DNA from: Deltaproteobacteria bacterium
Lineage (GTDB): Bacteria; Myxococcota; Myxococcia; Myxococcales; SZAS-1
DNA: 40,454 nt
NCBI GenBank assembly: GCA_018266075.1
Contig: JAFEBB010000066.1
Location: forward strand, 1 to 40,454
Direction: 5' to 3'
In this document: positions 1 through 40,454 of the stretch, in pieces
How positions within the stretch are numbered: the stretch's first letter is position 1
How the letters are laid out: every line of letters begins with the position of its first letter
Program-made: the position numbers and the translations under genes
Notes under the pieces: generated by a model
Database searches by the model: none
Told to the model about the DNA's origin: nothing
Seen by the model: only the letters and a program-made list of their open reading frames with translations

Positions 1-56
1 AGGAACTAGGAACTAGGAACTAGGAACTAGGAACTAGGAACTAGGAACTAGGAACA
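1..56. repeat. Heptamer tandem repeat (AGGAACT)n
   Basis: Seven perfect head-to-tail copies of the 7-mer AGGAACT occupy positions 1-49, and an eighth copy with a changed last base (AGGAACA) ends at 56. The array begins at the window edge, so its true length is unknown. It ends 6 bp before the queD stop codon on the other strand, so it is intergenic and lies downstream of queD. Simple 7-mer arrays like this can change copy number by slippage. No coding or regulatory role is visible. Confidence 0.95.
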
Positions 57-62
57 AGAAAA

Positions 63-419
63 CTAGTCGCCGGTGTAGATGCAGCCCGACGTGCAGGTCT
101 CCTTGACGATGACCTTGCACAGGCTGGGCAGCGACGGCCGCAGCCGAGTCCAGATCCACTTGGCGAGAAGCTCGGACGTCGGATTCGAGAGCCCGTCGAT
201 CTCGTTCAGGTAGTTGTGATCGAGCTGCGCGTGCAGGGGCGCGAACGCCGTGCGCAGGTCGTGGAAATCGCAGATCCAGCCCGTGTCCTTGGCGGGCTCG
301 CCGCGCACGTGGATCTCCACGCGGTACGAGTGCCCATGCAGCCGGCGGCACTTGTGGCCCTCGGGCGTGTGCGGCAGGAGATGCGCCGCCTCGAAGCTGA
401 ACTCCTTGTAGATGTCCAT
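63..419 (-). CDS. queD: 6-carboxy-5,6,7,8-tetrahydropterin synthase (QueD)
   Basis: This 118-residue protein of the PTPS/QueD family is predicted to convert 7,8-dihydroneopterin triphosphate to 6-carboxytetrahydropterin, the second step towards preQ0 and queuosine in the cytoplasm. Three zinc-binding histidines are visible: His13 in FEAAHLLP, and His28 and His30 in LHGHSYR. The catalytic Cys24 lies in CRRLHGH, Asp67-His68 in LDHNY, and a substrate-binding Glu107 in VKETC. The length is normal for bacterial QueD. The ATG start is followed directly by the conserved MDIYKEFSFEAAH opening, so the start is firm. queE lies 13 bp upstream on the same strand, which implies co-transcription. queC and queF are not in the window. 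Confidence 0.96.
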   Translation of the reverse strand: MDIYKEFSFEAAHLLPHTPEGHKCRRLHGHSYRVEIHVRGEPAKDTGWICDFHDLRTAFAPLHAQLDHNYLNEIDGLSNPTSELLAKWIWTRLRPSLPSLCKVIVKETCTSGCIYTGD

Positions 420-432
420 CGCGCGTGACGTC

Positions 433-1065
433 CTATCGGATCCCCAGCAGCTTGTGCGTCTGAAGTGACAGCCGCCAGCGCGGGTGCGCCAGACAATAAG
501 CGACGGCCGCGGCGGTGTTCGCCTCGCGCGCGGGGCCGTCCATGGGCTGCAGGAAGAAGCTCTTGAAGGGCAGGGCCTCGAAGCGCTCGGGCTCGGCGCC
601 CGGCTGCGGGAAGACCAGCTTGAGCTCGTCGCCTTGCTGCAGCACGAGCTCCGCGCCGGCCTTGGGCGAGACGCAGACCCAGTCGAGCCCCTGGGGCGCG
701 GGCCGCGTTCCGTTGGTCTCCACCGCCACCTCGAAGCCGCGCGCGTGCAGCGCGTCCACCAGCGGCGCGTCGAGCTGCAGGAGCGGCTCGCCGCCCGTGC
801 AGATGACGAGCTTGCGCTCGGTCGGGCCGTTCCACGCCGACGCGACGGCCTCCGCGAGCTCCTCGGCGCGGGCGAAGGAACCGCCGCCCGTACCGTTGGT
901 GCCCACGAAGTCGGTGTCGCAGAAGCGGCAGATGGCCCGGTCGCGGTCGCGCTCGTGGCCGCTCCACAGGTTGCAGCGCGAGAAGCGGCAGAACACGGCC
1001 GGACGCCCGGTGTTCGCGCCCTCGCCTTGCAGCGAGTAGAAGATCTCCTTCACGTCGTAGGCCAT
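433..1065 (-). CDS. queE: 7-carboxy-7-deazaguanine synthase (QueE), radical SAM enzyme
   Basis: This 210-residue radical SAM enzyme uses the queD product to make 7-carboxy-7-deazaguanine. The N-terminal motif EIFYSLQGEGANTGRPA is characteristic of QueE. The [4Fe-4S] cysteines are Cys31, Cys46 and Cys49, spaced CX14CX2C. This is the expanded spacing known for a subgroup of QueE proteins (for example Burkholderia multivorans), not the canonical CX3CX2C. The SAM-binding glycine motif CTGGEPLLQ follows at about residues 89-97. The ATG at 1065 precedes MAYDVKEIF. queE is the upstream gene of a two-gene unit with queD. It diverges from the lipoprotein gene across about 106 bp in which no clear promoter or preQ1 riboswitch was recognised. 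Confidence 0.95.
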   Translation of the reverse strand: MAYDVKEIFYSLQGEGANTGRPAVFCRFSRCNLWSGHERDRDRAICRFCDTDFVGTNGTGGGSFARAEELAEAVASAWNGPTERKLVICTGGEPLLQLDAPLVDALHARGFEVAVETNGTRPAPQGLDWVCVSPKAGAELVLQQGDELKLVFPQPGAEPERFEALPFKSFFLQPMDGPAREANTAAAVAYCLAHPRWRLSLQTHKLLGIR

Positions 1066-1171
1066 GTCTGCGCTCTAGGCGGCGCAACCTAATCGAACCC
1101 GGGCCGCTTTGCACCGGCGCTCGGTCGCATGCCCGCGAGACACCCGGGCGGACATCGCGCAGAATCGCCCC

Positions 1172-2860
1172 ATGGGAGTGGTCCGCGGCGCCAGGGCTCT
1201 CGTCGTCATGCTGCCGCTGCTCGCGTGCGGCCGGAGCTTCAGCGCGCCGGGCCAGGCCAGCGGCCGCCTCACCGGCCAGCCCTGCGACACCAGCGACCAG
1301 TGCGAGAAGCACCTCTGCGCCGACGGCGTGTGCTGCGAGTCCGCCTGCGCGCAGGCCGAGACCTGCAATGCGCCCGGGACGGCCGGCTTCTGCACGCCGC
1401 GCGCCGTCGGAGATGGCTGCGCGGCGCCCGGCGACTGCCCCACTGGCTTCTGCTTCGACCACGTCTGCTGCAAGACCGACTGCAGCAGCGGCTGCCACAG
1501 CTGTGCGTTGACGGGTTCGGTCGGCAGCTGCGAGGTGGTGCCCGAGAACACCGACCCGCGCGTCGAGTGCGGCGCGTGCTCGGCTTGCTTCGCCGGGGCG
1601 TGCGGCCCGGCCATCCCCGGGACCGATCCCCACGGCGAGTGCCACGGCGGCGCGTGCAGCGCGCAGCTGGTGTGCGAAGCGCCGCCGGGCAGCGACTGCG
1701 ACGTCGACCACCCCTGCGCCCTGGGCGAGTGCATCGCGGGGCGCTGCGAGACCGTGAACGACCAGTACGTCGACGGACCGCCGCTGCTTCCGACCGACCT
1801 CTACCGGTTCCCGGTCACCGTCGGCGTGAGCCCCACGGGCGACGCGATCGTGCTGGTTCAGTCGATCAACCAGGTGTTCTCCACGGACTACACAGGCACG
1901 CTGGTGGCGGTGCAGGGCGAGACTGCGCACGGGCCGTGGACCAAGGTCGCGCTCAACTACGACGTCGACGGGGCGCAGGTCGGCGCGGTGGCCTACCTCG
2001 GGCGCCAGGCGTTCATGGCCTACGGACCGGCCTCTGGGACTTTCGCCACCGCCGCCCCGCTGCATGTCGTGGCTCTGGCTCCGGGCGGCATTCCCGCGGG
2101 CGACGAGCTGCTCAACGCCGGCAACGATCAGTACTCGGGCGTCGGGCTGGAGCCACTCTCCGACGGCGGGATGTGGGCCATGTACGTGACCGGCGACCGG
2201 GTGCTGCACCAGCGCTTCCGCACCGGGCCCGCAGCGTGGACCGATGCCCAGTCCATCGGCACGGGCGTGCGCGCGTTGGTGAGCGGCCGCGTGGGAGGCG
2301 CGGCCCGCGCGTTCCTCATCGACGGCAACGGCGTCCTGCATGCGCTCGCGCCGGACGGCACCGACGACGTCGCATCGAACACGCCGTCGGGCTGCACCGG
2401 TAACACGAGCTACTTGAGCGAGGCCGATCGGCACGTCGACGGCGGCGGCGCGGCACTCCTGGTCCTCGAGTGCGCGTCGACCCGGCTGGTCACGTACGAC
2501 CCCGGGTCGGCACAACACTTCACGGTGACCGATCCCTACGCCCAGGGCGCGCTCGACGCGGGCCAGCTCTTCTACGCGGACGGCGTGCTTCCGGTCGGCG
2601 GCACGGAGCGGGCCGATACCTACGTGGTCAGCTTCGCTGCGCTGGGCGGCGCCGACGACGTGGGCACGGCGCTCTTGTGGGTCTACCCGGATGGCGGCCA
2701 GACCCTCGACACGATCATCGCGTCGGATCCGTTCTACGGCATTCGCGGGATCGCCGCCGGATCCGGGCCCACGGCGGTCCCGCTGATGGCCTACGGCGAG
2801 GCGTGGGAAGGCTCGGGGACCGGCCAGCCGCTGCTGATGTTGGAGACCTTCGTCCCGTAG
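1172..2860 (+). CDS. Cys-rich secreted lipoprotein with C-terminal beta-rich region
   Basis: Starting at ATG 1172 this is a 562-residue protein. Its N-terminus (MGVVRGARALVVMLPLLAC) ends in an LLAC lipobox with lipidation expected at Cys19. An internal ATG at 1208 would still keep the lipobox. Upstream in-frame starts at 1109 and 1130 would add an Arg-rich extension ahead of the signal and are less likely. Residues about 30-200 are packed with cysteine pairs (CDTSDQCEKHLC, VCCESAC, CSSGCHSC and similar), as in myxobacterial surface lipoproteins that begin with Dickkopf/EGF-like Cys-rich repeats. The rest (about 205-562) is low in cysteine and looks like beta-propeller-type sequence. No catalytic motif was recognised. 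It ends 6 bp from the stop of the convergent radical SAM gene. Confidence 0.85.
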   Translation: MGVVRGARALVVMLPLLACGRSFSAPGQASGRLTGQPCDTSDQCEKHLCADGVCCESACAQAETCNAPGTAGFCTPRAVGDGCAAPGDCPTGFCFDHVCCKTDCSSGCHSCALTGSVGSCEVVPENTDPRVECGACSACFAGACGPAIPGTDPHGECHGGACSAQLVCEAPPGSDCDVDHPCALGECIAGRCETVNDQYVDGPPLLPTDLYRFPVTVGVSPTGDAIVLVQSINQVFSTDYTGTLVAVQGETAHGPWTKVALNYDVDGAQVGAVAYLGRQAFMAYGPASGTFATAAPLHVVALAPGGIPAGDELLNAGNDQYSGVGLEPLSDGGMWAMYVTGDRVLHQRFRTGPAAWTDAQSIGTGVRALVSGRVGGAARAFLIDGNGVLHALAPDGTDDVASNTPSGCTGNTSYLSEADRHVDGGGAALLVLECASTRLVTYDPGSAQHFTVTDPYAQGALDAGQLFYADGVLPVGGTERADTYVVSFAALGGADDVGTALLWVYPDGGQTLDTIIASDPFYGIRGIAAGSGPTAVPLMAYGEAWEGSGTGQPLLMLETFVP

Positions 2861-2866
2861 GACGTC

Positions 2867-4045
2867 TCAGCTCGCCAGCACCGGCAGCTTCACGTCCACG
2901 CTCTGCGCCGCGTGCGCGCGCACCCGCGGACAGCCTGGATCCGGCTGCCACCAATCGCCCCGCGCCTTGGCCACCACGCGGCAGCCGCCCTTGCAGAGCG
3001 AGAGGTACTCGCAGCTCCGGCACGGCTCGGGCGCGCGGTCCACGTAGCCGCGGAAGGCCTCGAAGCCGCGGTCGAAGGCGCGCGCCGTGGCCTCGGCGTC
3101 GAAGATGGAGCCTTCGTTCGGGCCGCCGAAGCTGCAGCCGGTGACGCTGCCGTCGGGCATCACGCTCGCGAGCAGGTTTCCGCCCTCGCAGCCCACCACG
3201 CCGAAGAACTTCGCGACCGTCGGGCTGGGCTTGTGCCAGAACACCATCGGCGCGAACGAGCAGTCGAGCTTGATGCGCATGCGGTGGCGGAACATCAGCT
3301 TCTTGGCGAGCGGGAAGATGCCCTCGGCCTGCTCGGGCGTGAGGTCCTCGTCCGCGAAGGTGCCCAGGCCGCGGCCCGCGGGCTTGAAGCGCAAGAGCTC
3401 CACTTCGTTCAGCCGCAGCTCGCGCGCGAGCGCCACCACCTCGCCCAGGTGCGGATAGCTCGAGCGCGACACCACGCAGTTGATGCCCACCTCGCGCTTC
3501 ACCTCGCGCAGGAGGCGCAGGGCGCGCTCTGCGTGGCGGAAGCCGTCGAAGCCGCGCGCTGCCTCATAGCGCTTGCCCACGCCGTCGATGGAGACGTTGA
3601 TCTGCCCGAAGATCTGGCAGCGCTCGGCGAGCTCGGGCGTCATGTTCAGCCCGGCCGTGGTGAGGTTCGGGAGGATGCCCACCTTGCGCGCGTGCGCCGC
3701 CACCGCGAACAGGTAGTCGAGGTCCATGGCCTCGCCGCCGCCGAGCGCCACGTGGAAGACGCCGTGCGCCGCGAGTCGATCCAGCGCCTCGCGCGCCTGG
3801 TCGAGCGTCATCGCCGGGCCCTGGGGCGTCGCGTCGACGTAGCAGCTGGTGCAGCCCGCGCTGCAGCGCTTGCTGATGACGAGGTGCACTTCGGTGGGCG
3901 CGCTGAGCCGCTTGGGATCCGCGCCTTGCCAGTGCTGCGACTGGGGAAGCCCGAGCAGTCGCATCATGTTGCGGTTCACGGAGATGACCGCGCGCGGCTT
4001 CTCCAGCGAGACCAGGCCGCCAAACCACTCGGCGCGCAGCTTCAC
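2867..4045 (-). CDS. Radical SAM/SPASM-domain enzyme
   Basis: This is a radical SAM enzyme of 392 residues from the GTG at 4045. The [4Fe-4S]-SAM cysteines are Cys61, Cys65 and Cys68 (CSAGCTSC, canonical CX3CX2C), and the glycine motif LGGGEAM lies at 101-107. The C-terminus carries a SPASM-type auxiliary-cluster region with Cys286, Cys304, Cys342, Cys345, Cys351, Cys355 and Cys372. Enzymes with this layout usually modify peptides or proteins (PqqE, anaerobic sulfatase maturases, RiPP maturases) or cofactors (NirJ-like); the substrate here is unknown. A longer reading from 4108 exists, but the GTG at 4045 overlaps the stop of the upstream small gene as GTGA and is preferred. It is the last gene of a six-gene minus-strand operon. 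The neighbouring 70-residue protein is one candidate substrate, which is inference only. Confidence 0.92.
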   Translation of the reverse strand: MKLRAEWFGGLVSLEKPRAVISVNRNMMRLLGLPQSQHWQGADPKRLSAPTEVHLVISKRCSAGCTSCYVDATPQGPAMTLDQAREALDRLAAHGVFHVALGGGEAMDLDYLFAVAAHARKVGILPNLTTAGLNMTPELAERCQIFGQINVSIDGVGKRYEAARGFDGFRHAERALRLLREVKREVGINCVVSRSSYPHLGEVVALARELRLNEVELLRFKPAGRGLGTFADEDLTPEQAEGIFPLAKKLMFRHRMRIKLDCSFAPMVFWHKPSPTVAKFFGVVGCEGGNLLASVMPDGSVTGCSFGGPNEGSIFDAEATARAFDRGFEAFRGYVDRAPEPCRSCEYLSLCKGGCRVVAKARGDWWQPDPGCPRVRAHAAQSVDVKLPVLAS

Positions 4046-4254
4046 GGCGCGTCCTTCGCGGGCTCTTGTCCGACGACCTGAGCGGGCTTCTTGCGCGCGC
4101 GCAGCCACGCGGAGAGGAAGAGCGACGCGCCGAGCGCCGCCGCGCCGCCGAACAGCAAGAAGGTCACATCGACGCCGAGCGAGCTGGAGTTGGGGTTGGC
4201 GCCGAAGCGCACCCCGAGGATCCGCGGGCGGTCGTCGAGCTCGCGCTCGTCCAT
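4042..4254 (-). CDS. Small single-span membrane protein
   Basis: This 70-residue protein starts at ATG 4254 (MDERELDDRPRILG). It has an acidic N-terminus, a short polar stretch (FGANPNSSSLGVDV, residues 17-30), one hydrophobic span at about 28-50 and a basic RARKK flank at 52-56, so the C-terminal tail is expected in the cytoplasm. An in-frame start at 4284 would add ten mostly basic residues and is less likely. Its stop codon overlaps the GTG start of the radical SAM gene by 4 bp, indicating translational coupling. No known family was recognised. It could be an assembly partner or a substrate of the radical SAM enzyme; the sequence does not decide between these. Confidence 0.72.
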   Translation of the reverse strand: MDERELDDRPRILGVRFGANPNSSSLGVDVTFLLFGGAAALGASLFLSAWLRARKKPAQVVGQEPAKDAP

Positions 4255-4297
4255 GGCCAAGGTTCTACGGCGATGACGCAGCAAACGGAAGGGTTGC

Positions 4298-5098
4298 TCA
4301 GCGCTCGGCGCCGTTGGTGAGCGTCTCTGAAAACTTCATCCACAAGTCGTTCGCGACCACGGCGCAGTAGAGCAGGGCGGCCGCCTCGGCGAGCCCCAGC
4401 ACGCCTTCCAGGATCCGCACCCGCTTCGACGGCGTCCGCGCGCGCAGGTGCACGCCGTGCGCGTAGAGCAGCACCAGCGCGCCCAGGGCCACGGTCGCCA
4501 CCGCCTTGGCCTCCGAGGCCGGCTGGGCAAACGCGGCGGCGAGCATCACGCCCGCCACGGGCAGCGCGTAGGTCGCTTCCTCGGGCAGCGGCCAGAGCGC
4601 GCCGCGCGAGCGATAGAGCCGCAGCCCCACTCCCGCGATCAGGCCGATGCACAGCGCGACGAAGACGTACCACCGCCGCTGCTCCTCGCGCGCGGCCACC
4701 GCGGCCATGCGGCCCACGTACTGCCAGTACGGCGAGTCGAGCTTGGAGAGCCTCTCGAAGGTGGTGATGGCCGGCGTGTAGTGGTGCGTCGCGACATTCA
4801 AGTCGGCCACACCCTTCTCGCCCTGCCAGCCCCACTCGGTGCCCGCGTAGTCGGCGGCGGCGCGCGCGAAGAGCGGCTGGGCGAGATCGATCCGGTGGTC
4901 GGCCAGCCGGAGCTCCGCCATCCACACCAGGCCGCGACCTGCGTTGGGGTCGTCGTGGTGCGCGTCGACCCAGGCCTGCATCTGCGCACACGACGCGTCG
5001 TGGCTCTGCTGGCCCACGCGCGAGACGATGGCGTCGAAGCCCGGGTCGGGCGTCGCCAGCGCCAGCGCGAGGGGCAGGAGCGCAGAGAGCGTCGTCAT
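4298..5098 (-). CDS. TPR-like protein with C-terminal membrane domain
   Basis: This 266-residue protein has an N-terminal hydrophobic signal (MTTLSALLPLALALA). A helical tetratricopeptide-like segment follows at about residues 20-125, with alternating small and aromatic residues such as LVWMAELRLADHRIDLAQPLFARAAADYAG. Four hydrophobic spans follow at about 143-160, 178-192, 200-217 and 232-250. The likely topology is a periplasmic TPR region anchored in the inner membrane. ATG 5098 overlaps the stop of the upstream gene by 4 bp (ATGA). No enzymatic motif was seen. The operon context suggests a structural or scaffold role beside the small membrane proteins and the phosphoesterase. Confidence 0.82.
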   Translation of the reverse strand: MTTLSALLPLALALATPDPGFDAIVSRVGQQSHDASCAQMQAWVDAHHDDPNAGRGLVWMAELRLADHRIDLAQPLFARAAADYAGTEWGWQGEKGVADLNVATHHYTPAITTFERLSKLDSPYWQYVGRMAAVAAREEQRRWYVFVALCIGLIAGVGLRLYRSRGALWPLPEEATYALPVAGVMLAAAFAQPASEAKAVATVALGALVLLYAHGVHLRARTPSKRVRILEGVLGLAEAAALLYCAVVANDLWMKFSETLTNGAER

Positions 5099-5502
5099 CG
5101 CGGGGTGTAGCCCTCGGGCAGGGCGAGCGGGAAGGGCGTGCGGCCCATGAGCAAGAACACGTAGAGCGCGGCGGTGAAGATGAGCAGGCCCGCGGCCCAG
5201 GCGGCGAACATGCGCAGCGTCGGGGCCTGGCGCTCGCTGGGCAGGCGGGTGGCGATGGCGCGGCCCACCAGCGCCGCGACGCCACCTGCCACCAGCGAGA
5301 GCAGGATCCGGCCCATAAAGTCCATGGCCAGAACGTTCGGATGCACCTCGAACGTGAACCGCCGCTCCAGCGGGCGATACCAGAGCAGCGGCGTGGGAAT
5401 CGCCGTGCTCACGAAGTACGTGACCAGGTAGCCCGCGGCGAAGGCGGTCCAGGTGATCGCCTGGCGCACGCGCGCGGCGGTGTCGGTCGCGGGGGCGCTC
5501 AT
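5095..5502 (-). CDS. Small three-span membrane protein of unknown function
   Basis: This protein has 135 residues from ATG 5502 (MSAPATDTAARVRQAITW). Hydrophobic spans lie at about residues 17-36, 62-84 and 98-120. A conserved-looking polar loop (LWYRPLERRFTFEVHPN) sits between the first two spans. Both ends overlap neighbours by 4 bp (ATGA at 5499-5502 and at 5095-5098), strong evidence for a translationally coupled operon. A much longer open frame runs through this region from 6894, but its upstream part is an out-of-frame shadow of the phosphoesterase and membrane genes. No family was recognised. Confidence 0.82.
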   Translation of the reverse strand: MSAPATDTAARVRQAITWTAFAAGYLVTYFVSTAIPTPLLWYRPLERRFTFEVHPNVLAMDFMGRILLSLVAGGVAALVGRAIATRLPSERQAPTLRMFAAWAAGLLIFTAALYVFLLMGRTPFPLALPEGYTPR

Positions 5503-5972
5503 ACGCCCCTCACGTCGGTGACCACCAGGCCCATCACCGCGCTGGCGACGATGAGCGTCCAGATGGCGATCGACAAGAACGCCAGCCACCCGAGCAGCGG
5601 CTGATCGCGGCTCGGGTCGAGCTTGCGGCCCACGCTGAAGAGCCCGACCGCGAGCGGCAATCCGAGCGCGGCGAGGTTCTCCTTGATGTCGAAGAGGTTC
5701 GAGGCCCAGGGCTCGTAGCGATCGAGGTACAGCCCGCGCACGGCGTAGCGGTAGTGCGGGTACATGAGCAGCCCGAACAGGAACGCGGCCGCGAAGCACC
5801 CGCCGATGACCTGCGCATAGACGCGCGCCAGCCGTCCGAGGTGGTGCGCGCCCCGCCACAGCCGCCAGGACACGATGGCCAGGTGCGTGCTCGCGCCCGC
5901 GAGGGCCAAAGCCGCGACGGCGTGGAGCACGAGCAGCGGCCGCGCCCAGGACTCGAGGAAGGTGTGCGCCAC
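5499..5972 (-). CDS. Four-span membrane protein of unknown function
   Basis: This 157-residue protein starts at a GTG (5972) directly abutting the TGA of the metallophosphoesterase. Four hydrophobic segments lie at about residues 12-36, 53-70, 98-115 and 125-150. Histidines fall inside or at the ends of the first two spans (His17 in LLVLHAV, His30 in ASTHLAI, His73 in MYPHYRY). This could suit heme b or metal ligation, but that is only inference and no heme-binding family is recognised. A polar loop YLDRYEPWASNLFDIKENLA separates spans 2 and 3. The stop overlaps the next gene by 4 bp. Confidence 0.8.
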   Translation of the reverse strand: MAHTFLESWARPLLVLHAVAALALAGASTHLAIVSWRLWRGAHHLGRLARVYAQVIGGCFAAAFLFGLLMYPHYRYAVRGLYLDRYEPWASNLFDIKENLAALGLPLAVGLFSVGRKLDPSRDQPLLGWLAFLSIAIWTLIVASAVMGLVVTDVRGV

Positions 5973-6815
5973 TCAGTGCCCCGCGTCGGCCGCCGGTGAG
6001 GTGGCGGAGGTGAGGGTGATCTTCGAGCGGTCGAGCAAGGTGCCCGAGGCGTCGAAGGCCTGGACATCGAGCGCGTCGGCGGTCACGTCCACCAGCACGT
6101 AGCCGAAGCCGTCGAAGCGGAACGCGCTCCACGGCGGCGCGGGGTCCACCATCGGCCTCAGCTTCGCGCCGCCGCCGCCCTCGACGAAGTACGTCACCCC
6201 GTTGATGGGCTTGCTGCGCTCGTAGTCGTGGTCGTGGCTCTGGAAGACGGCGAGCACGTGGCTCTTCTCGAAGAGCGGCTGGAGCAGCGCGCGCAGGGCT
6301 GCGTCGCCGCCGTGGCTGCCCGAGCTGTAGATGGCCTTGTGCAAGAAGACGACGGTGGGCTTGTTCGCGTGCGCGGCCAGGTCCTGCGCGATCCACTCGA
6401 GCTGCGCCGAGCCTGCGGCGAGCGGCTCCTCGGTGTCGAGCCCCAGGAAGTGCAGCCCCAGCGCGTCGAACGCGTAGGCCTCGCTGGCGCCCGCGCCCTT
6501 GGTGCCCTCGGGCGGGAGCTTGAAGTGCGCGGCGAACTCCTTGCCCACGTCGTGGTTGCCGCGCACCGGGTAGAGCTTGAGCGCGTCGCGGAGCGGCTTC
6601 TCCAGCGCCTCCCAGTGCGCCCACTCGTCCTTGGAGGTGCCGTCCTTCACCGCGTCGCCGGTGAAGAGGGCGAGGTCCGGCTTGGCGGCGACCACCGCGG
6701 CCACGATGCGCGCGTGCTCCGCGTCGTTGTCGCGGGTGTCGCCGTAGACGGCGAACCGCGGACCGCGCGCGGGCGCAGCGGCGAGGAGCGAGCAGGCGAG
6801 CACGAGGAGGCGCAT
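5973..6815 (-). CDS. Secreted calcineurin-like metallophosphoesterase
   Basis: This 280-residue protein from ATG 6815 has a Sec-type signal peptide (MRLLVLACSLLAAAPARG). A start at 6857 would add 14 residues before the signal and is disfavoured. Calcineurin-type motifs appear in order: VYGDTRDND (Asp26), LFTGDAVKDG (Asp54), YPVRGNHDV (Asn87-His88-Asp89), FLHKAIYSSG and FQSHDHDYERS with the final metal-binding histidines. The first motif is GDT instead of Asp-X-His, resembling the purple-acid-phosphatase branch (GDxG/T). The enzyme should act outside the cytoplasm on a phosphomono- or diester; the substrate is unknown. It is the first gene of the six-gene operon. Confidence 0.92.
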   Translation of the reverse strand: MRLLVLACSLLAAAPARGPRFAVYGDTRDNDAEHARIVAAVVAAKPDLALFTGDAVKDGTSKDEWAHWEALEKPLRDALKLYPVRGNHDVGKEFAAHFKLPPEGTKGAGASEAYAFDALGLHFLGLDTEEPLAAGSAQLEWIAQDLAAHANKPTVVFLHKAIYSSGSHGGDAALRALLQPLFEKSHVLAVFQSHDHDYERSKPINGVTYFVEGGGGAKLRPMVDPAPPWSAFRFDGFGYVLVDVTADALDVQAFDASGTLLDRSKITLTSATSPAADAGH

Positions 6816-6999
6816 GAAGCTTTGGCGATCGTAGCCCTGCGTGGACCAGCCGTCCAAGGAACGCCGACGCAGACGCCCCGCGTACAGGGAACATTCAATC
6901 GAACTGTCGGGGCGCCGCCGGCAGGCGCTGGGACACGCTCCGCACCGACGACCCTTGCCAGCCGCAGAGCCATGGACTATTCAGCCGCCCGCTGTTCGC

Positions 7000-7037
7000 G
7001 CCGACATAGCTCAGCTGGCAGAGCAACGGTTTCGTAA
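7000..7037 (+). tRNA. 5' half of tRNA-Thr(CGT), truncated after the anticodon loop
   Basis: Positions 7000-7037 match the 5' half of a bacterial tRNA-Thr: acceptor strand GCCGACA, TA, D-arm GCTC-loop-GAGC, anticodon stem strand ACGGT and loop TTCGTAA with anticodon CGT. The expected partner strand ACCGT does not follow (CGCGC instead), and no T-arm or acceptor 3' strand is seen downstream. The break falls exactly where the 3' anticodon stem strand should begin. It is therefore a fragment and not a functional tRNA. Anticodon loops are frequent crossover points for tyrosine integrases, and an excisionase-like gene lies about 240 bp downstream. That supports an old or current integration junction, although the integrase itself is not in the window. 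Confidence 0.85.
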
Positions 7038-7278
7038 CGCGCGGCCGGCCCCAAACAATCCGAGCAGCTCGCCAAGCGCCCGAGAGCACGAGTGCAGGTG
7101 TCTGCACTCGCGTCCAGTGGTCGCGTTGTCACTACGTCCCAATTACGTCCCAGCGGGTCGCCGATTCCGGCCTGCGGGTCGCGCACGTGGCGCTTCAGTC
7201 GCTCTAAGGAGACTCCCCGGCCGCCTTGAGTCGGGGAGACGGCTGACCAGAGGCGCACGAGCAACGCGCTTGCCTCGG
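7038..7278. other. Non-coding stretch beside the broken tRNA
   Basis: No convincing gene was found here. The stretch holds one clear inverted repeat, CTCCCCG at 7213-7219 and CGGGGAG at 7232-7238, with a 12-nt loop. It lies downstream of the minus-strand helix-turn-helix gene, but no T-run follows on either strand, so a terminator role is unproven. Confidence 0.5.
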
Positions 7279-7629
7279 CTAGTTTCCGGTGCGCTCAGCC
7301 TGCGACTTCTTCGCGAGTGCGCGGAATCTCGTTCCGCGGTTGGGCGCCACTTTTAGAGCCGCCGGCGGCGGTGCACCGTCAGCGTCGAGGTCCTGGTAGG
7401 CACGAAGGGAAGCAGTGGTGACCCTTGTGTGCCGGCCAGCCTTCTTCGCACGAACGAGCTTCCCCTTCTTGATGAGCTCGTAGACCCGGCTAACGCTGCA
7501 ACCGAGTTCCTCGGCTGCTTCCTCGATCGAGAGCGTGCCGGCGGGCGCAAGCGCTCGCCGCAGCGCGCGTAGTTCGCGCGTCTGCTCCTGGAGCGCGGCC
7601 AGCAGCTGGCGCCCGAGTTCCTCGGTCAC
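7279..7629 (-). CDS. Helix-turn-helix protein, excisionase/MerR-like (HTH_17 type)
   Basis: This is a 116-residue protein from the GTG at 7629. It is preceded by a good ribosome binding site (GGAGAGGAG about 9 nt upstream), which decides the start against the longer reading from 7911. Residues 5-28 form a predicted amphipathic helix (LGRQLLAALQEQTRELRALRR). Residues about 32-78 (LSIEEAAEELGCSVSRVYE, then LIKKGKLVRAKKAGRHTRV) match the winged HTH of excisionase-family DNA-binding proteins. The C-terminal tail is basic. Such proteins act as Xis-like recombination directionality factors or as small regulators in integrative elements. Its closeness to a tRNA half fits an integrated element; alternatively it is a stand-alone regulator. 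Confidence 0.82.
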   Translation of the reverse strand: MTEELGRQLLAALQEQTRELRALRRALAPAGTLSIEEAAEELGCSVSRVYELIKKGKLVRAKKAGRHTRVTTASLRAYQDLDADGAPPPAALKVAPNRGTRFRALAKKSQAERTGN

Positions 7630-8073
7630 GCGACCAGCTCCTCTCCATCGAGGCGCCGCAGAGGTTGTAGGACGCGCTGGACGCCCGCGAGCTCGGCTCT
7701 TGAGGAGCACCGGCTGGTGCGGCGTGAGCGCGGGCGAGCTGCGTACATGGGCCGAGCTTGCCGAACGCAGCTTGAAGGGGCCCGCTGGTACATTTCTCCC
7801 CGAAGGGGCGTTCGACGCCACCGCCGTCCTGCGGGTGGGTATTGCGATTCGTGGCGTTGACGCGCAATTCGAGCCGGACCCGCTACACCTGCACCCCAAG
7901 AGGGCAGTCACGCCTTGTCGTGCAACGTGACTCGGGGCGCAGAGGGTGTGGCGAATTGATCCGTCGCGGTGACGAGAATCGACAGAGGCGTCACTGACGG
8001 CAGCAGCGTGGACGTAGGGACAGCTCGCGGGGAACGACCAAGCTCCTCTCGATGCGATCCTCAGCGCCGATGC
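7630..8073. other. Gene-poor stretch
   Basis: No supported gene. A minus-strand frame runs from 7911 into the HTH gene, but it lacks family-like sequence and the HTH gene has its own ribosome binding site. No RNA gene, terminator or promoter could be identified with confidence. It may hold the control region of the HTH gene. Confidence 0.4.
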
Positions 8074-8220
8074 TCACGCACCTGCGAAATACCTTTGAGA
8101 TTCCCTTGAGGCCAGGGGGTTGGCCGCGTCTGCACGCTCCGCAGGATCCGGTTCGACACGCAGCTCGTGGCGGCATGTCGCGCACAGCACGCCGACCCGC
8201 ATGAGGTGCCCACACCTCAT
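8074..8220 (-). CDS. Possible 48-residue zinc-ribbon-like small protein
   Basis: A short minus-strand frame opens with MRCGHLMRVGVLCATCRHEL and ends in RESQRYFAGA. The N-terminal CxxH and CxxCxxH pattern resembles a small zinc knuckle or ribbon. An in-frame TAA lies six codons before the ATG, so the ATG is the first start. No strong ribosome binding site is visible. The start codon is buried in a perfect 8-bp hairpin (see the repeat entry at 8201-8220). It could be a small element-encoded regulator, or a chance frame in GC-rich DNA. Confidence 0.35.
   Translation of the reverse strand: MRCGHLMRVGVLCATCRHELRVEPDPAERADAANPLASRESQRYFAGA
8201..8220. promoter_or_regulatory. Perfect hairpin overlapping the start of the small zinc-ribbon frame
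   Basis: The arms ATGAGGTG (8201-8208) and CACCTCAT (8213-8220) are perfectly complementary with a 4-nt loop. On the minus strand the hairpin starts with the ATG of the small frame, so an RNA hairpin would mask the start codon; as DNA it could be a dimer operator. No function is shown. Confidence 0.5.
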
Positions 8221-8391
8221 TTCGGGGTGGTGCGATTAGCACGCGTTTCTGAAGGTGCGCCGTCGTTCCTGACGTCTCGACCGCGTCCGCACGATGGACG
8301 TCGGCGTGCGAGTGAAACGGGATGCGCACCAGGACTGACGTGGGCGGCTTGTGCTTCGGGAAGATCGGTCTGCGTGCGACGACGTCCGGCA

Positions 8392-8419
8392 TACGTCCGA
8401 CGTACGCACGTCGGACGTA
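8392..8419. repeat. Perfect 12-bp inverted repeat
   Basis: The arms TACGTCCGACGT (8392-8403) and ACGTCGGACGTA (8408-8419) are exact reverse complements around a 4-nt spacer. It lies in a non-coding stretch unusually rich in ACGTC/GACGT words (8270-8525). It could be a binding site for a dimeric protein, a recombination site or a hairpin. It is the longest short-spaced perfect inverted repeat I found in the window. Confidence 0.85.
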
Positions 8420-8481
8420 GCTCACGTGGGGCGGTCGCGTGGCACGTCCACGCCGGGGACGGAGGGCGTCTCTGCGGCGCG

Positions 8482-8523
8482 GTTGGACGTGCGCTGACGT
8501 CCGATCTGCGTCCGACGTCCAAC
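8482..8523. repeat. 9-bp inverted repeat with ACGTC core
   Basis: The arms GTTGGACGT (8482-8490) and ACGTCCAAC (8515-8523) are perfect, with a 24-bp spacer that itself contains further GACGTCC and GTCCGACGTC words. It lies 20 bp beyond the stop of the minus-strand gene ending at 8544. It shares its ACGTCC core with the 12-bp repeat 63 bp away, which suggests a family of sites. Confidence 0.75.
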
Positions 8524-8543
8524 GATCGGCGCCGCGACGCCGA

Positions 8544-9557
8544 TCAGCGAAGCCGGGGGACCATCGGGAAGTCTTCGCGGAGCTGGGGAACAAGCTCGAC
8601 CAGCGACTGAATCGCGCGCTTGACGTACGCCGAGGTCACCCGCGCACCCGGCTGCCCGACCTCGCCATCGAGCAAGTCCGCGATGTCGGCCACCAAGTCA
8701 CGTGGGAAGACCGAATGTCGTCGATGCCTCCTCAGCTCGAGGCCGCCGGATCCAGGATTCCGGATCTCGCCGATGTCGCCGTCGGTGAGCCTGGGTCGCG
8801 CGACGTAGAACGGAATGAGGAGCACGTAGAGGCGCCAAACGGGCTGGTTCAGCTGCGCGACCACGTTTCCGCCCCGCATTCTCAGGAGGGGCGGGCCAAG
8901 GCGCGTCTTGTCGACCTCCGCGTCGACCGGTTCGGGCTCCTCCATCGCCACCTTCCAAAACGAACGCAGTCCAGCCGGGTCGTCTGGAGGGTCGCCACGG
9001 TGCTTCGATTGGTGCTTGAGCCGCTGAAGGTGCAGAGGCGCCAGGAGGGACTCGCGAACGGCATCGAGGGCGAGGTGTTCTGGGGAACCTGGTGCTGCGG
9101 CGCGAATCGCATCGCCGAGGCACATGCCCAGGTACTGCTCCAGATCGGGCTCACGTGGGTGCACCACACGACCATCGGGTTGCCTCTTGCCCGGTAGGCG
9201 TGCGGCGCTCTCGCCCCTCCCAGTCGTTGGCAAGTCTCGAACGCAGGCGAGCACTTCCTGGATCGGCCCGAACTGGTCGACCTCGTCCACTGCGTCAGGC
9301 GTCGGATTCTGCGGCAGGTAGGCCTGACGAATGCGGCTCTGGATTCGCTCAAGAGCTTTGGACGCCAAACCAGGGTTCACCAGGTGAGAGAAGTCCAGCT
9401 TCGCCTCCCGCCGCGCGCAGCAAGCGCACGCATTCCATGAAGCTACCTGGTCACCGCGTGCGGCGCCGCGCGGCCTGCACCTCGGACCGCCTGCGCCTTC
9501 TGCAGTCCTGCTGCGTCGCCTACAGGCGTGAGCCCGGTGATTTGGAATGTCACTCAC
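8544..9557 (-). CDS. Hypothetical protein of up to 337 residues
   Basis: The minus-strand frame ends at 8544. From about residue 48 onwards it looks genuinely coding, with high G/C third positions and balanced composition. Examples are KLDFSHLVNPGLASKALERI, DEVDQFGPIQEVLACVRDLP, the hydrophobic VWRLYVLLIPFYVARPRLTD and the C-terminal AYVKRAIQSLVELVPQLRED. The first 45 residues are Arg/Cys/Ala-rich and unlike a normal N-terminus, and the GTG at 9557 has no clear ribosome binding site. The gene may therefore be 5'-truncated, start later, or carry a frameshift. No domain was recognised. It lies alone in the gene-poor stretch next to the broken tRNA and could be cargo of the element. Confidence 0.6.
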   Translation of the reverse strand: MSDIPNHRAHACRRRSRTAEGAGGPRCRPRGAARGDQVASWNACACCARREAKLDFSHLVNPGLASKALERIQSRIRQAYLPQNPTPDAVDEVDQFGPIQEVLACVRDLPTTGRGESAARLPGKRQPDGRVVHPREPDLEQYLGMCLGDAIRAAAPGSPEHLALDAVRESLLAPLHLQRLKHQSKHRGDPPDDPAGLRSFWKVAMEEPEPVDAEVDKTRLGPPLLRMRGGNVVAQLNQPVWRLYVLLIPFYVARPRLTDGDIGEIRNPGSGGLELRRHRRHSVFPRDLVADIADLLDGEVGQPGARVTSAYVKRAIQSLVELVPQLREDFPMVPRLR

Positions 9558-10112
9558 GGTCAGTCGGAAGCTGACCCGACCGGAACGTGCACCTCAGGCA
9601 CCGTCGCCGACTTCGTCGGCCTCTACTATGACTTGCAGGCCGACTTCCCCGGCGCAGCGGTTCCCTAGTACTTGGTGTTCTGCTCGATTCGAGTGGGGCA
9701 GGCCCCGCGGATTGGACCCACGGCAACACGTTTCAGTCTGTCCAGGTGACTGACGTGGACTTCAGCTTCAGCTTTGCAGCGATCTGTCTGGCTCGGCTGT
9801 GGCCGTGGTTGTCCGGGACGCGGGCCTCCCACGACCCAAGGGGAGCTTGCTGATCCACCGAATCCCATTCTGCGCGGCGCACTCCCGATGCGAGAGCCCG
9901 CTCGCAGTGGACTCCGAGCCATCCGCAGCCACCCTTCCCGGCCAAGCCTGACGTGAGCAACTGATCGAACTCCGCCTAAGGAACTGTAGTCAACGGGCGG
10001 ATTCAGGCGTACCGCCAATCCGTATAATTCCGCTTTCGCCTCGACTTCCTCGACTCGGCGTGGAAGCATCCCCCTTTGTCGAGTGTCCATCACTGTCTCC
10101 GAGAGGCGACAT
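9558..10112. other. Gene-poor stretch with possible coding remnants
   Basis: No intact gene is supported. A plus-strand frame from about 9471 to 9668, partly overlapping the hypothetical gene, gives protein-like sequence (VIWNVTHGQSEADPTG, ADFVGLYYDLQADFPGAAVP) and then stops. Short protein-like pieces follow in other frames on both strands near 9710-9960. This looks like decayed coding DNA. The promoter for the isomerase/giant-gene unit should lie here, but I could not place -10/-35 boxes. Confidence 0.4.
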
Positions 10113-11015
10113 GTGAAGTGCTGGGTGAGGGTGGTCGCGGTCTCGGTGGTCGTGGTCGGCTCGGCTTCGTGCCGCGGCCGAGAGTCTGCTCAATCGCCCG
10201 AGAAGGTAGTGGCTGCACCCTCGGATCCGGTCGTCGGTCGCTTCAGCGGCGGTGTGGTCACGCAATCGGAGGTCGTCGAAGAGGTCCGGCAGATGCCGCC
10301 GGCCCTGCGCAAGGAGTTCTCCTCGGCAGCCGGCGAGCGCGAGCTCGTGAGCAGCATGGTCGACAAGCGCCTCCTCTTCGAGGAGGCCCAACGCCGCGGG
10401 CTCCAGAAGGATCCTGACATCGAGCGCGAGGTCCAGGAGCTCCAGGAGCGCTTGATGATTCGAGCCCTCCTCGCGCAGGAGGAGAAGCGCGCGGGACCGA
10501 TCTCCGAGCAGGAGCTCCGCCAGTACTTCCAGGCCAACCCGAAGGAGTTCATTACACCCGAGAAGGTGCAGATCGAGCGGCTCCTGATCGCGGTTCCCGC
10601 CACTGCTTCGAAGTCTGACCGCGCCAAGGCACGCGAGAAGACGGAGCGCCTACTGGCCCAGGCGAAGCGTGGGGTCGCGCTTGCGAAGTTGGCGGCGAGC
10701 GTCGAGGGGGGCGCTGCCAAAACCGAGGTGATGGAGCCGTTCGCGAAGACGGATTCGCACGATCCGAAGCTCGTCGAGGCGGCTTTCGCCCTGAAAGACG
10801 CAGGCGCCCTCTCCAGTGTGCTCGAGCTCAACGGCGGTTTCGCCGTGCTCCGGCTCGTGGCGCGTCAGCCCGAGTCACCTCTGCCCTTCGAAGCCGTGCG
10901 CTCCAAGATCGAGACCAAGCTCGATCCCGCGCACCGCAGGCACGTATTCAACGAGTTGCTGGAGAAGTTGCGGAAGCCGGCCGAGGTCCATGTGGACCTC
11001 GCCACGCGGAAGTAG
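10113..11015 (+). CDS. Lipoprotein peptidyl-prolyl isomerase, parvulin/SurA-like
   Basis: This is a 300-residue protein from the GTG at 10113, preceded by GAGAGG with 6-nt spacing. A GTG at 10083 would add ten residues before the signal and is less likely. The signal VKCWVRVVAVSVVVVGSASC ends in a lipobox with Cys20 as the lipidation site. Residues about 35-135 form a SurA_N/trigger-factor-like helical region (VTQSEVVEEVRQMPPALRKE, VSSMVDKRLLFEEAQRRG). Residues about 150-255 resemble a parvulin rotamase domain (EKVQIERLLIAVP through LELNGGFAVLRLVARQPESP). It should be tethered to a membrane facing the periplasm and assist proline isomerisation or folding. The giant gene starts 15 bp downstream, so that product is its likely client. 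Confidence 0.9.
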   Translation: MKCWVRVVAVSVVVVGSASCRGRESAQSPEKVVAAPSDPVVGRFSGGVVTQSEVVEEVRQMPPALRKEFSSAAGERELVSSMVDKRLLFEEAQRRGLQKDPDIEREVQELQERLMIRALLAQEEKRAGPISEQELRQYFQANPKEFITPEKVQIERLLIAVPATASKSDRAKAREKTERLLAQAKRGVALAKLAASVEGGAAKTEVMEPFAKTDSHDPKLVEAAFALKDAGALSSVLELNGGFAVLRLVARQPESPLPFEAVRSKIETKLDPAHRRHVFNELLEKLRKPAEVHVDLATRK

Positions 11016-11030
11016 TTCGAGGGGGCAGTC

Positions 11031-11108
11031 GTGGGGCGTCTGGGAGGGCACGCCTGCGCAGCTCTTGCCATCGTGGTGACGGGTCTGTCCGCAGGCAGTG
11101 CCCGAGCC
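11031..11108 (+). other. Signal peptide of the giant protein
   Basis: The start reads VGRLGGHACAALAIVV followed by TGLSAGSARA, with one early arginine, a hydrophobic core and an AXA-type cleavage site after residue 26. This indicates export through Sec. No lipobox is present, so the protein is not itself a lipoprotein. Confidence 0.85.
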
Positions 11109-14100
11109 GCCTCTTCGACCGCCGTCTCCGCGATCTATCCGCTCGCGCCGTTGAGTCCGGGGGAACAGGCCTTCGAGCTGGGTATCGACGTCTCCGGCTC
11201 GCCTGCACAGGTGCAGATCAACGTGGTGGGACAGTCGCCCACGTTGGGGGCGTTCGTCGATCTCCAGAGCTTCTCGATTCAACGCGACGCCTCGAGCACG
11301 ACTCCTTTTCACACGCTCGTGCCCCTGACCTCGCCACTCCCAGGTGATGCGCTGTTGGAGATCGTGGCGACACCGCTCGACGCCACTGGAACGCCAGGCA
11401 CGAGCGCCTCGGTCACTTTCGATGCCACGGCGCAAGTGCCCTCGTTTGCGCCGAGCCCAGTCTCGGTGCAGCCCACGAATGATGGGAAAGGAATCCTGGT
11501 CGACGTGGCATTCGCGGGCCAGGTGATGGACGGCAGCCTTTCGGGAACTGGTGTGGGCGCGAGCGCCCTGCGCCTGGCCCACGGTGCGCTCGCGTCGGTG
11601 TCGGGGCAGGCGTTCGCCACGGTCTCAGCATTGGCGGCTCATCCTTCGCCTGCCACGCCCGGCCACGTCACGTTCTTGCTCCCATTGAACGGGACGATCC
11701 CCTTCGACGGCATCTTCGAGGGCGACATCACCCTGCGCGACCCTTTCGGCCGGCAGATTCACACCTCGGTGGTGCAGTTCACGAGCGCGACGGCGTTCGA
11801 TCCCGTGGACTCGATCAACATCCAGCCCTCGCCGCTGCTGCTTTCCGGGGGCTTCGGACAGGCCGTTCAACTCCAGGTGACAGCCAAGTTCGAGAACGCC
11901 GGCAACGTCGATCTCTCGGGGCCAGGAAACGGCGTTGTGTACACCTCGTCGAATTCTGGAGTGGTCACCGTGAGCCGCGACGGGCTCGCGGTGGCGCGCG
12001 CGAACGGCGAGGCGGACATCCAGGCGCAGTACGCCGGGTACACCCAGAGCACGCACGTGATCGTGGACTCGAGCGCTCAGGTGCAGAGCGTGCAGTTGCT
12101 GCCGGTGGGGGCGTCGGTTCCGCACGTCGGCGGCACGGTCGCGCTCACCTTCCAGGGCACGCTCACCGACGGCCGCACTGTGGACCTCACGCCTGCCTCC
12201 GTGGGCACGCAGTACGCAAGCGCCAACACCAACATCGCGACCGTGAGCTCCGATGGCACCGTCACCGGCGTGGCTCCGGGCTCAGTCCAGATCACAGCGC
12301 AGAACGGTAATTACCAGTCGAGCTTGCTCGTGCAGGTAGTCGACGCGCCGCCGCAGATCATGCTCTCCGCGCCGAGCTCCGTTTCAGCCAGCTCGTCGTT
12401 CTCGCTCGTGGCGAACGCCAGCGATGACGTTGGTATCTCCTATGTCCAGTTCTATGTCGGCGGCGTGCCGACGTCGAAGAGCTCTTCGCCGCCGTACACG
12501 CTGCAGATCCAGGCCTCGCCGAACGCAGGCCAGGTGATGACGCTCGGCGCCGAGGCCGTGGACACGGGCGGAAACCACACCCGCGCCGCGGACGTTCAAG
12601 TTACCGTCACGCCTCCGCCGCCTGGGAGCTCCGGATCGGTCGTTTATGAAGTGCCCACGACAGGCCAGATGTTTGTTCAGGCCGTGCCGGTCTCCCTCCG
12701 CGTAACGAGCGGCGACTGGCACTCCGGGACGCTCTCCACGCTCGACTTCCAGGTCGTGCACTTCTCGGCCGACGACCAGCCAATCGGCGATGCCATCCAC
12801 CCGCGCGTCGAGCTCCGCACGTTCGAGAGCGACCAGGGGCCGCAGACGGTGGCCGTGCCTCTGTGGGAGACGACGTATGTACCGCCGCAGGGCGCCGCGG
12901 GCTCGTCGGTGACCATTCGGGCCGCGGCGATCGACCGCAATGGACAGCCCGTGGCGGTTGTCCCGGTCGTCGCGCAGATCGTTGCGGATCAGCCCCCGCT
13001 GCTCGAGCTCACGAACCCGTACGGGCCCACGGCGAACGCACAGGTCGGCGTTCCGCTCAACGTCACGGGCACCGTGGGCTCGAACCTTCTTGGATACGGC
13101 GCAGATCTGTCGCTGCTCGTCGACGGGACGCCGATGGCGACCCAGCACTTGAATGGCGTCTATCAAGATGGGGCAGGGGTCCTCACTCAACAATTCACGC
13201 TTCCCTGGACGCCCGCCGCGTCGGATCTCGGCCACGCAAGAACGATCCAGGTGACCGCCACCGACGTAGCTGGAAGCACTTCGGTGGTGGCATTCACGGC
13301 CGCGGTCATTCCCACGGCGGCGCCTCAAGTGGCGATCCTCACCCCCGCGGCTCAGAGTGTGAACGTTGTAGGCACGAAGCTCGCGCTGACAGCGCAGGTG
13401 GTGGATTCGGCGCCGGGCAAAGTCAGCGTGAGCTGGTCCGTGAATGGTTCCGTCGTTGGGATCTCGAACGCTCCGCCCTACCAAGTGAACTACCCGGTTC
13501 CCGCCTCGGCGGCGGGACAGACGCTCACGATTCAGGCAAGTGCGGAGGATTCACTTGGCAACTCTGGCCAGGCATCAATTCCAGTCTTTGCCCAGGCCGA
13601 TACCTCGCCGCCCACGGCCTCGGTCGTCGTTCCGCGCGACCAGGCGAACGTGGTGAACACCAACGACCTCCTGGTCACGGTCGCCGGACAGGACAACGTC
13701 GGAGTGGTTCAGGTTCAGGTAACCGTCGACGACGCGGTTGTCTTCACAGACACGAGCCCGTCTCCCAACTCGGGCGTACCGGGTTCGTTCATCACCAACG
13801 CCGTGGTGCCCGCGGCGGTGCTTCAATCGGCGAACGACCACCGCATCTCGGCGCGTGCGCTGGATGCCGCTGGGAATGCTGGTGTTGCACCAGCCGTGAC
13901 CATCCACGCCAAGGGCGACCAGCCCCCCACGGTCCACATCGCCACGCCTTCAACCGGATCGAAGGTCACCCTCGGTACGACGATCCCGGTTGCGGTCCAG
14001 GCCGATGACGACGTGGCGGTGCGTCAGGTCGCGCTCACGCTCGATGGACAGTCTGTCGGGCTGAAGAACCTGCCGCCCTACAACTTCAACATCTCGATCT

Positions 14101-17100
14101 CCGGTTCAGCGCGGACGGCCACGCTTCAGGCGACTGCGACAGACTCCAGCGGGCAGACGGCGACGGACACCATCAGCTTCCAGGCCACGACGAACAGCTC
14201 GCCGCCACTGGTGGCCTTCAAGGCGCCGACAGACGGCGCCCACATCTTCGCGGGGCGGCCGCTCACCGTGAATGTGGCGGCGTCGAGTTCCGTTTCCGTG
14301 GATCACGTGGAGCTCCTGATGAACGGGAGCCACGTCGACACGAGCAACTCGGGTACGCAGCTGGGATTGTATCAACTCTTCAGTTTCACGGTTCCGAATC
14401 CCGGTTCTTCCGGCGACCACCCAGTGCTTCAGGCCATTGCAACCGACACGGGTGGCCTGACGGCATCGGCGACGGTCACGTTGGCGGTGGTTGCGGACCA
14501 GCCGCCGACGGTCGGAATCGTCGCTCCGCCGCCAGGAAGTCCGTATCGTGAAGGTGATGACGTGGTGGTCCAGTTCACGCTCGGCGACGACGACGGCGTT
14601 GTGGGCTGGGTCGGCGTGACAGGCGGAATCGCGCAGGGCACCTTGCCTTCGGGAGGCACGGCGCTCGACATCTCCAAACCGTTCATCACAACTGTCGAAG
14701 CGCCCATCATCTCTCAGGGACAGCCTCCGACGGTCGGCGTGACGGCGCGCGATACGGCGGGCCAGGACACTACGGCGACCGTGAGCCTCGACGTACAGCG
14801 GGACACCATCGCGCCGTCGGCAGTGCTGGTCACGCCCACCGCGCCCGATGGCGGAGCCTTCACCGCCACGCCCAATGGCACGCTCTCCGTGCGTGTCGAC
14901 ACGACAGACAACGTGAGGGTCAAGAGCAGCGTCGTCTACATCGATGGCGTGTCCCCTGACGGTGGGCTCCCGCTTCCCGTGGACAACGCACAATTCGTCA
15001 CCACGAGCGCGCCTGATCCGAACACGCCAGGGCAGGTGATTCTGACGAAGACCTACAAGGGGACGTTTGCGGGCCCCGTTTCCTTGGTGGGCCTGGCGGT
15101 TGGCGCTCACACCCTCTTTGTTCGCGTCAGCGATCCTGCTGGGAACTACACGGACACCGCGATTCTCAACTTCGTGATTCCGCAGATCACCGATCAATTG
15201 CCGCCTCAGATCTCGCTGCAGCTGCAGGGTGGTCCGGATTCGCAGAGTGTGGTGTCGAATTCGACGGTGACGCTCGCAGCGACTGTGGTCGACGATGTCC
15301 ACGTGGCCAGCCTCCTCGTCACGCAGGACGGGCAGCCGATCTTCTCGGTTCTCGACGCAGGTGCCGGAGCGACTCTGTATCAGGCCATTCCGGTGACCAT
15401 CCCTGACATCGCATCGACGGGTCCGAGGTTGATCACCTTTACGGCCACGGCGTCGGATGGCGTCGGGCACGTCTCTACATCGAGCCTCACGCGGACGCTT
15501 GTTGCAGATCAGCCGCCGACGGTGTCACAGCTGCTACCCGTCTCCGGCGCCGTGCTCACCGAGGAAGCTGTGACGCAGGTGCAGGTCAAGGACGAGGACG
15601 ACGTCGGGGTCACCTCTTGGGTCGAGGCGCTATCGACCCGCCCCATCTCCTCGGCGAGCCCCACGGCGTTGGTGTTCGCTGCACCTGCTGCGAATACATC
15701 CGCGAGCGTCCCAAGCGTAACCGTGACGCTCGGGAATACGCAGACCTTCACGGCAAACGTGGTCAGCAATGGCGTCAGCGTATCGCCGCCGCAGGGGATG
15801 AGCCTTGGGGCGGCGAGGGGCAAGGTGAATGTCCAGATTGCGCCCTCACCCAGCGGTGCTGGAGCGATTGGAACTGCGACTTATCGCTATCGTGTGAGCG
15901 TTGGCCACGAGGGCGATGCCGCGCTCGCTGACTTCCTTTCTCGAAATCCTGGCGGGTCGGCTGCAGTGACGTTCGCGGCACCCTCTTACTCTGCAATCCT
16001 CGATTTCCCGGCCGACTCGATCACCGTCGAGGAGCTGGATCTTCAACTTGCACCAGTCGCCTCGGGCCAGGAGCCGATGGCCATCACCGAGCTCGCCGTG
16101 GAGTACCAGGACGGTGATAGCCCGGAGTTCCGCGTAAGTGCGGCCGGCGAGCGGGTGGTCACGAAGCTTGCATCGACCGACAAGCCCGCGCCTGGCCAGC
16201 CCCGGACGGAGACGTCGGAGATCCGAGTGCCGCGCGGATGGGCGCCGGCAGCTGCATATCTGACAGCCGTGGTCACCGATACAGCAGGCAATACGAAGTA
16301 CACCGCTTCGAGCTTTGCAACCCAGGCAGATCACACACCGCCTACCGTGGCCATCGGAACGCCGGTCACGGGCTCGACCGTGGTCGCGGATGTGCCCTTC
16401 ACGGTCATCGTGAGCTCATCCGACAACGTCGAGATCATCTCCGAGGACCTTTTGGTGAATGGCACCGTCGTGCAGACGGTCTCCGCCTACCAGGGCCAGA
16501 CGCAACTCACGCTCTCGCTTCCGCTACAAACCTCGGGTGCTCCGGCGGTGATTACCGCCATTGCGCACGACCTCGCGGGCAACGCTGCGACCTCGTCGCC
16601 CGTGTACCTGAACGTGCAGGCCGACCAGCCGCCCGGCGTTGCGTTCCAGTCGCTGAGTTCAGCGGTGCAGAACATCACCCACGCCGAGCTGGCGAGCGGA
16701 TACGTCTCTCTATTTCAGGGCGCGCCCGCGACGCTGGGTGTGCTCGCCACGGACGACGTGGGGATCGTGCAGCTCTCCGCTACGTACCAGGGTGCGATGA
16801 TCTTCTCGCAGAGCTACTCCACGCCGGTGCAGGGCGTCTCTCCTTCCATCATTTTTACTCCTCCGGCGGGCGCGGACGGGGCGCCGACGACACTTGAAGT
16901 TACCGCGACCGACAGCGACGGCCACGCCGTGACGGGCCGGTTGATAATTGCCACCACCCGGCCACAGGCGCCCGCTCTTGCGGTGGCCTCTCCGGTGTCC
17001 GGCTCGACGATCGCGGCCGGGAGCATTCAGCTCTACTGCCAGGCCGTCGCGGGCGGTGCCACGCCCGTGGAGTCGGTCGACTTCATGATCGATGGCCAGC

Positions 17101-20100
17101 TCGCGCTGCACCTGGGCCGGATTGATGGGCGTCTGGTGTCTGTCGATGCGACGCAGCTCGGCCCCGACGGATTGCCCATTGCGTCGGACCCTGCGATTCG
17201 TCAGGCAGCGGCCACGTTGACGCCGCCGTACAACGATCCCTCGCGGCTCATGAGTTACCAGGGTCTGGTTGCGCTGCCTGCTGGTTTCGTGACCCAGGCC
17301 AGCCCCATCGCGCTCCGGGTGGTGGCTACGGACGAACTCGGGAACCAGACGGTCGTTGACGAGCAGATTCAGGTCGTTCCGGACACGACCCCGCCGGTTG
17401 CAGAGGTCCTGACGCCCGCGGTGGGTGTGAGCTTGATCGAGGGAACGCCCGCGCAGATCGTGGTGAGCGCGTACGACGACGTCTTCGTGGACGAGGTGGA
17501 GATCTCTGCTGGGCCGAGTCCGTCGAACCTCGCGGTGGTGGAGACGCGCGGTGGGTTCCCGCAGGTCAACGCCAACACTAACTCTGACTTCAATGTGTAC
17601 GCGCCGCCCATCAGTTACGACCTCCTCCTTCCGCTGCTCTCACAGATCGGGGCCACCGAGTCGGCGCAGTACTTCATCGCGGCGCGCGCTCGCGACATCA
17701 ACGGCAACTGGGGCAGCCTCTTCATTCAGCCCGTCACGATCGTTCGCGACCAGGAGCCGAGCGTCGCCATCATCTCACCGTTGACCGGCACGCCGGTTGT
17801 CGGGAGCTCCACAACGTTCGTCACCGTGGCCGCCCAGGACGACGTGGCCGTGAGCAGCGTGCAGCTGCGCGTGGACGGGCAGCTCGTCTACCCGGTGCTC
17901 ACTGTGCCGCCCTACCTCTTCGAGGTGGCGGTGCCAGCGAACGACAGCACGGTGGAGCTCTCGGCGGAGGCGGTCGACACCTTCGGCCACCACGTGGTGA
18001 GCCAAGCCGTCTCGTTGCCAGTGGGCGCGGACCAGCCGCCCACCGTCGCCATCGCCGCGCCCACCATGGCCCAGGTGGTCACCGAGGGCGCCGACTTCGC
18101 GTTCGTGATTGCCGCGCAAGACGACGTGCAGGTGACCTCGGTGCAGGCATCGGTTGAGGGTGGGATCTCGGGCACGCTCAACTTCGCGGCGAGCGAGCCT
18201 CCTTACGCGTTCCGCGTGCCGCTGCCCTACGGTTCGGCGGGCAGGAGCCTCATCCTGCACGCTTCGGCCACCGACAATGCGGGCCACACCTCCATTGCAC
18301 CCATCGTCACCATCTCCGTCGCGGCCGACACCTCAGCGCCCACGCTCGCGTTCCTCAGCCCGGCGAGCGGCTCGCAGGTCGTCGAGGGCCAGGCCGTGAC
18401 GGTGGAGGCCAGCGCTGCGGACAACGTCGGCGTCGCGGGTGTCACGTTCACGTTGAACGGCACCGTGCTCGCTACGATGCCCAGCGGGCCCTATCGTCTG
18501 ACCTACACCGTACCGTTCGGCTCGGTGGGCCAGACGCTCGCCTTCTCGGCGAGCGCCGTCGACGACTCCGGCAACGTGGCCACGGCATCGACGACGGTGA
18601 GCGTGGTGCAGGATCTGCCGCCGGCCGTGAGCGTGGTGCCTCCCCCGGTGCTCGTAGCTGGGCTGCCTGCGACCCTTGAGGCGCTGGCGTCCGACGACAT
18701 CGGCGTGACCGAGGTGTCGTTCTACCTGGGGCCCGACGCAGCGCACCTGAATGAGGTCGCCCAGCGCTACCTGCTGCCGTACGAGGCGGTGGTGACGCCG
18801 GACAAGTCGCTTGCGGGCTCAACCGTCCTGCTGGAGGCGAGCGCCACCGACACCGCGGGGCACAGGACCTTCTCGCTCGGCCAGCCGGTCGCCGTGGTGG
18901 CGAGCCCGCCGCCCGCCGTGGAGATCACCAAGCCGACCGAGGGAACGGTCATCTTCGAGGGCCAACCCATCGCGGTTCGTGTACAGGCCACCTCGCAGTA
19001 CGACCACGTGGCTTCGGTGGCATTCCTCGTGAACGGGCAGCGCGTGGACTTCGTCACGGCGCCCGCGGGCATCCCCGGCGCACCCAACGTCTTCGCGACC
19101 GAGTTCACGCCGCCTTTGGGCAGCGGAAACCAGATCCTCACCCTCACCGCGATCGCAACCGATACGCAGGGCCAGGAGACGACCTCGGCGCCGGTCCTCA
19201 TCGGCACCGTGAAGGACACCGTGCCCCCGAGCGTGCAGCTCGTGGACCCAGCCGACGGCGACGTGGTGACCGAGGGAGACCCGCTCACGATCGACGCGAC
19301 CGCCGTGGACAACGCGGCCGTGGCACAGGTCTCGTTCCTGGTCGACGGGGCAACGGTGGGAAGCACTGCCGTCTCGACGCTCGACGGCTCGCAGTTGCCG
19401 CTCTACGCCATCACCTGGCTCCCGCCGACGGGAAGGGCTGGCCAGACGTCGACGGTGATGGCCACCGCGGCCGACACGTCAGGGAACTTGGGAAGCTCGC
19501 AGAGCGTGCATGTCGAGCTTGGCCTGCGCGCGCAGAGCACGCTGAGCTACGGGCAAGACTTGGGCACGGGTGGGCTGGCGGTCGACGCAACGGGGCTGGT
19601 TGCGGTTGGCGTGAGTGGGCTCGACATCGCGTTCCCCAATGGACACGGCATCCTGCTCAGCCAGGACGAACCGGCAGGGCTCGTCGACCTCTCACACCTC
19701 CAGGCTGACGGGCCGGTGTTGGGGCTGGCCCTGCAGAACGGGCTGCTGCTGGCATCGACGCTCGAGGACACACGCGCGGGGACGCCGCCGTCGCTCGACG
19801 TGTTCCAGGTGGCGAACAGCACCTTGCCGCTGCGGCTGGGCTCCGTGGATCTGCCGAGCAACGACGTGCACGGCGTCGCGGTCCGGGACCGGCTGGCGTT
19901 CGTGGCCAATGGATCACAAGGGATCGTCGAGATCGATCTCGGGGATCCGACGGCGCCCGAGCGGCTCAACACCATCCCGGTGGTGGGCGTGGCGAACGAC
20001 GTTGCGATCTCCGGCGAGCTGCTCCTGGTCGCCGCGGGGACCGCCGGCCTGCGCGTGCTGGATCTCACGGATCCGCGGCTGGGCGAGCTCGGGTTCCTGG

Positions 20101-23100
20101 CGCTGCCGGGCCATGCGCTTTCCGTCGCGACGCAGGGCTCGCGTGCGTTCGTGACCTGCGACGGGTCCGCGGCCGACCTGGCCGTGGTGGATCTAACCAA
20201 GCCGTCGCAGCCGAGGCTGGTCTCGCTGCTCTCCCACGCACCCGCGCGTCGCGACCTCCTCGCGACCGGGCTGGATCACGTGGCGCTCTCGGGCGACCTG
20301 CTCTGGGCCGACGCGCAGCTCGACGACCAGAACGCCCAGCCGGTGAAGGGGCTGATGACGGGTTCGGTGCTCAAGTCGGATGGAACGCTGCAGCCGTTCG
20401 TCCACGCGAATCTGGCCGAGGCCTCGTCGCTGGGGGTGACGCAAGGTCAGGTGGTCACGTTCAACGACGGCAAGCTCTCCGCCTTCAGCGCGCCGGCGGT
20501 CGTGGTGACGGGCGTCGCGCCAGCGGACGGCGCGTCGCAGGTCGCCGTCGCGGAGCCCGAACTGACCATCGCCGTCACGCTCTCGCAGCCGCCGGATCCG
20601 TCGACGGTCACGGCAAGCTCGGTGGTGCTGCGCGCCGGCGACGCGGTCATCGGCCCCGCCGTGAACGCGACGCTCACCGTCCTGGGAAACCAGATCCAGG
20701 TCCATCCGTCGGCGCCGCTGGCCACGTCAACTCACTACTTTGGAACACTCACCAGCGCCATCACCTCCACGACCGGCGCGCCGCTGCTAGCCCCGTTCTC
20801 CTTCACCTTCCAGACGCGCAGCTCGACCGCGTCCGTGCCGGTGGTGACCAGTGTGGATCCGCCTGCTGGACCGGTGGAGGGCGGAACGTCGGTTCGCGTC
20901 GTGGGCACCGGCTTCGTCTCGGGCGCGCAGGTGCTCCTCTCGGGCGCGCCGCTCACCCAGGTGGTTGTGGCCGCAGACGGAAAGTCGCTCACCGGCGTGA
21001 CCCCCCCGCAGGTCGATGGCCCCGCCGACGTGGTGGTGGTGAACCCCGACGGAACCGAGGGTGAGCTGCTCGGCGGCTTCGTGTACCTGGATCTGCTGCA
21101 GGTCAGCTTCGTGCAACCGGCCACGGGCAGCATCCAGGGTGGCAACACCGTGACCGTGGCGGGCGCAGGGTTCGAGCGGGGCGCGAGCGTGTCCTTCGGC
21201 TCGGTGCCCGCGACGAGCGTGCGTGTGATCTCGCCATCGCGGTTGTTGGTGGGTGTGCCGCCTCATCCCTTCGGGCCTGTGGACGTGCTGGTGGCCAACC
21301 CCGACGGTCGGCGCGCCATCGCGACGTCGGCCTACCTGTACTCGGACCTCGTCGAGTCGTCGGTGATCGGGTCGTACAACCCGGCACTCGATGGCCCCAC
21401 GCGGCCTTCGGATCGCCTCGGCCAGGGCACGCCCGGGCCCGTGGCGCTCGGCGGGCACAAGGCCTGGATCCTGAGCAGTGCCTCCATCAGCATGGGGGCG
21501 TCGACCGTGGAGGAACTGCTCGCCAACAGCATCCAGGGCAGCCTTGGCCTCGTGGACGTGAGCAATCCCGCGGCGGCGTCGGTGCTCGGCGGTGCGTCGT
21601 TCGAGCCCCCATACGAGCCCGTGGCGGTCGCGGTGCGTGATCCGCTCGCATACGTGGTGGCCGACGGGCCGACGCTCGCCAAGCTGCCCGACGTCGTCGG
21701 CGCAGGTGGGCCTTCGCTCCTGGTGGTCGACGCGAGCACGCCCACGGCTCCGCAGGTGGTCGCTGCGGTGCCTTTCGTGGGCGAGGCCAAGGGCGTGGCC
21801 GTGGAAGATGACCTCGCTGTCGTGGCTGCAGGGAGCGGTGGCCTGGCGCTCTTCTCGCTCCAGGATCGGCGCCACCCCGTGCTGCTGACCCAGGTGAGCC
21901 AGTTCCTTGTCGGCGGTGCGGTCCAGCCCACCACCGTGAACGGGGTGGCGCTCTCCGGCCGGACTGCTGTGCTCCGGGCGGCCGCAGGGCGCTCAGCCGA
22001 CGTGAACGTGGTGGTGGATCTCTCGCTGCCTGGCGCGCCGGTGGTCGGCAGCCTGGGGACGGCAGGGCAGGTGGCGCTCTTCGCGAGGCGCGGCCTCGTT
22101 GCGAACAACCAGGCCTCCACGCTCTCCATTGATCCGCCCAGCCAGAGCCGGTTGGTAGCCAGCGTGCCCGCGCTGCTGTCGGCGAAGTTCTACGCCGCCT
22201 CGCTGGCGCCCCAGCTCGGCGTCGCGGGCGGCGATGGGACCTCGGGCGCGCTGCTCGAGCTCGTCGGCGCGTCAGACCCCGGAAATCCGCTGGCGATCGA
22301 TGCGGTGGACCTCTACCCGGCGAAGTCGCTGGCGGGCGTGGCCATCGATGGTGACGTGGCAGTGGCGAGCATCAACTTCGATGCCGTCGGCAGCAATGCG
22401 CTCGACGCGCTGGCGGTGGTCCAGATTCCCTTCCCGTTCGTCGAGTCGTCGGATCCTGTCGATGGAGCGAGTGGCGTTCCCATCACCTCGAATGTGCAGC
22501 TCAACCTGAACCGCGCCGTCTCCGACGCTTCGACGGCAACGGTGCAGCTCATCCGCCTCGACGGATCGGCAGCAGGCACGTCGATCCCGGCGAACGTCTC
22601 GAGCTCGGGCGCGACGGTGGTGGTGAGCCCCGCCAGCCCGCTGGCCGCGTCAGCCACGTATCGGGTCACCGCCTCCGGGCTCCACGACGCGCAGACGGGC
22701 TCGCCCATGCCGGGATCGTTCGCGCTCACGTTCTCCACGTCCACGAGCGCCACCTCGGTGCCGCTGACCCTCGCGTCGATCTCGCCGCAGAAGGGTCCCT
22801 CGGCAGGTGGGACGCTGGTGACGATTGGCGGTACGGGCTTCGACCCGAGCATGGAGGTCAAGTTCCAGGGGATCCGTGCCACGGTCCTGCAGGTATCTGC
22901 CAACGGCACCAGCGCGGTGGTCACGGCGCCCGCAAATGCGGCAGGGCCCGCGACGCTCGAGGTCACGAGCTCGAGCGGCGCCAACGCGCTCCGCCTTGGC
23001 GCCTACCTGTACGTGGATCCGATCTCGCTCGTAGCGGTGACCCCGTCGCGCGGCCCGAGCTCCGGGGGCACGCTGGTCAAGCTCACGGGAACCGGCTTCG

Positions 23101-26100
23101 ATCCCACTGGCGCGGTGCAGGTGACCTTCGGCGGTCAACCCGCGCTCGAGCCGCACGTGCTCGGCGTGGGCCTCATCGAGGCCTACACCCCGAGCGGGTT
23201 GCGCGGGCCCGTCGACGTGGTGGTGACCAACCCTGATGGCACCTCGTCGACCCTCCCCAGCGGCTTCACGTTCGACCAGCCGACGCGCGCCTCGGTGGGG
23301 TTGGCCTCTGTGGTCCACGACATGGTGGCCATTGGTCCGCAGGCCTTCCTGGCCACGGACCACGGCCTGAGCGTGGTCGACATCTCGGGGATCTACTTGA
23401 AGGGCCCGCTCGCGGGGCAGTTCATCCCGCCGGATCGCGTCGGGCAGCTCGTCGACGGCGATGGCGACGGCAAGGATGACCGCTTGCTGGCCACCATCCA
23501 GCTCGGCCAGGCGATGGCGCTGTCGTATCCGCCTACCGGCGGCACCAAGCTCTACGTCGGCGTGAACAACGGGCCGGGTGTGCCCGGAAGCATCGTGGAG
23601 CTGGAGGTCAGCGATCCGTCCAATCCGCAGGTCATCACCTCGGCCAACGCCGGCAACGACGGCGTGTTCGCGCTGGATGTTCGCGGAGACCGCACCATCG
23701 CGGCGAACGGCGCCACCGGCCTGAGCTTCTTCGACGACACGCACGGCTTCTTCCCGATGGGCTCGACGCCAACGCCGCCCGGCGCACAGACCATGGCTGC
23801 GACCGCCGAGCTCGTGGCCCTGGGCACCGGCACGCGCAGCGCGACGGGGGCGGTGAGCGGCGGCGCGCTCGAGCTTTGGTCGGTGGTCGCGGGCGTGCCC
23901 TCGTTGCAGGGGAGTGTCCCGCTCTCAGTCCAGCGGGTGCGCCTCAGCGAGAACCTTGCCGTGGTGGCTGCGGGGAGCTCGGGCCTGGTGCTGGTCGACA
24001 TCTCGAATCCTGCGGCGCCGCGCGTTCGCTCCACGCTCGACGTGGGCGGCTTTGCCTGGGACGTGCAGCTGCAGGGCGAGCTCGCGTACGTCGCCACCGG
24101 AGATCAGGGCATCGCGGTCGTGAACATCGGCCAGCCTGATGCGCCGTCCGTCATGTATCGCGTGACGGGTTCGGGGTCCGGTTCGGTGGAGGTCGTCGGA
24201 CTGGCGGGCAGCCAGCTCCTCAGCGCGCGCGAGAACGCGAGCACCGCTTCGCTCGACTTCGGCGCGCCGGCTGATCTGGTGGTCGAGTCGGCCTCCGTGC
24301 AGCCAGGCCAGGTGGTGCCGCTGGATCTTCCGGCGGTCACCATCTTCCTCTCGACAGCGATCGACCCGAGCTCCGCCGCTGCGGCGTTCACCTTCACCGC
24401 CGATGGTGTGTCGGTGCCGGGCAATCTGCAAGCAGGCTCGGCCGGAAACCTGGTGAGCACGGTGCAGTTCATGCCGAGCACTCCGCTGCCCGCGGGCGCG
24501 GCGCTGCGCCTCGCGCTCTCCACGGCCCTGACCACCGTCGATGGGAGGCCGCTCAGCGATGCATTCGCGGTGGACTTCCAGGCCGCAACCGGACCGGGGC
24601 CCGCGCCGGGCATCGGGAGCATCGTGCCGCGCGTGGGGCCGACCGGCGGCGCTGCCTCGGCCGATCTGCTGGGTACCGGGTTCGATGAGAGCTCGGTGGT
24701 GACGATCGGCGGTGCGCCGGCCTTGGTGACCGGCTTCTCGTCCACGCACCTGCAACTGGTCACGCCGCCAGGCGCGCCGGGGCTTGCCGACGTGAAGGTC
24801 ACCAACGGCAATGGGCTCAGCGATGAGCTGGCGGGCGGCTACTTCTACAGTCTGCCCCTCGCCGTCGACGTCGCGATCCCGCACTTCCTCAACCCGCGCG
24901 GCGGAAGCACGGTGGCCATCTCCGGCCAGGGATTCCTGCCCGACTGGACCAGCGCGCTCGGCGGGACCCAGGTCCTCTTTCGCGGGCTGAGCGCCAACGG
25001 CGTCTCGGTGACCTCGCCCACCACGCTCACCGCCGTTGCCCCGGCAAATTCCTTCGGTAGCGCAGATGTGGTGGTGGTCTCGGCCGACGACCTGCAGCGC
25101 GTCCAGGCGCCGTCTGCGCTCGCGTACGGTTTGCCCTTCTCGGGTCAGGAGACCGTGGCGGGGCTTGAGCCGAGGTCGGTGTACGCCGATCCGAATCTGC
25201 CCGAATTCATTTACGCCGGCGCGGGTGCTTGGGGCAGCGGAAACCAGTTCACGCAGCCGTTCGTGGGCGCGATCATGGGTTCGGCAACCGTTCCCGAGTC
25301 TTTCCGCGTCGCGGCGTACGACGTGACCATCGCTGGACGACCGCAGGAGGCCGTGGCCAAGACGGTCATCGCTCCGTCGAGCGATGCCGATCTGGTGCTG
25401 GCCAGTCTGGACAACCTCCTGCCGCCGGGCGACACGGTCCCTGACGTGGAGCTCTCCCCCGACTCGTTGGACGCGGTGCCCTCTGGCTCGACGCTGTTCA
25501 TCGCCAACGGTCAGAGCGGCCTCACGATCCTCGATCGGTCCGATCCGCTTCGCCTGCCGGTGCTGGGGCGCGCGAGCTTTGGCGGCTGGCAGGGCGGGGC
25601 GTTTGCTTCCCGCGCCATTCCAACGCCCACGGGAGCGCTGGTCCTGACCAACGGGTTGATCAAGCCGCCGCCGCCACCAGGTTCGACAGGCGACTCGGAT
25701 TGCCCCCCGGGCGCGAAGCAGCCTCAGATGGGCCGCGCCGCACCCGCGTATTTTGTCGACGCCCGCGTTCCGAGTGACCCGGTGACGGTGGGCAAGTTGC
25801 CCCTCGCGGTGGGAGAGCCCTTCGGGGCCACCATCTCCGATGGCCGCATCTACGTGGTCAGCGGCCAGCATGCTGGCATCCTGCTCTGCCCGAACGAGCA
25901 GCCCATCCCCATCCCGCCGCCGCCGAACCAGAGTCAAAGCGGCCTGGTGTGGACCGACTACGGCGCGAGTCCGGGCACGCTCTCGATCCTCAGCTCCGAC
26001 GGCGCCGATGCACAGGTGGTGGGCACGCTCACGCTTCCCGCGAGCCTCACCGACGTGGTTGTCCGCGACCACGTGGCCATCGTCGCCGCGGCGCAGATCG

Positions 26101-29100
26101 GCCTGATCTTCGTCGACGTGACCAACCCCGCGCAGCCGGTGGAGATAACGCGCATCCCCTTCGATGCCACGCTCTCCAACAACCCGGGCATGCCCTACCG
26201 CCTGCGGCTCGTGGGCGATGTGCTCTTCGTCTCCGCCTCGCAGGGCGGCGCCTACCTCATCGATGTCTCCGACCCGCGGAACCCGGCGCTGGTGAGCGGC
26301 GGCAACGTGGAGGCGGCCGAGGACACGGCGCTGGTCGGCGACCGGCTGATGCTCGCCAGCGGCACGAGCTTCACCGAGCTCTCGTTGCCCTTCACGCTGG
26401 TGACCGGGACCCAACCCGCACGCAGCGCCGTGGTGCCGCCGGACCTGACGCAGGTGAGCATCTCCTTCAGCCGCCCCATTGCCCCGCCCAGCGTGAGCCC
26501 GAGCACGGTGCGACTGCTGGGCCCTGCCGGTCCCGTGCCGCTCACGCTCAGCGTGACCGCGGATCCGTCGACGCTCTCGTACCAGGTGGTTGGCGTCCTT
26601 GGCGTACCGCTGCAGCCAAACGCCACCTACCAGCTCCAGGCCGATACGATGATCACCGACCAGCGCGGCGGCCGGCTGCTCCTGCCGCTGCGCACCAGCT
26701 TCAGCACCGCCGCCGCGGGCGCTCATCAGCCGGTGCTGACCTCGGTCTCGCCCAGCGTGGTCCCGCTTGCGGGCGGTATGCAGGTCGCGGTTGCCGGGAG
26801 CGGGCTGAGCGGTGCGACGTCGGTCGCCATCGGTGGACGCAGCGCGGTCTTCACCATCGCCTCGGACGCCAGCCTGCAGGTGACCGTGCCTGCGGGTGCA
26901 CAGCCCGGTCCTGCCGAAGTGACCGTTATCGACGCGAGCGGCCTGGTCGGGCGCCTCCCGCTCGGCGTGCTCTACCTTGACGATCTGCCTGGCGCGAAGA
27001 TCACGCTTTCGCCCGATCACGGCCCGACCTCGGGCGGTACCCGCGTGACCCTGACCGCGGTGAGTGCTTCGCCCTTCGCGCCGGGCACACAGGTGACCGT
27101 CGGCGGCGTGCCTGCCGTGGACGTCGATGTCTCCGACCTGCAGAACCTCGCGTTCACCACGCCGGCTGTGGACACCGCATCGCTTGCGCCCATCGCGCTC
27201 ACGCGCCCGGGCGAGACGCCGGTGACGGTGGGCGTGTTCTCGTACGACCTCGCCACGGGCACCACGCTGTCGCTGCCTGGCTTCCCGCCGCTGGTTGCGT
27301 CGGAGATCAAGCAGGTGGGCTCGACGCTCTACGTGGGTGTCGCGCAGCAGCAGCCCGGGCTCCAGATCTTCGACGTGACCATCCCTGAGCGGCCGATCCG
27401 GCTGGGCACGGCGAGCACCGCGGGCCCGGTCCGCGGTCTCGACGTGACTGGCAACCTCGCGGTGCTCGCGACCGACAGCTTTGGCCTCATCCTCGAGGAC
27501 GTGGCCACGCCAGCCACGGTGTTCCAGGTGGGCCACGCCATCACCAACGGCCTGGCCACCGGCGTCCGCGTGGAGGGCCACTCGGCCTTCGTGAGCGTGG
27601 CGGATCCAACGGCCGCCTTCGGCAGCATTCAGCAGTTCGACCTCGACGATCCCGCGACCGAGCTCCTCGCCACGGTGCCGCTCGACGCCGACGCGCTCGC
27701 GCTCGAGCTCGGCCCGGATCGCTTCTATGCGCTGACCACCAGCGTGGTGAGCGGCACGGCGGGCGAGCTCGACCTCACCATCTACGACCGCGCCGGCGTG
27801 CGGCAGGGCAACGTGAGCGTGGTGACGGGCAGCGCATCGTACGAGCAGCGCGTGACCAGCCGCCTGCTGGTGCGCGGCTCGCGCGCCTACGTCACCGTTG
27901 GCGATCGGCTGTACGTGTTCGACCTCTCCAACGAGAGCGCGCCGGTGGCCATCTTCTCCACCGATCTCGGCGCCAACGCCTCGGGGATGACCTGGCTGGG
28001 CGGCGCAGTGGAGGTGGCCACGGCCGGCAACGACACCGTGGTCACAGTAGGTGCGACCGAGCTTCTGGCCATTGGCTCCAGTCCGGCGGATGGCTCGCTG
28101 GCGCCGGCCGACACCACGGTGCAGGTGATGATGACGGAGCCCGTCTCGCCGGACTCGGTCACGGACGCGACCTTCGCCGTGACCGCGGACACGGGCACCG
28201 GGCCGCAGCCGGTTGCGGGTACGCGCCAGACCGTCTTCGCCATCCACGGTTCGACGCTGGTGTTCCAGCCCGCGAGCCCGCTGCCCAGCGGCGCCACGGT
28301 GAACATCTCGGTGCAGGGCGTCACCGCGTTCGATACCTCGCCGCTGGCCGTGCCCTTCCGCGCGAGCTTCGTGGTGGCCGGCCCCGGGGCGACCCAGCCG
28401 GCGATCGCCTCGGTGCAGCCGAGCTCTGGCCTTGCCGACGCGAGCACGCTGGTGGCAATTGCCGGCAGCGGGTTCCGCGCGGGCACCCAGGTTCGCGTCG
28501 GTGGGCAGGACGCGGTTGTCACCAACGTCTCGCCCACCGAGGTTGACGCCATTCTGCCGCCTTCGGTCGGCGCCACGCCCGGGCCGGCTCGTGTGGAGGT
28601 GATCGATCCGAGCGGGCTGAGCGCGAGCCTGGCCGGCGGCTTCCTGTATCTGGATCACCTGCGGCTGCTCACGCTCACGCCGAATCGCTCCGTTCAGGCG
28701 GGCGGCGTCTCGGTGGCCATTCACGGCGCGGGCTTCACGCCGGGAATGGCGGTGGCCTTCGGCGGGACGTCCTCGTTCCAGGTGTCGGCGAGCTCGCTGA
28801 CGGACGCCGTCGCCATCGCTCCGCCGCACAACGAAGGCCTGGTGGACGTGACCGCGCAGCTCGGCGCGCAGAACGCGACGCTGCCCCAGAGCTTCCTCTA
28901 CGGCGCTGGCGCGGTGGCTGCGCTCCAAGGCCAGCCCGTCACGCACGTGGTGCTTGACCAGGGCGTGGCGTACGCCTCGCTGGGCGGCGCCACGGACATC
29001 GTGGGTGAGGACGGCACGGTCTACGCGCGCGACGTGGAGTCGGGCCAGGGTGGCCTCCTCGTGGCGGATCTGTCCGAGCCGACTGCGCCTCGACAGCTCG

Positions 29101-32100
29101 CCGCGCTCTCGTTCAGCGGCGCGGGCGGTGCAAGGCGGTTGGTGAAGGTCGGAGGCACGCTCTATGTCGCCGCGGGCGCGGCCGGTCTGGTGGTGGTGGA
29201 CGTGTCGCTGCCCGCTCAGCCCTCGGTGCTTGGCACCTACGCGGGTCGGGGCGCCGTCACCGACGTGGTGGTCTCGGGCGATCTGGTGCTCGCGGCGGAC
29301 AGCCAGGGCATCAACCTCTACCGTGCTGGTGTGAGCAGCGGCCTCGTGCCCATGGGCAGCCGCGACGTAGCTGGCGGCGTCTCCGCGCTGGCCCTCAGCG
29401 GGAACCAGCTCCTCGTTGGCACTGCCAGCACGACCAGCTCGCAGCTCCTGGTGCTCGACGCGCGCAAGCCCGATCTGGCTCAGGTGGGAAGCGTGGCGCT
29501 CTCGGGCCCCGCCAAGCACGTGGCCGTCGATGGCGTGCGCGCCTTCTGCTCGCTCGGCGCGCTCGGCGACGTGACCATCCTTGACCTCACCGATCCGACG
29601 AATCCCGCGCCGGTCGGCGACCTGGTTCTCTCGGATCCCTCGGGCGGGCACTGGGTCTCGGCCAACGAGACGTACATCGCCGGCAGTGTGGCCTGGGTGT
29701 CTGCAGGCGGCGGCAAGGTGCAGCGCTTTGCCGTTCCCGTGGGCGCGCCGCCGGTCTCGCTCTCGCGAGCGCAGGTGGTCGGCGACGCCAAGAGCCTCGC
29801 CTTCGATGGCCGCTACCTGATCGTCGGGACGCTCTTCCTCAACCAGAATGGCCAGCAGGTCGAGCTCCCAGTGCCGACGGCTGCGCAGGTGACCAACCAG
29901 CTCGCTGGCGCGCTGGCCACCGTCGCGTTGGATCACCTCGAGCTCGTGGCCACCTCGCCCGCATCCGGCGAGCGCGTTCCGCTCCAACCGACGATCAAGG
30001 TCACGGTGAGCGACCTGCCGGATCCGACGACGGCCAGCGCTGTTACGCTTAGTGCCGCAGACGGCGGCAGCGGACCGGTGGCTGCTTCAGTGCGCGTGGC
30101 CTCCGATGCGTTGGGCGGAGCGGTCTACCTGCAACCGCAGGCGCCACTCGCGCCGGGGAGCCAGTACCTCCTAACCATTGGTTCGACGCTCGCGGATCTT
30201 TCGGGCGGCGCGCTGGGCACGACGAGCATCGTGCCCTTCCAGACCGCGCTCACCTCTGCAACCGCGGGACCGTCAATCGATCACGTGACACCGGGCTACG
30301 GCGGGATCGCGGGTGGTGACACCGTGCAGATCGTCGGAGCGCGCTTCGAGCCCGGGTGCGCAGTGAGGTTCGAAGGCATCGTGGCCACCGTGCTCGGCGT
30401 CTCCGGCGATGGCACGACGATCACCGCGACAACGCCGCCGGGAACCGCCGGCCTGGCGGGCGTGGAAGTGGTGAACCCCAGCGGTCTCGTGGCGACGCTG
30501 CTCGGAGGCTTCCAGTACCTCGCGCCTCCGCAGGTGACCTCCGTGGTGCCCAACGCCGCGCCCTTCGGGAGCCGACAGCAGGTCGCCATTCACGGCGTCG
30601 GGTTCTACCCCGGCTCGCAGGTGACCTTCGGAGGCGTGGCAGCGCTGGCCACGACGTTCCAAGCCGACGGCAGCCTGCTGGCGCAGGTGCCCGACGGCGT
30701 AATCGGCCCCGCCGATGTGACCGTCACCTCCCAGGCCACGCCCACCAACCTGACCAGCACCCTGACTCACGGCTTCACCTTCACGCTGCCTACGCTGACG
30801 ACGCTCAGCCAGGGCTCTGCGAACCTGGTGACCGTGGGCTCCGCGCTTATCGTCGCGACAGATGGGCAGCTTCTGGCCTACGACGTCTCGGTTCCCGAGA
30901 GCCCGTTCCCGCTTGCGACCGTCTCGGGGGTGTCTTCCCCGGGAGGCATGAGCGTGGCCGCCGGGAAGCTCGTGCTCGCTGGCGCCGGGCAGGTGGTCCG
31001 CTACGACCTCACCGGTTGTGGAACCGCGCCGCGCGCCAACTGCCCGCTCAACGAGCTCGATCGGGTGGCCTACCCGTCGTCGGTCTCGCTCTCCGCCGTG
31101 GCCAGCACCGAGCGCTCCGCATACGTCGCAGTCGCTGGCGGAAACGAGGTGTCGCTGCTCGGCGAGGTGGGTGGCCACCTCCAGGTCGTGGCCCAGGATT
31201 TCTTGTCTGGCGGCACGATCCGGGCGATGGCCATGTCGGACGCTACGCTGCTTGTGCTTGGCGACGACGGCACGCGCACCACGCTCGAGGTGCGCAGCAT
31301 TGCCGACGGCAGCCTGGCGCTCGTGGGAAGCCTGTCCGGCCTCGCCGTGCCTGCGTCGGCGCTCGCTGTGCAAGGAACTCAGGTGGCTGTTGGGGCAGGA
31401 TCCGGCGTGCAGCTCGTCGACGTGTCGAGCCCGACGGCTCCGCTGGTGACGGGGAGCTGGCTCTCGGTGGATGGCTCTGCGGTCTCCACGTTGGCCCTCG
31501 AGGGGCCGTGGATGCTGGCCGGGACGGCGTCTCGGCTCTCGCTGGTCGACCTCACCGGCGGACCGGTGGAGCGCACGTTCGCGCCGCTTGGCGCTCGCGC
31601 GGTCGCCATGGGGGATGGCGTGGGCTGGGTCACTACGGGCTCCACGCTCCTTGGGCTCGACCTGCCGTATCCGACGATCTCTGGTGCGTCGCCGCTGCCG
31701 GGCGAAGTGCTCGCTGACGGGCGCATGCCCTCCGTCGCGCTGGCCGATCGGTTGCCGCTGAGCGTGCCGCGCGCGACGCAGATCACCCTGGCGCAGCAGG
31801 GCACTCCGGTGGCGGGCCAGGTGACGAGCTCGGGCTCCGTCGTGACCTTCACGCCGGCACAACCGCTCACGGAGGGCGGCGCGTACTCCGAGTTGGTGAC
31901 CTTCGGTGCCACGCCGTACGTGGGCGGTACGGTGGTCTCGCCGTGGACGGTGACCTTCACAGCAGGCGAACCCGACGCCGGCAGCATAGCCGTCGACGCG
32001 ATCACGCCAAACTTCGGGCCCGTGGCGGGCGGCCTCGAGGTCGACATCACAGGGAGTGGATTCGACGCGAGCACCACCGTCGCATTCGGCAGCGTCGTCG

Positions 32101-35100
32101 CCGCGAACATCGTGCCGCCGACGGCGACGCTGCTTCGCGTGACGGCGCCGGCCGCCCTGGCGCCTGGCCCGGCGCGCCTGACCGTGACCACCGCCACGGG
32201 TCAGCTCGCTCTGGATGGCGCCTTCACCTACGTGGCGCCACTGTCGGTGAGCTCGATTGCCCCGACGAAGGTCGACCTCTCGGGCGGGTGGGTGACGCTC
32301 GGAGGAAGCGGGTTCACCTTCGGCATCTCGGCAGCTGCGGGCGGCGCGCCAACGACCACGCGCAACCTCACGACTACCAGCGTCGATGTCTACGTGCCGG
32401 GTGGCCCAGCGGGCCTCATCGACCTCGACCTAATCCAGCCCGGCACGCCGACGCTCCACCTCGCGGGCGCGGTGCGCCGCACGGATCTGACGCCGCCCAT
32501 GGTCACGTCGATCGATCCCTTCCCGAGCGTGGGTACGCAGAACGTGCCGCTGGGCGCCACCTTCACGGTGCACTTCTCCGAGCCTATCGATGCCTCGACG
32601 CTCGCGCTCATCGGGCTGGCGCGTGTGAGCAACAGCGCCCAGGTCAGCGTCCACGTGAGCGCTGGCGCTGATGGCTCAAGCGTGGTCGTCGCGCCGACGG
32701 CGCCGTTGACCGCCACGACCAGCTACCAACTCCAGGTGGCCGGAGTGGCCGACCTCGACGGGAACGTGATGGCTCCCGCGGCCTTCCTATTCCGCACACT
32801 CGACGATGTCCCGCCGGTGGTTTCGGTGTTGCTTGGCGGCGCGCCGCTCGCCTCGGGCGCCAAGCTCGCCGTGGGCGTCGATTGGGTGTTCACGGTCAAC
32901 GCGACCGATGACAGCGGAAGCATCGCCTCCTTGTCGCTGAGCATCGATGGCGCGCCGGTTCTTCTCGACAACAGCCACCAGGTCCATCACACCTGGCCGG
33001 CCTCGGCGGTGGGCACCATCTCCACGCTCGTGGCAACGGCCCAGGACGCGGCGGGCAACAGCGCGACCACGACGATCTCCGTTCAGCTCCAGAGCGACTC
33101 GCCGCCCACCTGTGGCTTCACCAGTCCGGCGTCGAGTCCCATCTCGCTGGAGGAGGGCAGCTCGCTCACCGTAGCCATCAGCGCGCAGGACATTCGCGCG
33201 CTCACGTCCGTGGCGATCCAGCTCGACGGCGCGACGATTGCGACCAACGGCAACGTGTCCGCGGCCTCCACCACGCTCTCGACGTCGGTGCGGCTGCCGC
33301 CCGCAGGCGCGGCGGCCACGCCGCACACGCTTACGGCTTTCGCGACGAACGATCGCCAGGTCAGCACCGAGGCGACACCGGTGGTGGTGAACGTCGTGCC
33401 CGACGCGACGCCCCCCACGGTCGCTCTCGGGAGCCCGCGGAGTGGCGCGCAGATCGTTGGAGGCACAAGCGTACCCCTTGTCGCGAGCGCAAGGGATCAG
33501 AACGGGATCGCCTCGCTGACCTTCAGCGTCAACGGCGCCGACATCGCGACGCTCTCACGGCCGCCCTGGAGCACCAGCTGGCTTGCGCCGACCGTCTCGT
33601 CGAACCAGGCGACGACCATCTCCGTGCGCGCCAGCGACCCGCGCGGGAACGTCGCTACGGCCTCGACGACCGTGACTGTGCTGCCGGTGAACGGGCAGCC
33701 GGTCGCCACAATCGCGCAGCCTGCAAACGGCGCTTCGTTCACGGTCGGCAGCGCGATTCCTGTCGTGGTCCAGGCCGCCTCGCCGGTTGGCATCGACCAT
33801 GTGGTGGTCACGCTCGGGAGCCAGAGCGCGACGCTCACCCAGGTTCCATACGCCACGAGGCTGATGGCGCCACCTGTCACAGGGAGCTCCCAGCAGGTCA
33901 CGCTCTCGGCCGTGGCGGTCGATGCGCAGGGCCGCTCGAGCACTCCGACGCTGCGCGTGCTGACCATCAACTCGGATGGCCAAGCGGCGCCGACCGGCGC
34001 TCTGGCACTCGTGCCGAGCGGCCCAGTGCTGCTCGGCGGCTCGCAGCTCAGCCTCTCGGCAGCGACCGACGCGGGCCAGCTTGAGGCGCTGGGAGTGAGC
34101 GTCGGCGGGAATGCTGTGGCCACCGCGGCGAGCGCCCCACTCAACCTGACGCTGCCGCTTTCGCCCGAAGGCGCGGCAGTGTCCGCAACGGGCCAGCTCG
34201 TGGCTCCGGATGGCCAGGTCACGGCGCTCAGCGCTTCCGGGACATTGGCCGTCTTCTCCTCGGGCGATCTCGCCACCGCGAACGACTTGCCCGCCGGCGC
34301 ATCTGTCGCGGGGCTCGACGTGGCCGACGGCACCCTGGCGATCGCAGTCGACGAGCTCGGCGGCCAGGGCACGCTCGACCTCCGCGCCGCGGACTCGCTG
34401 CAGCTCTCGGGTCGCGTCGCGTTCACGGGCAAGCCGGTGGGCATCGCGGTGGCGTACGGGAATGCGTTCGTCGCCGTGCAGCACGACGGCGCGGGCGAGC
34501 TGGTTCCTGTCTCGCTGGCCACGCTCGCCGAGGGGACGCCGGTTGCGCTCCGCAGGCCGCCGTCGGCCGTCGCAAGCTGGCGCGGCGGCGTCGCGGTCGC
34601 GACGGACGAGGGTCTCGAGCTTCGGGATGGCCAGGGCGCGCTGTTGAGCCGGCTGGCGCTCGCGCCCGCAACGGCGCTCGCGGCGCAAGGCGACGAAGTC
34701 TTTGTCGTGGCCGGTGGCTCGGTCATCGACGTGGACGCGAGCGACCCGTGGAGTCCGCATGTCGCATCGCAAGCAGCCGCGCCGGGCGATGTGGTCGTCG
34801 CCGCAACTGCGAACGTCGTCTGCGCGGCCGGCACGAACCTCGATTGTTGGACCCGAGGTGCGGGCGGTCTCACTGCACTCGGCTCGCTCGTTGCGCCGGC
34901 TGCGCCGCTGACGCTCCGGGTACACGGACCGTACGTCGCGCTCGGCGCAAGCAGCGGGGCCTGGATCTTCGACGCGCGAAGTACGCTCGTCAGCGCAGGT
35001 CACTTCCCCGAGCTCGCTGGCCGGCTGGAGTTCACGGGCGGAGAGCTCTTCGCGGCACAGGGCGGCCAGGTGTCCAGGCTGAGCACCCAGCGCGATCCGG

Positions 35101-38100
35101 CGCCGCCCCAGGTCTCCATCTCTGCACCGGCTTCGGCAGCTTCGGGCGCGCGAGTCGCGCTCGTCGGCAACGTGAGCGACGAGGCCGATTCGCTCAATGC
35201 CTACTCGACAGAGCTATCCGTGAACGGCGTCGTCGTGGACCGCCGCGATGGCGAGACGCCGTCGTTCGTGGATCTGCCCATCGACGCCGGCACAGCAACA
35301 GTTGCGCTGAGCGTGACCGACCTCGCGGGGAATCGCGTCTCCCGCAGCGCGAGCGTAAGCCTCAGCGACTCGGGTACGGGCCCCGCGCTCTCCGGGATTG
35401 TGGCACCGGCGAGCGTGCTCAGCGGCGCGTCCCTGAGCCTGGCTCCTGTGGCCGTGAATCCCGCCGAGGTCGCGAGCGTGGTGTGGAGCGTGAACGGCGC
35501 CGCGCCGGTTACCACCACGGCCCCCACGCTCGCCCTCACGACGGCCGCGCCGGCCGTGGCCTCGAACACATCAATCGAGGTCGTCGCCTACGCGGTCGAC
35601 GCCCTGGGTCGCGCAGGCGCGCCCGTCCAGCAGCAGCTCGAGGTGCAGGTGGATCCCACCCCGAGCCAGCCGCTGCTCTCGCTCTCACGCGCGGGTTCGG
35701 GGCCGATCTATGAGGGCAACACCGTGCAGGTCGCGGCGACCTTGACCTCGAGCGCGTCCATTGCCCAGGTGGCGTTCTCGGTTGCCGGGACGGAAGCGGA
35801 GGTCGTCACAGCCTCGCCGTTTGTGGCCTCTCTCACGATGCCCGTCGCGACGGGCACGCACACGGTGACCATCAGCGCGGTCGCCACCGATGTGGAAGGG
35901 CGCGCTTCGCAGCCGGCCACGCTCTCGCTCACCGTGGTGGGTGACTTCGTCGCGCCGACCGTAGCGCTCACCCTCTCGCCTGACGGTCCCACGCTTGCGG
36001 CCGGCTCGACGCTCACGATGCTCGCCGATGCGGGAGACGTCGGCAGCGGCATCGACGTGGTGACAATCCAGGTCTCGTCCGATGGCGGCGTGCTGTCCAG
36101 CGGCGGTGCCGAGCTCGTCTACGACGTGCCGGCGTCCACGCCGGAAGGCACCGTGTTGCAAGTGGTGGCGACCGCCGTGGACCTCGCAGGCAACTCGGCC
36201 ACGACCCACGCTCAGACCGTGGTGGTCTCACCAGCGGGCCCTGGCCCGTCGGGCGGTGCGAACGCGAGTGCACTCTCGCAGGCCACCTTCATCGACTTCC
36301 TCGGCGACGAAGCGGCCGCGCTCGTTCCCTCGGGCTTGCTCATGGGCCAGCTCGTGCGTGGCAGCGCGCCCTCGTTCAGTGCGCAGGGCGTGGTGGCGAC
36401 GTCGAGCCCGGGCTTGGAGGTCGCGCTCTACGGCACCACGGCGCTCGTCGCCGAGGGCAGCGCGGGCATGGAGCTCTTCGATGTCTCCACGCCTTCCGCG
36501 CCGCGCCGCATCTCGCACCTCGCGGGGAAGTTCAGCCACGTCTTGGCTCGTGGCGGCGCGGTGCTGGCGTCGGGCGACGTTGGCGACTCGGCCTACACCA
36601 TCGATCTGCGCGAGCCTGGCTCGCCGCTGGTAAGCGCGTTGGGCATCAACGGGCGCCTGCTGGGGCTCTCGGGAGTGGGCAACCTCTTCCAGATTGAAGC
36701 CTCGACGCTCGCGACGCAGCTCGCGGGATCGAACGGCTTCGGTTCGATTTCGCTCGCCCCAGCGCAGCTCCGTACGGCGGCGATGGACGGATCGGATGTG
36801 CTCATCGGGACCGATCGCTCCCTCGTCATCGCAGCCAATGGGGTGCAGCTCGCCTCGCTGGCGATGGATGCGCCGGTCCATGCCATGGCCATCGCGTGCG
36901 GGCTCGCGTACCTCGCGCTCGACGACGGCACCATGCACGTAGTGGACGTCCGCGACGAGCGCGCGCCCGTGGAGCTCGAGAGCCAGCCGCTGGCGCTGGC
37001 TCATGTCGACGTGTCCGGCGGGACGCTGGTAGGCATTGCTCCTGGCGGTGGCGCGGTGCTTCTGCCGCTCCCGGGACCCGCTGGTGGAACGCAGCAATTG
37101 GGCGAGGTCGTCCTCGGCGACGCGCCCGCGAGCCTCGCGCCCTTCGAGCGGGGAGTGCTGGTGGCTGCTGGCAGCGTGGGCGTCCAACAGGTGGATCTGA
37201 CAGTGCCCACCGTCCCCGCCTCGCCCAGGTCGATTGCGACCGGCAGTGGCGTCACGCGTCTGGAGCGGGCGGGCAATCAGATCTTCTGGATCGACGGCGC
37301 GACGGCGCACAGCAGTTCGTTGACCGCGAACGGCACGTTTACGCCGGGGCCGAGCCTGGCGAGCTTCGGTAGCGTGGGCGCGCTCTCCGCCTCGGCGACG
37401 CGCCTGTGGGCCGCAGGAGGCGCCGTCGTCTCTTCGAGCGATCTGCCCAACCTCGCGGTCACCGGCTCGCTCTCGCTTGGCGCGGGCGTGACTGACGTGG
37501 CCGGGCAGAGCGACCTCGCCGTGGTCGGCCTTGGCAGCGCGGGCTTCGCGACGATCGGCGTCGATCGCGTGGGCGGTCTGCTGCGCCTCGGGACCGGCAC
37601 GGCTGCCGCGTCGGCCGTGGCACTCGAGGATGCGACGGCGATCGTGGCGTCGGTCAGCGGCCTGTCGGTCGTTGACGTCTCGGACCCCACTCAGCCGTCG
37701 CTGGTCGGCACGGTCGCGCTCGCAGGCTCGCCCGTGCGTGTGCGCCTCTCGGGCGGAATGGTAATCGTCAGCGAGGCCTCGGCAGGCGTGGAGTTGTTCA
37801 GCCTCTCGGATCCCGCGCATCCAGCACTCATCGAGCGACTGGCTTCCAGCCGAGCCGTGGACGCTATCCTCGCAGTGGGCCAGGTCGTGGTCGCCGACGC
37901 GAACACGGGCGTCGTGACCTTCGCCGAGCCCTCGACCGCCACGTTGCCCGGCGCGCGCATGGATGCACCGAACGCGATGGCCAGCGTCGCGGCAGGTTCG
38001 ACTGTGTCGATCGCGGGCGCGACCTTCGGCGCTGACGTGGACGACGCAGAGTTGGTGGTCGACGGCGTACCGGTGGCGCGCGTGGACGCGAACGCTCCGA

Positions 38101-40454
38101 GCGCGCTTTGGACGCCCTCGCCGCTCTCGAGTCCGGGCTCAACAGTTGCGCTCGCTATTCGCGCCCGCTCCCGTGGCGGCTCGGCGACGTCGGCAGTTCA
38201 TGACCTCGAGATCACCGCCGCGACGCCGAACACGCTCACCGTGGGGATTAACACGCCGTATGCGAACGGCCAGTACGCTTCGGGCACGACCCTTGAGGTG
38301 AAGGCTTCCGTCACAGGAGGCGTGCCTCCCTACACGGCCACGGCGAGCTTCGCGGGAACTGTGCTCGGCACCTTCGAGCCCAGTCCGAGCGCCCCCGGAA
38401 CCATCGACGGCTTCGTTCAGCTGCCCATCGAGTCGACGAGCGTGACCGGCACCTTCGAGCTCGACGTGACCGATGCGATTGGAACCGCGAGCAGCTCGCA
38501 GGTCACGCTCACGGTCACCGGTGACCCCGCTGCGCCCGGCGCGCCCACCGGGCTTCCCTCGCGAGTCCGCGCGCTGCCCTACGTGAACAACCTCTCGCTC
38601 AGCACGAACGCGGGCGGCATGGCATCGTTGGCTCTCGTGGTCGATGGCACCACGGTGGCCACGAGTGACGGCAGCGGGACTTTCCTGCTCCAGTACAACC
38701 TTGCAGTCCCGTCCTCACGTGTTGGCTCGACCATCACGCTCGCAGCGGTCGCGACCGACGCACTTGGACGGAGTTCGACGAGCTCGCAGACCTATACAGT
38801 AGAGCCTGACGCCAATCCGCCGCTCGTCGCGTTCGCTTCGGGCGAGCCGCCCAGCAGTGCAACGGAGGGCTCGACGGTCGCGGTGAACGCGGTGGCCACC
38901 GCTACGGACTACCCGATTGGCAGCATCACGCTCCTCGCAGACGGTGTGGCGATCGGGTCAATCAACAATGCCAGCACGCTGGTCGTTGACTTTGCGCTTC
39001 CGCGGCTTGCCCAGCAGTCGCAGGTCGTCTTCACCGCGGAGGTCTCCGACACCGCGGGACACACGGCCTCCACGCAGACGACGACCACGCTCAATCCCAA
39101 CGTTCCGCCGGTCGTGACGATCAACTCGCCGAGCGGGACGCTCGCCGCGGGATCCACGGCGACGGTCTGCGCCGAGGCGACCTACAACGGGCCCGAAGGC
39201 ACCCTTGTCCTCGACATCGACGGCGCCCCGATCGTGACGAATCCTGTGTCGTGCGGCCCGAACTGCCTCGAGTCGTGCATAAGCCAGTTCGTTCCCGCTG
39301 AGACCGAGTTGGTCGTCTCGGCGACGGCGACCGACGGCCTCGGCGCGACCTCGTCGACGACCACGAACTTCCCGGTCCAGACCGTGGCGCCGACGATTGC
39401 GATCTCGCCGAGCTACGCGAGCCTGATCCAGGGAGAGTCCGTGCAGGTGTGCGCGCAAGCGACGGATGACGTGCAGGTGGCGTCGGTGCAACTCGCGATC
39501 AACGGTTCTTCCGTAACGGGCACGCCGAGCTCTTGCGGAAATGCGTGCCAGCAGCTCTGCACCACCACCACGGCGCCGCAGAGCGGCTCGGTGAATGTCG
39601 TGGCGAGCGCCACGGACAACGTCGGTGCGACCACCAACACGAGCGTCACCTACCCGGTCATCGCCGATCCGGCTCCGACCGTGACCCTCAACTCCCTGAC
39701 CGGAATGGTCATCAATACGAGCTACACACTGTCGGGCACGGTCAGCCACATTCGCAGCCCTCTTGCGTCGGCGCAGCTCCTGGTGAACGGAACGGTCATC
39801 AAGAACGTTCTCTCGCCACCCTCGGGCTCGACCATCTCGGCGAGCTACACGCCCACGGCCCTAGGGAATGTCACGGTGCAGCTCGTGGCGCAGGATCAGT
39901 TCGGCCAGCAGGCCACGGCAAGTATGGTGGTGCCAGTGGTGAACCCGACCGAGCCTGCGCTGAGTACACCGGTCATTGGAATCGGCGACACCACGTATGA
40001 CGGTCAGGACATTCTCATCAACAACGCGACGCTGCGAATTGATGGCGCCCATCACTTCCGCAGTGTGCAGGTCACCAACGGTGGCGTTCTCACACACACT
40101 GGCCAGGACATCACGGGCAAGTTCTATACGGACCTGACTGTCGATAATAACTTCTCCGTCGATTCGACGTCGCGGGTAGACGTGAGCGGCAAGGGTTATC
40201 TCGGCGGGTACGAAGGCAACAACAGCGCTAGCGCGTATGGGCGGACGCAGGGGAACGCGCTGGAGACGGCCGCGCAAGCGCACGGAAGCTACGGAGGGTA
40301 CGGCTCGAGCGCCACGAGCGCGTGGGTGGCGACGTACGGTGACCTGAAGGATCCGAACGAGCTGGGGTCAGGAGGGTACGGATCAGCGACGAACTGCGCC
40401 GGTGGAGCAGGCGGTGGGTTGGTGCGGATAAGTGCCGGGAGCCTGGTGCTGAAC
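11031..40454 (+). CDS. Giant secreted multi-domain repeat protein (3' end beyond window)
   Basis: One reading frame stays open from the GTG at 11031 to the window end: 9,808 codons and no stop, so the protein is at least about 1 MDa. GTG 11031 is the first start after the isomerase TAG in the same frame and follows a GAGGGGG ribosome binding site. Residues 1-26 are a Sec signal ending SAGSARA. Order of parts: unassigned N-terminal region (27-259); two BIG2-like domains (260-436); about 21 Ig-like modules (437-2835); seven cassettes of LVIVD-type propeller, Big_5-like and two IPT/TIG domains (2836-7148); one extra Big_5-like domain; and Ig arrays alternating with two more propeller regions. 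A glycine-rich region begins at about 9645. The protein is probably surface-exposed or released; a role in adhesion or prey/substrate contact is inference. No enzymatic motif was seen. Confidence 0.93.
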   Translation, partial: MGRLGGHACAALAIVVTGLSAGSARAASSTAVSAIYPLAPLSPGEQAFELGIDVSGSPAQVQINVVGQSPTLGAFVDLQSFSIQRDASSTTPFHTLVPLTSPLPGDALLEIVATPLDATGTPGTSASVTFDATAQVPSFAPSPVSVQPTNDGKGILVDVAFAGQVMDGSLSGTGVGASALRLAHGALASVSGQAFATVSALAAHPSPATPGHVTFLLPLNGTIPFDGIFEGDITLRDPFGRQIHTSVVQFTSATAFDPVDSINIQPSPLLLSGGFGQAVQLQVTAKFENAGNVDLSGPGNGVVYTSSNSGVVTVSRDGLAVARANGEADIQAQYAGYTQSTHVIVDSSAQVQSVQLLPVGASVPHVGGTVALTFQGTLTDGRTVDLTPASVGTQYASANTNIATVSSDGTVTGVAPGSVQITAQNGNYQSSLLVQVVDAPPQIMLSAPSSVSASSSFSLVANASDDVGISYVQFYVGGVPTSKSSSPPYTLQIQASPNAGQVMTLGAEAVDTGGNHTRAADVQVTVTPPPPGSSGSVVYEVPTTGQMFVQAVPVSLRVTSGDWHSGTLSTLDFQVVHFSADDQPIGDAIHPRVELRTFESDQGPQTVAVPLWETTYVPPQGAAGSSVTIRAAAIDRNGQPVAVVPVVAQIVADQPPLLELTNPYGPTANAQVGVPLNVTGTVGSNLLGYGADLSLLVDGTPMATQHLNGVYQDGAGVLTQQFTLPWTPAASDLGHARTIQVTATDVAGSTSVVAFTAAVIPTAAPQVAILTPAAQSVNVVGTKLALTAQVVDSAPGKVSVSWSVNGSVVGISNAPPYQVNYPVPASAAGQTLTIQASAEDSLGNSGQASIPVFAQADTSPPTASVVVPRDQANVVNTNDLLVTVAGQDNVGVVQVQVTVDDAVVFTDTSPSPNSGVPGSFITNAVVPAAVLQSANDHRISARALDAAGNAGVAPAVTIHAKGDQPPTVHIATPSTGSKVTLGTTIPVAVQADDDVAVRQVALTLDGQSVGLKNLPPYNFNISISGSARTATLQATATDSSGQTATDTISFQATTNSSPPLVAFKAPTDGAHIFAGRPLTVNVAASSSVSVDHVELLMNGSHVDTSNSGTQLGLYQLFSFTVPNPGSSGDHPVLQAIATDTGGLTASATVTLAVVADQPPTVGIVAPPPGSPYREGDDVVVQFTLGDDDGVVGWVGVTGGIAQGTLPSGGTALDISKPFITTVEAPIISQGQPPTVGVTARDTAGQDTTATVSLDVQRDTIAPSAVLVTPTAPDGGAFTATPNGTLSVRVDTTDNVRVKSSVVYIDGVSPDGGLPLPVDNAQFVTTSAPDPNTPGQVILTKTYKGTFAGPVSLVGLAVGAHTLFVRVSDPAGNYTDTAILNFVIPQITDQLPPQISLQLQGGPDSQSVVSNSTVTLAATVVDDVHVASLLVTQDGQPIFSVLDAGAGATLYQAIPVTIPDIASTGPRLITFTATASDGVGHVSTSSLTRTLVADQPPTVSQLLPVSGAVLTEEAVTQVQVKDEDDVGVTSWVEALSTRPISSASPTALVFAAPAANTSASVPSVTVTLGNTQTFTANVVSNGVSVSPPQGMSLGAARGKVNVQIAPSPSGAGAIGTATYRYRVSVGHEGDAALADFLSRNPGGSAAVTFAAPSYSAILDFPADSITVEELDLQLAPVASGQEPMAITELAVEYQDGDSPEFRVSAAGERVVTKLASTDKPAPGQPRTETSEIRVPRGWAPAAAYLTAVVTDTAGNTKYTASSFATQADHTPPTVAIGTPVTGSTVVADVPFTVIVSSSDNVEIISEDLLVNGTVVQTVSAYQGQTQLTLSLPLQTSGAPAVITAIAHDLAGNAATSSPVYLNVQADQPPGVAFQSLSSAVQNITHAELASGYVSLFQGAPATLGVLATDDVGIVQLSATYQGAMIFSQSYSTPVQGVSPSIIFTPPAGADGAPTTLEVTATDSDGHAVTGRLIIATTRPQAPALAVASPVSGSTIAAGSIQLYCQAVAGGATPVESVDFMIDGQLALHLGRIDGRLVSVDATQLGPDGLPIASDPAIRQAAATLTPPYNDPSRLMSYQGLVALPAGFVTQASPIALRVVATDELGNQTVVDEQIQVVPDTTPPVAEVLTPAVGVSLIEGTPAQIVVSAYDDVFVDEVEISAGPSPSNLAVVETRGGFPQVNANTNSDFNVYAPPISYDLLLPLLSQIGATESAQYFIAARARDINGNWGSLFIQPVTIVRDQEPSVAIISPLTGTPVVGSSTTFVTVAAQDDVAVSSVQLRVDGQLVYPVLTVPPYLFEVAVPANDSTVELSAEAVDTFGHHVVSQAVSLPVGADQPPTVAIAAPTMAQVVTEGADFAFVIAAQDDVQVTSVQASVEGGISGTLNFAASEPPYAFRVPLPYGSAGRSLILHASATDNAGHTSIAPIVTISVAADTSAPTLAFLSPASGSQVVEGQAVTVEASAADNVGVAGVTFTLNGTVLATMPSGPYRLTYTVPFGSVGQTLAFSASAVDDSGNVATASTTVSVVQDLPPAVSVVPPPVLVAGLPATLEALASDDIGVTEVSFYLGPDAAHLNEVAQRYLLPYEAVVTPDKSLAGSTVLLEASATDTAGHRTFSLGQPVAVVASPPPAVEITKPTEGTVIFEGQPIAVRVQATSQYDHVASVAFLVNGQRVDFVTAPAGIPGAPNVFATEFTPPLGSGNQILTLTAIATDTQGQETTSAPVLIGTVKDTVPPSVQLVDPADGDVVTEGDPLTIDATAVDNAAVAQVSFLVDGATVGSTAVSTLDGSQLPLYAITWLPPTGRAGQTSTVMATAADTSGNLGSSQSVHVELGLRAQSTLSYGQDLGTGGLAVDATGLVAVGVSGLDIAFPNGHGILLSQDEPAGLVDLSHLQADGPVLGLALQNGLLLASTLEDTRAGTPPSLDVFQVANSTLPLRLGSVDLPSNDVHGVAVRDRLAFVANGSQGIVEIDLGDPTAPERLNTIPVVGVANDVAISGELLLVAAGTAGLRVLDLTDPRLGELGFLALPGHALSVATQGSRAFVTCDGSAADLAVVDLTKPSQPRLVSLLSHAPARRDLLATGLDHVALSGDLLWADAQLDDQNAQPVKGLMTGSVLKSDGTLQPFVHANLAEASSLGVTQGQVVTFNDGKLSAFSAPAVVVTGVAPADGASQVAVAEPELTIAVTLSQPPDPSTVTASSVVLRAGDAVIGPAVNATLTVLGNQIQVHPSAPLATSTHYFGTLTSAITSTTGAPLLAPFSFTFQTRSSTASVPVVTSVDPPAGPVEGGTSVRVVGTGFVSGAQVLLSGAPLTQVVVAADGKSLTGVTPPQVDGPADVVVVNPDGTEGELLGGFVYLDLLQVSFVQPATGSIQGGNTVTVAGAGFERGASVSFGSVPATSVRVISPSRLLVGVPPHPFGPVDVLVANPDGRRAIATSAYLYSDLVESSVIGSYNPALDGPTRPSDRLGQGTPGPVALGGHKAWILSSASISMGASTVEELLANSIQGSLGLVDVSNPAAASVLGGASFEPPYEPVAVAVRDPLAYVVADGPTLAKLPDVVGAGGPSLLVVDASTPTAPQVVAAVPFVGEAKGVAVEDDLAVVAAGSGGLALFSLQDRRHPVLLTQVSQFLVGGAVQPTTVNGVALSGRTAVLRAAAGRSADVNVVVDLSLPGAPVVGSLGTAGQVALFARRGLVANNQASTLSIDPPSQSRLVASVPALLSAKFYAASLAPQLGVAGGDGTSGALLELVGASDPGNPLAIDAVDLYPAKSLAGVAIDGDVAVASINFDAVGSNALDALAVVQIPFPFVESSDPVDGASGVPITSNVQLNLNRAVSDASTATVQLIRLDGSAAGTSIPANVSSSGATVVVSPASPLAASATYRVTASGLHDAQTGSPMPGSFALTFSTSTSATSVPLTLASISPQKGPSAGGTLVTIGGTGFDPSMEVKFQGIRATVLQVSANGTSAVVTAPANAAGPATLEVTSSSGANALRLGAYLYVDPISLVAVTPSRGPSSGGTLVKLTGTGFDPTGAVQVTFGGQPALEPHVLGVGLIEAYTPSGLRGPVDVVVTNPDGTSSTLPSGFTFDQPTRASVGLASVVHDMVAIGPQAFLATDHGLSVVDISGIYLKGPLAGQFIPPDRVGQLVDGDGDGKDDRLLATIQLGQAMALSYPPTGGTKLYVGVNNGPGVPGSIVELEVSDPSNPQVITSANAGNDGVFALDVRGDRTIAANGATGLSFFDDTHGFFPMGSTPTPPGAQTMAATAELVALGTGTRSATGAVSGGALELWSVVAGVPSLQGSVPLSVQRVRLSENLAVVAAGSSGLVLVDISNPAAPRVRSTLDVGGFAWDVQLQGELAYVATGDQGIAVVNIGQPDAPSVMYRVTGSGSGSVEVVGLAGSQLLSARENASTASLDFGAPADLVVESASVQPGQVVPLDLPAVTIFLSTAIDPSSAAAAFTFTADGVSVPGNLQAGSAGNLVSTVQFMPSTPLPAGAALRLALSTALTTVDGRPLSDAFAVDFQAATGPGPAPGIGSIVPRVGPTGGAASADLLGTGFDESSVVTIGGAPALVTGFSSTHLQLVTPPGAPGLADVKVTNGNGLSDELAGGYFYSLPLAVDVAIPHFLNPRGGSTVAISGQGFLPDWTSALGGTQVLFRGLSANGVSVTSPTTLTAVAPANSFGSADVVVVSADDLQRVQAPSALAYGLPFSGQETVAGLEPRSVYADPNLPEFIYAGAGAWGSGNQFTQPFVGAIMGSATVPESFRVAAYDVTIAGRPQEAVAKTVIAPSSDADLVLASLDNLLPPGDTVPDVELSPDSLDAVPSGSTLFIANGQSGLTILDRSDPLRLPVLGRASFGGWQGGAFASRAIPTPTGALVLTNGLIKPPPPPGSTGDSDCPPGAKQPQMGRAAPAYFVDARVPSDPVTVGKLPLAVGEPFGATISDGRIYVVSGQHAGILLCPNEQPIPIPPPPNQSQSGLVWTDYGASPGTLSILSSDGADAQVVGTLTLPASLTDVVVRDHVAIVAAAQIGLIFVDVTNPAQPVEITRIPFDATLSNNPGMPYRLRLVGDVLFVSASQGGAYLIDVSDPRNPALVSGGNVEAAEDTALVGDRLMLASGTSFTELSLPFTLVTGTQPARSAVVPPDLTQVSISFSRPIAPPSVSPSTVRLLGPAGPVPLTLSVTADPSTLSYQVVGVLGVPLQPNATYQLQADTMITDQRGGRLLLPLRTSFSTAAAGAHQPVLTSVSPSVVPLAGGMQVAVAGSGLSGATSVAIGGRSAVFTIASDASLQVTVPAGAQPGPAEVTVIDASGLVGRLPLGVLYLDDLPGAKITLSPDHGPTSGGTRVTLTAVSASPFAPGTQVTVGGVPAVDVDVSDLQNLAFTTPAVDTASLAPIALTRPGETPVTVGVFSYDLATGTTLSLPGFPPLVASEIKQVGSTLYVGVAQQQPGLQIFDVTIPERPIRLGTASTAGPVRGLDVTGNLAVLATDSFGLILEDVATPATVFQVGHAITNGLATGVRVEGHSAFVSVADPTAAFGSIQQFDLDDPATELLATVPLDADALALELGPDRFYALTTSVVSGTAGELDLTIYDRAGVRQGNVSVVTGSASYEQRVTSRLLVRGSRAYVTVGDRLYVFDLSNESAPVAIFSTDLGANASGMTWLGGAVEVATAGNDTVVTVGATELLAIGSSPADGSLAPADTTVQVMMTEPVSPDSVTDATFAVTADTGTGPQPVAGTRQTVFAIHGSTLVFQPASPLPSGATVNISVQGVTAFDTSPLAVPFRASFVVAGPGATQPAIASVQPSSGLADASTLVAIAGSGFRAGTQVRVGGQDAVVTNVSPTEVDAILPPSVGATPGPARVEVIDPSGLSASLAGGFLYLDHLRLLTLTPNRSVQAGGVSVAIHGAGFTPGMAVAFGGTSSFQVSASSLTDAVAIAPPHNEGLVDVTAQLGAQNATLPQSFLYGAGAVAALQGQPVTHVVLDQGVAYASLGGATDIVGEDGTVYARDVESGQGGLLVADLSEPTAPRQLAALSFSGAGGARRLVKVGGTLYVAAGAAGLVVVDVSLPAQPSVLGTYAGRGAVTDVVVSGDLVLAADSQGINLYRAGVSSGLVPMGSRDVAGGVSALALSGNQLLVGTASTTSSQLLVLDARKPDLAQVGSVALSGPAKHVAVDGVRAFCSLGALGDVTILDLTDPTNPAPVGDLVLSDPSGGHWVSANETYIAGSVAWVSAGGGKVQRFAVPVGAPPVSLSRAQVVGDAKSLAFDGRYLIVGTLFLNQNGQQVELPVPTAAQVTNQLAGALATVALDHLELVATSPASGERVPLQPTIKVTVSDLPDPTTASAVTLSAADGGSGPVAASVRVASDALGGAVYLQPQAPLAPGSQYLLTIGSTLADLSGGALGTTSIVPFQTALTSATAGPSIDHVTPGYGGIAGGDTVQIVGARFEPGCAVRFEGIVATVLGVSGDGTTITATTPPGTAGLAGVEVVNPSGLVATLLGGFQYLAPPQVTSVVPNAAPFGSRQQVAIHGVGFYPGSQVTFGGVAALATTFQADGSLLAQVPDGVIGPADVTVTSQATPTNLTSTLTHGFTFTLPTLTTLSQGSANLVTVGSALIVATDGQLLAYDVSVPESPFPLATVSGVSSPGGMSVAAGKLVLAGAGQVVRYDLTGCGTAPRANCPLNELDRVAYPSSVSLSAVASTERSAYVAVAGGNEVSLLGEVGGHLQVVAQDFLSGGTIRAMAMSDATLLVLGDDGTRTTLEVRSIADGSLALVGSLSGLAVPASALAVQGTQVAVGAGSGVQLVDVSSPTAPLVTGSWLSVDGSAVSTLALEGPWMLAGTASRLSLVDLTGGPVERTFAPLGARAVAMGDGVGWVTTGSTLLGLDLPYPTISGASPLPGEVLADGRMPSVALADRLPLSVPRATQITLAQQGTPVAGQVTSSGSVVTFTPAQPLTEGGAYSELVTFGATPYVGGTVVSPWTVTFTAGEPDAGSIAVDAITPNFGPVAGGLEVDITGSGFDASTTVAFGSVVAANIVPPTATLLRVTAPAALAPGPARLTVTTATGQLALDGAFTYVAPLSVSSIAPTKVDLSGGWVTLGGSGFTFGISAAAGGAPTTTRNLTTTSVDVYVPGGPAGLIDLDLIQPGTPTLHLAGAVRRTDLTPPMVTSIDPFPSVGTQNVPLGATFTVHFSEPIDASTLALIGLARVSNSAQVSVHVSAGADGSSVVVAPTAPLTATTSYQLQVAGVADLDGNVMAPAAFLFRTLDDVPPVVSVLLGGAPLASGAKLAVGVDWVFTVNATDDSGSIASLSLSIDGAPVLLDNSHQVHHTWPASAVGTISTLVATAQDAAGNSATTTISVQLQSDSPPTCGFTSPASSPISLEEGSSLTVAISAQDIRALTSVAIQLDGATIATNGNVSAASTTLSTSVRLPPAGAAATPHTLTAFATNDRQVSTEATPVVVNVVPDATPPTVALGSPRSGAQIVGGTSVPLVASARDQNGIASLTFSVNGADIATLSRPPWSTSWLAPTVSSNQATTISVRASDPRGNVATASTTVTVLPVNGQPVATIAQPANGASFTVGSAIPVVVQAASPVGIDHVVVTLGSQSATLTQVPYATRLMAPPVTGSSQQVTLSAVAVDAQGRSSTPTLRVLTINSDGQAAPTGALALVPSGPVLLGGSQLSLSAATDAGQLEALGVSVGGNAVATAASAPLNLTLPLSPEGAAVSATGQLVAPDGQVTALSASGTLAVFSSGDLATANDLPAGASVAGLDVADGTLAIAVDELGGQGTLDLRAADSLQLSGRVAFTGKPVGIAVAYGNAFVAVQHDGAGELVPVSLATLAEGTPVALRRPPSAVASWRGGVAVATDEGLELRDGQGALLSRLALAPATALAAQGDEVFVVAGGSVIDVDASDPWSPHVASQAAAPGDVVVAATANVVCAAGTNLDCWTRGAGGLTALGSLVAPAAPLTLRVHGPYVALGASSGAWIFDARSTLVSAGHFPELAGRLEFTGGELFAAQGGQVSRLSTQRDPAPPQVSISAPASAASGARVALVGNVSDEADSLNAYSTELSVNGVVVDRRDGETPSFVDLPIDAGTATVALSVTDLAGNRVSRSASVSLSDSGTGPALSGIVAPASVLSGASLSLAPVAVNPAEVASVVWSVNGAAPVTTTAPTLALTTAAPAVASNTSIEVVAYAVDALGRAGAPVQQQLEVQVDPTPSQPLLSLSRAGSGPIYEGNTVQVAATLTSSASIAQVAFSVAGTEAEVVTASPFVASLTMPVATGTHTVTISAVATDVEGRASQPATLSLTVVGDFVAPTVALTLSPDGPTLAAGSTLTMLADAGDVGSGIDVVTIQVSSDGGVLSSGGAELVYDVPASTPEGTVLQVVATAVDLAGNSATTHAQTVVVSPAGPGPSGGANASALSQATFIDFLGDEAAALVPSGLLMGQLVRGSAPSFSAQGVVATSSPGLEVALYGTTALVAEGSAGMELFDVSTPSAPRRISHLAGKFSHVLARGGAVLASGDVGDSAYTIDLREPGSPLVSALGINGRLLGLSGVGNLFQIEASTLATQLAGSNGFGSISLAPAQLRTAAMDGSDVLIGTDRSLVIAANGVQLASLAMDAPVHAMAIACGLAYLALDDGTMHVVDVRDERAPVELESQPLALAHVDVSGGTLVGIAPGGGAVLLPLPGPAGGTQQLGEVVLGDAPASLAPFERGVLVAAGSVGVQQVDLTVPTVPASPRSIATGSGVTRLERAGNQIFWIDGATAHSSSLTANGTFTPGPSLASFGSVGALSASATRLWAAGGAVVSSSDLPNLAVTGSLSLGAGVTDVAGQSDLAVVGLGSAGFATIGVDRVGGLLRLGTGTAAASAVALEDATAIVASVSGLSVVDVSDPTQPSLVGTVALAGSPVRVRLSGGMVIVSEASAGVELFSLSDPAHPALIERLASSRAVDAILAVGQVVVADANTGVVTFAEPSTATLPGARMDAPNAMASVAAGSTVSIAGATFGADVDDAELVVDGVPVARVDANAPSALWTPSPLSSPGSTVALAIRARSRGGSATSAVHDLEITAATPNTLTVGINTPYANGQYASGTTLEVKASVTGGVPPYTATASFAGTVLGTFEPSPSAPGTIDGFVQLPIESTSVTGTFELDVTDAIGTASSSQVTLTVTGDPAAPGAPTGLPSRVRALPYVNNLSLSTNAGGMASLALVVDGTTVATSDGSGTFLLQYNLAVPSSRVGSTITLAAVATDALGRSSTSSQTYTVEPDANPPLVAFASGEPPSSATEGSTVAVNAVATATDYPIGSITLLADGVAIGSINNASTLVVDFALPRLAQQSQVVFTAEVSDTAGHTASTQTTTTLNPNVPPVVTINSPSGTLAAGSTATVCAEATYNGPEGTLVLDIDGAPIVTNPVSCGPNCLESCISQFVPAETELVVSATATDGLGATSSTTTNFPVQTVAPTIAISPSYASLIQGESVQVCAQATDDVQVASVQLAINGSSVTGTPSSCGNACQQLCTTTTAPQSGSVNVVASATDNVGATTNTSVTYPVIADPAPTVTLNSLTGMVINTSYTLSGTVSHIRSPLASAQLLVNGTVIKNVLSPPSGSTISASYTPTALGNVTVQLVAQDQFGQQATASMVVPVVNPTEPALSTPVIGIGDTTYDGQDILINNATLRIDGAHHFRSVQVTNGGVLTHTGQDITGKFYTDLTVDNNFSVDSTSRVDVSGKGYLGGYEGNNSASAYGRTQGNALETAAQAHGSYGGYGSSATSAWVATYGDLKDPNELGSGGYGSATNCAGGAGGGLVRISAGSLVLN
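11808..12338 (+). other. Two BIG2-like domains in the giant protein
   Basis: Two domains of about 88 residues each show the BIG2 signature: a Ser/Asn-rich strand followed by V-T-V-S-x-x-G-x-V/A-x-G-x-A-x-G. The first has YTSSNSGVVTVSRDGLAVA and the second YASANTNIATVSSDGTVTGV, followed by APGSVQITAQ. BIG2 domains are known from intimin/invasin-type and other bacterial surface proteins. Confidence 0.8.
12339..19535 (+). repeat. Array of about 21 Ig-like modules in the giant protein
   Basis: Modules of roughly 95-130 residues begin with a linker of the type (A/V)DQPPTV or D(T)xPPxV, continue with xIxxPxxGxxVxxGxxxxVxVxAxDDVxVxxVxLxVDG and end with VPxxxxG(Q)xxxLxAxAxDxxGN. Starts are seen near 12339, 12984, 13317, 13599, 13917, 14199, 14496, 14796, 15189, 15507, 16329, 16617, 16968, 17382, 17748, 18027, 18324, 18609, 18906 and 19215. 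This is the bacterial Ig fold seen in adhesins. The 15507-16329 interval is longer than the rest and includes sequence that does not fit the module. Confidence 0.85.
19536..21347 (+). repeat. Cassette 1: propeller, Big_5-like, IPT, IPT
   Basis: The LVIVD-type propeller covers about 19536-20495, with blades such as GVAVRDRLAFVANGSQGIVE and VANDVAISGELLLVAAGTAG. A Big_5/SbsA-like domain follows (about 20499-20826, opening VVVTGVAPADGASQVAVAEP). The first IPT/TIG is at 20838-21092 (VVTSVDPPAGPVEGGTSVRV) and the second at 21093-21347 (FVQPATGSIQGGNTVTVAGA). The IPT junction is GGFVYLDLLQVSFVQP. Confidence 0.85.
21348..23273 (+). repeat. Cassette 2: propeller, Big_5-like, IPT, IPT
   Basis: The propeller covers about 21348-22434 (AKGVAVEDDLAVVAAGSGGL). 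The Big_5-like domain at 22437-22746 opens ESSDPVDGASGVPITSNVQL. IPT domains lie at 22764-23013 (LASISPQKGPSAGGTLVTIG) and 23016-23273 (AVTPSRGPSSGGTLVKLTG). The IPT junction is GAYLYVDPISLVAVTP. Confidence 0.85.
23274..25130 (+). repeat. Cassette 3: propeller, Big_5-like, IPT, IPT
   Basis: The propeller covers about 23274-24275, with clear blades NLAVVAAGSSGLVLVDISNP and ELAYVATGDQGIAVVNIGQP. It also has an acidic loop DGDGDGKDD at residues 4142-4150 that resembles a calcium-binding loop. The Big_5-like domain covers 24276-24600. IPT domains lie at 24606-24855 (GSIVPRVGPTGGAASADLLG) and 24858-25130. The IPT junction is GGYFYSLPLAVDVAIP. Confidence 0.85.
25131..27245 (+). repeat. Cassette 4: propeller, Big_5-like, IPT, IPT (longest copy)
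   Basis: The propeller covers about 25131-26390 and carries a proline-rich insert (LIKPPPPPGSTGDSDCPPGA, then ILLCPNEQPIPIPPPPNQSQ), which makes this the longest cassette. The Big_5-like domain covers 26391-26718. IPT domains lie at 26736-26979 (LTSVSPSVVPLAGGMQVAVA) and 26982-27245 (LSPDHGPTSGGTRVTLTA). Confidence 0.85.
27246..28901 (+). repeat. Cassette 5: propeller, Big_5-like, IPT, IPT (shortest copy)
   Basis: The propeller covers about 27246-28062 (STLYVGVAQQQPGLQIFDVT). The Big_5-like domain at 28063-28380 opens AIGSSPADGSLAPADTTVQV. IPT domains lie at 28395-28650 (IASVQPSSGLADASTLVAIA) and 28653-28901. The IPT junction is GGFLYLDHLRLLTLTP. Confidence 0.85.
28902..30782 (+). repeat. 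Cassette 6: propeller, Big_5-like, IPT, IPT
   Basis: The propeller covers about 28902-29937 (VGGTLYVAAGAAGLVVVDVS). The Big_5-like domain at 29938-30250 opens LVATSPASGERVPLQPTIKV. IPT domains lie at 30265-30519 (DHVTPGYGGIAGGDTVQIVG) and 30522-30782. The IPT junction is GGFQYLAPPQVTSVVP. Confidence 0.85.
30783..32475 (+). repeat. Cassette 7: propeller, Big_5-like, IPT, IPT
   Basis: The propeller covers about 30783-31665 and includes a disulfide-capable pair (TGCGTAPRANCPLN). A more divergent Big_5-like domain covers 31668-31965 (ISGASPLPGEVLADGRMPSV). IPT domains lie at 31995-32229 (AITPNFGPVAGGLEVDITG) and 32232-32475. The IPT junction is GAFTYVAPLSVSSIAP. Confidence 0.82.
32476..32805 (+). 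other. Extra Big_5-like domain closing the cassette region
   Basis: The segment opening TSIDPFPSVGTQNVPLGATF and running through VHFSEPIDASTLALIGLARV and SYQLQVAGVADLDGNVMAP is a near-textbook Big_5/SbsA Ig-like domain. It is not preceded by a propeller and marks the end of the seven-fold cassette series. Confidence 0.8.
32806..34232 (+). repeat. Second Ig-like array (about five modules)
   Basis: Module starts are seen near 32808 (DDVPPVVSVLL), 33099 (DSPPTCGFTSP), 33405 (DATPPTVALGSP), 33690 (GQPVATIAQP) and 33978 (GQAAPTGALALVP). They have the same Asp-rich turn and AxDxxGN ends as the first array. The last module runs directly into a propeller region. Confidence 0.8.
34233..35094 (+). other. 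Eighth propeller-like region
   Basis: Blade-like repeats include ASVAGLDVADGTLAIAVDEL, KPVGIAVAYGNAFVAVQHDG and TALAAQGDEVFVVAGGSVID. Unlike cassettes 1-7, this propeller is followed by Ig modules and not by Big_5 and IPT domains. Confidence 0.75.
35095..36239 (+). repeat. Third Ig-like array (about four modules)
   Basis: Starts are seen near 35094 (DPAPPQVSISAP), 35379 (GPALSGIVAPASV), 35658 (PTPSQPLLSLSRAG) and 35949 (DFVAPTVALTLSPDG). The modules are about 95 residues each. Confidence 0.78.
36240..37944 (+). other. Ninth propeller-like region
   Basis: This is a long beta-rich stretch of about 568 residues with LVIVD-type blades, such as LEVALYGTTALVAEGSAGME, LFDVSTPSAPRRISHLAG, SGLSVVDVSDPTQPSLVG and VELFSLSDPAHPALIERL. 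It is longer than a single seven-bladed propeller of 40-residue blades would need, so it could hold two propellers. Confidence 0.75.
37945..39962 (+). repeat. Fourth Ig-like array (about seven modules, two Cys-rich)
   Basis: Starts are seen near 37944, 38229 (TLTVGINTPYANGQYASG), 38520, 38808 (DANPPLVAFASGEPPSS), 39099 (VPPVVTINSPSGTLAAG), 39387 (VAPTIAISPSYASLIQG) and 39669 (DPAPTVTLNSLTGMVI). The modules starting near 39099 and 39387 each carry four closely placed cysteines (VCAEA with SCGPNCLESC, and VCAQA with SCGNACQQLC), unlike the rest of the protein, where cysteines are sparse. This suggests disulfide-stabilised modules near the C-terminal part. Confidence 0.78.
39963..40454 (+). other. 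Start of a glycine-rich, probably beta-helical region
   Basis: After the last Ig module the sequence changes to GIGDTTYDGQDILINNATLR, then VDSTSRVDVSGKGYLGG and a Gly/Ser/Tyr-rich run ending GGAGGGLVRISAGSLVLN at the window edge. Short repeating beta-strand/turn units with glycine-rich joints resemble parallel beta-helix or Gly-rich surface domains. The end of the protein, and any anchoring or sorting signal, lies outside the window. Confidence 0.65.

Follow-up and report, generated by a model that had tools for sequence, protein, structure and literature searches.

A radical SAM/SPASM enzyme co-inherited with a membrane micropeptide suggests a peptide-modifying system not described before, shared by at least four phyla

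A radical SAM/SPASM enzyme (P0001) and the single-span micropeptide encoded beside it (P0002) form a pair whose conservation extends over Myxococcota and no fewer than three further phyla. The two are best explained as an enzyme and its substrate, a reading of the whole to which we give a probability of roughly 0.7. Such a pair suggests a peptide-modifying system that has not been described before and that acts at the cell membrane; there is no biochemical evidence of modification. P0002 and P0001 are the core of the system, and P0003 is nearly always found in the same genome.

The pair closes a run of six minus-strand genes (6815 to 2867) in the window, the whole 40,454-nucleotide stretch of DNA that was analyzed (Table 1). 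The translations reproduce exactly the layout of the preliminary description, with three neighboring gene pairs overlapping by 4 bp, one pair abutting directly, and one pair separated by 43 bp. Among the six proteins, only P0001 and P0006 reached Pfam or NCBIfam cut-offs. No Rfam RNA or tRNA was found in the window, and a PHROGs search returned generic matches only. The six-gene order is identical in locus L031, and in genome G155 two contig ends, encoding phosphoesterase-P5-P4-TPR and TPR-peptide-SPASM, together apparently give the same order. The shorter orders P0002-P0001 or P0003-P0002-P0001 were observed repeatedly across phyla. Because of these recurrences, the arrangement is more than chance.

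Table 1. Operon genes and the motif-coding segment, in positions of the window
Feature	Positions	Strand	Details
P0006, phosphoesterase	6815-5973	minus	280 aa
P0005	5972-5499	minus	157 aa; GTG start; abuts P0006 directly
P0004	5502-5095	minus	135 aa; 4-bp overlap with P0005
P0003	5098-4298	minus	266 aa; 4-bp overlap with P0004; 43-bp gap before P0002
P0002, micropeptide	4254-4042	minus	70 aa; single span
P0001, radical SAM/SPASM	4045-2867	minus	392 aa; GTG start; 4-bp overlap with P0002
DNA for the GxNPNSSSLG motif	4175-4203	minus	P0002 residues 18-27

The co-occurrence of enzyme and peptide is close to complete. Across 195 Myxococcota genomes, the SPASM family (membership at >300 bits) is present in 20, and the peptide was identified in 19 of those same 20. 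The SPASM gene of the lone exception (G047) is cut at the contig start, and another genome (G029) encodes two SPASM enzymes and two peptides. The two genes adjoin, often with a 4-bp overlap, and pairwise identity among the paired enzymes is only 35 to 81%. The preliminary description had suggested that the set could be a modification or maturation system associated with the membrane and not described before. This one-to-one co-occurrence, together with the failure of known equivalog families to reach their cut-offs (see below), supports that proposal, while the modification itself is not demonstrated.

P0002 has an N-terminal GANPNSSSLG segment followed by a membrane span, and across the family the motif G-x-N-P-N-S-S-S-[LI]-G sits immediately before the span. 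The residues G, N, P, N, S, S, and S are identical in all 28 relatives, which come from at least four phyla, and the second position is occupied by Y, C, S, V, A, F, or I. All codons of the seven invariant residues vary, with switches between TCN and AGY at all three Ser positions. The family has no invariant Cys and no conserved aromatic residue, and its C-termini are variable, charged tails that lack a terminal Val-Tyr. An N-out topology is inferred from the K/R count (3.9 in the C-tail versus 2.4 on the N-side), which is a weak bias. A DNA pattern for the motif gave 12 matches in 13 genomes, all at P0002-type peptides, against 0 for the reversed control pattern, and the single copy in the genome of the window lies at P0002. 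One further peptide-profile match (genome G523; E 1.5e-4) was rejected, as it lies within a pilT-like gene on the antisense strand and no SPASM gene adjoins it. No mention of NPNSSS or NPNSSSLG was found in the open literature searched.

A precursor-type gene strictly linked to a modifying enzyme meets a criterion for RiPPs, and RiPP clusters are usually laid out with a small gene immediately upstream of the SPASM maturase (PMC9062424). P0002 could then be a conventional precursor whose modified and cleaved product is exported to act as a signal or bacteriocin. This is very unlikely, given that the conserved segment is N-terminal to the membrane span and not a C-terminal core, and that this core does not diversify, in contrast to most secreted peptides. 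Its occurrence in several phyla alongside a TPR membrane protein is more suggestive of a housekeeping function. In addition, no RiPP recognition element (RRE) was detected, and no peptidase or exporter was conspicuous in the neighborhoods, which were read by eye.

The position of the motif directly before the membrane span, with no sign of P0002 processing, would also suit a role for P0002 as an adaptor in the membrane or as a small subunit, anchoring P0001 or presenting another protein to it. The motif would then be a binding surface, and the true substrate would be some other protein or a small molecule. Strict pairing is equally expected of an obligate subunit, and polar Asn, Ser, and Pro residues could form a binding loop. 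We nevertheless hold this to be unlikely, because most of the enzyme is less conserved over four phyla than these seven invariant residues. Moreover, genome G388 carries a second peptide copy without an adjoining SPASM gene that still has the motif, in its own TPR-peptide-thioredoxin-phosphoesterase operon, and this better fits a shared functional product.

P0001 belongs to the radical SAM/SPASM superfamily, with matches over cut-off to Radical_SAM (Pfam PF04055; 4e-13) and to the SPASM domain (NCBIfam TIGR04085; 38.2 bits, cut-off 27). The CX3CX2C motif lies at residues 61 to 68 and the seven-Cys SPASM motif at residues 286 to 372. Both CX3CX2C and the SPASM cysteine set (C-X9-15-G-X4-C ... 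CX2CX5CX3C ... C) are kept in 27/27 homologs. The solved structures nearest P0001 are PqqE, SkfB, anSME, and SuiB, all of which act on peptides or proteins, and the top Foldseek match of the P0001 model is anSME (4k37; E 1e-13). No PqqD-like RRE was detected in the N-terminus by hhalign against a PqqD alignment (P-value 0.2, equal to unrelated controls), and the AF2 model of this region contains only three strands and a helix. A plasmid search for relatives retrieved generic SPASM genes that were at best only 24 to 29% identical.

In the library, the window copy scores best against NirJ, MftC, NirJ1, and GeoRSP, as would be seen if P0001 acted in a heme or cofactor pathway (of the NirJ/AhbC/AhbD, GeoRSP, or mycofactocin type) beside incidental neighbors. 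However, all scores are far under the cut-offs, so that the window copy meets no NCBIfam equivalog cut-off: NirJ, 85.3 bits (cut-off 515); MftC (TIGR03962), 83.7 (265); GeoRSP_rSAM (TIGR04303), 82.4 (400); AhbD, 67.7 (500); and AhbC, 67.4 (650). Each of the 27 family members matches many SPASM families, and no tetrapyrrole genes were recognized adjoining P0001 in the loci read. The neighbors are not incidental, because the small protein is matched one to one with the SPASM family across genomes, and little credence remains for such a pathway. The preliminary description would have been refuted by a SPASM enzyme that clustered with a known function and had homologs lacking these neighbors; neither was observed, since the equivalogs stay under cut-off and the peptide co-occurs.

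P0003 is the third recurrent partner, with a signal-like N-terminus, a TPR-type region, about four spans, and a conserved C-terminal tail; its topology is our own reading by the positive-inside rule. TPR repeats were identified in 11 of 14 homologs, and the window copy is below threshold. The partner is unlinked to the pair in several genomes and was not found in two genomes that carry the system (G003 and G044). Three membrane-span proteins of the operon had been described as belonging to no known family. This does not hold for P0003, in view of the TPR repeats of its homologs.

P0004 is a membrane protein of about three spans with a YxPxxR...M-x-[FY]-x-G loop, and it occurs paired with P0005. 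The latter is a four-helix membrane protein in which H17, H30, YPxYR, and FDxKE are invariant in the aligned set, and its AF2 model is a confident four-helix bundle (pLDDT 88). P0005 was assigned to no known family and had no Foldseek match at E<0.001 (best, cytochrome bd at 0.055). A role as a known heme protein or transporter was rejected, with only weak Cyt_bd_oxida_II matches in 3 of 11 members. P0005-P0004 were also rejected as obligate partners of the SPASM enzyme, since the pair is present without it in five genomes; the two are a separable pair. P0006 is a secreted calcineurin-like or purple-acid-phosphatase-like metallophosphoesterase (Metallophos PF00149, 50.9 bits, 3e-13; Metallophos_C PF14008, 30.1 bits, 8e-7; both over cut-off). 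Phosphoesterases of this type were found only in the closest loci and one distant locus. Phosphoesterase-domain proteins head the operons in loci L031 and L154, and in another phylum a P0006 homolog adjoins a second copy of the peptide gene, making P0006 a recurrent accessory. The earlier suggestion that all six linked genes serve one pathway needs correction insofar as it treats them as equals: P0002/P0001 is the core, P0003 a recurrent partner, P0005-P0004 a separable pair, and P0006 an accessory.

Under the enzyme-substrate reading, P0001 would act in the cytoplasm, where a radical generated from S-adenosylmethionine would bring about an oxidative change of at least one residue in the N-P-N-S-S-S segment of P0002. 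Catalysis, product, and modified residue are all inferred. The most plausible chemistry would be Ser oxidation or a cross-link among Asn, Ser, or Leu side chains; the P0002 family conserves neither a Cys nor an aromatic residue, which makes thioether (sulfur-to-carbon) and aromatic cyclophane formation unlikely. The micropeptide may remain a resident inner-membrane protein, showing its modified N-terminal segment at the periplasmic face and working there with P0003 in a complex whose physical existence is likewise an inference. P0005-P0004 and secreted P0006 might be lineage-dependent accessories, also on the periplasmic side. Several points count against the enzyme-substrate reading: the lack of biochemical evidence, the undetected RRE, the absence of a noticed protease or exporter among neighbors that were read by eye and not all scanned, the weak topology bias, and the TPR partner that is unlinked or missing in some genomes.

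The substrates of known SPASM maturases are mainly natural-product peptides that are secreted, cofactor precursors (PQQ and mycofactocin), and a few proteins (such as sulfatases and QhpC). In the present system, the strictly co-inherited partner of the SPASM enzyme is a tiny membrane protein. Its motif contains neither Cys nor an aromatic residue and is therefore incompatible with the thioether and cyclophane chemistries known so far. A new class of modification by radical SAM enzymes, directed at aliphatic Asn, Pro, and Ser residues of a resident inner-membrane micropeptide, is a tentative proposal that we hold at less than even confidence. The modified residues could supply a peptide-derived functional group, such as a formylglycine-like aldehyde or a side-chain macrocycle, for a periplasm-facing TPR membrane complex kept in deeply separated bacterial phyla. 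Since substrate, motif, and enzyme are short and defined, modification is directly testable by co-expression and mass spectrometry. Through this system, membrane-protein families that lack database annotation become accessible to functional study, as does a trait common to Myxococcota and at least three other phyla.

Comparison with known systems reveals partial resemblances. MftC is the full-length family that matches best across all members (27/27; best E 9.9e-45), and both enzymes have a SPASM domain; its substrate MftA is modified at a terminal Val-Tyr, which P0002 lacks, and no MftB/PqqD-like chaperone was detected. GeoRSP (TIGR04303) likewise shows full-length similarity in 27/27 members (best 3e-43), but no adjoining SPASM-only or PqqD-family companion was identified at the P0001 locus; a literature search on GeoRSP returned nothing on topic. 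Maturases of the SuiB, SkfB, and XyeB type (for Lys-Trp, sactipeptide, and cyclophane products) share the SPASM fold and a small gene alongside, but they need a Trp, Tyr, Phe, or Cys in the substrate, and the invariant P0002 motif has none. Most SPASM RiPP clusters have an adjoining protease or exporter, whereas none was noticed next to P0001, with neighbors judged by eye and not all scanned for families. No literature match was found for a small membrane protein together with a SPASM enzyme. anSME oxidizes a Ser or Cys in a conserved protein motif and acts on sulfatases that carry the sequence C/S-x-P-S/A-R; no operon protein matches a sulfatase model in Pfam or NCBIfam. In the QhpC/QhpD system, a small subunit gene lies beside its dedicated radical SAM enzyme, and modification takes place in the cytoplasm before the periplasmic complex is formed (PMC7876137). 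P0002/P0001 is alike in that a small protein is encoded beside its own radical SAM enzyme. QhpC differs in its Cys-to-Asp/Glu thioethers, leader, protease (QhpE), and exporter (QhpF), whereas P0002 has a membrane span, no conserved Cys, and no protease or exporter gene seen adjoining. By analogy, P0001 most likely works in the manner of QhpD on QhpC or of anSME, while being a member of neither family.

Six minus-strand genes (6815-2867) form a compact operon whose junctions, read 5' to 3', are an abutment, two 4-bp overlaps, a 43-bp gap, and a final 4-bp overlap, in exact agreement with the coordinates of the preliminary description. Among the six proteins, only the radical SAM/SPASM enzyme (P0001) and the secreted phosphoesterase (P0006) pass a Pfam or NCBIfam cut-off. 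When 60 related genomes were searched at the protein level, P0001 relatives at 60 to 78% identity turned up in 11 other genomes, the next best reaching about 35% or less. Scanning 84,980 species genomes for patterns derived from the single protein P0001 added named Myxococcota and 'Deltaproteobacteria' MAG loci (L031-L041). All 27 aligned members (pairwise identity, 35 to 81%; median, 45%) retain CX3CX2C and the full seven-cysteine SPASM motif. Clustering of the enzyme with a known function, which would have undermined the earlier proposal of an undescribed membrane-associated modification or maturation system, was not found: the nearest NCBIfam equivalogs (NirJ, MftC, and GeoRSP) all lie far under their cut-offs. 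Membership in MftC, GeoRSP, or NirJ was tested, and the family criteria were not met. By sequence, the best-matching proteins of known structure are PqqE, SkfB, anSME, and SuiB; the predicted fold (model pLDDT, 74) comes nearest to anSME, SuiB, a sactisynthase, SkfB, and PqqE. The substrates of these enzymes are peptides or proteins in every case.

A protein of the P0002 type, a single-span micropeptide, adjoins the P0001 homologue in every locus whose contig extends far enough. Its gene usually lies directly upstream of the SPASM gene, overlapping it, and is divergent on the opposite strand at the G343 and G389 loci. Profile searches of 195 Myxococcota genomes found the peptide in 19 and the SPASM family (>300 bits) in 20. 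The two sets are identical except for G047, which has no detected peptide and whose SPASM gene is cut at the contig start; homologues of the enzyme that lack their neighbors, the other condition that would have refuted the proposal, were thus not found as regards the peptide in 19 of 20 genomes. One genome (G029) carries two copies of each. The hypergeometric probability of so close a match is about 2e-25 by a simple count that ignores shared descent. Three further phyla also encode the peptide (4/7, 2/2, and 2/6 genomes searched), and in every neighborhood fetched there (G390 left out) a SPASM homologue adjoins it or, for the second copy of G388, lies about 3 kb off. A weak peptide-profile match in G523 was attributed to chance.

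In the P0002 family (about 50 to 85 residues), an N-terminus that is short and basic is followed by the motif G-x-N-P-N-S-S-S-[LI]-[GS], a single membrane span, and a basic tail of variable sequence. Over 28 copies, the motif residues G, N, P, N, S, S, and S are invariant while codons vary at all of them, both TCN and AGY being used at each of the three serines; this sequence pattern indicates purifying selection on the protein rather than recent common descent. When 13 genomes were searched with a degenerate DNA pattern for the motif, it matched 12 times, always at P0002-type genes, and the reversed control pattern matched nowhere.

The remaining partners are less tightly bound to this core. 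Homologues of P0003 (a TPR region, about four spans, and a conserved C-terminus) adjoin the peptide in genome families f1, f3, f9, f11, and f18 and in most loci from other phyla, and are present, mostly unlinked, in f7. With the membrane half as query, 9 of the 11 SPASM-positive genomes yielded a homologue and three SPASM-negative controls yielded nothing convincing (best E, 0.009). Two families have, in place of the TPR gene upstream of the peptide, one that encodes a secreted protein with Trp/Tyr-rich repeats (SPYGxWxxV...WGW motifs; read without a family scan). In three f11 genomes (L066, L067, and L070), one gene of unassigned family separates the cluster from five complex I membrane subunit-like genes (nuoJ-K-L-M-N, by eye).

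P0005 and P0004 are adjacent wherever both are found. In f1, f4, f7, and one other phylum they flank the core; in f9 they are located elsewhere. They occur without the SPASM system in five genomes and are therefore a separable module; there they form a two-gene membrane module with conserved His and charged residues and unknown function. P0005 is modeled as a confident four-helix bundle without significant structural matches, and His17, His30, YPxYR, and FDxKE are invariant in the aligned set. The first gene of the operon encodes a protein with a phosphoesterase domain in the window, L031, and L154 (G155 contig end). In G388, from another phylum, a P0006 homologue (31% over 219 aa) and a thioredoxin-like protein adjoin the second TPR-peptide copy; this peptide lacks its own SPASM, and its operon also encodes a phosphatase-N-domain-like/TPR fusion.

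Around the operon, the tRNA-like stretch (5' half only; ARAGORN calls no tRNA) and the adjoining excisionase-like ORF could mark an integrated-element junction at the promoter end. Two genes resembling QueD and QueE (queuosine precursor synthesis; by eye only) lie downstream. The long open frame (about 9,800 codons, continuing past the window end) combines an LVIVD repeat with numerous bacterial Ig-like domains (Big_7/Big_2) and is predicted to encode a giant adhesin-like or surface protein; the PPIC-type isomerase (Rotamase_2, 2e-16) directly 5' of it is possibly its folding helper.

Coordinates of the operon genes and associated features
Feature	Source	Coordinates	Strand
P0006 phosphoesterase	window	6815-5973	minus
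P0005	window	5972-5499	minus
P0004	window	5502-5095	minus
P0003	window	5098-4298	minus
P0002	window	4254-4042	minus
P0001 SPASM enzyme	window	4045-2867	minus
QueD/QueE-like genes	window	63-1065	minus
tRNA-like stretch	window	~7003-7040	plus
HTH_17 excisionase-like ORF	window	7279-7911	minus
PPIC-type isomerase	window	10131-11015	plus
Long open frame	window	11073-40454	plus
Second peptide copy (NPNSSSIG)	L110	8434-8616	plus
Trp/Tyr-rich repeat protein	L032	284-1519	
Trp/Tyr-rich repeat protein	L035	8694-9809	
Trp/Tyr-rich repeat protein	L037	8760-9824	
Trp/Tyr-rich repeat protein	L039	1118-2284	
Trp/Tyr-rich repeat protein	L042	9611-10621	
Trp/Tyr-rich repeat protein	L043	6773-8017	
P0005-P0004 pair, SPASM-lacking	L153	5657-7584	
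P0005-P0004 pair, SPASM-lacking	L155	5783-6603	
P0005-P0004 pair, SPASM-lacking	L156	6142-6911	
P0005-P0004 pair, SPASM-lacking	L157	6426-7219	

The strict pairing, a short segment that stays invariant while the rest of the protein varies, and the peptide-type SPASM fold are, on comparative evidence alone, best explained if P0001 modifies the NPNSSS segment of P0002. This supports and sharpens the modification or maturation reading, the modification itself being inferred. A thioether or aromatic cyclophane product is unlikely because the motif has no invariant Cys or aromatic residue. Ser oxidation, an Asn/Ser/Leu side-chain cross-link, or epimerization is possible, and we lean toward an oxidative change because none of the 27 members has lost any of the SPASM cysteines. 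No RiPP recognition element (RRE) was detected in P0001, a protease or exporter is apparently absent from the SPASM-peptide loci, and a span follows the motif, which suggests that the modified product would remain in the membrane. K/R counts (3.9 on the C-side versus 2.4 on the N-side of the span) weakly favor the inference of a periplasm-facing motif. The same side may hold the TPR region of P0003, the loops conserved in P0005 and P0004, and the secreted phosphoesterase, as inferred from a positive-inside reading of P0003, P0005, and P0004; a physical complex of P0002 with its operon partners is likewise an inference.

Passages of a SPASM gene-neighborhood survey (PMC9062424) hold no description of this system, nor did full-text search of open-access literature return one of the motif; prior description elsewhere is not excluded. 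Closest in working is QhpC/QhpD, a small protein and the radical SAM enzyme of its own operon: QhpC is modified in the cytoplasm by QhpD and then serves a periplasmic complex (PMC7876137). P0001 and P0002 miss the defining features of that system, namely, the Cys/Asp thioethers and, judging by neighbors largely read by eye, the leader protease and exporter. A SPASM enzyme acting with a ribosomal substrate is a kind of system already known, and in this one the chemistry or the role stands a real chance of being new.
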